Assembly (NCBI GenBank): GCA_026708035.1
Contig: JAPOVQ010000015.1
Location: forward strand, 1-64,000
Origin: Chloroflexota bacterium
GTDB lineage: Bacteria; Chloroflexota; UBA11872
DNA length: 64,000 nucleotides
Direction: 5' to 3'
Shown: in pieces, positions 1-64,000 of the stretch
How positions within the stretch are numbered: position 1 is the stretch's first letter
Layout: each line of letters starts with the position of its first letter
Position numbers and translations under genes: made by a program
The notes under the pieces: model-generated
What the model saw: only the letters and a program-made list of their open reading frames with translations
The model's database searches: none
Told to the model about the DNA's origin: nothing

Positions 1-2
1 CT

Positions 3-995
3 GGAGTGGGCCACACGTGCGGGGTGAGGACCGACGGCTCGGTTGAATGCTGGGGATTGAATGAAGATGGGGATGGGAACTACCTCGGCCAGTCCGACCC
101 CCCGACCGGGCGGTTCGCATCCGTCAGCGCAGGGATTTCCCACACGTGCGGCGTGAAGACCGACGGCTCGGTCGCCTGCTGGGGTAGCAACTACCTGGGC
201 CAAGCCACGCCGCCCGGGGCGGCCGAGGCTCCCGCGCCGGACGCGACCTCCGCCGAAACGGAACGGGAAGCCCTGATCGCCCTGTACAACGCCACGGACG
301 GACCCAACTGGACGAACAACGACAATTGGCTGAGCGACAGGCCCCTTGGCCAGTGGTACGGGGTGGAAATCGAGAATGGGCGCCTAATCGGCCTTGCGCT
401 TTCGGATAACGGGTTGAATGGCGACATCCCGCCCGTGCTGGGGCAACTCTCCGACCTGGAATTCCTGGAACTTGACCTCAACCAACTGAGCGGAAGTATC
501 CCGCCTGAGATTGGCCGGCTCTCCTACCTGTTCATCCTGCTTCTCTACGGCAACGACTTGAGCGGAGAGATCCCGGCCGAATTGGGGCAACTCTCGGACC
601 TGTTCTGGCTGGACCTCTCCGTCAACCGGCTGAGCGGAAACATCCCGCCCGAACTTGGCCGGCTCTCCTACTTGGAGGGACTGGTTCTCGATAACAACCA
701 GTTGAGCGGGGAGATACCTGCCGAACTGGGCCGACTCTCAAACCTGGAGCATCTGACCCTCTTTGGCAACAACTTGACCGGAGCGATACCGGCTGAACTG
801 GGCCAGCTCGCCAACCTGGACTACATGGATCTCAGCGACAACGACTTGAGCGGGGAGATTCCCGCCGAACTGGGGCAACTCTCCCTTTTGACGGGCCTAT
901 ACCTCTCTGGCAACGAGCTTAGCGGGTGCGTACCGGGCACATTAGGGGATGTGGATGAGAACGACTTCGACGTGCTTGGCCTGCCGTCCTGCTGA
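3..995 (+). CDS. RCC1-repeat / leucine-rich-repeat protein, 5' partial
   Basis: The frame is open at the left window edge, so only the C-terminal 330 or so residues are visible. They begin with two RCC1-like blades, each ending in the pattern HTCGVxxDGSVxCWG. A linker follows, then from about residue 85 an LRR N-cap-like segment (ALYNATDGPNW) and about eight plant-type leucine-rich repeats with the core NxLSGxIPxELGxL, closing with CVPGTLG. Such repeat scaffolds usually bind proteins or glycans at the cell surface. No signal peptide can be seen because the start is missing. The GTG at position 6 lies inside an RCC1 blade and is not a believable start. The domain calls are firm; the biological role is not known. 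Confidence 0.8.
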   Translation, partial: GVGHTCGVRTDGSVECWGLNEDGDGNYLGQSDPPTGRFASVSAGISHTCGVKTDGSVACWGSNYLGQATPPGAAEAPAPDATSAETEREALIALYNATDGPNWTNNDNWLSDRPLGQWYGVEIENGRLIGLALSDNGLNGDIPPVLGQLSDLEFLELDLNQLSGSIPPEIGRLSYLFILLLYGNDLSGEIPAELGQLSDLFWLDLSVNRLSGNIPPELGRLSYLEGLVLDNNQLSGEIPAELGRLSNLEHLTLFGNNLTGAIPAELGQLANLDYMDLSDNDLSGEIPAELGQLSLLTGLYLSGNELSGCVPGTLGDVDENDFDVLGLPSC

Positions 996-1029
996 TGCGC
1001 ACGGGCGTTCCGTGGAGTGAAGTGCCAGA

Positions 1030-1105
1030 AGGCCTCCAGCTCAGTTGGAAGAGCGCCTCAATGGCATTGAGGAGGTCGTCGGTTCGAGTCCGACTGGGTC
1101 CACCA
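1030..1105 (+). tRNA. tRNA-Ala (GGC), slightly imperfect acceptor stem
   Basis: A 76-nt cloverleaf can be drawn. The D-stem is GCTC/GAGC, the anticodon stem CCTCA/TGAGG with loop ATGGCAT (anticodon GGC at 1063-1065), the T-stem GTCGG/CCGAC with loop TTCGAGT, and a CCA is encoded at 1103-1105. The G3-U70 pair that marks alanine tRNAs is present. The acceptor stem (AGGCCTC with TGGGTCC) has mismatches at both ends, so the 5' end may have been altered. Two decayed copies lie downstream. It could be functional or an older copy left by integration events. Confidence 0.6.
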
Positions 1106-1203
1106 ATCTGGATGAAGCCAAGTGCCTTCCCTTTGAGATGCAATGTGGCGGTGTTGCCTGGAACGGTGCGCCGCAAGCCTCAATCCGCCGCCTCGGCCTC
1201 CGA

Positions 1204-1668
1204 ATGGGCCTGGTGAGACTCTTGAGACTGACGACCGTCCGTTTGTTGCTGGTGCTGGCGACGGCGGCTGCGCTCATGGTCGCGGGGGCTTGTGACGGTG
1301 CTGAAGAACAGATGGAGACAGCACCGGTCGCACCGACCACTGCGCCTGACGCGCCCACTCCCTCACCTGATTCGCCCACGCCGGCTGCCGACGAGACACC
1401 AACTGGAGAAACACCGAGCGAGATCGAGGCCGCGGCCCGTCGGCTCTTGGCCGAAGAGGTGGGCGAGGGAAGCTACACGCTCGTCAGTTCCGAGGCCATG
1501 GACTGGTCGGACGCCAGCCTCGGTTGCCCGAAAGAAGGCTTCGGCTACGCGCAGGTCATTACTCCCGGCTACAAGCTCGTGTTCGACCTGGCGGGCACGT
1601 CCCACGCGGTGCACACCAACGCCGACGGCTCCCACATGGTGGTCTGCGCGGACGTGTCCGCCCGGTGA
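1204..1668 (+). CDS. small putative lipoprotein
   Basis: A 154-residue protein that I do not recognise. The ATG at 1204 is chosen because it opens a typical export signal: basic MGLVRLLR, a hydrophobic run of about 20 residues, then a lipobox-like VAGAC with Cys at about residue 26. A Pro/Thr/Glu-rich linker (residues 30-65) follows, then a compact C-terminal domain of about 85 residues with a conserved-looking DWSDASLGCP segment and a second Cys near the end (VVCADV), which might form a disulfide outside the membrane. The frame stays open upstream through the tRNA-like gene, but that part is not coding. The gene sits between two tRNA-Ala-like copies, so it may be cargo of an old integration. 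Function unknown. Confidence 0.6.
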   Translation: MGLVRLLRLTTVRLLLVLATAAALMVAGACDGAEEQMETAPVAPTTAPDAPTPSPDSPTPAADETPTGETPSEIEAAARRLLAEEVGEGSYTLVSSEAMDWSDASLGCPKEGFGYAQVITPGYKLVFDLAGTSHAVHTNADGSHMVVCADVSAR

Positions 1669-1766
1669 GTTGACGCGCCCCGCGCTTGCCGTCAATGAGG
1701 CCATGACCAAGCGACAGCGAGCGGCGTCATGACCGCGCCTGCCAGCGGGGCATAATATCGGCCCCC

Positions 1767-1842
1767 GGGCCCCGAGCTCAGCTGGAAGAGCACCTCAGTG
1801 GAATTGAGGAAGTCGTCGGCGCGAGCCCGACTGGGTCCGCCA
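1767..1842 (+). pseudogene. decayed tRNA-Ala-like copy
   Basis: This 76-nt segment aligns base for base with the tRNA at 1030-1105. The acceptor stem is better paired (GGGCCCC with TGGGTCC), but the anticodon loop reads GTGGAAT (GGA at the anticodon), the T-loop has become CGCGAGC, and the 3' end reads GCCA. GGA would mean serine, yet the body is alanine-like and lacks the long variable arm of tRNA-Ser. It is most likely a pseudogene or an attachment-site remnant. Confidence 0.6.
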
Positions 1843-1874
1843 CAATCTCTTTACCTGATGGAGGACCTACAAGA

Positions 1875-2855
1875 ATGACTCAGACAGGCATCGGGAGTAT
1901 TGAGAGAGTCCCCATTGCGAGCGTCTGGCCACACGAGGCCAACGACTTTACCCCGTGGTTGGCAGAGAATCTGCCGCTGCTTGGCAATGAGCTCGGCATG
2001 GATCTGGAACTGGAGGGGGTCGAGGTCCCGGTTGGAAACTTCTCCCTCGACATACTTGCCAGAGATGCCAACAGTGAAGCCGTCGTGGCCATCGAAAACC
2101 AGATTGCAAACACGGACCATACGCATCTGGGCCAGTTGCTGACGTATTCAGCCGGCAAGAATGCCAGCGTCGTGGTGTGGATAGCTACCGAATTCCGAGA
2201 CGAGCACAGGGCTGCACTGGATTGGCTCAACGAAGGAACCAAAGACTCGCTGAGCTTCTTCGGCATTGAGATTGATGCGGTGCGAATCGGCAATTCACTG
2301 CCTGCACCGCTGTTTCGATTGGCGGCAGCTCCCAACACATGGTCGAAGGACGTCCAGGAGAGTCAGGCCGAGGTGACCCCAAGGCAAGAGAAGTACATCC
2401 ACTTCTGGCGCCCGCTGCTAGAAGACTTGCGACAGTCCCACGGATGGAATATTGGGACACGAAACAAGGGATCGTCCTACAACGCTGGCGCCGGCATAAA
2501 CTCTGGCGCATTCGGCCGCACCATGCGGTTCACTTGGGAGGACGAAGCCAGAGTTGAACTGGTCATCAAGAGTCCAGAAAAGTCGTGGAACAAAGCTGCA
2601 TTCGACTTGCTACAGGAATCAAGGGGCCAGATTGAGGAATCACTCGGGCCGGTGATTTGGGAGCGTCTGGATGACGCGAAGATGAGCAGAGTGGTGGTAT
2701 CCCGACCTGGGCATATAGACGCTTCCGAGGACGAACTAAGCCAGATCAGGACTTGGATGATTGATCACCTCACTAGATTCCGTACCGCGTTCGGCCCATT
2801 CCTAGAGGATGTTCTGGAAAGAATGCAAGAAACTGGGGCGCAGGGCGAGAGCTAG
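1875..2855 (+). CDS. DUF4268-type protein with PD-(D/E)XK-like N-terminal domain
   Basis: A 326-residue soluble protein. The N-terminal half carries a nuclease-fold signature: D59 in FSLDILARD, then VVAIENQI about 15 residues later, with the acidic residue and ExQ where restriction-like enzymes place their metal ligands. The C-terminal part (about residues 165-320) matches the DUF4268 pattern (YIHFWRPLLEDL, then RIELVI-like strands). Members of this group occur in defence and accessory regions and are thought to be nucleases, but I know of no firm activity. The ATG at 1875 follows GGAGG about a dozen bases upstream. It stands alone between two tRNA-Ala-like copies, which fits an acquired gene. 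Confidence 0.75.
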   Translation: MTQTGIGSIERVPIASVWPHEANDFTPWLAENLPLLGNELGMDLELEGVEVPVGNFSLDILARDANSEAVVAIENQIANTDHTHLGQLLTYSAGKNASVVVWIATEFRDEHRAALDWLNEGTKDSLSFFGIEIDAVRIGNSLPAPLFRLAAAPNTWSKDVQESQAEVTPRQEKYIHFWRPLLEDLRQSHGWNIGTRNKGSSYNAGAGINSGAFGRTMRFTWEDEARVELVIKSPEKSWNKAAFDLLQESRGQIEESLGPVIWERLDDAKMSRVVVSRPGHIDASEDELSQIRTWMIDHLTRFRTAFGPFLEDVLERMQETGAQGES

Positions 2856-3036
2856 GCATTTGGCATCGATCTGGGGCTCAATCAATAGAACGGCGTATAC
2901 GTCTTTTGCGCTTCGGCTTGGCTACTGGCTCTCCGAATGAGATGGGGCCGTCCGTTTGTCAGCCCATGCGCACGAGGCATTTGCTTTTCCAAGCCCTGCT
3001 CAACCTAAGCACCCGCGCGGCAAAATGTCGGCCCCG

Positions 3037-3112
3037 CGGCCCATTGTTCCGCCGAAAGTGCGCCTCAATGGCATTGAGGAGGTCGTCAGTGAGAGTCCGA
3101 CTCGGTCCACCG
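3037..3112 (+). pseudogene. third tRNA-Ala-like copy, 5' half decayed
   Basis: The 3' half (3060-3111) is nearly identical to the tRNA at 1030-1105, including the anticodon arm with GGC. The 5' half (D-arm) is scrambled and the last base of CCA is lost. The surrounding stretch 2856-3302 holds no gene that I can support. A 3'-half duplicate like this is what integration at a tRNA end leaves behind. Confidence 0.6.
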
Positions 3113-3302
3113 CCTCTTTGAATATGTCGCTGGGACTCCATGGACTGAATCCCGGTGTTTCGAGTCCACCATACTTAGGCTCCGGCAAACAGTTCGCCGC
3201 TCCTGGCGGACGCCCAAGACTTCCCTCAGGCGCTCAATGTTTGGATGCCATCCGCATAGTCAACGCGTGTCCTGGGACTTCCGCCTCCCTTAGGGTCGTC
3301 TA

Positions 3303-4595
3303 GTGCCGACAGTAAGCGACTCGAGTCAGTCACCCTACGGATCGGCGCGCGACCTGCCGTCTTACCAGGAGATGGCCAGTCAGATTCAGGGCGGCAAACT
3401 GTTGACCCGTTTGATTGCGCGGAAGCACCGCTCTGGACTTCTCGAAGTAGAACACCAGCTGAATCACCTGGTGGATGTTGTCGACCGCTTCTACGACCGG
3501 CTCGGTCCCCGCAACTGGGTTTTCCACGAGTCACTTAACGTCGCAGCAGTAGAGGCGATTCTCGACCAGTCGGCCACCTGCGAGGAGACTGAGCAGAGAC
3601 TCGTTGAGATCTATCGCAACGAGGACAATCTGGCGTTCTGGGCTCGCCGGCTGTCCAGTGTCGACGGCCTCCGAGAGCGTGCCTGCCAGATTGAGCGAGC
3701 TCGCGAGCACTATTGCGCCGAACAGTTTGACAGCGCCACCCTCCATCTGATCGCTGTGATGGACGGTTTCGTCAATGACTTCGAACCGGGCGTTAGACGC
3801 GGCCTTGCTTCCAGAGACCCGGATGCGATGACTGCCTGGGACAGCGTCGTTGGACACCACTTGGGGTTAACGAACGCGCTCAAGGGATTCCTCAAGACAG
3901 TCAAGAAGCGGGTCGACGAGGAGGTCTACGAGCTACACCGGCACGGGATTATCCACGGCACGATCACGAGGTTCGACAATGTGATCGTCGCCACCAAGGC
4001 TTGGAACATGCTGTTTGCGCTTGTTGACTGGGCGGCGGCAACAAGGAAAGCCCGCGAGCCGCAAAAGCCTGAGCAGTCTTTCTCCGAAATCGTTCGACAG
4101 ATGGCCAAGACCGCGAAAGTCAAGAGGAGAGCGGAAGCATGGAAGCCAATTCGTCACTTGTCTTCTGATATCGGCTTCCAAAACCACGAGATACACATAC
4201 TAACCGTCGAATTCCTATCTCGCTGGCGGGAGCGCAACTTTGGTGCCCTTACACGCTTTCCGAGCAGGCAGTTCGGCTTACAGGACACACCGGTAGGGCA
4301 GTTGGCCGGGCAACTGCGTGAGGCCTTTGAGGGCTTCGTTCTCTCGGAGTTTCGCGTGACCGAGTTGGAAAACACCGCACCAGCAATCTGGCTATCGAGG
4401 GGCGAGGCCAACGTGAACGACTTGCCAGGAACCTTCGAGTGCCGCTGGACCGTGGAGGAGGCGGACGGAAGCTTCGGATACGGCTCCGATTCTGCGGTGT
4501 GGCGCCTCGTGTTCTTCGGCCCCACCGTATGGCGGCCAAGCTCGGAAACGAGATCCGACTTTGGGACAGAGGTGAGCCAATCGGGCGAGCACTGA
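3303..4595 (+). CDS. hypothetical protein with a HEPN-like RHGIIH motif
   Basis: A 430-residue, mostly helical, soluble protein that I do not recognise. The N-terminal two thirds are rich in helices with Arg/Glu/Leu. Around residue 218 the segment ELHRHGIIHGT fits the Rx4-6H pattern with a polar residue after Arg, as used by HEPN ribonucleases. The C-terminal part (about residues 290-420) looks like a separate alpha/beta domain. The first start is GTG at 3303; an ATG at 3372 preceded directly by AGGAG is an alternative. It stands alone beside other accessory genes, so a defence role is possible, but the motif alone is weak evidence. Confidence 0.55.
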   Translation: MPTVSDSSQSPYGSARDLPSYQEMASQIQGGKLLTRLIARKHRSGLLEVEHQLNHLVDVVDRFYDRLGPRNWVFHESLNVAAVEAILDQSATCEETEQRLVEIYRNEDNLAFWARRLSSVDGLRERACQIERAREHYCAEQFDSATLHLIAVMDGFVNDFEPGVRRGLASRDPDAMTAWDSVVGHHLGLTNALKGFLKTVKKRVDEEVYELHRHGIIHGTITRFDNVIVATKAWNMLFALVDWAAATRKAREPQKPEQSFSEIVRQMAKTAKVKRRAEAWKPIRHLSSDIGFQNHEIHILTVEFLSRWRERNFGALTRFPSRQFGLQDTPVGQLAGQLREAFEGFVLSEFRVTELENTAPAIWLSRGEANVNDLPGTFECRWTVEEADGSFGYGSDSAVWRLVFFGPTVWRPSSETRSDFGTEVSQSGEH

Positions 4596-4771
4596 GATTG
4601 CCTTGAACTGTCTGAGCCACCAAACATTGAGTATTGGGGGATCGTGAAGCCTCACCAGAGGCTCGTCGACCAGCCCGTGTAGCAAGACCTCCCAGAGAAG
4701 ACTTCGCAACTCAGTCTGATCAGGCCCACCAGTCTCGGGCGTCCGGCACCGGGTCGTGGCGGGCTCAGTAG

Positions 4772-5932
4772 TCAGGATCGGATGGGAGCCGGAATCCAGC
4801 CGCGCTGGTGGCGCCAGTTGGGATTGACGTTGGCGAAGCGTCTCAGGCCTAGGCCGCCGATGTCGATGTTTGTTTCGCCATAGAGGACCAGGTCGCCGAC
4901 GACCTTGCCCGTGGCTGGGGAGATGCCGAAGCCGTGGGCCGAGGCAGTAACGACGACGTAGTTGCTGGGAGAGTCCAGGATGTCGATGATCGGCATGTAG
5001 TCCGGCGCCTGTTCCACCACGCCGGCCCAGCTGCGAATCACCGGCACGTCTGCCACTTCCGGCAGCAGCTCCGCAAGCCGCCTGGCGATATTCCGGATGA
5101 GCGGCGTGTTGGGCTTGCCGGGCGTGGTGGTGAGGTCTACGTCGGCCCATTCGTGGGCGCCGCCGCCAAAGATCAGGTTTCCCCGCACGGCCTGGTGTCC
5201 GTAGAGCCCGTTCCCCACCAGGGCGATGCTGGTGAGCGGCTCGATGGGGGCGGTCGCCAGGATCTCCACCCGTGCCGGGGCCACGGGGATGTGAGCACCG
5301 ACAAGCCCCGCCATCAGCCCGGTCTGAGGTCCGGCGGCGGCGACGACCATGTCGGCGGCGATTGGGCCGGCGGTCGTCTCCACCGACGTCACCCTGTCGG
5401 CAACGACCTTGAAACCGGTGACGGCGGTGTTCTGCAGGAGCCGGCCGCCCAGGTCTTGAAACGCCCAGGCGAATGCCTGGACCGCCAGCTGGGTGTTGGC
5501 GTGTCCGCCCTTGGCGAAGAACAGCCCGCCGAGCGTCCTCCCGGTGATTCCGGGAATCATGTCCCGAATCTCCGAGGGACTCACCATTTCCGCATGCAGG
5601 CCGTGGCGCAGGGCGTTGTCACGTTCGGCGTGCAGGGCGCCCATCTCCTCCTCCGTCACGGCGACCTGGAGCCGGCCCTGCTGGACGAATTCGGTGGGAT
5701 AGCCCAGCTCATCGGCCAGGGTCTCCCAAGTCTTGGTGGCCTCCACGGCCAGCGGAATCAGCTCCGGCTCGTCGACCCGCTCGCTGATCATCCCGCCGTT
5801 TCGCCCGGAGGCCTCGCCCCCGACGATCCCCTTGTCGACGACGACGACGTCCCGGCCCGCCTTGGCCAGGCGATAGGCCGAGCTGAGGCCCGAAACGCCG
5901 GCCCCGATGACGACTACGTCCGCACTGTCCAT
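4772..5932 (-). CDS. FAD-dependent oxidoreductase, DAO family (opine/sarcosine oxidase beta-like)
   Basis: A 386-residue flavoenzyme. The N-terminal Rossmann motif VVVIGAGVSGLSSAY (residues 5-19) binds FAD; GRNGGMI near residue 45 is the usual second FAD contact, and the C-terminal HGFGISPATG is the last flavin-binding segment of the DAO fold. The family oxidises secondary or primary amines (sarcosine, dimethylglycine, opines, D-amino acids). The ATG at 5932 is chosen because it places the dinucleotide-binding motif at the N-terminus. The stop of the 5943-7475 gene lies 10 bases upstream, so the two are co-transcribed and probably form a heteromeric dehydrogenase of the OoxA/OoxB or HcnB/HcnC kind. 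The substrate cannot be read from sequence. Confidence 0.85.
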   Translation of the reverse strand: MDSADVVVIGAGVSGLSSAYRLAKAGRDVVVVDKGIVGGEASGRNGGMISERVDEPELIPLAVEATKTWETLADELGYPTEFVQQGRLQVAVTEEEMGALHAERDNALRHGLHAEMVSPSEIRDMIPGITGRTLGGLFFAKGGHANTQLAVQAFAWAFQDLGGRLLQNTAVTGFKVVADRVTSVETTAGPIAADMVVAAAGPQTGLMAGLVGAHIPVAPARVEILATAPIEPLTSIALVGNGLYGHQAVRGNLIFGGGAHEWADVDLTTTPGKPNTPLIRNIARRLAELLPEVADVPVIRSWAGVVEQAPDYMPIIDILDSPSNYVVVTASAHGFGISPATGKVVGDLVLYGETNIDIGGLGLRRFANVNPNWRHQRGWIPAPIRS

Positions 5933-5942
5933 GTGCCGCCGT

Positions 5943-7475
5943 CTATCCCAGCACCCGACTCGTCGGGCTGAACCACTTGGGCCACTCGCGGCGCACCTGC
6001 TCCGGCTCGTCGTGGGGCCACATGACACGCAGCGGGAGCGGCCGCACCGGCGGCCGGTAGGACATGACCGGTATGTCCGCGATGTCGGCGCCGGACTCCT
6101 CGGCCAGCAGCAGCGACACCTGCTCACGGCACAGCCGGCCCTGGCAGTGGCCCATGCCGGCCCGTGTCAGGCGCTTGACCTGGTCGGCATTGACCGGGTT
6201 TGCCCGCGCCTGGCTCCGCAGGCTGCGACGGCTCGCCTGCTCCGAGCCCCGCCCCAGAAAGCGCGGCGGCTGCAAGCCGATGATCTCGGCCCGCGTGACC
6301 TCCTCGCATTGGCACGCAAAGACATCTAGCCCACCGGCCTTGACGAGCGATCGATGCCATCGCTGCCAACCGGCGTGCGCGTCGGCGGGCGTGGCGTCGA
6401 GCGCAACCGGCTGAAGGTCTTGTCTCAGGGCGAGCGCTTCGTCCTCGTCGATGGCGCCGAGCGACTCGGCGGCGGCGAGTCCGGCCAGGCGGCCTTGGTT
6501 TCGTGCGATCTCGGCGTCCGGGACCATGCCGTCGTGGAAGCCGGCGACATCCCCCGCGACGAACACGGACTCGACGCTCGTCTGCATCCGGTTGTCGTGG
6601 GCCGGCGCCCACCCGCCGCGCTCGGACGCGAAGGCGAGGTCGCACCCCAGGAGACCGAGAAGCTCCACGTTGGGAACCAGGCCGATGGCGAGGCAGACGG
6701 TGTCGGCGGAAATGACCTTCTCAGTGCCGGAAACAGGCTGGCAATCGTCGTCGATCTCGACCAGCACGACGGACTCGATGTCACCGGCCGTGCCGACGGC
6801 TTCCTTGACGGTGTGGGACGAGTAGAGCTCCACGCCCGTGTCCCGCAATCGCGACACGAGGGCCTTGTCGCCGCGCACAGCCGCACAGACGTCCACGACG
6901 GCGGCTACCTCGACACCCGAGTCTTGCGCCATCCGGGCGGTGTTGAGGCCCAGGTCGCCGGATCCCAGGACCACCATCCGCCGCGAGGCCAACGCCCGGT
7001 AGCGACGCATCAGGGCGTGGGCGCCGTGGGCGCCCATGACGCCCGCCATTCCCGACCCGGGAAAGGACATCGCCAGGTCCCGGGCGCCGGCGGCCACGAT
7101 GAGCCGGTCGAACTTGACCATCCACGATCGCTCGTCGTCGGCCAACCCGAGCTGGGGGCCGTCGAGCACCCGGCTGGTTGCGGAATTGCGAAAGGCGCCC
7201 CAGGCGCAGGTCCCCAACTGAACCTCGACGCCGGCTTCCTTGGCTTCCGCCAGCGCATGGTTGGCCGCGGCCACTCGCTCCAGCAGCACGTCCCTGGCGG
7301 GGAGCGGGTCCATGGCCCGTTGGCCGAAGAACTGGGGGACGTCCAGCGCCATCATGGAAGCGCCAATGGGGTTCTCGTCGACGAGCGTGACTCGCACGCC
7401 GGCTCGGGCCGCCCCGATGGCGGCGGAAGTGCCCGCCACCCCCGCCCCGACGACCACCAGCGGTTTCGATTCCAC
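5943..7475 (-). CDS. FAD/NAD(P)-dependent oxidoreductase with BFD-like [2Fe-2S] domain
   Basis: A 510-residue protein. Residues 6-30 hold the FAD motif VVGAGVAGTSAAIGAA. A second nucleotide-binding loop (VVLGSGDLGLNTA) lies near residue 170, and the late flavin contact VFVAGDVAGFHDG near residue 315. The C-terminal region has FACQCEEV and, after an insert, HCQGRLCREQ, giving the CxC...C....C spacing of bacterioferritin-associated-ferredoxin-type clusters. This layout matches alpha subunits of opine oxidase and sarcosine/hydrogen-cyanide-type amine dehydrogenases, which pass electrons from the partner flavoprotein to an acceptor. It is upstream of and tightly linked to the DAO-family gene. The specific substrate is unknown. 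Confidence 0.85.
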   Translation of the reverse strand: MESKPLVVVGAGVAGTSAAIGAARAGVRVTLVDENPIGASMMALDVPQFFGQRAMDPLPARDVLLERVAAANHALAEAKEAGVEVQLGTCAWGAFRNSATSRVLDGPQLGLADDERSWMVKFDRLIVAAGARDLAMSFPGSGMAGVMGAHGAHALMRRYRALASRRMVVLGSGDLGLNTARMAQDSGVEVAAVVDVCAAVRGDKALVSRLRDTGVELYSSHTVKEAVGTAGDIESVVLVEIDDDCQPVSGTEKVISADTVCLAIGLVPNVELLGLLGCDLAFASERGGWAPAHDNRMQTSVESVFVAGDVAGFHDGMVPDAEIARNQGRLAGLAAAESLGAIDEDEALALRQDLQPVALDATPADAHAGWQRWHRSLVKAGGLDVFACQCEEVTRAEIIGLQPPRFLGRGSEQASRRSLRSQARANPVNADQVKRLTRAGMGHCQGRLCREQVSLLLAEESGADIADIPVMSYRPPVRPLPLRVMWPHDEPEQVRREWPKWFSPTSRVLG

Positions 7476-7598
7476 CTGAAGTCCCTCCCGTCGATCCGGA
7501 GGTCTGTTCTAGGGAGGGTCCGAACAACTCCGCGTCATGGCCCCGTCGGCGGCCATCTCCGATGGGTGACCGAACGGCACCATCTGGGACGCCAGCCG

Positions 7599-7638
7599 CT
7601 GACCCCCATCCTAACCTTCCCCCTTCCAGGGGGAAGGG
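7599..7638. repeat. dispersed hairpin repeat, family A copy 1
   Basis: The core CTGACCCCCATCCTAACC is followed by a perfect 10-bp inverted repeat, CCTTCCCCCT / AGGGGGAAGG. Related copies lie at 30398-30440 and 33064-33105, always in intergenic DNA next to gene ends. It could act as a terminator-like or mRNA-end hairpin. Confidence 0.7.
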
Positions 7639-7685
7639 ATTGAATCAGTGGTTTCCTAGGTCGAATGTGCGTGTACGTCGGTGGC

Positions 7686-8747
7686 TTACGCGCCGTTTCG
7701 CGGCGATGCGATCCGGTCCGGCAGGGCGCCCCGCAGAGCCTTGGTGTAGTCGGCGCCGAATCCGCAGCAGGTGCCAATGATCTGGGCGCCCATTTCGACC
7801 CAGGTGGCCGCTTCTCGCGTCAACTCCGCGACTGTCTGTTCGTTGGCAACGCTGCTGTCCTGCCAGGTCTCGAGATAGTCTTCCCGGCCGGCGTCGGGAT
7901 AGACGACGACGGGCCCAGACCAATGATCGAGCATGACCTGAAGGGCCGCCGCGGTTTCATCAATCCGGCTGTGAAAGATTCCAAGGACGTCGGGACCCAG
8001 CGCCGCGATCTCGTCGATGCCCTCGGCCAGGCTCATGTTGTCGTCGACCGTCCGCCAACTCGACGTCCACATGGGCATTCCTAGGCCGGTGCTGTAGGCA
8101 CGGTCCTCGCCGAAACTCATCCGGACCGCATGATCGTCAGATGACACGGAGGCCGTGAAGGCCACCCACACGGGCAGGCCCGTGGCCTTCGCCGCTTCCG
8201 CGGCTATCGCCCTGGACTCGTTGTCGGCCCACAGATTCTCGATCAGAAAGAAGTCCACGCCGGACTCCGCCAGGATGTTCGCCTGCTCTTTGGCGTGAGC
8301 GCTCAATTCCTCCGCCGAAAGGCTGGCGCCATAGCCGTAGCCCGTGCCGCCCAACAGCGTCCCGGTCCTCCGGTCGCGGATGGGGATTCGGCACGAAATG
8401 GAACCGGCGATGTACACGTCCCTGTCGCCGGCGGCCCGATCGATGGCTTCGAGAGCCGCGTCCACGGCGCGCACATTGACTTCCCTGACCAGCTCGCTGT
8501 AGCCGGAAGCCTCCAGCGCCGGGCGCAGGGTGTTGAAGGTATTGGTGGTGATGATGTCGGCCCCCGCCCGGATGTAGCGCTCGTGCATCTGTCGCACGGT
8601 CGCCGCGTGCGTGTAGTTGCCGGGGCCGCACCAAGCGGCGGGGTCCATGGGCACGCCCATGGCCTGCAATTCGGTTCCGATGGCCCCGTCCAGGAGGATC
8701 ACCTCACCCTGGTCGATACGGCTCTTCAGGTTCTGGTAGTCAGCCAT
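7686..8747 (-). CDS. homocysteine S-methyltransferase family protein
   Basis: A 353-residue TIM-barrel methyltransferase. ILLDGAIGTELQ (residues 17-28) and IITTNTFNT (about 65-73) are the family's N-terminal signatures, and IIGTCCGF near residue 328 provides the paired cysteines that, with an upstream Cys, bind the catalytic zinc. The family moves a methyl group from betaine, S-methylmethionine or another donor to homocysteine, making methionine. The gene runs in the same direction as the two amine-oxidoreductase genes, about 210 bases upstream of them, with a hairpin repeat between. This may reflect use of methylated amines, but that link is inference. The donor cannot be told from sequence. 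Confidence 0.85.
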   Translation of the reverse strand: MADYQNLKSRIDQGEVILLDGAIGTELQAMGVPMDPAAWCGPGNYTHAATVRQMHERYIRAGADIITTNTFNTLRPALEASGYSELVREVNVRAVDAALEAIDRAAGDRDVYIAGSISCRIPIRDRRTGTLLGGTGYGYGASLSAEELSAHAKEQANILAESGVDFFLIENLWADNESRAIAAEAAKATGLPVWVAFTASVSSDDHAVRMSFGEDRAYSTGLGMPMWTSSWRTVDDNMSLAEGIDEIAALGPDVLGIFHSRIDETAAALQVMLDHWSGPVVVYPDAGREDYLETWQDSSVANEQTVAELTREAATWVEMGAQIIGTCCGFGADYTKALRGALPDRIASPRNGA

Positions 8748-8834
8748 GACGCCACGCTCCGTTGCGGATCGGAACTCAAACCGTCAAGCCCCATATTATC
8801 CGGCCTGGACCGGACAAACGGACGGCACGCGGAG

Positions 8835-8862
8835 ATTCCCGCAGCCTTCTTCTGGCGGGAAT
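8835..8862. repeat. ATTCCCGC...GCGGGAAT inverted repeat
   Basis: An 8-bp inverted repeat with a 12-base loop, followed by GACG. A second member of this kind with a shorter loop lies at 53190-53209. The form resembles the short dispersed repeats with ATTCCC / GGGAAT ends known from many genomes. Confidence 0.6.
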
Positions 8863-8908
8863 GACGAATGGGGGAACGGAGGTGGTGGACTGGATTCCCG
8901 CTGCCGCC

Positions 8909-9293
8909 CTATGGCGCCGATCGCCGGAGCGGATGGCGCCAGCGGAGCCCCGGGAATCGGCTGAAGTCGGCGTCGGTGGACACGATCGTGCACCCGTGCT
9001 CGATGGCCACCGCCGCGTGTTGGGCGTCCGCCACCAGCTTCCCGGTTGCCGCGGAATTTCGGCACAGGTCCTCGAAGATCGCGAGGTGGTCGGGCCCGGG
9101 GCCCACGATGCGCGCCGTCGGCCGTTCCACGAGCGACGCGACGAAGGCAATCGCCGTGCCAGTGGTCGATGGCGGATCGAAAATCTGTGGGTTGGTGGCG
9201 ATGCGGACGAATCCAGCGAGCACCAGCACTGACAAGGCGAAGGGTTCCGGTCCGGTCGCCAGGCGGGTGACCCAGTCGGCGTAGGCGGGCCTG
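8909..9293 (-). pseudogene. vapC: vapC, 3' part of interrupted PIN-domain toxin
   Basis: Read leftward from the element boundary, the frame gives LRPAYADWV, then GPEPFALSVLVLAGFVRIATNP, a typical VapC middle, and ends with GCTIVSTDADFSRFPGLRW, the C-terminal acidic cluster of PIN ribonucleases. The N-terminal strand with the first catalytic Asp is missing here. It is found at 28297-28367, on the far side of the 19-kb element. Joining the two at the shared AGT gives one open frame (DSSPDHPTR-LRPAYADWV). The toxin is therefore inactive while the element is in place, unless a downstream TTG start (9235) yields a fragment, which would lack the active-site Asp. Confidence 0.85.
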
Positions 9294-9314
9294 AGTTGAC
9301 GGTAGACAGTACCG
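9294..9314. repeat. left attachment half-site (attL) and 19-bp inverted end repeat
   Basis: AGT core (9294-9296) overlapping the first base of TTGACGGTAGACAGTACCG (9296-9314). The repeat contains a nested 5-bp inverted repeat (CGGTA / TACCG). In the circular form the two ends would join into one palindromic attP centred on G. Confidence 0.85.
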
Positions 9315-9446
9315 TCTTTGAATTGCGGCTGGTCCTGTGAGCGTCACAGGGTTCTTCGCGCAATCGTCTTGAAGCAGACAGACGTAGGCACCGCGTCATT
9401 ACCAATGCTCTGTCGGCGACAAGACGAATGGCCCCAAGCGGTCGCT

Positions 9447-12278
9447 TCATAGACGTTGGTTAGAGACGACGGGCTCTGAAGCCAGGAGGCCGCGAAGCGT
9501 GTTCAGGTCCGGTAGCGCCAAGACTTTGGACAGCCCTTCGTCTATGGCGCGGCGAGCGAGACAGTGGGACATGGCGGGGAGGCGTTGGAATTCGGCGTCG
9601 GTCATTTGGTCGAAGAGGTGGGCGAGGCTCTGCCGCTGAGTGGGTTTGAGACGGCGGGTGTCGAGGACGGGCAGTTGTTGCAGGTCGGCTTTCTTGAGGG
9701 CGACCCAGCCGCCTTCAGTGCTGGTGCGCTGGGCGACGATGGTCAAGAGGCCCAGGCTGGAGTTGAGCCAGAAGGCGAGGGCTTTTTCGATCGACGCGTC
9801 GTCGACGCGGATGGGCCACCAGACGTTTGAGAGCACATTCGTCTGTGAGCGCATGGCAACAATTCGGGCTGTGTTGAGGCGCAGTCTCTCGGATACGAGC
9901 AGCCGGCCCGCCTTGCTCCACAACTGATTGAGGGGTTTGAGACGACGGCCTGGTCGGGGTTCGACCAGTGGCGCCAGGTATTTGTCAGGTGGGGCCGTCA
10001 GGCGTTTTTGTTGCTCGGTGTCGTGGTTCATCACGATGGGATAGGCGGTTGCGGTGGCTGTGAGTTCAAAGCCGTCCCACACGTCCCGTCGGTCGGGCCC
10101 GACCTGACCGAGTTCGTCGACCCGGCAGAGCGGAACGCGGGCAGCGTGAGTCTCGCCTGGAACCCAGACTTCGCCATCGTCGAGGAGCCTGAGCGCGCTG
10201 CGCAACAGGTCGGCGCGAGCGAACTGGATGCCGGTCCACTGGGTGCCGACGAGCTTCGATTCCGGGAGGGAGGCAACCTCACCGACGTGCTGTCCGTCAA
10301 CCTCCAGCAGGGCCGTTCCCGAGTCTTCGAGTCTGGCTGACGTTGTAGCGGTAACGGCGCTGGCCAGCCGGTGGGCGTCCAGCACGCCCTCCGGGTTTTG
10401 CCAGAGGTTGACGAAGGTGGTGCGGTGGTCGGCGATTGCGCCATTCTCGGGACGACGGGTCGCGATGAGCAGGGCCTCGGAGAGGTCGGTGCTGTCGGAG
10501 AAGTTCCAGCGACTCGGGTCGTGGGAGGTGATGACCATGTCCAGGGCAAAGTCGCGCTGGATCAGGTCGCGGGTCTGCCGCCAGGAAGGTCCGGTGCAGA
10601 CGGTGGCGGGGAGCACCAAGGCCAGGCGGCCCTCGCCGGGCCGCAGCTTGGGTGAGGCCGCGGCAACGAAGGCCGCGCCGAGGCCAGCGGTGGCAGATGC
10701 CTGCCTGGACGTGAGACGGCGCGAGAGTTCGTTCTGAAGTCTGCGTCGGTCACGCGCGGGCAGGCTTCCAAACAGCAGGTTGCCGCCCACGGAGCGGGTG
10801 AACGGCGGGTTCATGATGGCGAGGTCGAGGTTCGGCAGGGTGACGTCCTGCCCTTCCGCCGCGCCACGAGGACCGCGACCGGAGACCCTGGCGCGGTCCA
10901 GCGTGGCGATGCCCATATCGGCGGGAGACAGCGCGTGCTGGACGGCTACCGAGTCCGATTGCAGGAAATCCAGGGAGCCGAGCGAAATCTCGGAACCTTC
11001 CGCCCCCAGGGACATGACGTACAGGTTCATGCGGTCGAATTGAATCTCGGGATTGAGCATGGCGAGGCTGGTGGCGGCGAAGTGGACGGCGGAGAGTTGG
11101 ACGTCGTAGCCGTGCAAGGCCTCCTCGACCATGGCCTTGTGGAGATCGGCGGAGCGGCTACCCCCGGCCTCACGGTGACGGCGTTCGGCTTCGGTGGCGA
11201 CGGCCATGAGGAGGGTGCCGGTGCCGCAGGCGAGGTCGGCCACGGTGAGCGAGGCGGGGAACTCGTGGTCGCGCCAGTCCACCTGTGGCCAGTCGTGAAA
11301 GACGAGCCGCGTGAGCAAGGTGGCGGCGGGGACGGAGGTGTAGTAGGCGCCGGTGAACTTGGCGTCGGTGAGCAGGGTGTGGAAGAGGCGGCCGGAGAGG
11401 TCGTGACCTTCGACCCTGCGGGTGCGCTGGACGGCGTCGAGCAGGGGTTGGATGACTGGCAGCTGAGTGTCGTCCGGGCCGTCCAGTAGCACATCGAGAA
11501 TGTCGATGGCGAGTTCGAAGACGGGCACGTAGTCGATCTGTTCACAGACGTAGTGCCAGGCGTCGCGAAGGCCGGAAATGCCCTGGTGGAGGGTCTCCCT
11601 GACGGTGGGAACGTCGTCATTCGCGGTGGCGAGGCGATCCTGAAAGGCGAGGGCGTTGAAGAGGACGAGGCAGCCGATGCGCAGGGCGGCGGCGCGGTCT
11701 TTTTCCTGGTCGGTCCGGGCGATGATGTCGGCGATGCGGCGGGATATGCGCTGGTGCCGAGCGACGTGACCGGCGGCCTGTTCGAGCGCGTGACCGACCA
11801 CGCCGGCAGCGGCTGCCACGCGGTCGACGCCCTCCAGGTCCAGCGGTAAGACGCGTAGCTGGTCGGCCAGTTCGGCCACCGACCCGCGTCTGACTGTCCT
11901 CGGCTCATGCGGGGTACCTCGGGCACCGTGGAGCCACCACTGGAGCTCCGCATCCTCAAGGCCGGCCTTGGTGTTTTCCACGTGCCGAAGATGGTCGGGA
12001 TAGAGGACGCCAAACGCTCCCAGAGCTTCGGGAATGTCGTTCAAGCGAGCGTCGAGTTGATCTTCAAGGAGATGGCGAGCGCCGTCCCACTTGCATTCAA
12101 GAATCACCGGATCGCCGGTTCGCAACTGGACGCTGATGTCAGGCGCGCCCCTCCGGCTGCGGCGCTCCGCTCTGGCTGATAGGCCGTAGCCGCGCAGGGA
12201 CTCCGCAAGAAGGACGTTGACGCCTTCCTCGCGAATAGATTCGGAGTTGTGCCGCCTAACCGCCATTGTCGATTGCAC
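9447..12278 (-). CDS. nuclease-methyltransferase fusion, type IIG-like restriction-modification enzyme
   Basis: A 943-residue single-chain enzyme. The N-terminus carries a PD-(D/E)XK nuclease signature: P46-D47 in RGAPDIS and E61-C-K63 in VILECKWD. A helical region follows, then an adenine-methylase core with SAM motif ADLACGTGTLLMA (about 348-359) and the catalytic NPPF at 490-493. The C-terminal third, with LVSERLRLNTARIVAMRS and WLNSSLGLLTIV, resembles target-recognition regions of TaqI/Eco57I-type enzymes. It would both methylate and cut DNA at its own site. The start is GTG at 12278, with ATG at 12266 as the alternative. The end of the XRE gene lies 27 bases upstream, so the three leftward genes form one operon. 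Target sequence unknown. Confidence 0.8.
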   Translation of the reverse strand: MQSTMAVRRHNSESIREEGVNVLLAESLRGYGLSARAERRSRRGAPDISVQLRTGDPVILECKWDGARHLLEDQLDARLNDIPEALGAFGVLYPDHLRHVENTKAGLEDAELQWWLHGARGTPHEPRTVRRGSVAELADQLRVLPLDLEGVDRVAAAAGVVGHALEQAAGHVARHQRISRRIADIIARTDQEKDRAAALRIGCLVLFNALAFQDRLATANDDVPTVRETLHQGISGLRDAWHYVCEQIDYVPVFELAIDILDVLLDGPDDTQLPVIQPLLDAVQRTRRVEGHDLSGRLFHTLLTDAKFTGAYYTSVPAATLLTRLVFHDWPQVDWRDHEFPASLTVADLACGTGTLLMAVATEAERRHREAGGSRSADLHKAMVEEALHGYDVQLSAVHFAATSLAMLNPEIQFDRMNLYVMSLGAEGSEISLGSLDFLQSDSVAVQHALSPADMGIATLDRARVSGRGPRGAAEGQDVTLPNLDLAIMNPPFTRSVGGNLLFGSLPARDRRRLQNELSRRLTSRQASATAGLGAAFVAAASPKLRPGEGRLALVLPATVCTGPSWRQTRDLIQRDFALDMVITSHDPSRWNFSDSTDLSEALLIATRRPENGAIADHRTTFVNLWQNPEGVLDAHRLASAVTATTSARLEDSGTALLEVDGQHVGEVASLPESKLVGTQWTGIQFARADLLRSALRLLDDGEVWVPGETHAARVPLCRVDELGQVGPDRRDVWDGFELTATATAYPIVMNHDTEQQKRLTAPPDKYLAPLVEPRPGRRLKPLNQLWSKAGRLLVSERLRLNTARIVAMRSQTNVLSNVWWPIRVDDASIEKALAFWLNSSLGLLTIVAQRTSTEGGWVALKKADLQQLPVLDTRRLKPTQRQSLAHLFDQMTDAEFQRLPAMSHCLARRAIDEGLSKVLALPDLNTLRGLLASEPVVSNQRL

Positions 12279-12305
12279 CGCCGCTGAGGATTCCTGGAAC
12301 CGTGA

Positions 12306-12746
12306 TCAGCGGGGTCCCATGGTTGGAGCCGAAGTGTTCGCCTCCACACCCAAGGCGCTCACGACCTGTTTGATCCGCGTCAGGCTTGCGGACGCGTAGT
12401 CGGTCGCCTCGTACCGCTGTATCTGCTGCTCCTTCAGGCTGAGCCGCTCCGCCAAGTCTCTCTGGCTCAAGCCTTGCGAGATGCGAGCCTTAATCAGAGT
12501 GGCCGGCAATTCGGCGACCACGTTCAGGTCCTCGATCTCGAAGTTGCCAGCCTTGAGGGATTCATACTCGCGCAATTGCTCCTCAAGGTCTGCCAGCTGG
12601 CTTCTCACGGCGTCCTCCCGCGCTTTGGCGATAAGGGGATGCGCCCCGTCGGTTTCCCCGGAGCGCTGCCTCAAGCTGGCGAGGGTCTGCGAGAACCGCT
12701 CCGCCTGATTCTTGGTGATCCGGTACTGCTGTTCGTTCTTGATCAT
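12306..12746 (-). CDS. XRE-family helix-turn-helix regulator
   Basis: A 146-residue protein with a helical N-terminal half (residues 1-75, Glu/Gln/Arg-rich, probably coiled coil) and a C-terminal XRE HTH domain: LPATLIKARISQGLSQRDLAERL, then LKEQQIQRYEATDYASASLTRI, ending near residue 140. The ATG at 12746 overlaps the stop of the upstream DUF6932-type gene by 4 bases (ATGA), so the two are translationally coupled. The arrangement is like a toxin followed by its antitoxin/repressor. It could also control the downstream restriction enzyme, like the controller proteins of restriction-modification systems. A likely operator is the palindrome at 13191-13203. Confidence 0.85.
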   Translation of the reverse strand: MIKNEQQYRITKNQAERFSQTLASLRQRSGETDGAHPLIAKAREDAVRSQLADLEEQLREYESLKAGNFEIEDLNVVAELPATLIKARISQGLSQRDLAERLSLKEQQIQRYEATDYASASLTRIKQVVSALGVEANTSAPTMGPR

Positions 12747-13183
12747 GCGAGGCCTCTCAGGTCTATAGCGACGATCCCTTTGGGCTTCCCGGTCTCTTTG
12801 TCTGTCTGGAAGAACTCCAGAAACGACAGGCCGTCGGAGTCTGCGATGACCGAGGCTGGGAAAAGCTCGCCCCGGTATTTGGCCTTCTGGGTGGCTCGCC
12901 CTGGATCGAAGGTCAGGAGCACGGGATCGAGGGCTGCCGGATCGACGCCAGCCTCGTCCCAGCAGGCGTCGTAGTCGTTGGGCCTCGTCGTGCTCGTCAC
13001 GAAGCTCCCATCGACATAGACGGTCCGGCAGCCCGCGCCCTTTAAATCCTCCAGCGCGGCCTTGAGACCTGTCATGAGGTGCTGCCTCCAAGGAGTGTTC
13101 CCGAACCTATCCTGCAACTCGTCCCAGCCGGCCCAGTGCACGCCGGCCGGAAGGAGTCCATCGGCGTCCAACTGGGGAATCAT
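12743..13183 (-). CDS. DUF6932-type protein, nucleotidyltransferase-like, possible toxin
   Basis: A 146-residue protein of the family with LLPAGVHWAGWDELQDRFG at the N-terminus, VYVDGSFVTSTTRPNDYDACWD in the middle and the KPKGIVAIDL ending. The GSF...DYD arrangement is like the GS...DxD active site of minimal nucleotidyltransferases, as in MNT/AbiEii-type toxins. The ATG at 13183 is preferred over upstream GTG/TTG starts because family proteins begin close to this point and because it falls just downstream of a good promoter. It is coupled to the XRE gene by a 4-base overlap, a toxin-antitoxin-like pair. The activity is inferred only from the motif. Confidence 0.75.
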   Translation of the reverse strand: MIPQLDADGLLPAGVHWAGWDELQDRFGNTPWRQHLMTGLKAALEDLKGAGCRTVYVDGSFVTSTTRPNDYDACWDEAGVDPAALDPVLLTFDPGRATQKAKYRGELFPASVIADSDGLSFLEFFQTDKETGKPKGIVAIDLRGLA

Positions 13184-13190
13184 ATGCACA

Positions 13191-13219
13191 ACAATATTAT
13201 TGTGTGCAAGGCTTGTCCA
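13191..13219 (-). promoter_or_regulatory. promoter and palindromic operator of the TA / restriction operon
   Basis: On the minus strand TGGACA (13214-13219) and TATTGT (13191-13196) are spaced by 17 bases. The -10 lies in the perfect palindrome ACAATA-T-TATTGT (13191-13203), which extends to TGCAC...GTGCA arms with one bulged base. The start codon at 13183 follows almost at once, so the transcript would be leaderless or nearly so. The XRE protein is the obvious candidate to bind here. Confidence 0.6.
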
Positions 13220-13569
13220 TGTATCGAGCCATCGACGCACGTCCGCTGCCGTGCCGACGTCTGTGGAGCGTCTCCAACCTGTGTCCTCCAACGTCCCCAC
13301 CAGGCTAGACGAAATTGAGGGCTTTCGCCCTGAGATTCTGCGTGGCGCTGTAGCTCCAGACGTTCAGCACGCGCCTTGGGTCGCGGCTGGCCCCCGATCC
13401 CCCATCGGCTAGACTCCGGCTCCTTGGCCTTCGCGGACTTCCTTAGCGCGCAGGTCGTGCAAGGCACGCCAGGTAACCGCAGTAACGTTCGGCCCGCTTG
13501 GTGGAGTCGCCGGTCAGCGGGCGTAGAATTGGGACGGGTGGCGCATTCGGCCTGCGGGCCGGGTGAGAA

Positions 13570-13626
13570 TTGAAGCATAAACAACGCCTGCTTTACACTA
13601 GCTGCCCGAGTCCAAGTGAATTGGAC
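13570..13626 (+). promoter_or_regulatory. putative cas operon promoter and leader hairpin
   Basis: TTGAAG (13570-13575) and TACACT (13594-13599), 18 bases apart, give a plausible promoter for cas3. A hairpin GTCCAA-GTGAA-TTGGAC (13610-13626), followed by GCC and five T residues, lies in the leader and could attenuate transcription. An AAGGA ribosome site (13640-13644) precedes the TTG at 13651. The rest of 13184-13560 shows no gene. Confidence 0.45.
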
Positions 13627-13650
13627 GCCTTTTTGGCCTAAGGAAACGGT

Positions 13651-14229
13651 TTGTCGGAAGAAGGGCAGTCGCCGGTCTATACTTGGTGCCACTGGGCTAA
13701 GGCCAACCAAAACGGCGCAGCGCCTATCCACCTGCTCGAGCACCACCTTGCCGATGTCGGTGCATGCTTTGAAGCGCTGGTTGCCCAGCCGACCATCAGA
13801 CGACGGCTCGCGCATACCGCCAATTGCGACGATCTCGACCGAACCACCGTGTCTCGGCTGGCGGTCTTCGCCGCCCTACACGACGTTGGAAAGGTCAACA
13901 CGGGCTTCCAGACCCAAATCTGGTGTGACAGGGAACTCCAGGATGGCTACCGCCCGACGAGGGCGGGACACACATCCGACTTGGTTCCGGTACTTCTTCG
14001 TGACGATCACAGTACGTCGGAGTGGTTCTGCGACGCGATCGGATGGAATGCCCACATGGCGCACTGGGACGCGGATGATGGGCGTACAGCCTCCGCACTG
14101 TTTGTAGCGGCGCTATCACACCACGGCAAGCCACTCGATCTCTATAACCCTCCGCAGAGGAACCCGCGGATTTGGAGGTCTACGGCCGACTCAACCCCCG
14201 CAGATGCGCCGAACGGATTGGCGCCTTAG
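13651..14229 (+). CDS. cas3: Cas3, N-terminal HD nuclease part (frame broken downstream)
   Basis: 192 residues as read. This is the HD phosphohydrolase domain of a type I-E Cas3: HLLEHHLADV (27-36), ALHDVGK with the HD dyad at 77-78, GHT at 107, and ALSHHGKP (155-161), which together bind the metal ions for single-strand DNA cleavage. A TTG start at 13651 is supported by AAGGA six bases upstream. The homologous text runs to about NPPQRNPRIW, then the frame drifts and stops at 14229. The continuation is found one frame away in the next entry. Either the gene has a one-base deletion, a sequencing error is present, or ribosomes shift by -1. No classical slippery site is evident. Confidence 0.85.
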   Translation: MSEEGQSPVYTWCHWAKANQNGAAPIHLLEHHLADVGACFEALVAQPTIRRRLAHTANCDDLDRTTVSRLAVFAALHDVGKVNTGFQTQIWCDRELQDGYRPTRAGHTSDLVPVLLRDDHSTSEWFCDAIGWNAHMAHWDADDGRTASALFVAALSHHGKPLDLYNPPQRNPRIWRSTADSTPADAPNGLAP

Positions 14230-16313
14230 TCAAGGATTGGTTTCCCGCGGCGTTCACTGACACCGGATCGCCGCTGCCATCCTCTCCCGCCTTTCAGCAT
14301 CACTTTCTCGGTCTCTGCAATTGGGCCGACTGGATTGGCTCAAACAAGCGCTGGTTCCCTTTTCTTGACGAACCCCGGGACAGCTATATCGAGGATGCCC
14401 GGCGACAAGCCAAGAATGCCATCAATGCGATAGGGCTGGAGTTACTCGGCCAGCGTAGGGGCTTTGTCGGAATGCCCGAATTCGGGGAGCTGTTTGACAT
14501 ACCCGGATCGCCTGGGCCTAACGCAATCCAAGAGACCGCGCAGCGCATGCCGACGGATCAGCGACTGGTCATCATCGAGTCCGAGACCGGCTCCGGCAAG
14601 ACGGAGGCCGCGCTGTGGCGTTTCGCACACCTGTACGAACAACGTCTGGTGGACGGCCTCTACTTCGCCCTGCCCACGCGCACGGCCGCGGTGCAGATCC
14701 ACCGGCGTGTCAAGCGCTTCATCGGCAAACTACTGTCGCATTACCGACCGTCCGTGGTACTCGCCGTGCCAGGGTACGAAGCCGCCCCGGATGAGAATGG
14801 CGTGCGCCTGCCGGACTACGACTTCTCGGCGGCCGGCGAGCGCGATGACGACAGACCGTGGGCCGCCGAGCACCCCAAGCGGTTCCTCGCCGCCCAAGTC
14901 GCCGTTGGCACGGTGGACCAGGCGATGCTGAGTGTGCTTCCGGTCAAGAACGCCCATATGCGAGCCGCGTGCCTGGCGCGCAATCTCTTGGTCATAGACG
15001 AGGTCCACGCCTCCGACACCTACATGAGCGCCATACTCCGAGCGCTGCTCGACGCCCATGTTGGTGCCGGCGGCTACGCACTGCTGATGTCCGCTACGCT
15101 CGGCTCCGCAGCCCGCTTGCGCTGGCTCTTCCGGCGGTGCCGCGACAGCGAACTCCCACGCCTCTCGCTGCATGACGCGATTGAGACCGACTACCCGGCC
15201 GTCACCACCACGGGAAACTCCAAAGAAGAAGTGGTCGTCCGAGCCGGCGAGAACAACCAAGAGAAGCGCGTCCGTGTCGCGGCCATGCCGCGAATGCATG
15301 ACTTCGACGGCACCGCCCACCACGCGTTGACGGCCGCCCGCGCTGGCGCCAAGGTGCTGGTGGTTCGCAACACCGTTGACTACGCCATCAAGACGCAGCA
15401 GGCGATTGAGCAGTTGGCTGGCCCCGATGACGCCAAGCTACTTTTCGCCGTCCGCGACGTGCCAACGCTGCATCATGGTCGCTTCGCCCCCGGCGACCGG
15501 GCATTGCTCGATGAGCGGGTCGATGATCTGCTTGGCAAAGGCCGACAGCCTGGAGGGCAAGTCGTCATCGGCACGCAAACGCTGGAGCAGTCGCTGGACA
15601 TCGACGCGGACCTGCTCGTGACCGACCTGTGCCCGGTCGACGTGCTGCTCCAGCGCATCGGTCGGCTGCACCGCCACCGGCGCAATGACACGCACCGGCC
15701 CAACGGCTACGGTACGCCGGCCTGCCGCGTCCTGACGCCGCCGGATAACGATCTATCCTCCTTGCTGGAGAACACGCCAACCGCGAACGGCTTGGGAACG
15801 CATGGCCGTGTATACGAGGACTTGAGGATCTTGGAGGCTACGCGGCGGCTGATTGACGAATACCCGCAGTGGCGCATTCCCGAGATGAACCGGCGGCTGG
15901 TGGAGCGGGCAACGCATCGGCAAGCCTTGGACCAAATCACGCAGGAAATGGGTGACGATTGGATGGCGCACGCGAATGAGGTCGACGGCGCGCAACTCGC
16001 GGACAGGGCCACTGGCCGCGGCGCCGTCGTCAGCCGGGACCTGACCTTCCTCGATAACATCGCTTTCCCAGGCAATGAGGAGCGGATGCGCACGCGCCTC
16101 GGCGATGATCGGATAGAGGTAGCCCTTGATCCACCACAGACCAGTTCGTTCGACGGGTCGCGCATGATCGCCACGCTGGCGTTGCCGCTACGCTGGCTGC
16201 CGTCTAAGGGAGTTCCTGAGCAGTCAGCGCCAACGCCCTCCGCTGACGGATTCGAGTTCGCCATCGGCGAGCGACGCTTCCGATACGATCGCTGGGGCCT
16301 GCGTCGCCTCTAG
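14172..16313 (+). CDS. cas3: Cas3, helicase part (continuation after frameshift)
   Basis: 713 residues, superfamily 2 helicase. Walker A is ESETGSGKTEA (137-147), the Walker B box IDEVH is at 275-279, motif III is LLMSATLG, and motif VI is QRIGRLHRHRR. It unwinds target DNA and feeds it to the HD nuclease after Cascade binding. The first residues (YGRLNPRRCAERIGALVKDWFPAAF) are homologous to the inside of Cas3, not to a natural N-terminus, and the TTG at 14172 has no ribosome site. This is therefore the rest of a single cas3 gene whose full length (about 890 residues) would be normal for the family. The frame change lies between about 14148 and 14190. Confidence 0.85.
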   Translation: MEVYGRLNPRRCAERIGALVKDWFPAAFTDTGSPLPSSPAFQHHFLGLCNWADWIGSNKRWFPFLDEPRDSYIEDARRQAKNAINAIGLELLGQRRGFVGMPEFGELFDIPGSPGPNAIQETAQRMPTDQRLVIIESETGSGKTEAALWRFAHLYEQRLVDGLYFALPTRTAAVQIHRRVKRFIGKLLSHYRPSVVLAVPGYEAAPDENGVRLPDYDFSAAGERDDDRPWAAEHPKRFLAAQVAVGTVDQAMLSVLPVKNAHMRAACLARNLLVIDEVHASDTYMSAILRALLDAHVGAGGYALLMSATLGSAARLRWLFRRCRDSELPRLSLHDAIETDYPAVTTTGNSKEEVVVRAGENNQEKRVRVAAMPRMHDFDGTAHHALTAARAGAKVLVVRNTVDYAIKTQQAIEQLAGPDDAKLLFAVRDVPTLHHGRFAPGDRALLDERVDDLLGKGRQPGGQVVIGTQTLEQSLDIDADLLVTDLCPVDVLLQRIGRLHRHRRNDTHRPNGYGTPACRVLTPPDNDLSSLLENTPTANGLGTHGRVYEDLRILEATRRLIDEYPQWRIPEMNRRLVERATHRQALDQITQEMGDDWMAHANEVDGAQLADRATGRGAVVSRDLTFLDNIAFPGNEERMRTRLGDDRIEVALDPPQTSSFDGSRMIATLALPLRWLPSKGVPEQSAPTPSADGFEFAIGERRFRYDRWGLRRL

Positions 16314-16332
16314 CCACCGCAGCCAAGGCGCT

Positions 16333-16361
16333 CACCTCCCCGCGTGTGCGGGGGAGCAGCG
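16333..16361 (+). repeat. orphan type I-E CRISPR-repeat-like hairpin between cas3 and cas8e
   Basis: CTCCCCGCGTGTGCGGGGGAG with short flanks has the stem-loop and length of type I-E repeats. It is closer to the CTCCCCGC-GTGT-GCGGGG type seen in other I-E systems than to this locus's own array repeat. It stands alone, with no second copy. It might be an old repeat or part of a crRNA-like regulatory RNA. A simple hairpin is also possible. Confidence 0.5.
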
Positions 16362-16391
16362 AGCGTCAGTGACTAGCGTGAAAGGGGATCG

Positions 16392-16598
16392 GTGTTCTCG
16401 AACGTGCCGCCACACTACGTGCGCGTCCAGTTGGCTGACGGTTCGCAACTGGACGTTTGGCTGCCGGATGGCCGATCGGCCATCTCGTTGAGCACTCCGC
16501 GTGCGGCCTGCGAGGTCCCGATTGAGACTGCCCACGCGCCCAAGAACTCGCCTCGGCGAGAGCTGCCGGGATCTCGGGGGTACCTGGGTTACTGGTAA
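16392..16598 (+). CDS. small hypothetical protein in the cas operon
   Basis: A 68-residue reading frame starting with GTG at 16392, a few bases after AAAGGGG (16380-16386), which is a good ribosome site for a gene this small. The first half (MFSNVPPHYVRVQLADGSQ, then LDVWLPDGRS) has the even hydrophobic spacing of a small beta domain. The second half is Arg/Pro-rich and less convincing. It lies between the orphan repeat and cas8e in the transcribed direction. I recognise no family. It could be a real small protein or a chance frame. Confidence 0.35.
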   Translation: MFSNVPPHYVRVQLADGSQLDVWLPDGRSAISLSTPRAACEVPIETAHAPKNSPRRELPGSRGYLGYW

Positions 16599-16626
16599 GG
16601 ACGCCCTACAACGGAGTCTAGGACGT

Positions 16627-18195
16627 ATGTTCAACCTGCTCGATGATCGGCTCATCACGATCGCCATTGACAGCCAGACGGAAACAGCCACCCTGCCGGA
16701 GGTCTACGCCGCACTGATAGCGGACAAAGTCGTCGCGTTCCCGGCCCTCCGGCCGCACCAGCGCCACGCCTGGCACGCCTTCCTGGTCCAGCTTGGCGCC
16801 ATGGCGCTGCTCCGTGCCGGCCGCATCGCACCACCTGACGCCGCCGATGAGTGGCGGGACCTCATTCGCCGCCTCACGCCTGAGTGTCCCCACGCCGAAC
16901 CGTGGCAGCTAGTCATCGAGGACATTACCGTGTCGGCCTTTTTGCAGCCGCCCGCCTCCGCCGCCGGCAAAATCGCCGACTACAAGAACGTGGTTGAAAC
17001 GCCCGACGGATTGGACATGCTGGTCACGTCGAAAAACCACGACCTCAAGTCGGCAGTCGCGTCGGCGGCCGAAGTCAGCCACTGGATCTTTGCGCTAATC
17101 ACGCTGCAAACCATGGAGGGCTTCTCAGGGGCCGGTAACTACGGGATTTCCCGGATGAACGGTGGGCTGGGATGCCGACCTGCGTTCACGCTCACGCCAT
17201 CCGAGCGACCGGGCACCCATGTCCGTCGAGACATCGGGGCGCTGCTGGAAAAACGCGAAGGAACTCTCGATCTCAGTCTGACACGCGACGGGGGCGTCCA
17301 ACTATTGTGGACAAAGCCCTGGGACGGGACAAGGGCCGAGGCCTTGCTCCTCAGCGACCTCGATCCCTTCTATATCGAAATCTGCCGCCGTGTCCGGCTA
17401 CGAGCCGATTCGGATGGAAAATTGAGCGCCGTCCGCGCTACATCGAAGGCGGCCCGCATCGAGGCAAAAGCACTGAAGGGGGTCACCGGCGATCCGTGGA
17501 CACCGGTCAGCAAGACGGACAGCAAATGCCTAACCCTGGCAGCCGGTGGATTCACCTACAAGCGCACCGCCGACTACTTGCTGGAGGCAGACTGGGAAGC
17601 GCCGCCCTTACTCAAGCCCACGCGAGCCGAGGAGCAATCCTCGGAGGGGATGCGGCTCGTCGCCCGCGCCATGGTCCGCGGCCAAGGCAAGACCGAAGGC
17701 TACTACGAGCGGATCGTCCCACTGAAGCCCAAGACGGTGCGCGCCATTGGGCAAGCTCGCGACCACGGTGATCTCGGCGATATCGCCAATGGGCGAATCG
17801 ATGACGTTCGTCGAGTCCAGCGCATCCTGCGACATGGCGTCTGGACTTTCGCCGCCGGGGGCAAGACGGAGCGCGTAGGCGACGAGACGCGCGCCTTGGC
17901 CAATCCTTGGGCCAATAGGCTTGACCATCATGTGGACGTCACATTCTTCGACGACCTCCAGGAGGAGTTTGAGGCGGACAGTAACGACGCTCGTGACCAG
18001 ATTCGTCGGAATTGGCAGCGCCGCGTCATCAGCGATGCCCGCAATCTCCTTCGCCAAGCTCAAGATACGCTCCCATGTCCGGCCATCCATCGCTACCGGG
18101 CGCGCGTGCGTTCGGATCGCGTATTTGAAGGACGTATTCGAGGAAACACCGGGTTTCCAGACCTGTTCGACCTCAGGGAGGCGGAGCAAGAATGA
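16627..18195 (+). CDS. cas8e: Cascade large subunit Cas8e (Cse1/CasA)
   Basis: 522 residues. It begins MFNLLDDRLITI, the usual Cse1 opening (FNLLxxxWIxV-like), and contains the family's WTKPWDG and LALI-type helices, with a C-terminal four-helix region (about 380-510). Cse1 recognises the PAM and recruits Cas3 to the target. The ATG at 16627 is chosen because homologous text begins there; the longer frame upstream is Arg/Pro-rich noise. The end overlaps the cse2 start by 4 bases. The sequence is divergent enough that some internal motifs are hard to place, but position and opening motif make the call safe. Confidence 0.88.
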   Translation: MFNLLDDRLITIAIDSQTETATLPEVYAALIADKVVAFPALRPHQRHAWHAFLVQLGAMALLRAGRIAPPDAADEWRDLIRRLTPECPHAEPWQLVIEDITVSAFLQPPASAAGKIADYKNVVETPDGLDMLVTSKNHDLKSAVASAAEVSHWIFALITLQTMEGFSGAGNYGISRMNGGLGCRPAFTLTPSERPGTHVRRDIGALLEKREGTLDLSLTRDGGVQLLWTKPWDGTRAEALLLSDLDPFYIEICRRVRLRADSDGKLSAVRATSKAARIEAKALKGVTGDPWTPVSKTDSKCLTLAAGGFTYKRTADYLLEADWEAPPLLKPTRAEEQSSEGMRLVARAMVRGQGKTEGYYERIVPLKPKTVRAIGQARDHGDLGDIANGRIDDVRRVQRILRHGVWTFAAGGKTERVGDETRALANPWANRLDHHVDVTFFDDLQEEFEADSNDARDQIRRNWQRRVISDARNLLRQAQDTLPCPAIHRYRARVRSDRVFEGRIRGNTGFPDLFDLREAEQE

Positions 18196-18800
18196 CTGAA
18201 CCAGTGTCTGTGGCTGATGTCCCCGGGCCGCGAGCCGCGTCGTGGGCCAAGATCGCCAGCAGCTTGGCTGGATATGTGGCTACTGACGGATTTGCTCGCG
18301 GAGACTTGGCGGCGCTCCGCCGAATCAACCCCGACGGTCCCGACGCCGCCGTTTTTTGGCGTCTCATGTCCCGGCATAATCTGCTGGGAAGTCCAGATGT
18401 CGAGCGCAGGTGGGCCCTCATCCTGCATGGCATTGCCTTGATGACCCGCACGGCAGGCGCCGAACCAAGCAGTCGGACGGCGCACGACCGCAATGTACCA
18501 GTAGGCAAGGCGCTATTTCAGGGCGGGGAGCCCGAGCGAATCCGACCGTTCTATAGCGAATCCCGTCTCAACCGGCTGTTGACTGCCCGCGGCTCCGTGC
18601 GCCGCGCACTCCTTGCCCGCACATTTCGCATGCTAGGGTCCGCTGGCCAACGCATTGATTGGCGTGAGATGGCCTGCCTCATCCTCAACGACGGAAACAA
18701 CGCGGCGGGCTTCGAGGATGCTCGGCGGCGTATCGCCCGCGCCTACTACTCGGCCGAACACCAAGCTCAGCGTCGCCAAGCCAGCGATTCGTCGTCCTGA
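18192..18800 (+). CDS. cse2: Cascade small subunit Cse2 (CasB)
   Basis: A 202-residue, mainly helical protein. Family marks are the early RGDLAALRRINPDGPDAAVFWRL stretch and the later FSESRLNRLL-like FYSESRLNRLL with arginine-rich helices, as in Cse2 dimers that line the crRNA and the displaced strand. The ATG start overlaps the cas8e stop (ATGA), showing translational coupling, and cas7e follows 28 bases later. No oddities in length or sequence. Confidence 0.88.
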   Translation: MTEPVSVADVPGPRAASWAKIASSLAGYVATDGFARGDLAALRRINPDGPDAAVFWRLMSRHNLLGSPDVERRWALILHGIALMTRTAGAEPSSRTAHDRNVPVGKALFQGGEPERIRPFYSESRLNRLLTARGSVRRALLARTFRMLGSAGQRIDWREMACLILNDGNNAAGFEDARRRIARAYYSAEHQAQRRQASDSSS

Positions 18801-18828
18801 CCTCACGCTCACACAAGGAGATCCGCAT

Positions 18829-20007
18829 ATGCCCCTCCACCGTTTCCTGCAGATTCACACCCTGCACTCCTACCCAGCCGCGCTGCTCAACCGCGACGAC
18901 AGCGGCCTCGCCAAGCGCCTGACCTACGGCGGCACGGTGCGCACGCGGATCTCGTCACAGTGCCTAAAGCGTCACTGGCGGATGGCGGACGACATCTATT
19001 CACTGCGCCGCATCGATGCCACACGGCACGCCCTCCGCTCACGGGAAATCGTCACGAGCCGCGTAATTCAGCCGCTACGCGAGACTGGCAGGGTTTCCGA
19101 TGCCGTCCTCACCGCCGTCGAAGAGGAGTTTCAGAAGGGCGTGTACGGCGAGAGCGGCACCTCACGGTCCGGTCGGCAGCCGCTGTTGCTCGGCCTGCCC
19201 GAGGTCGAGTTTCTTCGCGACCGGGCCGCCGCCATTTGTACAGGGTACCCGCATGATCCCGAGACCGCCAGAGAAGCGGCGGCGAACGTCTTCAGCAACA
19301 AGCGAACCAACGATCAGCGTGAGAACTTCCGCGCCTTTCGCGAGACGACCAGTCTGCCGGGCGGAATCGTTGGGGCATTGTTCGGTCGCATGGTCACGTC
19401 TGACCCCGCCGCCAATATTGACGCCGCGGTTCATGTCGCCCACGCCTTCACGGTCCACCCCGAAGAGAGCGAAAGCGACTACTTCTCGGTCGTGGACGAT
19501 CTCCAGCCCTCCGATGACGAGCCGGGGGCTGCGCATATCGGCGACATGGAGCTCACGGCCGGCCTGTTCTACGGCTATGTCGTTGTCGATGTGCCCGGCC
19601 TCGTTTCTAACCTAACCGGCTGCAAATCCGAGGAATGGCAGCACTCCGACCGGACGCTCGCCTGCACCATCGTCGAGCACCTCATCCACTTGATTGCCAC
19701 GGTTTCACCTGGTGCCAAGCTTGGATCCACCGCGCCATACGCCTACGCCGACTTGATGCTTGTCGAGGCCGGATCGCGCCAGCCGCGCAGCCTCGCCGGC
19801 GCCTTCCGAAGCGCGGTCTCGGCGCGGGCGGACGCGGCTGCAACAGTGGCCGCCCATCTCACCAAGCTGGATGCAGCGTACGGTAGCCACGAATCCCGTC
19901 GCGTGATGTGCCTAGACCCTTTCGAATTCCCCGACGCTGAGCGCCTCGCGCTTGACGATCTCGGCAGGTGGGCCGCGCAAGTCATCCGCGATGGCACGGC
20001 TCACTGA
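18829..20007 (+). CDS. cas7e: Cascade backbone Cas7e (Cse4/CasC)
   Basis: 392 residues. It opens with FLQIHTLHSYPAALLNRDD and GLAKRLTYGGTVRTRISSQCLKRHWR, the strongly conserved RNA-binding start of Cas7e. LVGALFGRM-like text around residue 182, AHAFTVH near 207 and DMELTAGLFYGYVVVD near 240 are further family marks. Six copies form the crRNA-bound filament of Cascade. The ATG at 18829 is preceded by AAGGAG at 18815-18820. Its stop is followed after 3 bases by cas5e. The gene appears intact. Confidence 0.93.
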   Translation: MPLHRFLQIHTLHSYPAALLNRDDSGLAKRLTYGGTVRTRISSQCLKRHWRMADDIYSLRRIDATRHALRSREIVTSRVIQPLRETGRVSDAVLTAVEEEFQKGVYGESGTSRSGRQPLLLGLPEVEFLRDRAAAICTGYPHDPETAREAAANVFSNKRTNDQRENFRAFRETTSLPGGIVGALFGRMVTSDPAANIDAAVHVAHAFTVHPEESESDYFSVVDDLQPSDDEPGAAHIGDMELTAGLFYGYVVVDVPGLVSNLTGCKSEEWQHSDRTLACTIVEHLIHLIATVSPGAKLGSTAPYAYADLMLVEAGSRQPRSLAGAFRSAVSARADAAATVAAHLTKLDAAYGSHESRRVMCLDPFEFPDAERLALDDLGRWAAQVIRDGTAH

Positions 20008-20010
20008 GGC

Positions 20011-20763
20011 ATGCGTCACCTCATCCTCACCCTTGAGGCTCCCTTGATGGCCTTTGGCGGGGAGACCGTGGACAACTACGGCGTCACGCGTTGGTTCCCC
20101 GCCGCCTCCATGCTCGCGGGCCTGCTCGCCAACGCCTTGGGCTGGCGCCGTATCGAGCACGAACGACATCAAGCCCTGCAGGACCGCTTGATCTTCGCCG
20201 CCCGCATTGACCGCGGGCTGGCAGAGGGCGGAATCCTGCGCGACTTTCAGACCGCTCAGTTAGGCGCGAAGGACCGCGCATGGACGAGCCACGGCCGGCC
20301 GGAGGGACGAGCTGGCGGCGCGCGCACCTACGACGCGCCTCACCTGCGTTACCGCGACTACCTTGCGGACATGCGCGTAACGGTTGCCTTGCGTTTTGAA
20401 CCCGAGGCCGAGTCGCCCGCTCTTGACAACGTGGCCCATGCCCTACAACGCCCGGCGCGCCCGTTGTTTATTGGGCGGAAACCGTGCCTGCCCTCCACTC
20501 AACTCTTCACTGGATTCTGTGATGCCGACTCCGCGTTGGCCGCGCTGCGTGCTATCCCCGTCAATCCTGATCCTGACCAACCAACGGTTCGAGTTCTTTG
20601 GCCCGACGGCGACGGGTCCGCAGGCGTTTCCGCAAGCCGAAGGCACTTCCTCACGGATCAGCGCAATTGGGCTTCCGGCCTGCACGGCGGCGGCCGCGTT
20701 GTGTGCGAGAGTGAGCTTCCCTGCAATTGGTTTGGCCCTAGCACCGGCACACCTGACGCCTAG
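20011..20763 (+). CDS. cas5e: Cascade subunit Cas5e (CasD)
   Basis: 250 residues with the RAMP-type opening LILTLEAPLMAFGGETVDNYGVTRWFP; FPAASMLAGLLANALGW is the glycine-rich loop region and TYDAPHLRYRDYLADM is the usual middle motif of Cas5e. PLFIGRKPCLPS in the C-terminal half is also typical. It caps the 5' handle of the crRNA. The ATG lies 3 bases after the cas7e stop, and the next start (cas6e) comes 17 bases after its stop. The gene appears intact. Confidence 0.92.
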   Translation: MRHLILTLEAPLMAFGGETVDNYGVTRWFPAASMLAGLLANALGWRRIEHERHQALQDRLIFAARIDRGLAEGGILRDFQTAQLGAKDRAWTSHGRPEGRAGGARTYDAPHLRYRDYLADMRVTVALRFEPEAESPALDNVAHALQRPARPLFIGRKPCLPSTQLFTGFCDADSALAALRAIPVNPDPDQPTVRVLWPDGDGSAGVSASRRHFLTDQRNWASGLHGGGRVVCESELPCNWFGPSTGTPDA

Positions 20764-20780
20764 AGAAGGAGTTCACCACC

Positions 20781-21563
20781 GTGCCCTCGTCAGGCGCTTC
20801 CCTCAATCCCATCAGCCCCCCGTTGCACATGATCCAGGCCAGCATCGACCTGTGGGTCTTCCATCGTTGGGCCGGCACGCGGCGGTTGATGCGTCATCCG
20901 GTCTTCGATGACGGGTACGCGCTACACCACTTGCTCATCGAAAGCTTCGGCGATCTTGCGCCCAAGCCGTTTCGACTCATCAGCGCCCGTCGGCGCGGAC
21001 TTCGGTATTGAGTCCTTTATGGCTACGCCCCAGTAAACGCTGACGGCTTGCGCGCTGCCGCGAGCCACTACGCGGATCCCTGGCAACTCCGCGCGCTTCC
21101 GCCTGACCGCATTGATAGCAAGCCCATGCCCACCGGCTGGAAGGTTGGTCAGCGGCTCGGCTTCGACATCCGCGTCCGGCCCATCCGTCGCCCTCGACGC
21201 TCCACCACCGGTCGACCCACGGAACGAGACGTGTTTCAACTCGAAGCGGTCCAACATCCCCCGGGGACGATGAGCCGCAGCCGCGAGGCCGTTTACGTGG
21301 AATGGATGGAGACACAGCTCCAGCGGCATGGGGGCGCGCGCCTCGAGGACACTTCCCTGGCGTCCTTTCAGCGCACCCGCGTGATTCGTCGGCCGGGTCG
21401 ACATCCCACCGAGGGCCCCACCGCCGTATTGCATGGCACCCTCACCATCACCGACCCAGATGGCTTCAGAGGGCTACTCGCCCGTGGAATCGGCCGCCAC
21501 CGCGCCTATGGCTATGGCATGTTCCTCCTGCGCCCTCCGGCACGGAGGCAGCATTCGCGTTGA
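20781..21563 (+). pseudogene. cas6e: crRNA endonuclease Cas6e (CasE), interrupted by an in-frame TGA
   Basis: The frame reads through 260 codons, with a TGA at 21009-21011. The first part (76 residues, GTG start with AGAAGGAG upstream) has FHRWAGTRRLMRH, where Cas6e carries its catalytic His region. After the stop the same frame continues VLYGYAPVNADGLRAAASHYADPW and ends with the glycine-rich RNA-binding loop GIGRHRAYGYGMF. A single base change (for example GGA to TGA) would explain it. Without full Cas6e the pre-crRNA would not be processed, so this is either a broken gene, a sequencing error, or read-through. The TGA is used as an ordinary stop in neighbouring genes. Confidence 0.85.
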
Positions 21564-21666
21564 GGCCGTGTGGCGGGCCAGACTTCGGTTACTCAAGGGC
21601 TATGCGGAATCGGGCCTAGGCTTACCATCAGATCTGAGCCTTGACCTCCTGACTTGGAGAACCATC

Positions 21667-22596
21667 ATGCTGGCAGGCAGACTCGGCCTTGAAGCCTCGC
21701 GCATCCCCCACGCCGATCGCCAAGGATTGCTCTGGCTCTCTCGTGGTGCGCTCACGGTGCGCAACGGCACGCTTCGGTTCGAACGGAAGAGTCCGCCCGA
21801 TCCGGAGAGCCCTCTCAAACTCGGACAATACGACATTCCCTTCCAAGCCCTTTCGATGATCCTCCTCGGCCCGGGCTCGACCGTTAGCCATGACGCACTC
21901 CGGCTGATGGCCCGACATGGAACAGGTCTCGTCGCGATCGGCGAGGATGGTGTCCGGTGCTACTCTGCTCCACCGCTGATGCCGGACACCTCGGACATCG
22001 CGCGCAGGCAGGCCCTCGCCTGGGCTGATCCCCAACATCGGCGCACGATCGCCCGGCGGATGTACGCTCTGCGCCTCGGCGAAGTGCTTCCCGACCAATC
22101 CCTCGACGCTCTCCGCGGCATCGAAGGTGCACGGATGAGGCGCACTTACCGGAATCTCGCCAAGCGCCACGGCATTCCGTGGAGGGGTCGCAGGTACGAC
22201 CGAGCCAACCCCAACCTCGGTGACTTACCCAACCAAGCCATCAATCACGCCTCCGCCGCCGTGACCTCAGCAGCCATGATCGCAGTCGCCTCGGTCGGCG
22301 CTATCCCGCAACTCGGATTCATCCATGAACACAGTGGCGCGGCCTTCGTCCTAGACATTGCCGATCTCTTTCGGGATACGGTCCTCCTTACCTCCGCCTT
22401 CGCTGCCGCGAAGGTCGCTCTGGCGAATCCAGCCGTCGACATCGAACGCTATACCAGACGGACTACGGGCACGATGCTCCAAAACCAACGCGTAATTCCC
22501 AAAATGATCGAGAGGGTCAAAGTCCTTCTCGCCGACACCGAGGCGCCAGACCTCGGGTCGTTTGACCTTGTTGGTACATCAGACACGCCAGCATGA
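21667..22596 (+). CDS. cas1: CRISPR adaptation integrase Cas1
   Basis: 309 residues, type I-E Cas1. The opening GRLGLEASRIPHADRQGLLWLSRG is characteristic. Catalytic residues are visible: E153 in RGIEGARMRR, H220 in LGFIHEHS, and D230/D233 in FVLDIADLFRD. With Cas2 it inserts new spacers at the leader end of the array. The ATG at 21667 has GGAG about 8 bases upstream; the longer upstream frame is not homologous. The stretch 21564-21666 between cas6e and cas1 holds no gene. The end overlaps cas2 by 4 bases. Confidence 0.95.
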   Translation: MLAGRLGLEASRIPHADRQGLLWLSRGALTVRNGTLRFERKSPPDPESPLKLGQYDIPFQALSMILLGPGSTVSHDALRLMARHGTGLVAIGEDGVRCYSAPPLMPDTSDIARRQALAWADPQHRRTIARRMYALRLGEVLPDQSLDALRGIEGARMRRTYRNLAKRHGIPWRGRRYDRANPNLGDLPNQAINHASAAVTSAAMIAVASVGAIPQLGFIHEHSGAAFVLDIADLFRDTVLLTSAFAAAKVALANPAVDIERYTRRTTGTMLQNQRVIPKMIERVKVLLADTEAPDLGSFDLVGTSDTPA

Positions 22597-22880
22597 CCGT
22601 CGTCGTTACATTAAACGTCCAAGCTCGGTATCGTGGATTCCTCGCCTCAACGATGCTTGAGATCGCTCCCGGCGTCTATACATCTCCTCGCATGACCAGC
22701 GGCATTCGTGGCCGCATCTGGAACGTTCTTGCCGACTGGCACTCAACGCTCGGCCAAGGCTCGATTGTGATGACGTGGCGCGATCCCAGGGTGCCGGCCA
22801 GGCAGCGAATCTTGACTCTCGGCGTCCCGCCCAAGACCGTTGTCGATGCTGACGGCGTTTACCTCGTGAAGCACCAATAG
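22593..22880 (+). CDS. cas2: CRISPR adaptation protein Cas2e
   Basis: A 95-residue ferredoxin-fold protein of the E. coli-like Cas2e type: MTVVVTLNV strand, then RGFLASTMLEIAPGVYTSPRM and RGRIWNVLADWH, with GSIVMTW as the following strand. It bridges two Cas1 dimers in the spacer-integration complex. The start overlaps cas1 (ATGA). It is the last gene before the array, as usual for type I-E loci. Confidence 0.93.
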   Translation: MTVVVTLNVQARYRGFLASTMLEIAPGVYTSPRMTSGIRGRIWNVLADWHSTLGQGSIVMTWRDPRVPARQRILTLGVPPKTVVDADGVYLVKHQ

Positions 22881-23205
22881 GGCCATCTTCAATGCCACAT
22901 TGGGCGACGGTTCTGGGAGCATGTGGAACGCTAGTTGCAGGTACCCATCGTCGCCTGATTACCATTGTTTGGGTCTTTTGGGGTGGTAGTGCCAGCTGCC
23001 GACCCAGAGACGCTACACCTGCTCCGCCATCCCTCGCAGTGGCTTCTAGGTCGCGAAGCTCCACTTTGAGGTGTGTGCAGATGACGTGTGGCTCAACTGA
23101 GCCGGGCGGGCCCTTCGGAGCTGTGCACGGGACCTAGTCCCATATGTGCCGTCATCGTCGATCGAGTTGACGCGCCCCAATCCTCCGTACACAATTCGTG
23201 AAAGG
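22881..23205 (+). promoter_or_regulatory. CRISPR leader with putative pre-crRNA promoter
   Basis: 325 bases without a believable gene. TTGACG (23167-23172) and CACAAT (23190-23195), 17 bases apart, form a plausible promoter pointing into the array, with a start just before the first repeat. A perfect palindrome GGGAC-CTA-GTCCC lies at 23129-23141 and may be a protein-binding or folding element of the leader. Repeat orientation (GGTTCC... to ...GATAGACC) agrees with a leader on this side. Confidence 0.55.
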
Positions 23206-25064
23206 GGTTCCCCCGCAGGCGCGGGGATAGACCCTCGCGGCCCTGCGCTTGGGAGTGCGCGTGGAGGGTTCCCCCGCAGGCGCGGGGATAGACCGCACTA
23301 GTCTCCACCGCGGTGCCGCCACCGGAGGGTTCCCCCGCAGGCGCGGGGATAGACCCATCGAGTGGTCGAACGGGTGGACGATCCGCGGGGTTCCCCCGCA
23401 GGCGCGGGGATAGACCGGCGCTGGCAATGGACGCGGATATTTACATAATGGTTCCCCCGCAGGCGCGGGGATAGACCCGATGACTACGAGGCGCAGGACG
23501 CCGTCCAGATGGTTCCCCCGCAGGCGCGGGGATAGACCTTATGGATAACGCCGGACTCACAAGTATCAAGAGGTTCCCCCGCAGGCGCGGGGATAGACCT
23601 AGCCGGTATCAAGCCGTCAATCTGAGCGCTACGGTTCCCCCGCAGGCGCGGGGATAGACCGAATACGGTCTTGAAGCTGGTCATTGACAACAGGGTTCCC
23701 CCGCAGGCGCGGGGATAGACCCTTGTCATAAGCCCGCGTGCGCAGCACCAGGTGGGTTCCCCCGCAGGCGCGGGGATAGACCCCATCCTGCGGGGTGAGG
23801 CCACGCATGGCGGGTGGTTCCCCCGCAGGCGCGGGGATAGACCTCACCGGTACCCGGCCCAGGCCCAATCGTCTGGGGTTCCCCCGCAGGCGCGGGGATA
23901 GACCTCACCATGAAGCAGGTCGCCGAATCGTGATTGCGGTTCCCCCGCAGGCGCGGGGATAGACCCCGCTCCGCCGACGTGAAAATCCCAACCGTGCAGG
24001 TTCCCCCGCAGGCGCGGGGATAGACCTCATCAGTACATCGAGGCGGGCCTGCAGTTCAAGGTTCCCCCGCAGGCGCGGGGATAGACCCCTCAGCCGGCAT
24101 GGGTCTCCTGGCTCCTACACGGTTCCCCCGCAGGCGCGGGGATAGACCCGTCAAGCTGGTGCGCGGGACGTGGAATCGGGTGGTTCCCCCGCAGGCGCGG
24201 GGATAGACCCAGCGGGCGACCGGCGTGTTGGCGGTCACCATCGGTTCCCCCGCAGGCGCGGGGATAGACCCGTCGCGGTATCGCCATCGGCGTCGGTCAC
24301 GGTGGTTCCCCCGCAGGCGCGGGGATAGACCGTCCTTGCGGTCGTTGCGCCACGGGCGGATATCGGTTCCCCCGCAGGCGCGGGGATAGACCGTAGGCAC
24401 AACCCCCTACATACGGGGCGAGATAGGTTCCCCCGCAGGCGCGGGGATAGACCCCGTCGCCCCATCGGTCCCCGCCGTCGCCACGCGGTTCCCCCGCAGG
24501 CGCGGGGATAGACCCATGGCGTCTCGGTATGGCCGAATGGTTGATTAGGTTCCCCCGCAGGCGCGGGGATAGACCACCCGACCACGGGCTGCGACACGAT
24601 CAGCGAAGGGGTTCCCCCGCAGGCGCGGGGATAGACCGTGATTTAGGCGTAGAGTCGGTAATACGACCGAGGTTCCCCCGCAGGCGCGGGGATAGACCTG
24701 ATGCAGCGTTCCGACCTCGAGAGCTGCGTCGGGTTCCCCCGCAGGCGCGGGGATAGACCTGCGACGTAGCAGCGTTGCCGCGCGTCGTCTGGGGTTCCCC
24801 CGCAGGCGCGGGGATAGACCTCGCAAATCGCAAATTAGTGAGCTTGTTCGTACGGTTCCCCCGCAGGCGCGGGGATAGACCCAAAGAAAGCGATCCGGCG
24901 GGCGACGATCGGCCGGTTCCCCCGCAGGCGCGGGGATAGACCGTCCACCACGTCGGCGCTGCCCTCTTTCCACGTGGTTCCCCCGCAGGCGCGGGGATAG
25001 ACCCAGAAGGCGTGCGTGGACAAGCCCATCGACGACGGTTCCCCCGCAGGCGCGGGGATAGACC
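23206..25064 (+). CRISPR. type I-E CRISPR array, 31 repeats and 30 spacers
   Basis: The repeat is 28 bases, starting GGTTCCCCCGC, with AGGC in the middle and ending GGGGATAGACC. The arms CCCCGC / GCGGGG form the crRNA hairpin cut by Cas6e. The period is 61 bases (33-base spacers), except for the spacer before 24610, which is 34 bases. All copies I compared are identical, including the last one at 25037-25064. The 30 spacers show no repeats among themselves. The array lies directly downstream of cas2 and in the same direction. The identical repeats, with no decayed distal copy, suggest recent activity or a recent deletion of the old end. Confidence 0.97.
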
Positions 25065-25415
25065 TGCGGCGAGGCGTATACGCCGCCGTGATCGCGCTCG
25101 GCAGCCCGGTCATGAATGCAATTCTCGGTGGCTTAGCTGTACGGGAACGCGGAGCCGACGACCGCTGCGGCTCATCTCTCATGGACGACCGCGCGGAGCG
25201 CGAGGCTCGATCCGCCGCGGTCTGTCCCGGGCGCGGGGACGGGCCCCCAGGTTTCTCGGGCAGGAAACGCTGGCAAGAGCCTGACAGCGCCTTGAGGATG
25301 GCCGACCGGATGGGGGCTGGAAGGCGATCAGCACCTCCCAGCCCCACGTAGTTGCGCCAGTGCAACATCACCGGCGCACCCCCAGGGACCTACCCCAGAC
25401 GCACGCCGCGTCGAT
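25065..25415. other. post-array intergenic stretch
   Basis: No gene is supported here. The only structure noted is a perfect 12-bp palindrome GGCGTATACGCC at 25073-25084, directly after the last repeat. Confidence 0.5.
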
Positions 25416-26219
25416 CTACCGCCACCACAGCCCCAGGGTGAGGACCCGGCGGACCCAGCGCAGCAGTTCGCGCCGGGCCCGCTCCGTCTGGAGGTCCGCC
25501 AGCGCCCGCCGACGCCAGCGCAGATAGCCCTCGCGCTCGGACGGATGGATGGCATACGTGTCCGGCGGCAGGGTCAACTCGTACTCCCCGATCAGGGCGA
25601 TCTCCAACGCCATGATCCGCTCGCGGGTCGTCACCTGGTCGAGCTTCGTCCCAACCTCGCGCCGTCGGTTCAACCGCCGCCACTCCACCACCGCCGCCAT
25701 GCCCCGACCGTAGGAAACTTCCTCGCCTGGGCGCGGGTCGTCGGTGACCACGCCGATCCGGCTGGGGTCGTCAACCGCCCATGGCTGCTCAGGCGTCGGG
25801 GCCTCGGCCCTGACGGCCGTCCGCGTGCCCTGACTCCGCTCCAGCCGCGCCACCCGGCGGGCCGGCACGGCCACCGCCCGTCGCTCATCCCCGCCGTCGT
25901 CCGAGCCGCGTCGCGCGCGCTCCACCGCCGTCACCCGCGCCTCCAGCTCCGCCAGCCGCCGCGCCAAGGCCTGAATCTCGTCCCGCTGCTGGGTCGCGGT
26001 GGCCTCGCGGTCGGCCAGTTGCCGCCGCTCCAGGGCGTCGCGCATGCGCCGCGACAGCCGGCCCGACTCAACGACCTTGACCAACGTGCGGTAGTTGACC
26101 CCCAGCGCCTGCGCCGCCTTGAGTCGGCCCTCGGCGTGCACCAGGTCGTCCAATAGGGCCAGGAGCTGCGCGTCCGCCTCGCGGCGGCCGCGCGCCTCCG
26201 GCGGGAGCGGACCGGTCAT
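25416..26219 (-). CDS. hypothetical HTH / coiled-coil protein
   Basis: 267 residues from the ATG at 26219 (an upstream start at 26318 would add 33 residues of doubtful text). Residues 15-65 (LLALLDDLVHAEGRLKAAQALGV, then NYRTLVKVVESGRLSRRMRDALE) look like a helix-turn-helix unit. Residues 70-105 form a clear coiled coil rich in Arg/Glu/Gln. The rest is basic and low in complexity, with a WRRLNRRREVG segment and a Trp/Arg-rich end (LRWVRRVLTLGLWWR). It may be a DNA-binding accessory factor of the element. It points away from the recombinase and ends near the array. No family recognised. Confidence 0.6.
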   Translation of the reverse strand: MTGPLPPEARGRREADAQLLALLDDLVHAEGRLKAAQALGVNYRTLVKVVESGRLSRRMRDALERRQLADREATATQQRDEIQALARRLAELEARVTAVERARRGSDDGGDERRAVAVPARRVARLERSQGTRTAVRAEAPTPEQPWAVDDPSRIGVVTDDPRPGEEVSYGRGMAAVVEWRRLNRRREVGTKLDQVTTRERIMALEIALIGEYELTLPPDTYAIHPSEREGYLRWRRRALADLQTERARRELLRWVRRVLTLGLWWR

Positions 26220-26346
26220 CCCGTCCCCTGTCGTCCGCAGCGTTGGCCACTGCCAGCCGCTGGCCAGCGCCACGTCCGCCTGGAAAAGGCCCATGCACTT
26301 CTGCAATTCGCGGTGCAACCGAGCCTTATGCTGGGGTACTTGCTGG

Positions 26347-26383
26347 GGTGTAGCCCGCCGCTCGCATAGCCCCCGGCTACACC
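26347..26383. repeat. 9-bp inverted repeat GGTGTAGCC / GGCTACACC
   Basis: The arms are at 26347-26355 and 26375-26383, separated by 19 bases, in the gene-free 26220-26714 stretch upstream of the recombinase. Possibly an operator or a hairpin in the divergent control region. Confidence 0.45.
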
Positions 26384-26470
26384 TGATCCACGACGCCCGT
26401 GCACTTGTGCAACTTTCCTTGATTATCTGTACACCCCCATGACATCACGCGGCGTCCGCCAACGTGTAGA

Positions 26471-26508
26471 CCTTGTGAGAGGGGCCTGTGCGCAGGCCCC
26501 CTCACAGG
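26471..26508. repeat. long imperfect hairpin upstream of the recombinase
   Basis: GAGGGGCCTG-TGCG-CAGGCCCC forms the core, extended outward by CCTTGTGA / TCACAGG with one or two bulged bases. No T-run follows, so it is not a classical terminator. It may control expression of the recombinase gene at 26715. Confidence 0.5.
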
Positions 26509-26714
26509 CCATGACATAGAGGCGGGCGGGTCGTCAGACTCACGGGCGGGGCCGCTCGGGCCCCGCGGGACGCGGCCATGTCAGCCGCCCCGTGTCGCAC
26601 AATAGGCGGAAGGTCTGCGTGCGGCGGCGACGGGCGAGATGGACGAGGCGTAGGCGCCGAGTGAACAGCCACCGGCCGACAGATGGCGAGCGAGATGCGA
26701 AGGACGAGGGAGAC

Positions 26715-28820
26715 ATGCCCATGACGCGACAACCTGAAGACCGACCGGTGGCCCTGTACGCGCGAGTCTCTAGCGACCGCCAGGACGTAGACCTATCCGT
26801 GGCCGCCCAGCTGCGGGCGCTGCGCACCCATGCCGCGCAGCACGGCTACGTCGTCGCCCGCGAGTACGTGGACGAGGCGGAGAGCGGCCGCGTTGCTGAC
26901 CGTCCCCAGTTTCGCCGGATGTTGGAGGCCGCCAGCCGGCCCAACGCGCCCTTCCAAGAGATCCTGGTCTGGAAGTTCTCCCGCTTCACCCGCAAACGGG
27001 AGCATGCCGTGGCCTTCAAATCCATGCTGCGACGCAAGGGCATCCGGGTGATCTCCATTACCGAGCCCGCCGACGACTCCCCGACCGGCAAACTGATGGA
27101 AGCCATCATCGAAAGCGTGGACGAGTTCTATAGCGAGAACCTGGCGCAGGAGGTCATCCGCGGCATGCGCGAGGCTGCGTCCCGCGGCTTCTGGGTGGCC
27201 AGCCGGGTGCCCTATGGCTACGACAAGATCCCGGTACCGGATGGGGCCAAGAAGCGCCCGAAGCTGCAACCCAATGCGGCAACGTCTCCGGTGGTCCGGC
27301 GCATCTTCGCCATGACGGAGTCGGGCCGAAGCGTGCTCGACATCACCAAGACCCTCAACGCCGAGGGCATCGCCAACCCCACCGGCCGGCTCTGGTCCAA
27401 GACCGGCGTCCACAACATCCTTCGCAACGAGGCGTACACCGGCACGCTGGTCTGGGGCACGAATGCGAAGGACCATGCCGAGCCCGTGCGGGTGGAGCAG
27501 GCATTCCCCGCCATCATCTCCACGACCCAGTTCCGCCGGGTGAATCGGACGCTGCGCGCACGGGCGCCCAGGAGGACGCACCCCCGCCGGGTGAGCAGCT
27601 CCTATCTGCTCAGCGGCTTGGTCAAGTGCCAGCGCTGCGACCGCGCCCTCTCCGGCCAAGACTCCAAGAGCGGTCGGTTTGCCTACTACGTCTGCCAGTC
27701 GTTGATGAAGCGCGGCCGCGGGGCCTGCGACGCCCCCAGGCTCAACGCCCGGCGTTTCGAGGCGATGGTCGTGGGAGAGATTCGGGAGCACATCCTGACC
27801 GAGCGCAACATCAGGGAGTTGGTACGGCTGGTGGACGAGGAGATGGACGGGGTGGCTCGGGAGCAGCGCCAGCGGCTGACGACCATCGACGCGGAGCTCG
27901 TGGACGTGAAGCGCCGGCTGGACCGGCTCTATGACCTGGCGGAAACCACCGACTTGGACATCGACGACTTCAAGCCCCGCATCAGGAGCCACCGAGATCG
28001 GCAGGCGAAGCTGGAGGCGACGGCGGCAGAGGGCCGGGCCATGCTCGCAGAGCGGCGCGTCGTCCTGGACGACGTGGAGACCATCACCGCCTACGCCCAG
28101 GACCTGAGCTCGATCCTGAACGAGAGCGAGCTGACTGAGCGGCGTGCCTTCATCCAGAGCTTCGTCAAGGAGATCATCGTGAGGCCGGGCAATGCTCTCC
28201 TTCGATACACCATCCCGATGGCGGAAGCTAGCCCCATACGAGGCGCGAGAGCTGAGGAAGTCGCACTCCACGGCCCGGTACTGTCTACCGTCAAGTCTGG
28301 TGGGGTGATCGGGACTCGAATCCTCGACGTGCGCGTAGATCAGGACGTTGACGTCCGGCAGCAGCATTCGCGGTCAGGCGCCCCGGGGGCTGTACTGATC
28401 TTGATCGTCACGGGCGTCAAGCGAGCGTGGCCGATCGAGATTCACGCCGCGACGCGGTCGACTGCCGCGAACGGTCACGAGTTGAAACGGCGGCGCGGGG
28501 GTTGGTTCGCGGCGCTTGAGCGCATCGTCCAGGGTCTGCGCGATGAAGGCGCTCACGCTCAAGCCCCGCGCGGCGGCTTCCCGGCCTACGCGTCGGGCCA
28601 GTTGGTCGTCGAGCGAAATGGTGGTTCGCATTATGCAGAGCATACTATTTTCGCATCAGTGCATAATCACAGGGCTGATGGCTCACGTCGCCATTGGGTG
28701 CGGCGTGGCGTCCCATGCCCGAGCCTGGGATCCCCTCACCGCAACCCTATCCCTCCAGGGGAGAGGGGGCCGGACCTGCGCTCCAGGCTCCATGGAAGGG
28801 ACTACACAAGGGCCCCTTAG
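26715..28820 (+). CDS. large serine recombinase (integrase of the 19-kb element)
   Basis: 701 residues as read. The N-terminal resolvase domain has VALYARVSSDRQ with the nucleophile at about S19; the recombinase domain follows (RGFWVASRVPYGYDK, and LWSKTGVHNILRNEAYTGTL), then a zinc ribbon (CQRCDRALSG...YVCQ, then CD) and a coiled coil (about 400-470). The family integrates and excises DNA between attP and attB without inverted-repeat transposition. The ATG at 26715 follows GAGGGAG; 26721 is possible. The natural text ends near IIVRPGNALLRYTIPM, but the frame has no stop before the element's end. It crosses the right attachment site at residue 527 and runs about 174 residues through antisense vapBC. 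In the excised circle it would end 14 codons after the site. Confidence 0.9.
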   Translation: MPMTRQPEDRPVALYARVSSDRQDVDLSVAAQLRALRTHAAQHGYVVAREYVDEAESGRVADRPQFRRMLEAASRPNAPFQEILVWKFSRFTRKREHAVAFKSMLRRKGIRVISITEPADDSPTGKLMEAIIESVDEFYSENLAQEVIRGMREAASRGFWVASRVPYGYDKIPVPDGAKKRPKLQPNAATSPVVRRIFAMTESGRSVLDITKTLNAEGIANPTGRLWSKTGVHNILRNEAYTGTLVWGTNAKDHAEPVRVEQAFPAIISTTQFRRVNRTLRARAPRRTHPRRVSSSYLLSGLVKCQRCDRALSGQDSKSGRFAYYVCQSLMKRGRGACDAPRLNARRFEAMVVGEIREHILTERNIRELVRLVDEEMDGVAREQRQRLTTIDAELVDVKRRLDRLYDLAETTDLDIDDFKPRIRSHRDRQAKLEATAAEGRAMLAERRVVLDDVETITAYAQDLSSILNESELTERRAFIQSFVKEIIVRPGNALLRYTIPMAEASPIRGARAEEVALHGPVLSTVKSGGVIGTRILDVRVDQDVDVRQQHSRSGAPGAVLILIVTGVKRAWPIEIHAATRSTAANGHELKRRRGGWFAALERIVQGLRDEGAHAQAPRGGFPAYASGQLVVERNGGSHYAEHTIFASVHNHRADGSRRHWVRRGVPCPSLGSPHRNPIPPGERGPDLRSRLHGRDYTRAP
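28276..28296. repeat. right attachment half-site (attR) and 19-bp inverted end repeat
   Basis: CGGTACTGTCTACCGTCAA (28276-28294) is the exact reverse complement of the left end, and AGT (28294-28296) repeats the junction seen at 9294-9296. The site lies inside the recombinase reading frame. Confidence 0.85.
28297..28367 (-). pseudogene. vapC: vapC, 5' part of interrupted PIN-domain toxin
   Basis: Starting from ATG at 28367, six bases after the vapB stop, the frame reads MLLPDVNVLIYAHVEDSS, then PDHPTR, a classical PIN N-terminus with the first metal-binding Asp (D5). It is cut at the element's right junction; the frame then runs on into element DNA without meaning. The rest of the gene is at 8909-9293. 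Confidence 0.9.
28374..28631 (-). CDS. vapB: VapB-type ribbon-helix-helix antitoxin
   Basis: 85 residues from the ATG at 28631. RTTISLDDQLARRVGREAAA, then RGLSVSAFIAQTLDDALKR, is a ribbon-helix-helix DNA-binding domain. The C-terminal tail (about 50-85) is basic and disordered, as in antitoxins that wrap around PIN toxins. Its vapC partner begins 6 bases downstream but is split by the 19-kb element, so VapB is now an orphan. The start at 28643 would add four residues. The inverted repeat at 28630-28667 over the start region is probably its own operator. Confidence 0.8.
   Translation of the reverse strand: MRTTISLDDQLARRVGREAAARGLSVSAFIAQTLDDALKRREPTPAPPFQLVTVRGSRPRRGVNLDRPRSLDARDDQDQYSPRGA
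28630..28667 (-). promoter_or_regulatory. putative vapBC operator / promoter
   Basis: The arms ATTATGCA (28630-28637) and TGCATAAT (28660-28667) form an 8-bp inverted repeat separated by 22 AT-rich bases containing TAGTAT on the minus strand, a fair -10 box. Placement over the vapB start fits autoregulation by the ribbon-helix-helix protein. Confidence 0.5.
28711..28788. repeat. dispersed repeat, family B copy 1
   Basis: About 78 bases that are nearly the same as 39427-39505: TCCCATGCCCGAGCCTGG, then CCCTCACC, a hairpin around CCCTCCAGGGGAGAGGG, and GGCCGGACCTGCGCTCC. Both copies lie between gene ends. Function unknown. Confidence 0.7.
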
Positions 28821-28848
28821 AGGGGGAGCGGACTTGATCAGGACTTTC

Positions 28849-29475
28849 CTAGCTCAACCACCGCTCGAAGAGGGCCGCGCCGCCGAGGGCGAGGAAAGCG
28901 ATGAGGACGTTCTTGATGAGGCGTCCCGCCCATGAAGCGACGAAGAAGCGCTTCCAGCCGAGGCCGGCGGCGCCGGCTACCGCGCCCGCGATGTCGAACA
29001 CCGGGTTCGGCGTGGCGGCGATGACGAATACCACCAGCAGGCCCCAACGCTTGATCCAATCCTCGACCCGCTGGTAGGCCCGTTGTCGCCTGATCCAGGG
29101 CGATCCCGTGGCTCCCAGGAGATACGACACCATCTCGCCGATGACCTGACCCGTGGTTCCCACCAGCGCCGGCAGCCACGGGTCGCCGAACACAATGGTG
29201 AAGGCGCCGATGCTGGCGAATCCGAATCCAGGAAGCATGAACAGCGCCCCGGATTGCACCGACAGGATGAACAGCAGGAGGAATCCGGCCACCCCGACCG
29301 CGCGGATTTCGCCGGCGAACGGGATGGCGGCGATGCTGCCCCCCATGGCGACGACCAGCAGCACGATTTGCAGCCACAGCAACCGCCGGCTGGGCAGGCG
29401 GGGCGTGGATTCGGCGGGAGTCGCCGCCCCGGCGCCCGCCGGCGGCGAGGCGGGGTTCGTATCCTCAGCCGTCAT
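28849..29475 (-). CDS. VTT/DedA-like membrane protein
   Basis: 208 residues. A Pro/Ala-rich soluble N-terminus (1-30) is followed by four to five hydrophobic segments (about 33-52, 58-80, 84-105, 140-160, 175-200). The motif ATPNPVFDIAGAVAGAAGLGWKRF is the re-entrant helix signature of the VTT (SNARE-associated/DedA) family, which moves lipids or supports membrane homeostasis. The protein is in the cell membrane. The gene starts back to back with mutM, with 20 bases between the starts, so the promoters must overlap the coding ends. Substrate unknown. Confidence 0.82.
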   Translation of the reverse strand: MTAEDTNPASPPAGAGAATPAESTPRLPSRRLLWLQIVLLVVAMGGSIAAIPFAGEIRAVGVAGFLLLFILSVQSGALFMLPGFGFASIGAFTIVFGDPWLPALVGTTGQVIGEMVSYLLGATGSPWIRRQRAYQRVEDWIKRWGLLVVFVIAATPNPVFDIAGAVAGAAGLGWKRFFVASWAGRLIKNVLIAFLALGGAALFERWLS

Positions 29476-29495
29476 CGGTATCGCTCAAGGCGGTC

Positions 29496-30317
29496 ATGCC
29501 CGAGTTGCCTGAAGTCGAGACGATTCGACGTGATCTTGCCGCCACCATCGTGGGTCGCCGCGTGATGCGGGCGGAGGTTCGCGACGCAAGCCTAGTCCAC
29601 GCGCCGTCGGTCGAGGGCTTCGGCCGCGGCCTTCGCGGGAAAGCCGTGCAACTGATCGACCGCCGCGGGAAGTACCTGCTGCTGCACCTGGAAGAGGGCG
29701 CGTTGGTGCTGCACCTGATGATGAGCGGTCGCATCTTCTTGCGGCCGGCGGACGATCCGGTGGGTCATACGCGACTGGTGGTTGCGTTCGACGAGGGGCC
29801 GGCGCTGCATTTCGTGGACATGCGGCGCTTCGGCAGGGCCTGGCTGCTGCCGCCGCCGGGCATCGAGGCGCTGTTGGCCGATCTGGGACCGGAGCCGCTC
29901 GAACGGGGATTCGACGGGCGCACGCTGCAGGCCGCGGTGCGCAATCGTCGTCGGGCCATCAAGCCCACGCTGCTGGATCAGCGGATCGTGGCCGGCGTGG
30001 GGAACATTTACGCGGACGAGGCGCTGTGGCTGGCGCGCATCCACCCGGACACGCCGGCGGGGTCGCTGAGCCGCCGCCGCCTGAACAACCTGGCGCAGGC
30101 GATCGTGACCACGCTGCAGGCGGGCATCGAGCACGGCGGCACCAGCTTTCGCACGCACGTTGGGAGCCGCGGCGAGCGCGGCCGGTACCAGGAGCGGCTG
30201 AACGTCTTTCAGCGCACCGGCGAGCCCTGTCCACGCTGCGGCCGCGCCATAGAGCGGCTGGTGATCGGGCAGCGGGGGACGCACATTTGCCCCCGGTGCC
30301 AGCGCCTGCGGGGTTAG
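29496..30317 (+). CDS. mutM: formamidopyrimidine-DNA glycosylase
   Basis: 273 residues, normal length. MPELPEVETIRRDL carries the catalytic P2 and E3. RRGKYLLLHL holds the conserved Lys. MMSGR is the intercalating loop region, DQRIVAGVGNIYADEALW is the H2TH domain, and the C-terminal zinc finger is CPRCGRAIERL...HICPRC. It removes 8-oxoguanine and ring-opened purines from DNA. No operon partner is seen: VTT is divergent upstream, and a hairpin repeat plus the convergent NFACT gene lie downstream. Confidence 0.97.
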   Translation: MPELPEVETIRRDLAATIVGRRVMRAEVRDASLVHAPSVEGFGRGLRGKAVQLIDRRGKYLLLHLEEGALVLHLMMSGRIFLRPADDPVGHTRLVVAFDEGPALHFVDMRRFGRAWLLPPPGIEALLADLGPEPLERGFDGRTLQAAVRNRRRAIKPTLLDQRIVAGVGNIYADEALWLARIHPDTPAGSLSRRRLNNLAQAIVTTLQAGIEHGGTSFRTHVGSRGERGRYQERLNVFQRTGEPCPRCGRAIERLVIGQRGTHICPRCQRLRG

Positions 30318-30397
30318 GCGAGCCTGCGGCACTTGCGGCGCTCGGAAGACCGCGAACGGGCCGGTCTGAGACCCACCCCCACCCGGCTCGTCAGACG

Positions 30398-30440
30398 CTG
30401 ACCCCCATCCTGGCCTTCCCCCATCCAGGAAAAGGGGACC
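30398..30440. repeat. dispersed hairpin repeat, family A copy 2
   Basis: Starts CTGACCCCCATCCTGGCC like copies 1 and 3, but the hairpin is weaker (CCATCCAGGAAAAGGGG). It lies between the convergent mutM and NFACT genes and may help end transcription. Confidence 0.6.
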
Positions 30441-30462
30441 CGGCCAGTCGTTCCTCAGGTCT

Positions 30463-32154
30463 TTAGCCGTCGTCCGCGAGCGGGGCGACGCGGAGGGTGC
30501 GGTGGCGGCGGTAGGTGACCTGACCCGGTCCGGCCCGGCGAATGGCGCGCACGTGGCGGCGGCGGGTGACATCCACGTCGACGGCGGTCGCAGCGTGGCC
30601 GGCGCTCAGGTGCGCGGCCAGGCGGGCCACGGCGTGCACCAACTCGGGCGCCGGGTCGTCGCCCGGATCGCGCAGCAGGACGTGCGCCCCCGGCATGTTG
30701 CGGGCGTGAAACCACAAGTCGTCGGGGGCGGATTCCTTGAACGTGAGGCGGTGGTTTTCGTCCGCGGTGCGGCCGGCCAGCACACGATGTCCGCGGATGC
30801 GGCGTTCTCTCGGCGCCGCCGGTTGGTCCCTCCGCCTGCGGCGCGGCCGGCGCAGGTGGCCCGCCTCGGCCAGGAGGGCTTCGATCTGACGCGATACGGC
30901 CGGTGAATCCGAGCGCCGCAGGTCGTCCGCCGCTTGCCGCAGATAGGCCAGCTCCAACTCCGCCCGTCGGAGCCTGCGCGGAACCAAACGCGCGGCGCGC
31001 TTCAAGTCCCGATAGCGCGCGAAGTAGGTTTGGGCGTTGACGCCAACCGATTTGGCCGGGTCGAGTTCGAGCTGCCGTCCATTCACCTCGAAGTGCGCGG
31101 TGCCGGGCGGAATCAGGTGAGCGTGCTCCAGCAGGGCCGAACCGGCGGCTCGCGCGGCGCTGATCTCAGCGCCCGTCGGGGCCGCCGTGCGCAGCGACGC
31201 GATCCGACGCTCGACGCGGGCAATGGCCGCATCGAGCGGCTCCACCACGCGCGACTTCACCGTGTCGACGGACGCCGCCGGCTCGTCGGCCTCGTAGAAG
31301 GTCTCCAGCGCCTCGCTCATCGAACCCGCCGGTTGGCAGCGGCGGTCCAGGTGGGTGAGCGGGTAGGCGGCGAAGGCCTGCCAGCCGCCGTCGATCGGCA
31401 CCAGGCAGGGCTGCGTCGCGCCGGCATCGAGGTCCGCAACGATTTTGCGCAGCGCCCCGAGCACGTCGGGCCACGCGGCAACGTCGAGACTTGGCGTTGT
31501 GGGGTCGACATTCGCGCGCGCCAGTGCCTCGCGAGCGAGCGTGGGGCTCACGCCCGCGACGGCCTGCAGCAGGGCGCGCCAGGCCGGCACGCCGGGAGCC
31601 GTCCGCGCCGACACGTCGGCGGGCGAGGCCACGCTTGGGGCGGGCAGGGACAGTCGGGCGGGTGGCTCATACGGCGCCCGCGGCATGATGCGGCGTCGCG
31701 CGCCGTCGCCCGGGACCCGCCGCAGCGCATCGCGGATCAGCCCTTGGTCGTCCACCAGCATGACGTTGGCCTGACGGCCGATGATCTCCACGATCAGACG
31801 GTGCTCAGACACGGGCCCGTTCGGATCGGGGCGCGCGCGCACATGCAATTCCAAGACTCGTTCGAGGGGCAGTTGCGTCGCCGCGACCAGACGGCCGCCG
31901 CGCACCCACTTGCGCAGCAGCAGCAGCAACGGACTCGCCGGAGCCTTGCCGGCATGGAGGCGGCCGCGGACGAAGTGCACCCGCGAACTCACCGGGCCGG
32001 CCTGGATCAGCAGGTGATTGGCGCGGCGCTTGGCGTAGATCTCAAGCCCGATCTGGTTGGGCTCGGGCGACACGACGCGCTGGATGCGCCCGCCGACGGC
32101 CCGTTCCTCGATTTCCCGCCGCACCGCCGCCAGTGTGAGGACGTCGAAGTTCAT
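30463..32154 (-). CDS. NFACT family protein, RqcH-like
   Basis: 563 residues from the ATG at 32154. The N-terminal NFACT-N domain starts MNFDVLTLAAVRREIEERAVGG and includes NQIGLEIYAKRRANHLLI. The middle has a helix-hairpin-helix-like part and a coiled coil (about 330-440). The C-terminal NFACT-R domain has DDLWFHARNMPGAHVLLRD. RqcH proteins bind stalled 50S subunits and add alanine tails to the stuck peptide; relatives bind fibronectin. The start overlaps the PfkB gene stop by 4 bases, so the two are co-transcribed. The C-terminus is very Arg-rich. Confidence 0.85.
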   Translation of the reverse strand: MNFDVLTLAAVRREIEERAVGGRIQRVVSPEPNQIGLEIYAKRRANHLLIQAGPVSSRVHFVRGRLHAGKAPASPLLLLLRKWVRGGRLVAATQLPLERVLELHVRARPDPNGPVSEHRLIVEIIGRQANVMLVDDQGLIRDALRRVPGDGARRRIMPRAPYEPPARLSLPAPSVASPADVSARTAPGVPAWRALLQAVAGVSPTLAREALARANVDPTTPSLDVAAWPDVLGALRKIVADLDAGATQPCLVPIDGGWQAFAAYPLTHLDRRCQPAGSMSEALETFYEADEPAASVDTVKSRVVEPLDAAIARVERRIASLRTAAPTGAEISAARAAGSALLEHAHLIPPGTAHFEVNGRQLELDPAKSVGVNAQTYFARYRDLKRAARLVPRRLRRAELELAYLRQAADDLRRSDSPAVSRQIEALLAEAGHLRRPRRRRRDQPAAPRERRIRGHRVLAGRTADENHRLTFKESAPDDLWFHARNMPGAHVLLRDPGDDPAPELVHAVARLAAHLSAGHAATAVDVDVTRRRHVRAIRRAGPGQVTYRRHRTLRVAPLADDG

Positions 32155-33002
32155 CGCTGGTCGGGGGCCGGGATCTCCGGGTCGGGCGGGGTCGGAGGCA
32201 AGGCCTCCCACCGGCGCTCGACCCAGCCCGTGGCAACCCTGGCGGCGGTCTGCACGGCCTCCCCGAGCCTGCCCGAGCGCTGCAGGCCGACGAACAGCGC
32301 CGCCGCAAACACGTCGCCGGCGCCGGTTGGACTGGCGTCGGCGACCTGGCGGACGGGTATCTCCGAAGAGCCGCCGTCGGCGAAGACCTGAACCGGCAGC
32401 GGACCCCGGGTGAGCACGCCGACCGCGGCCCGCCGGAGACGTTCGATCCCGGACGTTGGGTCGAATGCGATGTCTTCGCTGCTCAGCACGAGCACGTCAA
32501 TGGCGTCGAGGAATTCGACGGCGTCAGTCCAGTCTCGGCCGTGCACGGCGCCATTTGGGGCCACGCGGCGGAGCAAGCCCTGCGCCGTGAGGCCCGTGAC
32601 ATCGGCGCGCGGCAGGTGGCCGAGCAGTTCGGGGCCGATCTCCGCGACAACGGGCGCCAGGTGCACGACCGAAAACTCATGCGGCAGATCCTTCAGGTCG
32701 GCGACATCAAAGGGCGCGGCGACTTCTGGCGCGTGCTGGGTTCGGCCTCGCAATCCATAGGTGTTGCGCATCGCGGTCGTCGCCGAAGCGGCGCGAGCGA
32801 TCCACCGAATGCCGGAGCGCGTCGAGGCCAGCGCGTGCGCGTCCGCCGCGGCGGCCCGTGTGAGCGCCGTGACGCGCATTCCGAGGCGCTGCGCCGCGAG
32901 GCTGCTGTAGTACGCCGTCCCCCCGAACTCCCAGCGCGTCGGGTGGAGATCGCGGGTGACGTGTCCGACCGTCAGGTAGGTCGGGCTCGGTGTGCTGACC
33001 AC
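32151..33002 (-). CDS. PfkB-family carbohydrate or nucleoside kinase
   Basis: 283 residues from a GTG at 33002. The protein keeps the family's GGTAYYSSLAAQRLG near residue 30 and the ATP-binding DASPTGAGDVFAAAL with catalytic Asp near residue 225. A start at 33074 lies inside a dispersed repeat, so the later GTG is preferred; no clear ribosome site is seen for either. Substrate unknown: the family phosphorylates ribose, fructose, adenosine and others. Its stop overlaps the NFACT start. Confidence 0.82.
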   Translation of the reverse strand: MVSTPSPTYLTVGHVTRDLHPTRWEFGGTAYYSSLAAQRLGMRVTALTRAAAADAHALASTRSGIRWIARAASATTAMRNTYGLRGRTQHAPEVAAPFDVADLKDLPHEFSVVHLAPVVAEIGPELLGHLPRADVTGLTAQGLLRRVAPNGAVHGRDWTDAVEFLDAIDVLVLSSEDIAFDPTSGIERLRRAAVGVLTRGPLPVQVFADGGSSEIPVRQVADASPTGAGDVFAAALFVGLQRSGRLGEAVQTAARVATGWVERRWEALPPTPPDPEIPAPDQR

Positions 33003-33063
33003 GGAAGTGTGAGTCACGGCTGACGGGCGGGAGGCCGCCCAGCCCAAGGTGGGTCCTCGGGCA

Positions 33064-33105
33064 CTGACCCCCATCCTAGCCTTCCCCCTTCCAGGGGGAA
33101 GGGAC
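33064..33105. repeat. dispersed hairpin repeat, family A copy 3
   Basis: CTGACCCCCATCCTAGCC followed by the perfect CCTTCCCCCT / AGGGGGAAGG stem, almost identical to 7599-7638. It lies upstream of the PfkB gene and downstream of the jag gene. Confidence 0.7.
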
Positions 33106-33120
33106 CTGGTAAGAGGTCGG

Positions 33121-33996
33121 CTAAGCCTTCGGGCTGATCACGACCCGGCGTTCGTCGCCCTCGCCGATGCTGTAGGTGCGGACGTTTTCGTCGTCGGCCA
33201 GGGCCACGTGAATCAGCCGGCGCTCGTTGGCGGGCATGGATTCCAGCGTGACGGGCTCTTGGGTCTCGGTGACCTCATCGGCGAGGGTCTCGGCCAGCTC
33301 GCGCAGGTGATCCGCGCGGCGCGCCCGATAGCTGTTGACGTCGATGAGCACGCGGCACGGCTGGCCCAGCTGCCGTCCGGCCATGAGGTTGATGAGGTAG
33401 CCAAACGACCGCAGCGTGGACCCATGGCGGCCGATCAGCTTGGAGAAATCGTCGTCGCCGACGACGTTGTATGCCAGCGGGTCCTCATCGACGAGCTCGA
33501 TCTCGGCGATGAACCCCATGCGATCGAGCATGCCGACCAGCAGGTCTTCGACGATGTCCTGCAGCTCTTCGCCGCTCTCAACCAGCGAGCGAGACGGGCG
33601 GGCGCGGGGCGCGGGTTGCTCCGCGACGGGCTCCTGGACGGGTTCGGGCGCCGGCGGAGCAGGCGGAGAAGGTTCCACCTGCGCCTCGGATGGCTCGGCG
33701 GCGCGTGCCGGGGGCTCCGGCTCGGGCTCGGCCGGGGGCTCGGGCTCGGCCGGGGGCTCGTGCTCCGTCTCGTCGATGGTGGCCGAAAAGGGCCGTTCGC
33801 GGCGCACCACGCGCACGCGGGCTTCGGCGTCGCGACGCAGCAGGCGCGAGCCGCCGCTGGAAAGAATCTCGACGTCAACGTCGTCGATGGTGGCATCGAG
33901 CTGCCGCAGGGCCTGGCGCAGCGCGTCCTCGACGGAGACGCCGGTGGCCTCCACGCTCTCGGGAGCGTCGGGAGAGTCGGTTGAATGGTCAGCCAC
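33121..33996 (-). CDS. khpB: RNA-binding protein KhpB (Jag/SpoIIIJ-associated)
   Basis: 291 residues from the GTG at 33996, with GAAGGAGG a few bases upstream. The N-terminal Jag domain (residues 10-60) is followed by a long Pro/Glu-rich linker (about 75-130). A KH domain with VVGDDDFSKLIGRHGSTLRSF and an R3H domain with LESMPANERRLIHVAL complete the protein. It binds RNA and acts with KhpA in cell-envelope growth in other bacteria. The start overlaps the yidC stop by 8 bases, the usual gene order. The acidic linker (repeated PAEPEP) is longer than usual. Confidence 0.93.
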   Translation of the reverse strand: MADHSTDSPDAPESVEATGVSVEDALRQALRQLDATIDDVDVEILSSGGSRLLRRDAEARVRVVRRERPFSATIDETEHEPPAEPEPPAEPEPEPPARAAEPSEAQVEPSPPAPPAPEPVQEPVAEQPAPRARPSRSLVESGEELQDIVEDLLVGMLDRMGFIAEIELVDEDPLAYNVVGDDDFSKLIGRHGSTLRSFGYLINLMAGRQLGQPCRVLIDVNSYRARRADHLRELAETLADEVTETQEPVTLESMPANERRLIHVALADDENVRTYSIGEGDERRVVISPKA

Positions 33997-35629
33997 TGCG
34001 CCTCCTTCGGCGTCGCCGCCGCCGCGGGGTCGTCGCCACGCCCTCACCAGAGCGTTGGCTCGCGGCTTCGCTGGTTGCTGTGTCTTCCAATGTCTTGGCC
34101 GGGGTCGGGGCGTCCGGGCGGGCCGTCATGTCGCGGGCGATGGGCCAGTGCGCGGGAATCAGCGCGCCGGTTCCGGTGGTGAAGTACTGCTGCACGATGG
34201 CAATGATGCTGGAAATCACCCAATAGAGCACCAAGCCCGCCTGGAATGACCAGGCGAAGATGACCACGATGATGGGCATGAATTGCATCACCCGATTCAC
34301 CGTCGCCTGCTGTCCCTCGGCGGTCTTCGAGGCCATCATCCGGGCCTGCACGAACTGGAAGGCGCCAGCCAGCAGCGCCAGCAGCGAGATATAGAACCCT
34401 CCCGTGCCGAACACGTCTTGCTGGATGGGGATGCGCGTGAATCCGGCGTTGCCGGCGGCGGTCTGCCCCTGTCGGCTGTCCCACCACTTCTGCACGAACT
34501 TCTCGCCGTCGGATTCACCTGGCGCCCAGTAGACGTAGGCGTCGCGGGCGAGGAAGTAGTTCTCGTCACGCAGCGCCGCCACGTTCGCGGAAAACGCGCG
34601 GTCGGCGCCTTCGGCCTCGACGTTGACCATGCGCACGTTGTCATGCACGACCGGCCCGGAGATGCCGAGCGATCCGGGATCGGCGATAAGTTCCGCGATG
34701 TAGTCTTCGACCGTCGCCCGCAGCTGGATGATCCGCGGCGGGATGGGCTCGCCGTCGAGGAGCATCTCCGAGAGCAGGTTTCGGGTTCCAACATCGTTTC
34801 CGAGGCCAAAGACATTGATTGGGCCGGCGGGCAGGCCGAGCTGCGACCAATCGGTGATCTCGCCTCGCAGAATCTGGGCGGCTTCGATCTTGGTGAGCCG
34901 CGTGAGCGGCCGATCGCGCTCCACCACGAACGCGGCCGCCTGCACGAGCCGAGCTTCCGTGGTGCCCGGCGGATAGTCGGCGAGCGCCTGTCGCTCTTCG
35001 ACAAACGCCGCGCTCGCGCGTCCACTGGTGACCGCGGCCGCCGAATTGGCGGGGTCGACGGTATCGATGGTGAAGCGGAAATTGGCGTTTTGGCCGGCAA
35101 ATTCCGCCGCGACCTGCGACTCCAGCGGCGTGATCGGAAACGTCGTCGCCAGGTGCACGTCGGTGGGGGCCGTGGGACTGGATTCGCCAAGAACCGGGAT
35201 CGTGGAATCCTCGCGCGCCAGGTTGAACCAGAGGAATTGCTCGTTGAGCAGCCCCTGGCCGCTCAGCGTGAGAATGCCCCCGTAGAGCGCCAGCAGGATC
35301 GGCAGCTGCACGAAGATGGGCAGGCAACCCGAGAGCGGGCTGACGCCCTGCTCCTTGTAGAGCTTCATGGTGGCTTGCGACTGCGCCTGCCGGTCGTTCC
35401 TGAACTTGCGGCGGATCTCCGCCATTTCGGGCTGCAGGACCTGCATGCGCCGTTGTGAGCGGATCTGCTTCACCGTGAGCGGGATCATCAGCGTCCGAAT
35501 CGCGATCGTGAACAGGATGATCGCGATGGCGTAGCTGCCGACCCCGTCGCGGATGAGATTGAGAACCTCGCTGAGTGGGTTGACGGCCCACGTCTGCCAG
35601 GTTTCGCCGATGCTTGAGAAGAGTTCCAT
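33989..35629 (-). CDS. yidC: membrane insertase YidC with an inserted PstS-like binding-protein domain
   Basis: 546 residues. The YidC core is present: first membrane helix (about 32-52) with R45, a cytoplasmic hairpin (53-98), and PLSGCLPIFVQLPILLALYGG (98-118). After QFLWFNLARED (131-141) the core is interrupted by about 250 residues, then resumes with GFYISLLALLAGAFQFVQARMM (411-432) and two more helices. The insert (about 155-408) reads as a periplasmic-binding-protein domain of the PstS/phosphate type: LTKIEAAQILRGEITDWSQLG, INVFGLGNDVGTRNLLSEML, and a closing YVYWAPGESDGEKFVQKWWDS. It would lie outside the membrane. The C-terminus is a poly-Arg tail. I know no characterised YidC with this insertion. 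Confidence 0.95.
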   Translation of the reverse strand: MELFSSIGETWQTWAVNPLSEVLNLIRDGVGSYAIAIILFTIAIRTLMIPLTVKQIRSQRRMQVLQPEMAEIRRKFRNDRQAQSQATMKLYKEQGVSPLSGCLPIFVQLPILLALYGGILTLSGQGLLNEQFLWFNLAREDSTIPVLGESSPTAPTDVHLATTFPITPLESQVAAEFAGQNANFRFTIDTVDPANSAAAVTSGRASAAFVEERQALADYPPGTTEARLVQAAAFVVERDRPLTRLTKIEAAQILRGEITDWSQLGLPAGPINVFGLGNDVGTRNLLSEMLLDGEPIPPRIIQLRATVEDYIAELIADPGSLGISGPVVHDNVRMVNVEAEGADRAFSANVAALRDENYFLARDAYVYWAPGESDGEKFVQKWWDSRQGQTAAGNAGFTRIPIQQDVFGTGGFYISLLALLAGAFQFVQARMMASKTAEGQQATVNRVMQFMPIIVVIFAWSFQAGLVLYWVISSIIAIVQQYFTTGTGALIPAHWPIARDMTARPDAPTPAKTLEDTATSEAASQRSGEGVATTPRRRRRRRRRSG

Positions 35630-35644
35630 GGCTCAGACCCGCGG

Positions 35645-35854
35645 CTACGGCACCGGGTCGAAGCCGCCGGCGGCGAAGGGATGGCACCGCGCGATGCGTC
35701 GCAGCGCGAGCCAGAGCCCCCGAACCACGCCGTAGCGCTCGACGGCGACGGCGGCGAATTCGGAACACGTCGGCTCGTAGATGCAGTGCGCGCCAAGTCC
35801 GCCGGACAGCCACCGCTGGTAGCCGCGAATCACCACGAGCACCGTACGTTTCAC
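35645..35854 (-). CDS. yidD: membrane protein insertion efficiency factor YidD
   Basis: 69 residues from the GTG at 35854, which overlaps the rnpA stop by 4 bases. The hallmark YQRWLSGGLGAHCIYEPTCSEFA has the conserved Cys pair, followed by GLWLALRRIARCHPFAAGGFDPVP. This small amphipathic protein supports YidC/Sec insertion. A longer frame to 35926 exists but overlaps rnpA too far. The yidC start is 16 bases downstream. Confidence 0.93.
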   Translation of the reverse strand: MKRTVLVVIRGYQRWLSGGLGAHCIYEPTCSEFAAVAVERYGVVRGLWLALRRIARCHPFAAGGFDPVP

Positions 35855-36201
35855 GCCAGACTCGGGACGTGTGCGGCGCGCGCCTGTGCCAGGGATTGGG
35901 CCACAGCCCCCGTCAGGCAGCCCCATGGCGCGTCAGCCACGGGTCGGCGCGCCTGCGCCACCATGTCGACGATCGGTTGCGGCGTTGCCAGGTGCGGCCG
36001 AAACGCCGCCCGCAAGCGGCGACGCATGCGGTTCCGGACGACCGCGGTGCCGAGCCGGCGCGGCGCCGTGATGGCCAGGCGGGTCGTCTCCGCGCCGCCG
36101 GGCGCGACAAACAGCACGAAGTAGGGGCAGGCCACGCGCGTTCCGCGGCGCCGCACGCGCGAGATGTCGGCGGCGCTTCGCAGCCGATGGCGTTTGCTCA
36201 C
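35851..36201 (-). CDS. rnpA: ribonuclease P protein component
   Basis: 116 residues. KRHRLRSAADISRVRRRG is the usual N-terminus and AVVRNRMRRRLRAAFR is the family's RNR signature, which contacts the RNase P RNA. It assists maturation of tRNA 5' ends. It lies between rpmH and yidD in the conserved order. The ATG at 36201 is well placed. The sequence is highly basic, as expected. Confidence 0.95.
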   Translation of the reverse strand: MSKRHRLRSAADISRVRRRGTRVACPYFVLFVAPGGAETTRLAITAPRRLGTAVVRNRMRRRLRAAFRPHLATPQPIVDMVAQARRPVADAPWGCLTGAVAQSLAQARAAHVPSLA

Positions 36202-36249
36202 GGCATGCCGGCAGCGACGGAGCCGCTGTCCATCCCGAGCGCCAGGAGC

Positions 36250-36384
36250 CTAGACCGCGAGCCGCTTGCGACCCTTACGCCGCCGGCGGCGAAGAATCGC
36301 GCGCCCGGACCGGCTAGACATGCGGGCACGAAAGCCGTGCTCACGCTTGCGTTTGCGAACCTTGGGCTGGTACGTGCGTTTCAT
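36250..36384 (-). CDS. rpmH: 50S ribosomal protein L34
   Basis: 44 residues read on the minus strand: [18 protein letters not shown], then [20 protein letters not shown] and RKRLAV. This is the complete, universally conserved L34 sequence. It heads the rnpA-yidD-yidC-jag cluster. No dnaA gene is found upstream, where this order normally borders the replication origin. Confidence 0.97.
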
Positions 36385-36504
36385 CGGAGGGGAAATGCGC
36401 GGCGACAAGACATGCCGCAGGCGTGAAGTGTAGCACCGCCGGCGCTTTCGACCCTTCCCGGCGCGGTGTTTCCGCCCGGACGATCCGATGGGCTTGCGAC
36501 ACTC

Positions 36505-36535
36505 GACGGGCGGGTTTGAAACCCGCCCCTACGCC
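36505..36535. repeat. dispersed hairpin repeat, family C copy 1
   Basis: GGGCGGGTTT-G-AAACCCGCCC is a perfect 10-bp inverted repeat followed by CCTACGCC. The second copy at 53122-53153 differs at the paired bases in a compensating way. It lies in the 36385-36601 gap upstream of rpmH, which holds no gene. Confidence 0.7.
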
Positions 36536-36601
36536 TACTGGCGAGTGTCGCCTTGGGAGCCGGACCGCGACGGAGCGAAGGGACTGGGCCGGCGCTGGCG
36601 G

Positions 36602-37723
36602 CTAGCCGCGCTCCGCCATGGGGGTGTAGGCCCGATCCGTGTGCCCGATGTACTCGGCGCGGGGTCGAATCAGCCGGTTGTCGCCAAGCTGTTCCAGCAC
36701 GTGGGCGGTCCACCCGCTGGTGCGGCTCATGGCGAAGATCGGCGTGAACAGATTCACCGGCAGCCCCAGCGCGGCGTAGACCGTGGCGGAGAAGAAGTCC
36801 ACGTTGGAGTCGATGCCCTTCTCATCCATCATCACGCGCTCGATCACCTGGGAAATCTCGAACCACTCGGGGTGGCCGGAGGTGCGGCTGAGCTCCCGGG
36901 ACATGCCGCGAAGGATCGTGGCGCGCGGGTCGGCGGTCTTGTAGACCCGGTGCCCAAAGCCCATGATCAGCTCGCGGCGGGCCAGGCGCTCGCGCACCCA
37001 GTCCTCGGCCACGTCGGGCGAGCCTATTTCGATCAGCATCTCCATCACGCCCTGGTTGGCGCCGCCGTGCAGGGGGCCTCGGAGCGCGCCGATGGCGCCG
37101 GTCACGGCCGAGTGCATGTCGGAAAGCGTGGCGGCGATCACCCGCCCGGCGAAGGTGCTGGCGTTGAGCTCGTGGTCGGCCTGCAAGACCAGCAGCACGT
37201 CGAGGGCGCGGGCCGCGGTTTCGTCGGGGCGCTCCCCGGTGTACATCTGGAGGAACGCGTCGGCGACCGGGCCTTCCGCCGAGGTGATCGGCTCATTGCC
37301 GGCCGCGAGCCGGGCGAAGGTGGCCACGACGGCCGACACCTGCGCGAGAAGGCGCACCGACTTGCGAGCGTTGGCCTCGAGGGAGTTGTCGCCAAGGTCG
37401 GGATCAAACGCGCCCAACATGGAGACTCCGCTGCGCAAGGCGTCCATCGGCGGCGTTGACTGCGGGACGAGGCGCAAGGCGTCGACGACCGGCGGCGGCA
37501 GGGCATAGGCCGCGGACAGCTCGTTGAGCAGCCCGTCGAGCTGGCTCTGCGTCGGCAACTCGTCGTGCCAAAGCAGGTGCGCCACTTCTTCAAACGTGGC
37601 GTCACTGGCCAGATCGAAGATATCGATCCCGCGATAGGTGAGCTTGCCGGCCAGACCGTCGATCGAACTGATCGCCGAGGTACCGGCCACGACCCCTTCG
37701 AGGCCACCGGAGCGACTGGTCAT
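36602..37723 (-). CDS. gltA: citrate synthase
   Basis: 373 residues from the ATG at 37723, the short (type I-like or 2-methylcitrate) form. GLEGVVAGTSAISSIDG and LTYRGIDIFDLA form the N-terminus, LHGGANQGVMEML has the first catalytic His, MGFGHRVYKTADPRA the second, and NVDFFSATVYAALGLP the catalytic Asp. It condenses oxaloacetate with acetyl-CoA, entering the TCA cycle. A longer start at 37765 is less likely. Some short enzymes of this type also act on propionyl-CoA, and that cannot be excluded. Confidence 0.93.
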   Translation of the reverse strand: MTSRSGGLEGVVAGTSAISSIDGLAGKLTYRGIDIFDLASDATFEEVAHLLWHDELPTQSQLDGLLNELSAAYALPPPVVDALRLVPQSTPPMDALRSGVSMLGAFDPDLGDNSLEANARKSVRLLAQVSAVVATFARLAAGNEPITSAEGPVADAFLQMYTGERPDETAARALDVLLVLQADHELNASTFAGRVIAATLSDMHSAVTGAIGALRGPLHGGANQGVMEMLIEIGSPDVAEDWVRERLARRELIMGFGHRVYKTADPRATILRGMSRELSRTSGHPEWFEISQVIERVMMDEKGIDSNVDFFSATVYAALGLPVNLFTPIFAMSRTSGWTAHVLEQLGDNRLIRPRAEYIGHTDRAYTPMAERG

Positions 37724-37842
37724 CGCCTGTCCTTCATGAGCCGAGCGCGCCCGGCGCGCCGCCACCCGCCAATGCGGAGGACACGGAAGGCGGGGCCAGC
37801 CCGGCTACGTCATTTTTCCGAGTCATGGTAGCCGATGGCGCG

Positions 37843-39258
37843 CTACGCCTCCCCGCCCGGCGGCTGCATGCGCGCCGCGGGCCAGTGGGCGTCAAAGGCC
37901 GCCGCGAAGCGCAGCACGTCGGCGTCGGCATGGCGGGCGCCGACGATCTGAAGCCCGACCGGGAGTCCGGCGCGCGTGACGCCGGCGGGAACGGTGGCCG
38001 CCGGCTGGCCGGTCATGTTGAAGGGGTAGACGTGGCGGAACCAGCGTTGGGCCCAGACGTTGGGGTCGGCGGGCCTGCCGTCCGGTTCGTCGATCGGGAG
38101 CGGCGGCATCAGGAGCGTGGGCGTCACCAATACGTCGTGCTGCGCGAAGAGGTCGGCCATCTCGGCCCAGAGACGGCGCCGCGCCGAGCCGGCCGCCATC
38201 ATCTCCATGCCGGACGCCGCCAGCCCGGCTTCAGCCGCCGCCAGCAGGCTGGGCTCGCTGACGGCCCGCACCTCGTCCATCCGGTGCCCCACCTGGGCGG
38301 CGAGGAGGGTGGTGAACAGGGTGGCCCATTCGCGGGTCGCGTCGCTGAGCATCGGCGGAACGGTGGCAAGCTCACACCCGGCCGCGCGAAAGGCATCGAG
38401 CGCGGCCGTGCAGATGTCCACCACCTCGGTGTCGACCACATCGGCGGCCAGCTGCGGCGCCCACGCCACCCGGGCGCCGTCGGCCCCGGCGACCGCCGCC
38501 TCGCGGTAGTCGGCCTCGTCGGGCGGCAGCGTGATCAGGTCGTCCTCGTGCGGACCGGCAATGATCGCCAGCCCAAGGGCCATGTCCACCGCCGAGCGCG
38601 CCATGGGACCCAAGTGCGAAACCGCGTCGCGGCCGCCGACGATGGGCACATACGGCACCCGGCCCAGGGAGGGCTTGTGGCCGAACACGCCGCAACAGCT
38701 GGCGGGGATGCGAATGGACCCGCCGCCGTCGGAGCCGAGCACCAGCGGCACGTAGCCGGCGGCGAGCGCAACGGCAGAGCCGCTGCTCGACCCGCCGCAG
38801 GTATGGGCGTGGCTCCAGGGATTGCGCGTGGTCGGGCCCATGGGGTTGTGGGCGAAGGCCAGGTGCCCGAACTCGGGCATTGCCGTCATGCCAACGATGA
38901 TGGCGCCGGCCTGTTTGAGGCGCTCGACCGCTGGGGCGTCGCGCTCGCCCACGTCATCCCCGAACAGTCGTGAGCCTCGGTGGAACGCCATCCCCCGCAC
39001 CTGCACCTGCACCTTGACGGCCACCGGCACGCCGTGCAGCGGTCCGAGGAAATCGCCGCGGTCCACGGCGGCGTCCGCCTCGGCGGCCGCGGCCAGCGCT
39101 TGCTCGGGCGCCAGGTCCACAAACGCGTGCAGGCGTGCGTCGGCGGCTTCGATCCGGTCCAGGCTGGCCGTCACCGCCTCGCGCGAGGTCAGCTCGCCGC
39201 CGCGAATCCAGCGCGAAATGTCAACGGCGCGCGCGTAGGCCAGATCGTCGGGTGACAT
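37843..39258 (-). CDS. amidase, amidase-signature family
   Basis: 471 residues from the ATG at 39258. The Ser-cisSer-Lys triad is visible: Lys in GVPVAVKV, then CGGSSSGSAVALAAGYVPL and GSDGGGSIRIPASCCGV. It hydrolyses a carboxamide, but the substrate range of the family is wide (GatA, nicotinamidase-like, acylamides). The upstream frame to 39564 runs through a dispersed repeat and is not coding. It is not next to gatB/gatC, so a role in tRNA amidation is unlikely. Isolated gene, leftward. Confidence 0.88.
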   Translation of the reverse strand: MSPDDLAYARAVDISRWIRGGELTSREAVTASLDRIEAADARLHAFVDLAPEQALAAAAEADAAVDRGDFLGPLHGVPVAVKVQVQVRGMAFHRGSRLFGDDVGERDAPAVERLKQAGAIIVGMTAMPEFGHLAFAHNPMGPTTRNPWSHAHTCGGSSSGSAVALAAGYVPLVLGSDGGGSIRIPASCCGVFGHKPSLGRVPYVPIVGGRDAVSHLGPMARSAVDMALGLAIIAGPHEDDLITLPPDEADYREAAVAGADGARVAWAPQLAADVVDTEVVDICTAALDAFRAAGCELATVPPMLSDATREWATLFTTLLAAQVGHRMDEVRAVSEPSLLAAAEAGLAASGMEMMAAGSARRRLWAEMADLFAQHDVLVTPTLLMPPLPIDEPDGRPADPNVWAQRWFRHVYPFNMTGQPAATVPAGVTRAGLPVGLQIVGARHADADVLRFAAAFDAHWPAARMQPPGGEA

Positions 39259-39426
39259 GGCGGCGGCTCCATAGGGTCTTTCGGCCACGCGGAGGCGAGT
39301 GTAGGAGCCGGCACACCGCGCCGCGAGCCGGAGGGATATCCTCGCGCAAGACGCCTCGGGAGGCTTGCCGTCACGTGGCTCGGGTCCACGCTCCCCCAGA
39401 GGAGAACCTTGCATACATGCGCGACA

Positions 39427-39505
39427 TCCCACGCCCGAACCTCGGATCCCCCTCACCCCAACCCTCTCCCTCCAGGGGAGAGGGGGCCGGACCTGCGCTC
39501 CAGGC
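39427..39505. repeat. dispersed repeat, family B copy 2
   Basis: About 79 bases matching 28711-28788 at most positions, including the hairpin around CCCTCCAGGGGAGAGGG. It lies in the 297-base gap between the divergent amidase and peptidase genes. Confidence 0.7.
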
Positions 39506-39555
39506 ACCGGGGGAGCGAATACGCAAGGGTTTCCAGGCGGGCGGCGATAGGACGA

Positions 39556-41136
39556 ATGGATCACGCTGAGCCCCGCGCGTTGTGCGCCAATGCGCGCGGG
39601 ACACTGCTGAAGTTGCGGCCACTGCGTCGACGCCTGGCGTGGACGGCGGCGCTGGCGCTCGTGCTGACGCTGACATGGGCCTGCGCCCCGTCCGACGACG
39701 CGAGACCGGAAGTCGAAGCGCCCGCGACGGTGGCGGCGCTTGTCGGGACGCCGCCCCCGGCGCCGACCAGAACCCAGCCGGCGCCGGCGACGGCAGTCCC
39801 CACCACCGTTCGCGCGGAGGTTTCACCCACCGCCGCGGCTGAACCGGTAGCCGCCACGTCGACGCCTCCGCCAACGCCGTCACCTGTCCCAGCGCCGACG
39901 CCCAGGGTGGTCACGCCCACGCCGTCGGCCACGCCGGCCCCTACGGTCGAGCCACAGCCGGCGCGCCCCGTAACGCCCGAGCTCGCGGCGCTGCTGGCGG
40001 CCATGGGCCCAAGGCTTGCGGCTTGGCGTGGCCTCGAGCCGTGGGACGTTCCGGCGTCGCTGATGACGCCCGAAGAGTTTGCGGTGTGGCTGCCCGCCCA
40101 GATCGACGAGGAGTATCCGGCGGACGAGGCGGCGGCCGATCAGCTGGAGTGGGAGCTGCTCGGTCTGATTCGCCCCGACCAGAACCTCTACGAGCTGCAA
40201 CTGGCGCTCTATACCGAGCAAGTTGCGGGCTTCTACGACTCAGAGACAGAGGAAATCGTCATCATCGGCGACCACGATGCGGCGGCCCCGATGATCATCG
40301 TGACGCTGGCGCACGAATACGTGCATGCGCTCCAAGACCGCGCATTCGACCTGGATGCGCTGGAAGACAGCGTGGAAGGCAATCAAGATGCCTTGGCCGC
40401 GCTCTTGGCGCTTATCGAAGGCGACGCGACGGTAGCCGAGTTGCGGTACGCCATGCGGCAACTGAGCCGCGAGCAACTCGCCGAGTTGGGATCGTCCGCG
40501 CAGCCGCCGGACAATTCGTTCTCCCGGTCGCCGCCGGCGCTGCAGGCCGTGCTGCTCTTTCCCTATCTGTCAGGCCACGCCTTTGTGACGGCATTGCTGG
40601 ATGGCGGTTGGCGTGCGGTTGACGCCGCCTATGCCCGATTGCCGGCGTCAACCGAGCAGGTGCTGCATCCGGCGAAGTATGCCGCCAACGAGGCGCCGCT
40701 GGAGGTTGATCTGCCAACGCTGATCGACTCGCTGCCCGCGGGCTGGAGTGAAGTGCGGCGTGATGTCTTTGGCGAGTTCATGGTGAACGTGTGGCTGGGA
40801 GGAACACCGGCCGTCCCGACGGCGGCAGTAGCGGCTGCGGGCTGGGGCGGGGACGCCTATGCCCTGTATCAGCACGAGGATGGCCAGGGGCTGTTGGTCA
40901 TGAAGTTTCGCTGGGATACCGAACGCGACCTGGACGAATTCTGGATGGCCATGGTGGACCATCTTGTCGGCGGCGGCCTGGGACCGGGCACGTCGGAAGT
41001 GGATGCCACGACGGCGGTCTGGCGCGGTGACCGGCGCACGGCGCACGCTCGGCTCTTGGCGGATTCGGTGCTGGTGGTCATTGGACACGACGCCGCAATC
41101 GTTCGGCGCGCTGCACGGTTTCTCGTGCGCGGCTAA
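39556..41136 (+). CDS. secreted or lipid-anchored zinc metallopeptidase
   Basis: 526 residues from the ATG at 39556. A membrane-anchor signal (about 20-40, LAWTAALALVLTLTWAC) ends in a lipobox-like Cys. A Thr/Pro-rich linker follows (45-135), then the catalytic domain. VTLAHEYVHALQDRAFD carries the HExxH zinc motif (about 255-259), and EGDATVAELRY about 45 residues later supplies a further Glu. The rest has an alpha/beta C-terminal domain. It is likely a cell-surface protease or peptidase of the gluzincin type; the substrate is unknown. Rightward, followed 73 bases later by the M29 aminopeptidase. Confidence 0.8.
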   Translation: MDHAEPRALCANARGTLLKLRPLRRRLAWTAALALVLTLTWACAPSDDARPEVEAPATVAALVGTPPPAPTRTQPAPATAVPTTVRAEVSPTAAAEPVAATSTPPPTPSPVPAPTPRVVTPTPSATPAPTVEPQPARPVTPELAALLAAMGPRLAAWRGLEPWDVPASLMTPEEFAVWLPAQIDEEYPADEAAADQLEWELLGLIRPDQNLYELQLALYTEQVAGFYDSETEEIVIIGDHDAAAPMIIVTLAHEYVHALQDRAFDLDALEDSVEGNQDALAALLALIEGDATVAELRYAMRQLSREQLAELGSSAQPPDNSFSRSPPALQAVLLFPYLSGHAFVTALLDGGWRAVDAAYARLPASTEQVLHPAKYAANEAPLEVDLPTLIDSLPAGWSEVRRDVFGEFMVNVWLGGTPAVPTAAVAAAGWGGDAYALYQHEDGQGLLVMKFRWDTERDLDEFWMAMVDHLVGGGLGPGTSEVDATTAVWRGDRRTAHARLLADSVLVVIGHDAAIVRRAARFLVRG

Positions 41137-41209
41137 GGGTCGGGACGGAAAGGCGCCAGCGGCAACGCCGCGGATATCATTTCCCGGATTGCCAATTCGA
41201 AGACACCGA

Positions 41210-42223
41210 ATGAGTCACGATTCATCAGTCCGACCGGACTCGCACCCACCGCGTAGGTTGACCGCGGACGAACTGGCGATGGTCGACAACGTGATGCGCC
41301 AGTGCCTGGCGGTGGCTGCCGACGACCGCGTGTTGATCGTGAGCGATCCCCCGAAGCGGGCCATCGGCGAGCTGTTCCATGCCGGCGCGCTGCGGCACGC
41401 GGGCGACGTGACGCTGCTGGTGATGCCGGTGGCCGAGCGCCACGGCAGCGAGCCGCCGCCGGAAGTCGCCGACGCCATGCGCGCCGCGACGGTTTGCGTG
41501 CTGCCCACGTCGAAGTCGCTGACGCACACCCGCGCGCGCACGGCGGCGACGGACGCCGGCGCCCGGGTGGCGAGCATGCCCTCGATCACCTATGAGATGG
41601 CCATGCGGACGCTGGCGGCTGACTACTCGGCCATTGCGCGCGAGTCGGAAGAGCTCGCGGCCATCTTGAGCGCCGGCGCGGAGGTCACGCTCACCTCACC
41701 CGGCGGCTGCGACCTGACGTTCAGCGCCGTGGGGCGGGACGGGCTGGCTGACACGGGACACTTCACGACGCCGGGCGACATGGGGAACCTGCCGGCGGGG
41801 GAGGCGTTCATCGCGCCGGTGGAGGGCACCGCGACCGGAACCATCGTCATCGACGCGGCTTCGATGATCGAGGACGTACTGCCGGACCCGCCGATGCGAA
41901 TCCGAATTCAGGACGGTCTGGCCGTGGGAGTGGAAGGCGCCGGCGCCGCCCAGCTTGAAACAGTGTTCGCGGAGGTGGGCGATGGGGCGCGCAACATTGC
42001 GGAACTGGGCATCGGCACAAACCCCAATGCGCAACTCAGCGGAAACGTGCTGGAAGCCGAGAAAGTGGCGGGCACGGCGCACGTGGCGTTGGGAGCGAGC
42101 CTTCACATTGGCGGCACCGTCGACGTGCCGTTTCATCAGGACGGCGTGATCGCGCGTCCGACCATTCACGTCGACGGCCGCATGATCGTGCGGGACGGGC
42201 AGCGGGTGTCGCCCGCCGGCTGA
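41210..42223 (+). CDS. M29-type aminopeptidase
   Basis: 337 residues from the ATG at 41210. The N-terminal domain has VDNVMRQCLAVAADDRVLIVSD. The metal-binding core shows GEAFIAPVEGTATGT, NIAELGIGTNPNAQ, EAEKVAGTAHVALG and TVDVPFHQDGV, the Glu/His/Asp ligands of thermophilic M29 aminopeptidases (AmpS/AmpT type). It removes N-terminal residues from peptides in the cytoplasm. It runs rightward after the zinc peptidase, which might supply peptides. Confidence 0.88.
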   Translation: MSHDSSVRPDSHPPRRLTADELAMVDNVMRQCLAVAADDRVLIVSDPPKRAIGELFHAGALRHAGDVTLLVMPVAERHGSEPPPEVADAMRAATVCVLPTSKSLTHTRARTAATDAGARVASMPSITYEMAMRTLAADYSAIARESEELAAILSAGAEVTLTSPGGCDLTFSAVGRDGLADTGHFTTPGDMGNLPAGEAFIAPVEGTATGTIVIDAASMIEDVLPDPPMRIRIQDGLAVGVEGAGAAQLETVFAEVGDGARNIAELGIGTNPNAQLSGNVLEAEKVAGTAHVALGASLHIGGTVDVPFHQDGVIARPTIHVDGRMIVRDGQRVSPAG

Positions 42224-42265
42224 GCACACGGCTTCCAGCAACGCCACTAGAATCGCGGGCCTGCC

Positions 42266-43159
42266 ATGAGAGGGCCGCCAGTCACGCCACACGACTCCGC
42301 CGCACCGGTTGCGCGCATCTCGATTCGAGCCGTGGCGGTCATGGCGATCCTCGGCGCACTGCTCGGAGCCTGTGACGTGCCGGGCGTGCCAGCCACGACG
42401 GCCCGCCCGCCGGCCACGGTCACGCCGGATCCGACTCCCACCTGGACGCCAATACCGTTTGCCACCGCCACGCCGACCCCTACGCCGTCCGTAACCGCCA
42501 CGCCGTCCCCCGCTCCGGCTCCGCCAGTGACGCCGGGCGCCACGTCGACGCCTGAGGCGTCCCCAGATGCCGCCGCGTCGCCGACTATTCCGCCAACGCC
42601 GACGGGTCCGGTGCCGCCCACCGATGCCGAGCTGCTGGCGCTGCTCCCGGGTCCGGGCGACCTGCCGGACGACCCCGCGTTGACGGTGTTCCAGCCCGGA
42701 GACGGCGAAATCACCGCCGATGCAGTGGGGCTGGCCGACCAGTTTCTCGACCCGTTGGTCGTGCGGCGCGGCGAACCGTTCCTGCTTGCGCTTGTGCTGG
42801 CGGGGCGCGCGGTCGAGCCCGTGGACGTGCAAGTGGTCAACGGCATCATCGAGCGACCGGATACGTTTCTGGAGAGCCTGGCGCTCGGCCTGGTGGAAGG
42901 GCTCCAGGCGGCAGCGCGGGCGGCGGAAGTCACCGAGCTCGAGCCGCTCCCGTCGCCGGGCATAGGCGCCGCTTCGGGCGCCGCACGGACGCGCGTGGCT
43001 AGCGGCGGCGACATCTATGAGGCTCGCCTGGCCGTTGCCGTCCGCGACGGCGTCGCGGGGATGGTCATCCAGATCGCGCGGATCGATGACACGGCTGAGC
43101 TGCTCGACGCGGTGAGCATCCTGCGGCGCGTGGTGGAAACGGATCTCGTGCGCGGGTGA
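42266..43159 (+). CDS. putative lipoprotein with Thr-Pro linker
   Basis: 297 residues. The export signal (RISIRAVAVMAILGALLGAC) ends with a lipobox Cys at about residue 36. A Thr/Pro/Ala-rich linker (45-115) follows, then a folded C-terminal domain (about 120-297) with GDLPDDPALTVF and a long helix (LESLALGLVEGLQAAARAAE). It shares the linker style of the peptidase at 39556. No catalytic motif seen. It lies 42 bases after the aminopeptidase and may be part of the same transcription unit. Function unknown. Confidence 0.7.
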   Translation: MRGPPVTPHDSAAPVARISIRAVAVMAILGALLGACDVPGVPATTARPPATVTPDPTPTWTPIPFATATPTPTPSVTATPSPAPAPPVTPGATSTPEASPDAAASPTIPPTPTGPVPPTDAELLALLPGPGDLPDDPALTVFQPGDGEITADAVGLADQFLDPLVVRRGEPFLLALVLAGRAVEPVDVQVVNGIIERPDTFLESLALGLVEGLQAAARAAEVTELEPLPSPGIGAASGAARTRVASGGDIYEARLAVAVRDGVAGMVIQIARIDDTAELLDAVSILRRVVETDLVRG

Positions 43160-43285
43160 GGACCGGATCACTACACTGAAGCGAGGCAGTCAGATGCAGA
43201 GTGGCATGGCGCCAAGGCCGAGGCACGGTGACGTCGGGCGGCGCTCCGGCCCTGCCGTGCCTCCGTCGCGATAGGCGGGCGACCC

Positions 43286-43987
43286 GTGGCGCGCGCCGAC
43301 GTCGATCCCACTCCCCGGATCTTGGCCGTTGATGACGATCCGGCGATCCTGGACATGCTGCGACGCGGCCTGGGCATCGAGGGGTTCGACGTGCGCGTGG
43401 CCTCCGATGGCGCGCAAGCGCTCGAGGTCATCAACGCCGGAGCAGCCGACGTGGTGATCCTGGACGTGATGATGCCGGGACTCGACGGCTTCGACGTGCT
43501 CAGCCAGGTCCGGGCGAAGAACGACGTTCCCGTCCTTTTCCTGACGGCGCGGGATCGCGTGGCGGACCGAATCCGCGGCCTCGACGCCGGGGCCGACGAC
43601 TACCTGCCGAAGCCCTTCGCCTTTGGCGAGTTGGTGGCCCGCGTGCGAGCGCTGCTGCGCCGGCACGGGCCGGCCGAGCGCCGGGTGCTGTCCTTCGACG
43701 GCGTGCAGATGGACCTCGGGGCGCGGCAGGTCACCGCGATGGGCGAACCCCTGAGCCTGACGCAGACCGAGTTCGAACTCTTGCGCGCGCTGCTGGAGCA
43801 GCCGGGCCGCGTTCTCACGCGGTCGGAGTTGCTCGATCGGATGTGGGGCTACCAACCGCGAGCCGTGTCGAACGTGGTGGACGTGTACGTCGGCTACCTC
43901 AGACGCAAGCTCGAAACGGATGACCACCCGCGCCTGATTCACACCGTGCGGGGCGTCGGCTACGTGCTGCGAAAGGAGACCGCGTGA
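43286..43987 (+). CDS. OmpR/PhoB-family response regulator
   Basis: 233 residues. The receiver domain has the acidic triplet VDDD (16-18), phospho-acceptor D60 in VVILDVMMPG, and the conserved Lys in DDYLPKPF. The C-terminal winged-helix domain contains LTQTEFELLRALLEQPGRVLTRSELL and VSNVVDVYVGYLRRKLE. It binds DNA after phosphorylation by the adjacent kinase. The GTG at 43286 is the first plausible start. Its stop overlaps the kinase start by 4 bases (GTGA), so the pair is co-translated. Stimulus unknown. Confidence 0.95.
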   Translation: MARADVDPTPRILAVDDDPAILDMLRRGLGIEGFDVRVASDGAQALEVINAGAADVVILDVMMPGLDGFDVLSQVRAKNDVPVLFLTARDRVADRIRGLDAGADDYLPKPFAFGELVARVRALLRRHGPAERRVLSFDGVQMDLGARQVTAMGEPLSLTQTEFELLRALLEQPGRVLTRSELLDRMWGYQPRAVSNVVDVYVGYLRRKLETDDHPRLIHTVRGVGYVLRKETA

Positions 43988-45423
43988 GCATCCGGCTCAA
44001 GCTGGCGCTGTGGTACGTGGGCTTTGTGGTGGCCACGGTGCTCGGGTTTGGGTTGCTGCTGCATTTTCTCCTTGCGGCGCGGGTGCGGAGCGAAGTGGAC
44101 GTGGCGCTGCAGGGCCGCGCGGGTCACGTGCTGGAACTCGGTGAGGCCGGCCAGCCGGTCGCGGGCGTGCAACCGACGCTGCGTCTCCTGCCGGACTCGA
44201 TCGCGTCGCAACTGGCGCAGCCCGACATCTACCACCAATTCGTAAACCCGTCCGGCATCCCCGAAATGACCTCGGCGAATCTGCGCGGACGGCAGCTCCC
44301 TGTGACTCCGGGGGTGTACGAGGCGCTGCGCACGGGTGAAGAGCAGTTCGAGGACGTGCGCTTGCAGGACGGCACCCGCATGCGCGTCCTGATTGCGCCG
44401 ATCGTCTGGCAGGGCCAGATCGAGGGGGTGCTGCAGGTCGCAAGCTCGGTCGACGTCGCCGAGGGCGCCATTCTGCCGTTCCATGGCTATCTGCTCGGCG
44501 GGATGGCCGGCGTGGTTGCCGTGGCCCTGGTGAGCGGCTTGTACCTCACGCGCAAGTCCATGAACCCGGTCAAGGACCTGACCCGCACCGCGGAGGCGAT
44601 CTATCAGGTCGGGGACCTTAGCCGCCGGATCGAGGTTGGGAAGGGCGGGGACGAGATCAAGACGCTGGGCCGGACGTTCAATCGGATGCTCGACTCGATC
44701 GAGCAACTGGTGACCTCGCAGCACCGCTTTCTGGCCGACGCGTCGCACGAACTGAAAACGCCGCTGACGGTGATCCGCGGCAATGCCGAAATCCTGTGCC
44801 GCGGCGCGGCATCCGGCGCGGACGATGAGGCCGCGGACGCGATCCTGCGCGAAGCCACGCGCATGCAGCGAATCGTGGACGACCTCTTGGCCATTGCCGA
44901 GCTGGACGCGGCGACGGAAATGCGCTTCGAGCCGGTGGAGGTGCGCGCGCTGGCCGAGCGAGCCGTCCATGACCTCGAACCGCTGGCGGGGAGCCGCGAG
45001 CTGTGGGTGCAGGGGGACGGCGAGGTGCTGATCTCTGGGGACGTCGATAGGCTCGAACGCGTGGTGCGCAACCTGGTGCAGAACGCCATCGCGGCGACCG
45101 AACCCGCGGGCCGGATTGAGGTTGACGTGCGACGGCACAACGGCATGGCGCGGCTGGTGGTGGCGGACGACGGCCGCGGGATCGACCCCGAGCACGTGCC
45201 CCACATCTTCGACCGGTTCTATCGGGTGGATCCCTCGCGGTCGCGTGCGACCGGCGGCACCGGGCTGGGACTCACGATCGTCAAGCGCGTGGCGGAAGCG
45301 CATGGCGGCAGCGTGGAGGCGGGACGCAGCGAGCTTGGCGGCGCGGTTTTCGAGGTGCGTCTCCCCGCGAACGGTCACGCCGTCCCGGCGGAAGACCGCG
45401 CGAACCTGAGGTATCACATCTGA
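43984..45423 (+). CDS. sensor histidine kinase
   Basis: 479 residues, membrane-bound. Two hydrophobic segments (about 8-32 and 163-188) enclose an extracellular sensor domain. A HAMP segment follows (about 190-240), then the HisKA domain with H255 in ASHELKTPL, and the ATPase domain: N-box VRNLVQNAI, G1 DDGRGID, F-box FDRFYRVD, G2 GGTGLGLTIVK. It autophosphorylates and passes the phosphate to the response regulator encoded just upstream. It is not a hybrid kinase. The signal is unknown. Confidence 0.95.
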   Translation: MSIRLKLALWYVGFVVATVLGFGLLLHFLLAARVRSEVDVALQGRAGHVLELGEAGQPVAGVQPTLRLLPDSIASQLAQPDIYHQFVNPSGIPEMTSANLRGRQLPVTPGVYEALRTGEEQFEDVRLQDGTRMRVLIAPIVWQGQIEGVLQVASSVDVAEGAILPFHGYLLGGMAGVVAVALVSGLYLTRKSMNPVKDLTRTAEAIYQVGDLSRRIEVGKGGDEIKTLGRTFNRMLDSIEQLVTSQHRFLADASHELKTPLTVIRGNAEILCRGAASGADDEAADAILREATRMQRIVDDLLAIAELDAATEMRFEPVEVRALAERAVHDLEPLAGSRELWVQGDGEVLISGDVDRLERVVRNLVQNAIAATEPAGRIEVDVRRHNGMARLVVADDGRGIDPEHVPHIFDRFYRVDPSRSRATGGTGLGLTIVKRVAEAHGGSVEAGRSELGGAVFEVRLPANGHAVPAEDRANLRYHI

Positions 45424-45547
45424 TCCACCGGCCCGCTTGGGCCGGCGAAATGTTTTCACCTGATTTTCATGATTCGGTCCGGCTGTCGGCCTATGCTCCG
45501 AGTGACGCGGCGGACGTCGCCCGTGCTAAACGGAGGAGTGGTCGACA

Positions 45548-46219
45548 ATGACGTCGAACACTGACGGAGACCGGACCGTGGGCGCCAAGCTCATGGCTAA
45601 TCTGCGCGCGGAAGGCGCGCACCCGGCGACATATCGCGCCGGCGACCTCGTGATGGACCCGGCAGTGGACCGTCCGCGGGTCGGCATCGTGTGCGACGGG
45701 GCAATCACCGTCTGGCGGCTGAGCCCGAAGGGCAAACAGCTCGCGACGGCCTCGCTGCGGCAGGGGGATTGGTTCGAGAACCTCTTCCCCAGCGAGACCT
45801 ACGAGCGCACCTTCATCGAGGCCGATGCGCCGGCGCACGTGGCCTGGCTCGAAGGGGCCGCGTTTCAGCGTCTGCTGCGTAAGTACCCAAGCTTCAGCGT
45901 CGAGCTCGTCCGATCGCAGATTCGGCGCCTGGCCGCGGTCGAGACGCGGGCGAGCCACACCGCCTTGGCCAGCGTGGCCGACTCGGTGGCGCTGGCCCTG
46001 CTGCAAATGGCCGAACGCGAGGGCACCACGGACCTGGAAGTGACGCACGAGGAGCTGGCGCAGCGTCTCGGCACGGTGCGGGAGAGCGTGAGTCTCGCCA
46101 TCAGCACGCTGCGGCGGGCGGGCGCCCTGGCGCCCGCGCAAGGGCGCAAGCGGCTGATCTCAATTTTGAGCCTCTCGAAGCTCCAGCAGCTTCTGGGCTA
46201 CTACCCCTCGGGCACGTAG
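45548..46219 (+). CDS. Crp/Fnr-family transcription regulator
   Basis: 223 residues with GGAGGAG nine bases before the ATG. The N-terminal cyclic-nucleotide-binding-like barrel (15-120) contains RQGDWFENLFPS. The C-terminal HTH (about 155-215) has VTHEELAQRLGTVRESVSLAISTLRRAGAL, the usual recognition helix. No Fnr-type cysteine cluster is seen, so an iron-sulfur sensor is unlikely; the ligand is unknown. Runs rightward and ends convergent with the ArsA gene at a strong double hairpin. Confidence 0.9.
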   Translation: MTSNTDGDRTVGAKLMANLRAEGAHPATYRAGDLVMDPAVDRPRVGIVCDGAITVWRLSPKGKQLATASLRQGDWFENLFPSETYERTFIEADAPAHVAWLEGAAFQRLLRKYPSFSVELVRSQIRRLAAVETRASHTALASVADSVALALLQMAEREGTTDLEVTHEELAQRLGTVRESVSLAISTLRRAGALAPAQGRKRLISILSLSKLQQLLGYYPSGT

Positions 46220-46224
46220 CCCAC

Positions 46225-46289
46225 GCCCGTCCGGCAGGCTGCCAGACGGGCAACCCCAGGCGTCCAGGCGGTCACCCGCCTGGGCGCCT
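46225..46289. terminator. double hairpin between convergent genes
   Basis: Hairpin 1 has GCCCGTC / GACGGGC (46225-46251). Hairpin 2 has a 14-bp stem, AGGCG-T-CCAGGCGG / CCGCCTGG-G-CGCCT (46258-46289), with one T-G pair and loop TCAC. No T-run follows, so it may work bidirectionally with Rho or only protect mRNA ends. Confidence 0.6.
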
Positions 46290-47520
46290 AGCTCGTCGTC
46301 GGCGGCGACGCGGCGTCCGGCGGCGACTCCGCCGAGGAGCGCGGCACGAACCTGATCCGCAGCTGGCCCTCCTCGAGCCGCGCCCGCTGATGCTCCATGC
46401 GGGCCAGGGCGCGCGGCAGGACGATGTTGCGCCGCGCCGCGCCCATGCGCACGACCAGCTCGTCCCCGCGGCGGATCAGCGCCGCGTTGCGGCGGTCGAT
46501 GAAGGGGGCCGGGATCTGAAACTCAAACTCGCCGTCGATTTGGGCAATGTGATACGGGCGCTCGCGCACCAGGACGGCGGCCGGGTCATCATCGCCGTGC
46601 ATCAACTCCCCCATGGCCCGCAGCCGGTCGAGCCCGACGACTTCCTCCGGAAACTGTGGGATCTGCAGGACGGGCACGGGATCGAACATGGAGTGGATTT
46701 CACGCATATAGCGCTGCTGCATGCGGCGCCAGCTGGCGGCAAAGTCTCCCGTGGCCTCCGCGGGGACCAGACGGTTCACCACCAGCGCGTCGGTGATGTG
46801 GTCGTACAGCGTCAGGTAGGTGAAGCTGCGCTGGGCCTCGCGAATGACCATCTTTTCCGGATTCACCACGATTCGGACGGTCGATTGGCCCGGACGGGTG
46901 AGCAACTCCCGCAGTTTCTCCAGCTCTTCGACCAGCTCGCCCATGGCGACGAAGACGGAATCCTCGGGCAGCGGCAAATCGGTGACCCGCCGCGCCATCG
47001 GGCGAACCATGCGCGCGAGCTGGCGATTGATCGGCAGCAGCTTGTCCATCCACCAGCGCCCGACCTCGGGAAACGCCAGCAGGCGCAGCGTCTCACCGGT
47101 GGGGGCGCAGTCCACGATCACCACGTCGAAGTCACCCGACTCGACGTGACGGGTGATCCAAAGCAAGTTGGCGAGCTCTTCCATGCCCGGCAGCACGGCG
47201 ATCTCTTCGGCCAGGAGGTCGTTGACGCCCCGCCAGGTCAGCAGCGCCTCGAACCAGGACTGGACCGTGCCCCAATAGGTTTCGAGGTTGTAGTAGATGT
47301 CGCACTCCTGCGCCCACAGTCGATCGGCCACCTTTATGGGCTCGGGGCCGAGCGGCTGGTCCAGGGAGTCGCCGAGGCTATGTGCGGCGTCGGTGCTGAG
47401 GACAATGGTTCGCGCCCCGCGCTCCGCACAGCGCAAGGCGGTCGCGGCGGCGACGCTGGTCTTCCCGACCCCGCCCTTGCCGGTGTAGAGGATGACGCGG
47501 GCGTCGCTAGCGGGTGGCAA
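46288..47520 (-). CDS. ArsA-family ATPase (Get3/ArsA-like)
   Basis: 410 residues. The deviant Walker A GKGGVGKTSVAAATAL (14-29) and switch motif DAAHSLGDSLDQPLG are clear, with VVIVDCAPTGETLRLL as Walker B/switch. Family members move tail-anchored proteins or drive arsenite pumps; no arsenic genes are near, and the C-terminal part (about 310-400) looks like the small Get3/ArsA C-terminal beta domain seen in bacterial homologues. The start is TTG at 47520, overlapping the selD stop by 14 bases, so it depends on selD translation. Role unknown. Confidence 0.85.
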   Translation of the reverse strand: MPPASDARVILYTGKGGVGKTSVAAATALRCAERGARTIVLSTDAAHSLGDSLDQPLGPEPIKVADRLWAQECDIYYNLETYWGTVQSWFEALLTWRGVNDLLAEEIAVLPGMEELANLLWITRHVESGDFDVVIVDCAPTGETLRLLAFPEVGRWWMDKLLPINRQLARMVRPMARRVTDLPLPEDSVFVAMGELVEELEKLRELLTRPGQSTVRIVVNPEKMVIREAQRSFTYLTLYDHITDALVVNRLVPAEATGDFAASWRRMQQRYMREIHSMFDPVPVLQIPQFPEEVVGLDRLRAMGELMHGDDDPAAVLVRERPYHIAQIDGEFEFQIPAPFIDRRNAALIRRGDELVVRMGAARRNIVLPRALARMEHQRARLEEGQLRIRFVPRSSAESPPDAASPPTTS

Positions 47521-48580
47521 GGTCGGGCTCCAGGTGCGAGAGACTGACGTGCAGCGGCGCTCCGCGCGCGGCGACCACCCGCCCGACGGTGGCCGCGGTC
47601 AAGACGCCCGCCGCCGCGAGCGCTTCCCGAAATGCGTGCTCATCCTCCGGCGGAATGGCGATGAGCAACCCGCCGCTCGTTTGGGCGTCGGCGAGGAGCA
47701 GCCGCTCAGCGGCGGGAAGCTCAGCTAGCCACTCCACCTGGCCATCGAGCGCGGCCAGGTTGCGCTCGGTGCCGCCCGGCACCTCGTCCGCGGCGATGAG
47801 CTCGCGCACCCCGGGGAATACGGGCACGTGGTCGGCGAACACCGTGGCCGAGCAGCCGCTGGCCTGCATCATTTCGCGCAGATGCCCCAAGAGCCCGTAG
47901 CCCGTGACATCCGTCATGGCGTGGGCGCCGAACGTGCTGGCCACCTCCGCCGCCGCTCGATTCAGCGTCCGCATGCTGGCGACGGCGGCGTCCAAAGCCT
48001 CGGGAGGCGCGGCGTCGTGCTTGAGCGCTGTGCTGATGACGCCCGTCCCGATGGGTTTGGTGAGCACCAGCAGATCGTCGGGACGCGCCCCCGCGTTGGT
48101 GATGAGCGCATTCGGATGCGCCGTGCCGATCACCGCCATGCCGAACTTGGGCACCGGATCGTCCACGGAGTGCCCACCCGCGACCACCGCGCCGGCCTCG
48201 AGCACCGTGTCGGCGCCGCCGCGCTGGATCTCCGCGAGCACGTCGAGTGACAGCGTGTCGCGCGGAAACCCGGCGAGGTTGAGCGCAAGCAGCGGCGTGG
48301 CGGCCATGGCGTAGACATCGCTGAGCGCGTTGGCCGCCGCGATGGCGCCGAAGTCGTACGGGTCGTCGACGATGGGTGTGAACACGTCGATGGTCGCCAC
48401 GATGGCAAGGTCGTCGCGCACCCGATAGACGGCGGCGTCGTCCATCGTGGCGGCGTCCACCAGCAGGTCGACGTGCGCCATTTGCGGCATGTGGCGCATC
48501 ACGTGCGCCAGCTCGGTCGGGCTGAGCTTGCAGGCTCAGCCGGCGCCGGGCGAATACCGCGTGAGCTTCGGTCGCGTCAC
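47507..48580 (-). CDS. selD: selenide, water dikinase with predicted selenocysteine
   Basis: 357 residues if the TGA at 48536-48538 is read as selenocysteine (Sec15). From the GTG at 48580 the frame reads MTRPKLTRYSPGAG-U-ACKLSP, matching the SelD active-site loop (YSxGAG[C/U]xCK). The rest follows family lines: DDAAVYRVRDD, TIDVFTPIVDDPYDFG, GGHSVDDPVPKFGMAV, VTGYGLLGHL, and ADAQTSGGLL near the C-terminus. It makes selenophosphate from selenide and ATP. The truncated reading from ATG 48502 would lack the catalytic loop. A UGA-proximal hairpin is described separately. ArsA follows with a 14-base overlap. Confidence 0.88.
48507..48531 (-). promoter_or_regulatory. candidate bacterial SECIS hairpin in selD
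   Basis: Starting five bases after the UGA codon, AGCTC (48524-48528) pairs with GAGCT (48510-48514) around a nine-base loop, with outer G-C pairs beyond one A-G mismatch. Bacterial SECIS elements lie directly downstream of UGA and are bound by SelB. This is a plausible but unproven candidate. Confidence 0.45.
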
Positions 48581-48634
48581 ATTCAGAGTCACTCTGGCAA
48601 TCTACAGTACGCGGGAGGCGCCGCAGGGCTCCAG

Positions 48635-49996
48635 ATGAAGCAGGCCGTGCCGCAGACACTTAGGACATCGGCGGGTCGCCGCTGCCTGCGGCGGGTGCGG
48701 GCGGTCGCGCTCGGCATGGGGCTGATCGCCGCGGTGTCGGCATCGGGCGCCGCCGCCCGAGAGCCCGATGTCGACGCGGCCAAGCGCGACTCGCCGGTGG
48801 CGATCGCCGTGTCCTCGGGATGGTTCTATCCGGGACTCGGTGAGGACGGCACCGGATTCGGCGTGCGCAACTTTGCCGATGGGCCGCGGTTCTTCGACGC
48901 CTTCACGCGCTATGGCGGGCTCGACGTGATGGGATATCCGACGTCGCGCCCGTGGATCGGTCCGGGCGGGTTCATCTACCAGCTCACCCAGCGCGCCCTG
49001 ATGCAATGGTCGCCGGACGATGGCAAGGTCCAGCTGGCAAACGTCTACGAGATCCTGCGCGAGGCCGGACACGACGAGGCGCTCTTTGCGCGCTCGATCC
49101 CCCGCACCGAGCCCGACGAGTCCACGACGCTGGCCGACGCGCGGGCCGTGCGGATGGGCTGGATGACCGACTCAGCGATCACGCAGGCGTTCCTGGCCAA
49201 TCCCATCGAGGCCGACAGCGTGGATGCCGCCATCGAGCTCCACGGTTTGCCCATGTCACGTCCGGAGACGTTCGGGCCATTCGTGGTACAGCGCTTCCAG
49301 CGGACGGCGCTGCAGCACTGGGTGGAAGCGGTCGATGGGGGCCAGCCGGTTGGCACGGTGGTGCTGGTCAATAGCGGCGACCACTACAAGGACCTGGTGC
49401 TCGGGGATTCGGCGGTCACGACGCCCCATGCGCATGACGACACGCGCATGCTGGATCTGCGCGACGGGGCGGAGGTCTACGTGGACGCGATTCTCGCCTG
49501 GACGACGCAGCGGAACTACAACGTCATCGACGACGCGCTCGCCGAGGCGCTGCGCCTGTTGGAGGGGGTGCCGTCGGCTACGCCGGGCCTCGTGGCCGCC
49601 GCAGAGGTCTCCGCCCCGATCCGCTATCGGTCACTCCCAATCGACGTCTACGCGACGTTCAATCCACCGTCGCGAATTGCCGTCAACCGCGACCTCCAGC
49701 ACGAGCGACTCGAGGCCGTGGCGGCGGTGCTGGCGCACGAGTTGCAGCATCTGGCGGATTTCCACGATGAGCGGTACGTCCCGTCGGACGCTGCATGTCT
49801 CGAGGCGGAAATCCGCGCCGTGATTGCGGAAGCGAGCGCCTGGAGCTCACTGATGGGCGCCGCCGGGGCGGAAGACCCGCAATCGCCCCTGGAACGGATG
49901 GAGAATTCCCGGCTGCAGGCCGTGCAGGCGGGCAGCGAGACCGTGCGCGCGTTGGTTGAGGATGAGTGGTCCGAGCAGTGCTCCCAGCACCACTGA
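48635..49996 (+). CDS. secreted protein with shared N-terminal module and HELQH motif
   Basis: 453 residues. A signal peptide (about 1-46) precedes an N-terminal module (about 55-255) with FGVRNFADGPRFFDAF, GFIYQLTQRALMQW, VQLANVYEILREAGH, and LPMSRPETFGPFVVQRFQRTALQHWVE. The same module occurs in the beta-lactamase-like protein at 61221-62885. The C-terminal domain contains VLAHELQHLADF (HExxH, about 370), so a metal-dependent hydrolase is possible, though no further ligand is certain. The ATG at 48635 fits the signal peptide. It is divergent from selD with only 54 bases between starts. Function unknown. Confidence 0.65.
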   Translation: MKQAVPQTLRTSAGRRCLRRVRAVALGMGLIAAVSASGAAAREPDVDAAKRDSPVAIAVSSGWFYPGLGEDGTGFGVRNFADGPRFFDAFTRYGGLDVMGYPTSRPWIGPGGFIYQLTQRALMQWSPDDGKVQLANVYEILREAGHDEALFARSIPRTEPDESTTLADARAVRMGWMTDSAITQAFLANPIEADSVDAAIELHGLPMSRPETFGPFVVQRFQRTALQHWVEAVDGGQPVGTVVLVNSGDHYKDLVLGDSAVTTPHAHDDTRMLDLRDGAEVYVDAILAWTTQRNYNVIDDALAEALRLLEGVPSATPGLVAAAEVSAPIRYRSLPIDVYATFNPPSRIAVNRDLQHERLEAVAAVLAHELQHLADFHDERYVPSDAACLEAEIRAVIAEASAWSSLMGAAGAEDPQSPLERMENSRLQAVQAGSETVRALVEDEWSEQCSQHH

Positions 49997-50198
49997 GCAT
50001 TGACGGTGCGGGCCGCCGCCGCCTAGCATCGTCCATGGCTGCTAGGAACGCCCCGGAGCCCCGCATGCGTTGGGCGTATAGGCGGCCGGCGGTGGACGCC
50101 TAGCGAAACGCCGCCGGCTTCGCGTGACCACGTCGGTGGCACGCCATCCGACGCATGCCGGCGCCAACGCCAGGCGCCTTCCTCAACGAGTTTCATCC

Positions 50199-51437
50199 AT
50201 GCCTGCCAATGCCTTTGACGTTCTTGACGCGCGCGGCCTGATCTCGGCCGCCAGCGACGCCGCCGCGCTGCGCCGCGCCCTCGACGGGCCCCTGACCTTC
50301 TACGTGGGGTTCGATCCCACCGCGACAAGCCTGACGGCCGGCCACCTGGTGACGCTGATGATGGCGCACCACCTGGAACAGGCAGGCCACCGTCCCATCC
50401 TGATTGCGGGCGGCGGCACGGGAATGATCGGCGACCCTTCGGACCGGCTGGACACACGGGCGCTGCTCACGCAAGAGGACGTGGCGGCGAACGTGGCGGC
50501 GATCCGCGGTCAATTGGAGCGGTTCGTCGATCTCAGTGAGGGCGACGCCCTGGTGCTCAACAACGCCGATTGGCTGGCCGGGCTGGGCTACCTGGAGTTC
50601 CTGCGGGACATCGGGCGCCACTTCAGCGTGAACGAAATGCTGGCCACCGACACCTATCGCAACCGCCTGGAGGCCGGCGAAAACCTGAACTTCATCGAGC
50701 TGAACTACCGCCTGCTGCAGGCCTACGACTTCCTGCATCTCTACCGCGAATACGGCTGCACGCTGCAAATCGCCGGCAGCGATCAATGGTCCAACATCCT
50801 GGCCGGCGTCGACCTTATTCGCCGCGTGGAGCGCACGCAGGCCTTCGGGCTGGTGGCCCCGCTGCTGACGACGGCGGAAGGCGAGAAGATGGGGAAGACC
50901 GCGGCGGGCGCGGTGTGGCTGGACCCCGACCGCACGCCGCCGTTCGAGTTCTACCAACACTGGATCAACCTGGCCGACGCCCTGGTGCCGCAGGCGCTGG
51001 GCATGCTGACAACATTGCCCATGTCGGAGGTTGCCGCGCTGCGCGACCTGCGCGGACCGGATATCCGGCGGGCCAAGCAGGCGCTGGCTCACAACGTGAC
51101 GGCCACCGTGCACGGTCGCGAGGCGGCGGACGCCGCGCGCGAAACGGCCCGGTCGCTGTTTGCCGACGCGGCGGGCGACGCCGAGGCCGTGCCCACGACC
51201 CTGGTGACCGCGGCCGAACTGGAGGCGGGCATTCCGATCGTCGACCTGCTGGTGCGCACCGGCCTGGCGCCGTCGCGGGGCGCCGCACGCCGGTTGATCG
51301 CGCAGGGCGGGGCGTACATCGGGGAATCGCGCGCCTCGGACCCGGAGGCCGTCGTGGACCGCTCGCAGGTGCCCGACGACGGCCTGCTGCTGCGCGCCGG
51401 ACGGAAGCGGTATCACCGCGTCGCCGTGGAACCGTAG
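50199..51437 (+). CDS. tyrS: tyrosyl-tRNA synthetase
   Basis: 412 residues. LTFYVGFDPTATSLTAGHLVTL is the class I Tyr signature (HIGH-like AGH), LQIAGSDQWSNILAGVDLIRR binds tyrosine, and LTTAEGEKMGKT carries the KMSKS-like loop. A C-terminal S4 RNA-binding domain (about 345-410) holds IVDLLVRTGLAPSRGAARRLIAQGG. It charges tRNA-Tyr. The ATG at 50199 is chosen because the homologous N-terminus begins there. The 200-base leader (49997-50198) contains a GCCGGCGG / CCGCCGGC hairpin (50085-50118), but no recognisable T-box. Confidence 0.96.
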   Translation: MPANAFDVLDARGLISAASDAAALRRALDGPLTFYVGFDPTATSLTAGHLVTLMMAHHLEQAGHRPILIAGGGTGMIGDPSDRLDTRALLTQEDVAANVAAIRGQLERFVDLSEGDALVLNNADWLAGLGYLEFLRDIGRHFSVNEMLATDTYRNRLEAGENLNFIELNYRLLQAYDFLHLYREYGCTLQIAGSDQWSNILAGVDLIRRVERTQAFGLVAPLLTTAEGEKMGKTAAGAVWLDPDRTPPFEFYQHWINLADALVPQALGMLTTLPMSEVAALRDLRGPDIRRAKQALAHNVTATVHGREAADAARETARSLFADAAGDAEAVPTTLVTAAELEAGIPIVDLLVRTGLAPSRGAARRLIAQGGAYIGESRASDPEAVVDRSQVPDDGLLLRAGRKRYHRVAVEP

Positions 51438-51502
51438 GTGGCCGGGAATCGCCGCAGGCCGCTACCCTCGAAGCTGAAGCAAACGACCGCTGAGGAGGCT
51501 GT

Positions 51503-52120
51503 ATGGCATCCCGACGCCAGCCGGACGAGGTAGTGCCGCCGCGCCGCGTGAAGCTGCGCAAGTCCGCCACCCCGGAGGACATGGCCGACGCGGGACTGCG
51601 CCGCGCGGCCGGGCAGACGATGCGCTGCGAGTGGGCCCAGCGCAACCCGGACTTGACGATCTACCACGACGACTTCTGGGGCGAGCCGCCGGCTGACGAC
51701 CGCGAATACTTCGAGCGCATGATGCTGGAAGTCTTCCACGCCGGATTGAGCTGGACGCTGATCTGGAACAAGCGCGAGAGCCTGCACCGGGCGTATGACG
51801 CCTTCGAGATCGACGCGGTCGCTTCCTACGGACCCGCCGAGGTGACGCGCCTGATGAACGACCCCACCGTGGTCCGCAGCGCGAAGAAGATCGACGCGGC
51901 CATCGCCAACGCGCGCACGGTGCTCGAGCTCCAGGCCGAGCACGGCGACCTGGCGTCGTTTCTGCGGCAGCTGCCCGACGACGCCGAGGACAAGATCAAG
52001 GTGCTGCGAAAGACCTTCGCCTTCATGGGGCCGGGCGTGGCGCGCGGCTTCCTGGAAGCCACCGGCCTGATTCCCGTGCCGCACCACCCCTACTGCTACA
52101 AGGCGTCCGGTGGCAGCTGA
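51503..52120 (+). CDS. tag: DNA-3-methyladenine glycosylase I
   Basis: 205 residues with GAGGAGG upstream of the ATG. MRCEWAQRNPDLTIYHDDFWGEP is the family start, FERMMLEVFHAGLSWTLIWNKRE carries the catalytic region, and the metal-binding residues include the Cys/His near the N-terminus and VPHHPYCYK at the end. It removes 3-methyladenine from alkylated DNA. The stop overlaps the next gene's possible GTG start by 11 bases. It is longer than the E. coli enzyme by about 20 N-terminal residues. Confidence 0.93.
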   Translation: MASRRQPDEVVPPRRVKLRKSATPEDMADAGLRRAAGQTMRCEWAQRNPDLTIYHDDFWGEPPADDREYFERMMLEVFHAGLSWTLIWNKRESLHRAYDAFEIDAVASYGPAEVTRLMNDPTVVRSAKKIDAAIANARTVLELQAEHGDLASFLRQLPDDAEDKIKVLRKTFAFMGPGVARGFLEATGLIPVPHHPYCYKASGGS

Positions 52121-52136
52121 TCCGGAGGCGCTGGCC

Positions 52137-53072
52137 ATGAGGCTGCTCATTGGGACCCGCGAGGGCCTGCGAGACGCCGACGGTGCGCCGCTGGGTCTTG
52201 GCGGACGTGCCATCCGCGCGCTGGCCGGACGCCCCGACGACGCGTGGCTGGTCGTCGACGGGCGCGAGGTCTGGCGACTCAAGGGCGGTCGGATGTCAGT
52301 TGCGGCATCCGCGGGGGCGCTGGGCGATCCCGCGCTGACGTGTGTTTTACCCACGTCCACAAGTGTTCTCGTTGGAACGGAAGGCGCGTTTCTCCGACGG
52401 TTTGATGGCTCGACGCGGCTTGGCAACGAGGCGCTCGCGCCGGTAGCAGGCTTCGACCAGGCCGAGGGCCGCGAACACTGGTTCACGCCGTGGGGCGGTC
52501 CGCCGGCGACTCGCTCATTGGCCATCGACGAACAGGACGCGCTCTACGCCAACGTGCACGTGGGCGGGGTGCTGCGGTCGATCGACGACGGCGAGTCCTG
52601 GCAGGCGACGGCTCTGGATATCCGCGCCGACGCGCACCAGATCATCGCGCCCGCGGGCCACGACGGCCTGCTGCTGGCCGCCACCGCGCGCGGGCTGGCC
52701 GTTTCGCGCGACCGGGGCGACTCGTGGGAGCTAGACGTCGGCGGTCTGCACGCGACCTACGCCCGGGCCGTGGCCCTCAGCGAGTCCACCATCCTGCTCT
52801 CGGTCGCGCGTGGACCCGGCGGCCAGAATGCGGCCGTGTATCGGCGATCGCTCGACGGCGGCGAGCCCTTCGTGCGCTGCCAGGACGGGTTGCCTGACCA
52901 ATTCGACGGCAACATCGACACCCATAACCTGGTGGCCGACGGCCCCTACGCGGCCTTCGCCGGTCCCGACGGGGCGCTCTATGGCTCGGAAGACGGCGGG
53001 CGCAGCTGGCAACAGACGCTCAGTGCGCTGCCGAGGGTGTATGCGCTGTTGATCGGCCCGGGACCTGGATAG
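52137..53072 (+). CDS. Asp-box / BNR beta-propeller-like protein
   Basis: 311 residues from ATG 52137 (GTG 52110 would add nine). Repeated Asp-box motifs are visible, SIDDGESWQAT, SRDRGDSWEL, and YGSEDGGRSWQQT, one per propeller blade. They are typical of sialidase-like, Ycf48-like and photosystem-assembly-like proteins. No signal peptide is clear, so it may be cytoplasmic. The function is not predictable from the motif. It follows tag closely and may be co-transcribed. Confidence 0.75.
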   Translation: MRLLIGTREGLRDADGAPLGLGGRAIRALAGRPDDAWLVVDGREVWRLKGGRMSVAASAGALGDPALTCVLPTSTSVLVGTEGAFLRRFDGSTRLGNEALAPVAGFDQAEGREHWFTPWGGPPATRSLAIDEQDALYANVHVGGVLRSIDDGESWQATALDIRADAHQIIAPAGHDGLLLAATARGLAVSRDRGDSWELDVGGLHATYARAVALSESTILLSVARGPGGQNAAVYRRSLDGGEPFVRCQDGLPDQFDGNIDTHNLVADGPYAAFAGPDGALYGSEDGGRSWQQTLSALPRVYALLIGPGPG

Positions 53073-53121
53073 AAGGCGTCCCATACGCGATTGGCCCCAC
53101 GGCCCACCCCTGGATGCTTGG

Positions 53122-53153
53122 GGACGGGCGGGTCTGAGACCCGCCCCTACGCC
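53122..53153. repeat. dispersed hairpin repeat, family C copy 2
   Basis: GGGCGGGTCT-G-AGACCCGCCC, a perfect 10-bp stem followed by CCTACGCC. Compared with 36505-36535, a T-to-C change in one arm is matched by A-to-G in the other, so pairing is kept. Confidence 0.7.
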
Positions 53154-53189
53154 AGGCATTCAGCGCGCCGCCAGGGTCGACCGGACTGG

Positions 53190-53209
53190 ATTCCGGCTTT
53201 CGCCGGAAT
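53190..53209. repeat. ATTCCGGC-TTTC-GCCGGAAT inverted repeat
   Basis: A perfect 8-bp stem with a four-base loop followed by GACG, like the repeat at 8835-8862 but with a tighter loop. It lies between the convergent Asp-box and GlyA-GcvT genes. Confidence 0.6.
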
Positions 53210-53230
53210 GACGGGGTAGGCCTGGTTCTC

Positions 53231-56200
53231 CTAGCCGCGGAACCGCGTGATGACGGTGGCGGCGGCGGGGAGGGCGTAGCGGCCGCCGGGGCCCAGGTCA
53301 GCGGGCGATTGAGGGCGGCCGGCGCGGCGGGCCGATACGCCGGCGAAGATGCGCAGCTCGGTGCGCCGTCGCGTGTGCCTGGAAGCGACGTGGGCCATGC
53401 CGATCTGGCGACCGCTGGACGCGCGCGTGGCGCTGGTGACGGTGCCGATCCAGGCGCCGCGTGGATCGGTGACGGGATCGCCCTGCCGCGCCATGGGGGT
53501 GCGCTCGTCGGCGATCGAGAAGCGCACGATGGACGACTTGCGCTCGGCCTCGCGCCGCACGTAGGGATCGCGCCCGACGAAAAACGGCTTGTAGGCCTTG
53601 ACGAAGCGGCCGAACCCCGCGTCGCCCGGCGTGAGGTCCAGCGGCCCGGCAAGCTCGTGTCCGTAGAGCGGGAATCCGGCCTCGGTGCGCGTGGAGTCGC
53701 GCGCTCCGAGGCCAACCGGCACGACGCCGTCGTCCGCCCCTGCCTCGAGGATCGCGTCCCACACGCTCCGCGCCGCGTCCGGGTGCACGAAGATTTCGAA
53801 GCCGGTCGCCTCGCCCGTGTAGCCGGTGTGGGAGATCTCGACATCGGCGCCAGCGAGCGTAAAGGCGCGGACGTGGTTCATGCGCATGGCGTCCAGCGCG
53901 CGCCGCTCCTCGTCCGTGGCGACGATTCGCTGGAGGACTTGACGCGATTTCGGTCCCTGGAACGCCAGGTCCAGCCGCGCCGCGTCTCCCGCGGCCGGGC
54001 TCTTGAGGTCCAAGAGCTCGGCGCGCACCGGCAATCGCGCCGCGCCGTCGCCCGCGACGACCTGGTAGGCGCCGTCGTTCACACCCGTCAGCCAGGCCCA
54101 AGCCTTCGGCGCGTTGGCCGCGTTGACCACCGCCATGAAGCGGTCGCGGGCCAGACGGTAGATGATGAGGTCGTCCAGGCAATCTCCGTTGGCGTCGAGC
54201 AGGTAGGTGTAGGCCGCGCGGCCCACGCGAAGGCGGCTGGCGCTGCCGGTGACGACGAGGTCCAGAAACTCCGCGGCATTCGGCCCTGAGACGGCGAAGA
54301 CGCCCATGTGCCCCACGTCGAACAGCCCGCCCGACTTGCGCACGGCCTCGTGCTCCGCCGCGATGCTCGTGTACCAGACGGGCATGTCCCAGCCGGCGAA
54401 GGGGATTAGCTTCTTCGCCTGCTCGGCGTGGAACGGGTGCAGGGGCGTGTGGTGCAGCTCCTCGGACTCGGGCTCGCGCCAGTCGAACGGCTGCGGCCCG
54501 TCGCTGCCGGCGGCGACCGGGCGCCGGCCCACGAACCAGGGGCGGGACGCGTCGTCGGGAGGCGCGTCCGGCGGCGGGCCAGTCACGCCAGGGTTCGCCA
54601 CAGCGTCGGTCAGCGCCGGTGCATCACCGTCGGCCACGGTCACCGTGACCGGGCCGCTGAGCTTCCGGCTCGGCTCATTGGGATCGACGATCACGTAGCC
54701 GTCGGACGCCGCCTGGAGCCAGTCGGCGAGCGCATCGGCGTGGTCGGGATCGACGGCGATCAGGGCGGAAGTTTCGGCAGCCTCCGCGGGTCGGGCCACG
54801 ATCGCGTTGACTGCATCGCTGCCGGGCGGACCCGCGAGGGCCACATGACGCGTCTGCCCCGGCTCGAGATCGCGCAGGCGCCGGTTGGCGATCTCGTCCA
54901 GAAACGACAGCGCGCGGGCGCCGCGAACGAGCAGCAGACCTGACCTGCTGGCCGGCGGATCGCTGGGCGGCGCACCCTCGGCGTGCCCACGGCGGGCAAA
55001 GTCGAGCACCTCGGCGCGCAACGACCGCATGGCGTCGTAGGCCATGCGCCCGCGGAAGCGCGGGGTCCTGCGGCCCGTGTAGGTCACGCCGTGCATGGCG
55101 CGAAATGCGCGCGCCAGGATGCCGGCCAGCGTCTTCATGTCGTCGGGGCCGTAGCCGCGCTGGGTCAGCCAGGGCGTGCCCATGCGAATGCCGGTGGGCG
55201 CGGCGAAGCCCCGGTCGCCGGGCACCGAGTTGCGATTGGCCACTATGCCGAGGGCTTCCAGCATGCGCACGGCCGGCTCGCCGCGCAGATCGCCTTGGGC
55301 CCCGACCCGGCGCAGATTCACCACGAACAGGTGCGTGTCGGTGCCGCCGTAGGCCACGCCGACGCCCTCGGCTTCCAGGGCGTCGACGAGCGCCCTGGCG
55401 TTGGCGATGATCTTGTGCTGGGTGCGGTGGAAGGCCTCGGTGGCCGCCATTTTGAACATCACCGCCATGGCCGCGATCTTGTTGAGGTGCGGGCCGCCCT
55501 GCTCGCCGGGAAACACCGAGCGATCGATGGCGCGCATCAGGTCGCGTCGATGCGACAGGATCACCGCGCCGCGGGGGCCGAACAGCGTCTTGTGCGTCGT
55601 GAAGGTCACGACGTCGGCAATGCCCACCGGCGAGGGATAGGCGCCCGCGACGACGAGCCCGGCCGGATGCGAGATGTCCGCCATCAGCAGCGCGCCCACG
55701 TCGTCGGCGATGGCGCGGAAGCGCTCCCAGTCGGGCGCCCATGGGTACGAGGTATATCCGGCGATGATCAGCCGGGGGCGGGCGGCCTTTGCCCGCGCGG
55801 CGATGTCGTCGTAGTCGAGCTGCGCGTCGGGCCCCGAAATGCGATAGCTGGTCGACTTGAACCGCCGTCCCGAGCGGTTGACGGACGCTCCGTGGCTCAG
55901 GTGCCCGCCGTGGGCCAGGGCCAGACCCATGATGGTGTCTTCGGGGTCGAGCAGGGCTTCCTCGACGGCGTTGTTGGCCGCCGCGCCCGAGAGCGGCTGC
56001 ACGTTGACCCACAGCCGGTCCGCGGACACACGGTCGTTGGCAAAGCGGTCGGCACAGCGGCGCTGCGCCAGCGCCTCCACCAGGTTGCTGAACTCATTGC
56101 CTTGGTAGTAGCGGCGATCGCCGTAGCGCCGGGTGCGGGCGAGCTGCCGGTCGAGGTCCGCCAGCGCTTCCTCCTGGTCGCGGATCATTGCGGCCGCCGC

Positions 56201-56401
56201 ATAGCCCTCGGCGTAGATGCTGGTGAAGGGCGACGCCAGCGCGTCCCGCACCGGCTTGGGCGTGAGGCTTTCGGACGGGATCAGGATGAGCTTGTCGCGC
56301 TGGCGCGCATGCTCCCGCTCGATGAGGTCGCCCACCAGCGGGTCGACGTCGGCCACGGAGCGGTCGAGCGCAAGGTCGGCGTAGGTCCGGTCGAGGGACA
56401 T
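53231..56401 (-). CDS. serine hydroxymethyltransferase - aminomethyltransferase fusion
   Basis: 1056 residues, two enzymes in one chain. Residues 1-470 are SHMT: LILIPSESLTPKPVRDAL, PLP-contact ADISHPAGLV, catalytic K271 in TFTTHKTLFGPRGAV, and EQGGPHLNKIAAMA. Residues 650-1050 are glycine-cleavage T protein: TPLHPFHAEQAKKLIPFAGWDMPVW, GLFDVGHMG, TGYTGEATGFEIFV, and ARDSTRTEAGFPLYGHEL. Between (about 487-590) lies a further segment (LLVRGARALSFLDEIANRRL) that resembles a decayed folate-binding piece of the same family. The chain could pass one-carbon units of tetrahydrofolate between the two sites. This is unlike the usual separate glyA and gcvT genes. Confidence 0.92.
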   Translation of the reverse strand: MSLDRTYADLALDRSVADVDPLVGDLIEREHARQRDKLILIPSESLTPKPVRDALASPFTSIYAEGYAAAAMIRDQEEALADLDRQLARTRRYGDRRYYQGNEFSNLVEALAQRRCADRFANDRVSADRLWVNVQPLSGAAANNAVEEALLDPEDTIMGLALAHGGHLSHGASVNRSGRRFKSTSYRISGPDAQLDYDDIAARAKAARPRLIIAGYTSYPWAPDWERFRAIADDVGALLMADISHPAGLVVAGAYPSPVGIADVVTFTTHKTLFGPRGAVILSHRRDLMRAIDRSVFPGEQGGPHLNKIAAMAVMFKMAATEAFHRTQHKIIANARALVDALEAEGVGVAYGGTDTHLFVVNLRRVGAQGDLRGEPAVRMLEALGIVANRNSVPGDRGFAAPTGIRMGTPWLTQRGYGPDDMKTLAGILARAFRAMHGVTYTGRRTPRFRGRMAYDAMRSLRAEVLDFARRGHAEGAPPSDPPASRSGLLLVRGARALSFLDEIANRRLRDLEPGQTRHVALAGPPGSDAVNAIVARPAEAAETSALIAVDPDHADALADWLQAASDGYVIVDPNEPSRKLSGPVTVTVADGDAPALTDAVANPGVTGPPPDAPPDDASRPWFVGRRPVAAGSDGPQPFDWREPESEELHHTPLHPFHAEQAKKLIPFAGWDMPVWYTSIAAEHEAVRKSGGLFDVGHMGVFAVSGPNAAEFLDLVVTGSASRLRVGRAAYTYLLDANGDCLDDLIIYRLARDRFMAVVNAANAPKAWAWLTGVNDGAYQVVAGDGAARLPVRAELLDLKSPAAGDAARLDLAFQGPKSRQVLQRIVATDEERRALDAMRMNHVRAFTLAGADVEISHTGYTGEATGFEIFVHPDAARSVWDAILEAGADDGVVPVGLGARDSTRTEAGFPLYGHELAGPLDLTPGDAGFGRFVKAYKPFFVGRDPYVRREAERKSSIVRFSIADERTPMARQGDPVTDPRGAWIGTVTSATRASSGRQIGMAHVASRHTRRRTELRIFAGVSARRAGRPQSPADLGPGGRYALPAAATVITRFRG

Positions 56402-56467
56402 CAGGGAATCCTTGAGATCAGCGGCATAAGCGTACGGCGGCTTAGCGAGCGCGACGAACGCCGCCGG

Positions 56468-57190
56468 CTATTCGACGACCCGGCGGCCTTCGCGGAGGGC
56501 TTTGGACCGAGCCTCCTGCATGGTCATGCGCACGCGGCCGCCGAAACGCTCATTGAGCCAGGGATCGCCGCGGACGTGATAGCCGCCCTTCTCCCAGAAG
56601 CCGGCCTCCTCGTGGTCCATGAACTCCAGGCCGCGCACCCACTTGGCGCTCTTCCAGAAGTACAGGCTCGGCAGCACCAGTCGCAGGGGTCCGCCGTGCT
56701 GTTGCGGCAGCGGGCCGCCGTCGTGGTTGATGGCAAACAGCACGTCGTCCTGGTCCAACTCGGCCAGGGTGACGTTGGTGGTGTAGCCGGGATCGGCGTG
56801 GATCATCACGTAGTCCGCGCCGGGAAGCGGCTTGATGCGCTTGAGCACCTCGCGCACGTGCACGCCTTCCCACAGGTTGTCGTAGCGGCTCCAGTGAGTG
56901 ACGCAGTGGATATCCGAGGTGATCTCGGTGCGCGGCAGCGAGGTGAACTCGTCCCAGCTCCAACGCGCCTCTTCCTCCACCAGACCGGTCACGCGGAAGT
57001 CCCACAGGTTCATGTCGTAGGCGGCAGGCTCCTGGTAGTGCAGCACGGGCCATTTGGAGGTGAGCGTCTGGCCGGGTGGAAGGCGCGGCTCGCGCAACTC
57101 GGGCGGGCGCGGGCTGACGTCGGGCGTGTCCGGCGCCACGGCGGCGCGGGAGCCAAAGAGCCGGTCGAACATGGTCCGCTCCATGAGCAA
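56468..57190 (-). CDS. sulfite-oxidase-like molybdopterin oxidoreductase
   Basis: 240 residues of the oxidoreductase molybdopterin-binding domain family. LWDFRVTGLVEEEARWSWDEF and ITSDIHCVTHWSRYDNLWEG are family motifs, with the Cys of DIHC as the expected molybdenum ligand. GGPLRLVLPSLYFWKSAKWVRGLEF lines the cofactor pocket. It lacks the dimerisation domain of full sulfite oxidases and resembles stand-alone YedY/MsrP-type proteins, but no twin-arginine signal is seen at its start (MLMERTMFDRLF), so it may work in the cytoplasm. Substrate unknown. It is leftward; the upstream gap 57191-57523 holds no gene. Confidence 0.88.
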   Translation of the reverse strand: MLMERTMFDRLFGSRAAVAPDTPDVSPRPPELREPRLPPGQTLTSKWPVLHYQEPAAYDMNLWDFRVTGLVEEEARWSWDEFTSLPRTEITSDIHCVTHWSRYDNLWEGVHVREVLKRIKPLPGADYVMIHADPGYTTNVTLAELDQDDVLFAINHDGGPLPQQHGGPLRLVLPSLYFWKSAKWVRGLEFMDHEEAGFWEKGGYHVRGDPWLNERFGGRVRMTMQEARSKALREGRRVVE

Positions 57191-57523
57191 CGCGTATCTG
57201 TTACCCGATGGTACTGTTCAAGTCGTCCGGTGGTGCGTGGTATCACGCACACAAGCCTGCCGGAGGCGTGCGAGGTCTCAGCCGGCCGGGGTTCGGCTAG
57301 CGGTCCGCCTTGATGGCCGGCGCCCCTTCTGGAGTTGGGAGCATGGAACGCACCCCGAAGTCCAATCGAACTGGCGCCCAACCCTAGCGTCGCAGTCATC
57401 TCATGCTCGCGCGCCATCCGCTGGCAATGGTTCATGACCCGCAACAGACCCTCATCCCCAATCCGGAGGCCTGTGAAATGTGCCGCGATGGTCTGAAAGC
57501 TCTTGCGGGAACTGACACTCCGG

Positions 57524-58072
57524 CTAAAGCTCGTGATCAAGGGGGGCGTACGAAGTCGCGGCCTGCTGCAACCGGCGCCCCTTGCCGCCGTGCGGGTTGA
57601 TCACGTGAACCGGGCGTCTAAATTCCTGGGTAACAACACGGATGGCCTCGACCAAGTCGGTGTCACCGGATAGAACGTAGGCGCTCTGAAAGTCGCGGCG
57701 GGCGGCGTCGAGGACCAGATGGACCGCCAGATTGACATCGGAGCCCTTCTCTTCAGTCCGAGACACGTAGGCGTGCCGTGAGCCTCTAGCCGGTGGGTTG
57801 ACCAGTGGCATCCAACGCGGATGCCGCGAGAATCGACCCTTATGGATTGTGAGATTGTCGATAGTGCCAAGGGCTCGTTGGTACAGCTGCTGTCGAATCA
57901 CCTTCGACTGATCGCCTCGGATATCTGCCGTGAAGTAGCGAATGCGATACAGATCTTCACCCGTACGAATGCTGCGTCTGCAAATCTCACGCAGGTCGAG
58001 CCAGCGGTACGGCGTGCTCTTCAAGGCGCCGTAGTACAAGTTGACGCCGTCGATGTAGAAGTTGGCGCGCAT
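57524..58072 (-). CDS. NYN-domain protein (PIN-like nuclease fold)
   Basis: 182 residues. FYIDGVNLYYGAL carries the first acidic residue of the NYN/PIN active site, EEKGSDVNLAVHLVLDAA the second group, and YVLSGDTDLVEAIRVV the third. NYN proteins are RNA-cutting or RNA-handling enzymes related to LabA/Marf1-type proteins. The IS1595-type element is inserted with its target duplication at 58079-58086, seven bases upstream of the ATG, so the original ribosome site and promoter have been displaced. Confidence 0.85.
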   Translation of the reverse strand: MRANFYIDGVNLYYGALKSTPYRWLDLREICRRSIRTGEDLYRIRYFTADIRGDQSKVIRQQLYQRALGTIDNLTIHKGRFSRHPRWMPLVNPPARGSRHAYVSRTEEKGSDVNLAVHLVLDAARRDFQSAYVLSGDTDLVEAIRVVTQEFRRPVHVINPHGGKGRRLQQAATSYAPLDHEL

Positions 58073-59655
58073 GCCACAAAAAATAAGGGGATTATATACG
58101 TGGTTACCCCGCCGCCTGGCGGGCGGCCTCGATGATCCGCGCCCGTTCGGCTTTGGAGCGGGGGCGCACCATCGCTTGCGCGAGGTTTTCCAGCGTGTCG
58201 GGAATCGGCTCGATAATCCGCGTGGTGGGGCGGCCCCGCTTGCGCTTGGCCGGTGTGTCGGTGCTCATGCCGTCCCTCCTCTAGAGCGCCAGCTTGACGC
58301 GCAGAATAGGCCATGCCGCGGTCGCCTTTGACGCGGTTGCAGTTGCCACACAGCAGTTGCAGGTTGCCCACGTGATCCGTCCCGCCATTCGCGCGGGCGA
58401 TGATGTGGTCCACTTCGAGATTCTGGATGCGGAAGTGCTCGCCGCAGCCTGCGCAATCGCCCCCCTGCTCGCCGTACAGCGCGTTCCGGTGCGTGTGGGG
58501 GGCGGGCAGCTTCCCCAAGTCGGTGCGCTTGGGAATGTCGGTGCGGTGCGCCCCTTGATAGAACAGGCCCAGCTCGTCGCGCATGCGGCGCTCGACCAGT
58601 TCGGCGGCTTTGGGCGATATGTCGATGCCCGCCCACTGGCGGCCGAGTTTCTCGGCCGCGACGCAAGCGGTCGCACAGCCGCAGAAGGGATCGAGCACCA
58701 CGTCACCCTCGGTTGAGGATGCCTGGATGACGCGTTCCAAGAGCGCGAGCGGCTTCTGTGTCGGGTAGCCGATGCGCTCGCTGCTGTGGGAGCCGATTTG
58801 CTGAATGTCGTCCCAAATATTCTGAATGGGCAGCCCCTTGAGTTCGTCCGCAAAGCTTTTTCGGCGCAACCGGCCGGTGGGGTTCGCCGGAAAGTGGATG
58901 CGGCCCTCACGGTCCCATTGCTCCATTTTTTCGCGGGTGATCATCCAGCCATTACGGGGAGCCGGATACCCCTTGTAGTCGTAGATCAGATTGGGCCGAT
59001 AGGCGGGATTCGTCAGGCTTGTCGCTTGATAGCGGCGTCCATCGTTGTCCACGAGCCGGAAGCTCTTTTCGACGTAGGCCTGATATGCCGGATGATCCCG
59101 GTTGTACTGCGGACGAAACGGCGCGGCACTGCTTGCCGCGAAAAACAGCACAGTGTCGGTGCAGACGCCGAACCGATTCGACTTGTGGACAGCGCTCGAA
59201 AATCCGTGCCGCCGCTTCCACGTAATCTCGTTTCGAAAATTCCCCTTGCCAAACACGGCGTCCATGAGCAGCTTCAGGTAGTGGCTCATGGTGGGGTCGC
59301 AATGCAGATAGATCGAGCCGGTCGGCTTCAGCACGCGCTGGCATTCCAGCAGCCGCGCGGCCATGTAGGCCAGATACGACTTATCGCCGTCCGTCATGGC
59401 CGCCAGCAGCACGCGGTAGACGCGCGGATGCTTCGCCTCGATCAGGTTGATCCATTCGGCGTCCACGTCGGAGAGGCCCCACGTGTCCTTGAACGCCGCG
59501 CCCGCCGCTTTCGAACCGATGGGCGCCGCGTAGTTGGCCTTGGAGTTGAAGGGGGGATCGGCGTAGATCAGATCCACCGAGTCCGAGTTCATGCCCCGGA
59601 GGATCGGCAGATTGTCGCCCGTCCACATGGTTTGGTTCGCCCAATTGGCGCTCAT
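58021..59655 (-). CDS. DNA methyltransferase with C-terminal HNH domain
   Basis: 544 residues as read. DPPF at 33-36 and DPFCGCATACVAAEKLGRQW (322-341) give the beta-class order of N4-cytosine/N6-adenine methylases. Residues 400-446 form an HNH-type domain: CAGC, LEVDHIIARANGG, NLQLLCGNCNRVKGDR. After GMAY (447-450) the frame runs on for 94 residues of Pro/His/Gly-rich text past the element's end. One base fewer near 58305 would give LRVKLAL and a stop at 58281-58283, just ahead of the next gene's ribosome site. That is probably the true end. The ATG at 59655 overlaps the transposase stop by 4 bases. Confidence 0.85.
   Translation of the reverse strand: MSANWANQTMWTGDNLPILRGMNSDSVDLIYADPPFNSKANYAAPIGSKAAGAAFKDTWGLSDVDAEWINLIEAKHPRVYRVLLAAMTDGDKSYLAYMAARLLECQRVLKPTGSIYLHCDPTMSHYLKLLMDAVFGKGNFRNEITWKRRHGFSSAVHKSNRFGVCTDTVLFFAASSAAPFRPQYNRDHPAYQAYVEKSFRLVDNDGRRYQATSLTNPAYRPNLIYDYKGYPAPRNGWMITREKMEQWDREGRIHFPANPTGRLRRKSFADELKGLPIQNIWDDIQQIGSHSSERIGYPTQKPLALLERVIQASSTEGDVVLDPFCGCATACVAAEKLGRQWAGIDISPKAAELVERRMRDELGLFYQGAHRTDIPKRTDLGKLPAPHTHRNALYGEQGGDCAGCGEHFRIQNLEVDHIIARANGGTDHVGNLQLLCGNCNRVKGDRGMAYSARQAGALEEGRHEHRHTGQAQAGPPHHADYRADSRHAGKPRASDGAPPLQSRTGADHRGRPPGGGVTTYIIPLFFVACAPTSTSTASTCTTAP
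58104..58268 (-). CDS. small basic passenger protein of the IS element
   Basis: 54 residues, too short for most gene lists. From the ATG at 58268, preceded by GAGGAGGG at good spacing, it reads MSTDTPAKRKRGRPTTRII, then EPIPDTLENLAQAMVRPRSK. KRKRGRP is an AT-hook-like DNA-binding stretch, and the rest is helical. Its TAA stop (58104-58106) is part of the element's left inverted repeat. It follows the methyltransferase and is probably translated from the same mRNA. Function unknown. Confidence 0.65.
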   Translation of the reverse strand: MSTDTPAKRKRGRPTTRIIEPIPDTLENLAQAMVRPRSKAERARIIEAARQAAG

Positions 59656-60617
59656 ACGCGCCGTGCGCCACTGGGCAGCCCGTTGGCCTGCGTGAGCGCT
59701 CCGTAGGTGAGCCGCTTGCCGTCCATGCCCCGCACCATTCGCCGCATTTGGTCCAGCGTGTCGGCGGGCCGCTGATTGTGGCGGCCCTCGAACTCGCCGA
59801 CGTAGCGGTCGAGGTGCTTGGGGCTCATCTTGTGGTAGGTGCCGTGGTAGCCGCGCTTCATCATTGACCAGAAGGATTCGAGGCCGTTGGTGTGCGCGAG
59901 GCCATCGACCCACTGGCCCACACGGTGCGTCACGCTGGCGTGGTGGGGGAGGCCCTGATAGGCCGTGGCGTCGTCGGTGTACACCATCGCGTCGGGCTGC
60001 GTGCGCTCGCGGACAAAGCCCTTGAGCGTGGCGCCCGTCGTGTCCGGCACCACGGCCGCGCTGATGCGGTTCGTGGTCCGGTCCTTGACGCCAGCCACGG
60101 CGGTTTTGCCGACGGTGCCCCGTCCGGCGTGCAACTTGCGGTGCTCCGGCTTGTTCTGCTCCAGGCCGCCGAAGTGACTTTCGTCGGCCTCGACCGGCCC
60201 CTCAAACGGGCTGGCGTCGGCTTCCCACGTCTTGCGGATGCGGTGCGCCAGGTGCCACGCGGACTTCTGGGTAATCCCGAGGTCGCGGTGGAGCTTGAGG
60301 CTGGACGTGCCCTTGAGGCCCGTCGCCAGCAGGTACATGGCCATGCCCCACGTCTTGAGCGGGAGCTTGGAGCCGTGCATGATCGAGCCGGTCTTGACGG
60401 AGAAGTCCTTGCGGCAGGCGTTGCAGCGGTAGGGCTGCGGCTTGCGGGTGCGGCGCGTCTGAATGTCCGTGGCGTTGCAGGCGGGGCAGTGGACGCCGTC
60501 CGGCCAGCGCTGCTCGACAAACCAGGCCTCGGCGGCTGCGTCGTCGGCAAAGAGGCCAACGGCGTCTATAATGGTGAGACCTTTTCGGTAGTGCTTGCCC
60601 GGTGCCCGTCGTGCCAT
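59652..60617 (-). CDS. IS1595-family transposase
   Basis: 321 residues. The N-terminal zinc ribbon is CPACNATD...YRCNACRKDFSVKTGSIM. The DDE-type catalytic core shows VEADESHFGG, VYTDDATAYQGL, and NGLESFWSMMKRGYHGTYHKMS, the ISXO2-like pattern typical of IS1595. It moves the element by cut-and-paste or a related route. The methyltransferase follows with a 4-base overlap. The sequence is undamaged, so the element may still be active. Confidence 0.93.
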   Translation of the reverse strand: MARRAPGKHYRKGLTIIDAVGLFADDAAAEAWFVEQRWPDGVHCPACNATDIQTRRTRKPQPYRCNACRKDFSVKTGSIMHGSKLPLKTWGMAMYLLATGLKGTSSLKLHRDLGITQKSAWHLAHRIRKTWEADASPFEGPVEADESHFGGLEQNKPEHRKLHAGRGTVGKTAVAGVKDRTTNRISAAVVPDTTGATLKGFVRERTQPDAMVYTDDATAYQGLPHHASVTHRVGQWVDGLAHTNGLESFWSMMKRGYHGTYHKMSPKHLDRYVGEFEGRHNQRPADTLDQMRRMVRGMDGKRLTYGALTQANGLPSGARRV

Positions 60618-60696
60618 CGCTTGCCCCCTTCGATTTATGGGACAAGCTTACCCCAAGCGCGGCAAGGTGTCAAGGGCAACGGAGCAAAATGGCGGG

Positions 60697-61044
60697 GTGA
60701 ACGGCGACGAAGTCCAGACCGAGATTGCCCTCACGATTAAGGCATATCTCGATGCGAAGCGGCGGGTCGCCTGTCTCCGCTCACGCCTGCGACGCGTCGG
60801 CAGCACGATTGACGTGGTGGCGACGGTTCTCGAAGGGCGCGAGCCCAAACGCTATACCAACCCGCTCTATGACATCGCGTCTGACACGTTCCGTGACCGC
60901 GTCGCCACCATCGAAATCGAGCCAGTCCTAGCCGACCTCCAGTCGCTGCGCGAGGCGCTGGCGGAGAAAGAGGCGATTGCGCGCGACCTCGCCGACAGCG
61001 GCTATACCGAATTGCTCAACAACGGCGACGGCGAGTCGGGGTAA
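60697..61044 (+). CDS. small passenger protein of the IS element
   Basis: 115 residues from the GTG at 60697 (ATG 60637 is possible). Entirely helical and charged: EVQTEIALTIKAYLDAKRRVACLRSRLRR, then FRDRVATIEIEPVLADLQSLREALAEKEAIARDLADSG. Probably a coiled-coil accessory protein. It points away from the transposase, and its TAA stop (61042-61044) lies in the right inverted repeat. No family recognised. Confidence 0.6.
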   Translation: MNGDEVQTEIALTIKAYLDAKRRVACLRSRLRRVGSTIDVVATVLEGREPKRYTNPLYDIASDTFRDRVATIEIEPVLADLQSLREALAEKEAIARDLADSGYTELLNNGDGESG

Positions 61045-61061
61045 CCACGCATATAAGCCCC

Positions 61062-61091
61062 AAAAATAAGGGGCCGACCGGAGGCGGCCCC
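61062..61091 (-). terminator. rho-independent terminator for the beta-lactamase-like gene
   Basis: On the minus strand GGGGCCG-(8 bases)-CGGCCCC is followed by TTATTTTT. The T-run is the target-duplication sequence, so the IS element inserted exactly at the end of this terminator. Confidence 0.75.
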
Positions 61092-61220
61092 TCCCGGCCG
61101 TCGAAGACAACCGGGGTGATTGCTCTTTTTTCGCGGATCGACCCGCCGACCGTAAACCGGGGAGTGGTTCACTCTGCGCTGCCACGAAAATGCGACCGAA
61201 CTGAACGTTCGCCTGTGCTT

Positions 61221-62885
61221 TCAGCCGGCCGGCGAAGAACTTGCCACGGTCTGAGGGTCATACGCGGCAACGACCATGGCAGCGATTTCGGCCGCCGTCG
61301 CCTCGGCGCGCCCGTGCCCGGGAACGTCGTGCGCCAGGATCACGATGGTTACGGGGCCGGTCGAGAGGTAGACGACCCCGGCGTCGTTGGAGATGCCGGC
61401 GAGGTCGCCGGTCTTGTGGGCCACGGCGGTGCCCGCGGGCAGCTGGGCGGGGATGCGGTTGTTGCGCGTCTCGCCGAGCAGCAGGGTGCGCATGCCCTGC
61501 ACGTCGGCCAGCGTCCGCGACCAGTGCGCCGGCCGCATGCCCAGCGCGACCTCCAGGAGCTTGGCGGCCTCGCGCGCGGTCGTCACCGGCTGCGTGGTGA
61601 ACACGTCGGTGGCGGCGAGGCCCAGCTGACCCAGCGTCCACTGCATGTTGGGGTAGCCGATGTGATCGGCGAGCAATACGGCCGCCGAGTTGTCGCTGAA
61701 AGTCATGGTCCGCTCCAACGCGCGTTCGATCGTGAGGCGCTGGCCGGGCGCGAGCGTCGCCGGGGGGGCGACCCGTTCGAGCACGCTCTGGTTCATCTCG
61801 AGCATGGAGCTGAAGTCAAGACCGATGACCGCGCGCTGCCGATAGGCCTCGACGAGCACGGGCAGCTTCCACAAGCTCGCCGCCCGGACAATGTCGTCGG
61901 CGTTGATGGCAACCTCGGCGTCCGAGCCGGAGGGGGCCGCGTAGACCGACCAGTTGCCCGGCTCGCCGGCCAGGCGGGCGTTGATGGCGGTTTCCAATTG
62001 GTCGCCGACGGTATTCCCAGCCGCCTGGGTCGCCGCCGCCGCCGAGTCGACCGACGCGAGCGCCGCCTCCGGCATCACGCCAACCTCTCGCAGCACCTCA
62101 TCTAGCAGCACCGCCGTCACGCTGCCGGGCGCCGGGAGTCCTTCCACCTCGTCGATCCAGTGCTGCAAGACGCCGCGCTGGAATCGCTGCGCCACGAACG
62201 GGCCGAGGCGCTCGGGGCGGGACATCGGCAACCCCCACCGATCGCGGGAGTGGTCGGCGGTCCAGACGAGGCGACCGATGGGGTCGGGGTTGGACTCAAA
62301 CACCCCGCGGATCGCGTCGTCGGTGAGCCAGCCGGTGCGAATCTCAACGGCGTGCTGGAATGACGTCGAGCCGTCATCCTCGATGGGGCGGGGCACCTGA
62401 CGCGCGGCGTAGAGCCAATCGGTGTGTCCCGCGCGGTCCATGATCTCCAGCGCGTTCGCCAGCACGACGCGACGTTCGCCCGCTTTCCACTGCAGCAGGC
62501 CATAGCGCAGGGCCTGATACTCAAACGCGCCGGCCGCGAACGTCGCGCTGCGCGGCGGACCCAGCACCGGCAGACCGCCGAGGCCCCGGGAGCTATCCCA
62601 CCAGGTGGCGTCGCCGACATTGCGAACTTCGTACCCGCGGCCCGACTCGTCGCTGGCTTGGGGGTAGTGGCGGCCGTTTTCGATGGGAAAGTCGTGGTCC
62701 GGCGCGGTGGCCGTGGTGTCCGCGGCCGCCGGCACGGTTGTTGCAGCCCCCGCGAGCACGGGGAGCAGCGCGGAGGCGGCGCCCAGCGCCAGAACGCGAC
62801 GCCGGCCGATAGGGCGACGGATCAGCGGCGTGCCTCCCCCGGAGCGCTGCCAGCGAACCTTACGCCACGCGCGGCGCGCCGGCAC
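61221..62885 (-). CDS. class-A beta-lactamase-like serine hydrolase with N-terminal module
   Basis: 554 residues. A twin-arginine-like signal (RRPIGRRRVLALGAASALLP) marks export. Residues about 70-280 are the module also found at 48635-49996 (GYEVRNVGDATWWD, EYQALRYGLLQW, LPMSRPERLGPFVAQRFQRGVLQHWIDE). The C-terminal domain (about 300-540) has the active-site SLWK (SxxK, about 350), FSDNSA (SDN), and AHKTGDLAG (KTG). It could hydrolyse beta-lactams or act as a peptidase. The joined module makes a plain resistance enzyme less likely. A terminator follows at 61062-61091. The start is GTG at 62885. Confidence 0.85.
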   Translation of the reverse strand: MPARRAWRKVRWQRSGGGTPLIRRPIGRRRVLALGAASALLPVLAGAATTVPAAADTTATAPDHDFPIENGRHYPQASDESGRGYEVRNVGDATWWDSSRGLGGLPVLGPPRSATFAAGAFEYQALRYGLLQWKAGERRVVLANALEIMDRAGHTDWLYAARQVPRPIEDDGSTSFQHAVEIRTGWLTDDAIRGVFESNPDPIGRLVWTADHSRDRWGLPMSRPERLGPFVAQRFQRGVLQHWIDEVEGLPAPGSVTAVLLDEVLREVGVMPEAALASVDSAAAATQAAGNTVGDQLETAINARLAGEPGNWSVYAAPSGSDAEVAINADDIVRAASLWKLPVLVEAYRQRAVIGLDFSSMLEMNQSVLERVAPPATLAPGQRLTIERALERTMTFSDNSAAVLLADHIGYPNMQWTLGQLGLAATDVFTTQPVTTAREAAKLLEVALGMRPAHWSRTLADVQGMRTLLLGETRNNRIPAQLPAGTAVAHKTGDLAGISNDAGVVYLSTGPVTIVILAHDVPGHGRAEATAAEIAAMVVAAYDPQTVASSSPAG

Positions 62886-62936
62886 CTTGGCATCTCGTCA
62901 GGCAGCACGAGGCCGGCAGTCGGGATCGGGAGCGGT

Positions 62937-64000
62937 CTACCCGAGCGGGTCGGTTCGAGGGCCGAATGTTTGCAGCGGCTGATCGAGCGGCGGGAAGACA
63001 TCGGCCATCGAGGGCTTGAGCGTGCCGTTCGGATCGTCGGGCTCGTGCACGAAAGTCATCACGCGGAAGCGCACGTCGGCGTTCGCGCGCTCCAGCTCGG
63101 ACTCCGGGATCAGCAGCAGCACGCGCCGTCCGTCGATGAAGGCGATGGCGTTCGAGGGGAGCGCCTGCGAGGGCGCCAGCGCGACGCGGCGCTGGATGCG
63201 CCACACGGGATCGAGGGTCGGCAGATAGATGAGCTCATACCAGTGATCGGTGCCTTGATAGATGTCGAAGTCCCGCACGCGGGGCCGCCAGTTGTCCGCC
63301 GGGTCGTCATTGGCTTCAAGCGCCAGCGACACGCGCCAGCCCATCGCGGAATCGGTCAGCGGGATCGGGTCGACCATGTCGATGATGGCGGCCACATAGT
63401 CGCCGGCCACCGCTCCGCCCAATCCACCCACGGTGAAATATGCCCGGCGCAGAATGTCGAGCCCGACGCTGTCGATGGCGGCCGCGCCCAGGGCCACACG
63501 CTGGATGTCGGCAAATCCGAATCCTTCCGTCGGGGATAGGTTGGTGATGTCGAAGTAGTCCTCCTGCGCGTCGCGGTCAAACGTGCGCACCGCTGGATCG
63601 GCCGGGCGGGTGCTGAGGGCGGTTCGGTGAGGGGTAATGCCCAGCACCACGACGCCCGCATCGACCTGCCCGGCCAGCGATACCGTGATTGGGCGCACTC
63701 GCCAGAGGGTTTCCGTATCAGTACGCACAAGCACGAACGTGGCGGTCCGCGTGGCGCCGGCGTGCAGGGTCTCGCCGGTCACCGTGTCGGGAATGAGCGT
63801 GACCGAGCCCGAACTGCGCACGACGCGTGCCGTGAAGTCGCCCTCCTCGCCGACATTGGTGACCGCGCAGGCGGCCTCCAGCACGACCACCGCCTCGACC
63901 CACTCGAGTTGGCTGGGACACTCCACGACCGCGAGTGCCGGACGGGTGCCGTCCGGGCGCGAAATCTCCGGCAGCGCCAGCTGGTAGTCCTCAACCTCGC
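62937..64000 (-). CDS. exported hypothetical protein, 5' partial
   Basis: The frame is open to the right edge of the window, so the N-terminus is missing; about 355 residues are visible. The first part looks like an Ig-like beta domain (AVVVLEAACAVTNVGEEGDFTARV, then VTLIPDTVTGETLHAGATRTATFVL), followed by a larger beta-rich region with FDIYQGTDHWYELIYLP. A GTG at 63926 is possible but in the middle of the domain. Nothing identifies an activity. Leftward, upstream of the beta-lactamase-like gene, 51 bases apart, and probably in the same unit. Confidence 0.6.
   Translation of the reverse strand, partial: EVEDYQLALPEISRPDGTRPALAVVECPSQLEWVEAVVVLEAACAVTNVGEEGDFTARVVRSSGSVTLIPDTVTGETLHAGATRTATFVLVRTDTETLWRVRPITVSLAGQVDAGVVVLGITPHRTALSTRPADPAVRTFDRDAQEDYFDITNLSPTEGFGFADIQRVALGAAAIDSVGLDILRRAYFTVGGLGGAVAGDYVAAIIDMVDPIPLTDSAMGWRVSLALEANDDPADNWRPRVRDFDIYQGTDHWYELIYLPTLDPVWRIQRRVALAPSQALPSNAIAFIDGRRVLLLIPESELERANADVRFRVMTFVHEPDDPNGTLKPSMADVFPPLDQPLQTFGPRTDPLG

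Follow-up and report, generated by a model that had tools for sequence, protein, structure and literature searches.

A complete PstS-type substrate-binding-protein domain within the YidC core of a Chloroflexota family

The yidC locus and its split insertase core

The window, i.e. the whole stretch of DNA analysed here, covers 64,000 nucleotides of a Chloroflexota contig. It contains the gene order rpmH-rnpA-yidD-yidC-jag, which is the standard yidC cluster (Table 1), and no pst genes were found among the ORFs neighbouring yidC in the window. YidC, which inserts other proteins into the cell membrane, is almost universal. Its five-helix core is usually depicted as invariant, any additional domains being terminal or preceding the core. 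In the 546 aa product of this yidC gene, the match to PF02096 (60KD_IMP; E 1.3e-51, 175 bits for a cut-off of 35) comes in two pieces, which flank a match to PF12849 (PBP_like_2). TIGR03592, the NCBIfam profile of the YidC C-terminal region, is likewise split into two stretches (193.9 bits, cut-off 84.3). With both collections, the halves of the core correspond to residues 33-145, and then from about 411 onward. The initial annotation had indeed placed the insertase core on both sides of an insert of about 250 residues following QFLWFNLARED.

The N-terminal part of the core is composed of an amphipathic start, TM1 (residues 33-53 approximately), a cytoplasmic helical hairpin, TM2 (approximately 102-123) and the FLWFNLARED segment. 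The groove arginine, R45, lies in core TM1 and is present in every aligned Chloroflexota YidC row; a passage of PMC8920935 describes the positive charge of the groove as strictly conserved across the YidC/Oxa1 family. The C-terminal part contributes core TM3, TM4 and a presumed TM5, and an Arg-rich cytoplasmic tail. Hydropathy peaks were obtained for core TM1 to TM4, TM5 having no separate peak, and the match to the PF02096 profile reaches position 161 out of 163. In almost all members, the tail ends with a run of eight or nine arginines (33992-34090 in the window), which is probably a site of contact with the ribosome or RNA. PF02096 detects a single locus in the genome, and no second, normal YidC was found by this search: a transporter-receptor domain of 250 residues sits within the core of the only YidC of the organism.

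Table 1. Coordinates of the features at the yidC locus (positions in the window), and of the YidC loci of Chloroflexota family f53 (positions in each locus)
Feature	Position	Strand	Evidence
rpmH, ribosomal protein L34	36250..36384	-	ORF, by-eye reading of MKRTYQPK...
rnpA, RNase P protein	35851..36201	-	PF00825 E 1.3e-22
yidD, standard upstream neighbour	35645..35926	-	PF01809 E 1.5e-26
yidC, including stop	33989..35629	-	ORF; PF02096 and PF12849 matches
YidC core, N-terminal part, residues 1-140	35210..35629	-	PF02096 33-145; R45 alignment; hydropathy
Whole extra segment relative to sister-family YidC, residues 141-409, linkers included	34403..35209	-	Alignment; stretch modelled
PstS-type SBP domain, residues ~156-404	34418..35164	-	Pfam, NCBIfam and PDB profiles; model and fold matches
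YidC core, C-terminal part, residues 410-546	33992..34402	-	PF02096 positions 100-161; hydropathy, charge
jag/khpB, standard downstream neighbour	33121..33996	-	Jag_N, KH and R3H domains; GTG start assumed
f53 YidC, L126	1384-2826	+	
f53 YidC, L127	1345-2850	+	
f53 YidC, L128	1378-2826	-	

Fold, position and origin of the inserted domain

Sequence profiles from Pfam, NCBIfam and the PDB concur in identifying the insert as a substrate-binding protein (SBP) of PstS type. PF12849 matches residues 151-323 (E 4.6e-14), and the insert alone scores 55.5 bits for a cut-off of 27. TIGR02136 (PstS family) spans residues 166-396, with a score of 46.7 bits that is below its trusted cut-off of 206.6. The three segments quoted at the outset as being in PstS order are present, in that order, and alignment with 33 SBPs of other phyla shows that the domain is whole, its first strand and its closing GQ..AGF.R.P included. 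An AlphaFold2 model of residues 141-409, built from 49 sequences (mean pLDDT 89.6, pTM 0.82), has the alternating alpha/beta fold of SBPs, with its two lobes complete. The resemblance to binding proteins that had been read from the letters was borne out by a fold search, where the whole length of the model matched solved phosphate-binding proteins, with a Z of 21.2 for 4jwo (rmsd 5.2 over 251 residues), 19.1 for 1twy and 18.9 for 4n13. The combination of a high rmsd with a high Z suggests that the angle between lobes in the modelled insert differs from that of the solved chains. By its profile score above cut-off and its whole two-lobed fold, the insert belongs to the type II SBP / PBP_like_2 superfamily. 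We conclude that it is one complete two-lobed PstS-type SBP domain interrupting the core of an intact YidC.

The domain is placed between the second and third core helices, in an extracytoplasmic loop. Hydropathy revealed no transmembrane segment within the insert. Residues 54-101 and 485-546 are positively charged (11 K/R for 4 D/E, and 13 for 6, respectively), and residues 124-409 are negatively charged (21 for 38). By the positive-inside rule, together with the known topology of YidC, this pattern locates the insert outside the membrane, as proposed in the initial annotation. Omp85/BamA was looked for and not found, as expected if the outer membrane is absent, and "outside" therefore probably means the cell-wall side. 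A full-chain model, made with 18 close relatives, had a pLDDT of 43, too poor for orienting the domain on the core.

A YidC of 540-551 residues with the insert and no internal stop was found in 19/19 genomes of the family, which comprises two genera. All these members are metagenome-assembled genomes, which could raise the suspicion of an assembly chimera or of a frameshift in yidC, two artefacts that had been envisaged from the start. The same intact ORF and the same junctions are nevertheless present in the 18 other genomes, and one carrier genome is a single 3.0 Mb contig. Moreover, some 54% of insert positions are not shared between the two genera (mean identity 0.460), as compared to 22% of core positions, a divergence indicating that the fusion is old, rather than a shared assembly error. 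We regard the probability of an artefact as negligible.

The insert was present in none of the 5 genomes of the sister family, and was absent also from the genomes with a YidC match in three additional families of this class (sample of 41 genomes for the class). In the tree, it forms one clade with 100/100 support and a long stem, whose nearest relatives have no clear placement. The insert was acquired once, when the lineage had already separated from the sister family but the two genera had not yet diverged. A recent copy of the PstS gene of the same genome was also envisaged and is unsupported, the insert being a separate, long-stemmed clade. Upon scanning the contigs of 84,980 species with peptide patterns, a method by which distant fusions would be missed, the YidC plus SBP architecture was found in this family only, at 17 loci. 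Judging from record names, several carriers may come from metagenomes of marine invertebrates, probably sponges. Among open-licence PMC papers, we found no published YidC with an SBP or any inserted domain, nor any relevant report on a Chloroflexi YidC, in agreement with the novelty initially claimed.

The same loop is occupied in another Chloroflexota family (f53, three genomes), by some 160 unrelated residues located just before FLWLPSL. The loop therefore tolerates domain insertion: within a single phylum, the segment between core helices 2 and 3 has taken up large insertions on at least two occasions, with the gene retained. Among the matches listed for 247 sampled Chloroflexota genomes with YidC, as read from the number of YidC matches per genome, the core match was split by a domain-sized insert in these two families only. 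The f53 insert gave no match with Pfam or NCBIfam and no significant one with PDB sequences; by eye, it appears beta-rich and is possibly cohesin-like. The corresponding segment, the h4h5 region, has been called hypervariable in the Oxa1 superfamily (PMC8675477).

Other unusual YidC proteins were met in the phylum. In the sister family (L102-L105), about 30 extra, cysteine-bearing residues are found in this same loop, just before FLWF, e.g. GGCLGPEGETLQVVGGGIGADAYNSCKNAGG. The long frames of families f39 and f24 correspond to long tails or N-terminal extensions, with a contiguous core match and no large domain in the loop. The f24 proteins (L121, L122, L124, L125) seemingly have a lipoprotein-like N-terminus (hydrophobic, ending with AC) and an enlarged, cysteine-containing loop. 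The apparent split of YidC in genome G077 is due to masked sequence (N) and a frame change, not to a domain. Finally, genome G148 encodes, beside a normal copy, a second and divergent YidC paralogue of 418 aa (L132, 1381-2634, plus strand), with additional hydrophobic helices after the core.

Selection on the insert and loss of the anion site

Median dN/dS within the two genera was 0.133 and 0.073 for the insert, and 0.039 and 0.043 for the core (simple Nei-Gojobori counts, dS being near saturation between genera). The insert is thus under purifying selection, though it evolves faster than the core. Conservation is highest at AAAF.VERDR (231-240), in the loop of residues 161-170, in the Y.YW strand (361-370), and at residues 221-230 and 391-400.

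The alignment shows that the phosphate-site motifs GSTS, GSG, SSR and R..SGT are gone in all members of the family. GSTS is replaced by TT(F/E/D)(P/L) and GSG by D(P/A)x, and SSR is without its arginine. In place of R..SGT, one genus has L..(V/I)GT, and the other mostly L..LSA. Anion-contacting columns, which we assigned according to what is established for E. coli PstS, show the highest conservation within the domain among free SBPs (mean 0.749 vs 0.524, the former value being reached by 0/10,000 random draws). In the insert, agreement between genera at these columns is 0.298, vs 0.472 elsewhere. The separate PstS of the genome retains GSSTVGP, SGSGAG, ASR and DSGTYD, behind a lipoprotein-like signal; the insert has neither a signal peptide of its own nor pstCAB neighbours, and is embedded within yidC. 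Given the loss of the motifs, the insert would not be a phosphate receptor, and phosphate binding appears very unlikely from the alignment. In the initial proposal of a binding-protein domain, the term stands for fold and ancestry rather than for a demonstrated activity. Residues 161-168 (ATT...TP) form a conserved loop that still lines the ancestral cleft, which makes it possible that the insert has some ligand; D279 is also conserved in the family.

Possible roles, and comparison with known systems

As the phosphate-binding residues were lost and yet the domain is kept by selection, the insert has probably taken on a different function outside the membrane. The reading we put forward, to which we give about an even chance, is that the insert serves outside the cytoplasm as an accessory domain, for handling substrates or docking to Sec. 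It relies on the analogy with P1, the unrelated extra domain of diderm YidC, and on the disappearance of the ligand site while other stretches remained conserved. The domain would no longer bind phosphate nor feed an ABC transporter. From its attachment point close to where the groove exits, it would hold or shield translocated segments, dock the Sec apparatus, or both, a role analogous to that of P1. SecDF, encoded in the genome, is a possible partner, and contacts of E. coli P1 with SecD/SecF and with emerging polypeptides have been reported (PMC7618853). A replacement of SecDF or PstS by the insert is ruled out, the genome encoding both.

In view of the faster evolution of the insert relative to the core, and since E. 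coli P1 is largely dispensable (PMC5766551), the domain could also be a tolerated passenger, which entered a permissive loop by accident long ago and is kept only because it must fold without damaging YidC. Enlargement of this loop, or its occupation by unrelated sequence, in other lineages is in line with this possibility, as is the hypervariability of the h4h5 region. We consider it rather unlikely, in view of the near-constant length at which the insert is retained in all 19 genomes, although 250 residues are easily deleted, and of the strong conservation of some stretches, AAAF.VERDR and Y.YW among them. The retention of a complete two-lobed fold, the conservation of the 161-168 loop and of D279, and the junction of both domain ends to core helices would rather fit a sensor, in which a different small molecule occupies the remodelled cleft, and opening and closing alter the core helices and insertion activity. 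Such a ligand-gated insertase is unlikely, since the cleft columns are less conserved than the remaining insert, and the genera diverge strongly in two of the four loops of the site, which is not the behaviour of a conserved ligand site. In its fullest form, an extracellular non-phosphate molecule would bind the SBP, and lobe movement transmitted through the junctions to TM2 and TM3 would change insertion; we hold this for distinctly improbable, but if true, it would to our knowledge be the first case of a YidC under the control of a small molecule from outside the cell. As to a functional phosphate receptor, by which the uptake or sensing of phosphate would be linked to YidC, the closest solved relatives of the insert are phosphate-binding proteins, but with every anion-site motif lost, a canonical PstS encoded separately and no pst genes adjoining yidC, this is hardly credible.

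Whether it acts as the accessory domain we favour or otherwise, the insert offers a natural experiment on the role of extracytoplasmic domains for the insertase, and marks a site in YidC for the placement of domains in engineering or labelling.

The best PDB sequence match of this YidC is monoderm YidC (3wo6, 3wo7). With SpoIIIJ and B. halodurans YidC2, it shares the groove arginine, the cytoplasmic hairpin, the lack of P1 and probably the five-helix core, but in these proteins the loop joining core TM2 to TM3 carries no domain. E. coli YidC (3wvf) similarly carries a large extracytoplasmic domain of unrelated ancestral fold on an insertase core. The P1 fold is a beta supersandwich. P1 precedes the core, between TM1 and TM2 (PMC5766551), whereas here the chain begins with the core itself, and the domain, of SBP fold, lies inside it, after core TM2; the initial annotation was right to set it apart from the Gram-negative domain in both position and fold. 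With PstS proteins (4jwo, 1twy, 4gd5, 4n13), the insert shares the full-length two-lobed fold and the sequence family, but it is part of a membrane protein, has no signal peptide, has lost the anion-site motifs and is not found with pst genes. The f53 YidC resembles it by a large insert in the same loop, made however of unrelated residues, and placed N-terminal to the FLW segment, which the SBP domain follows.
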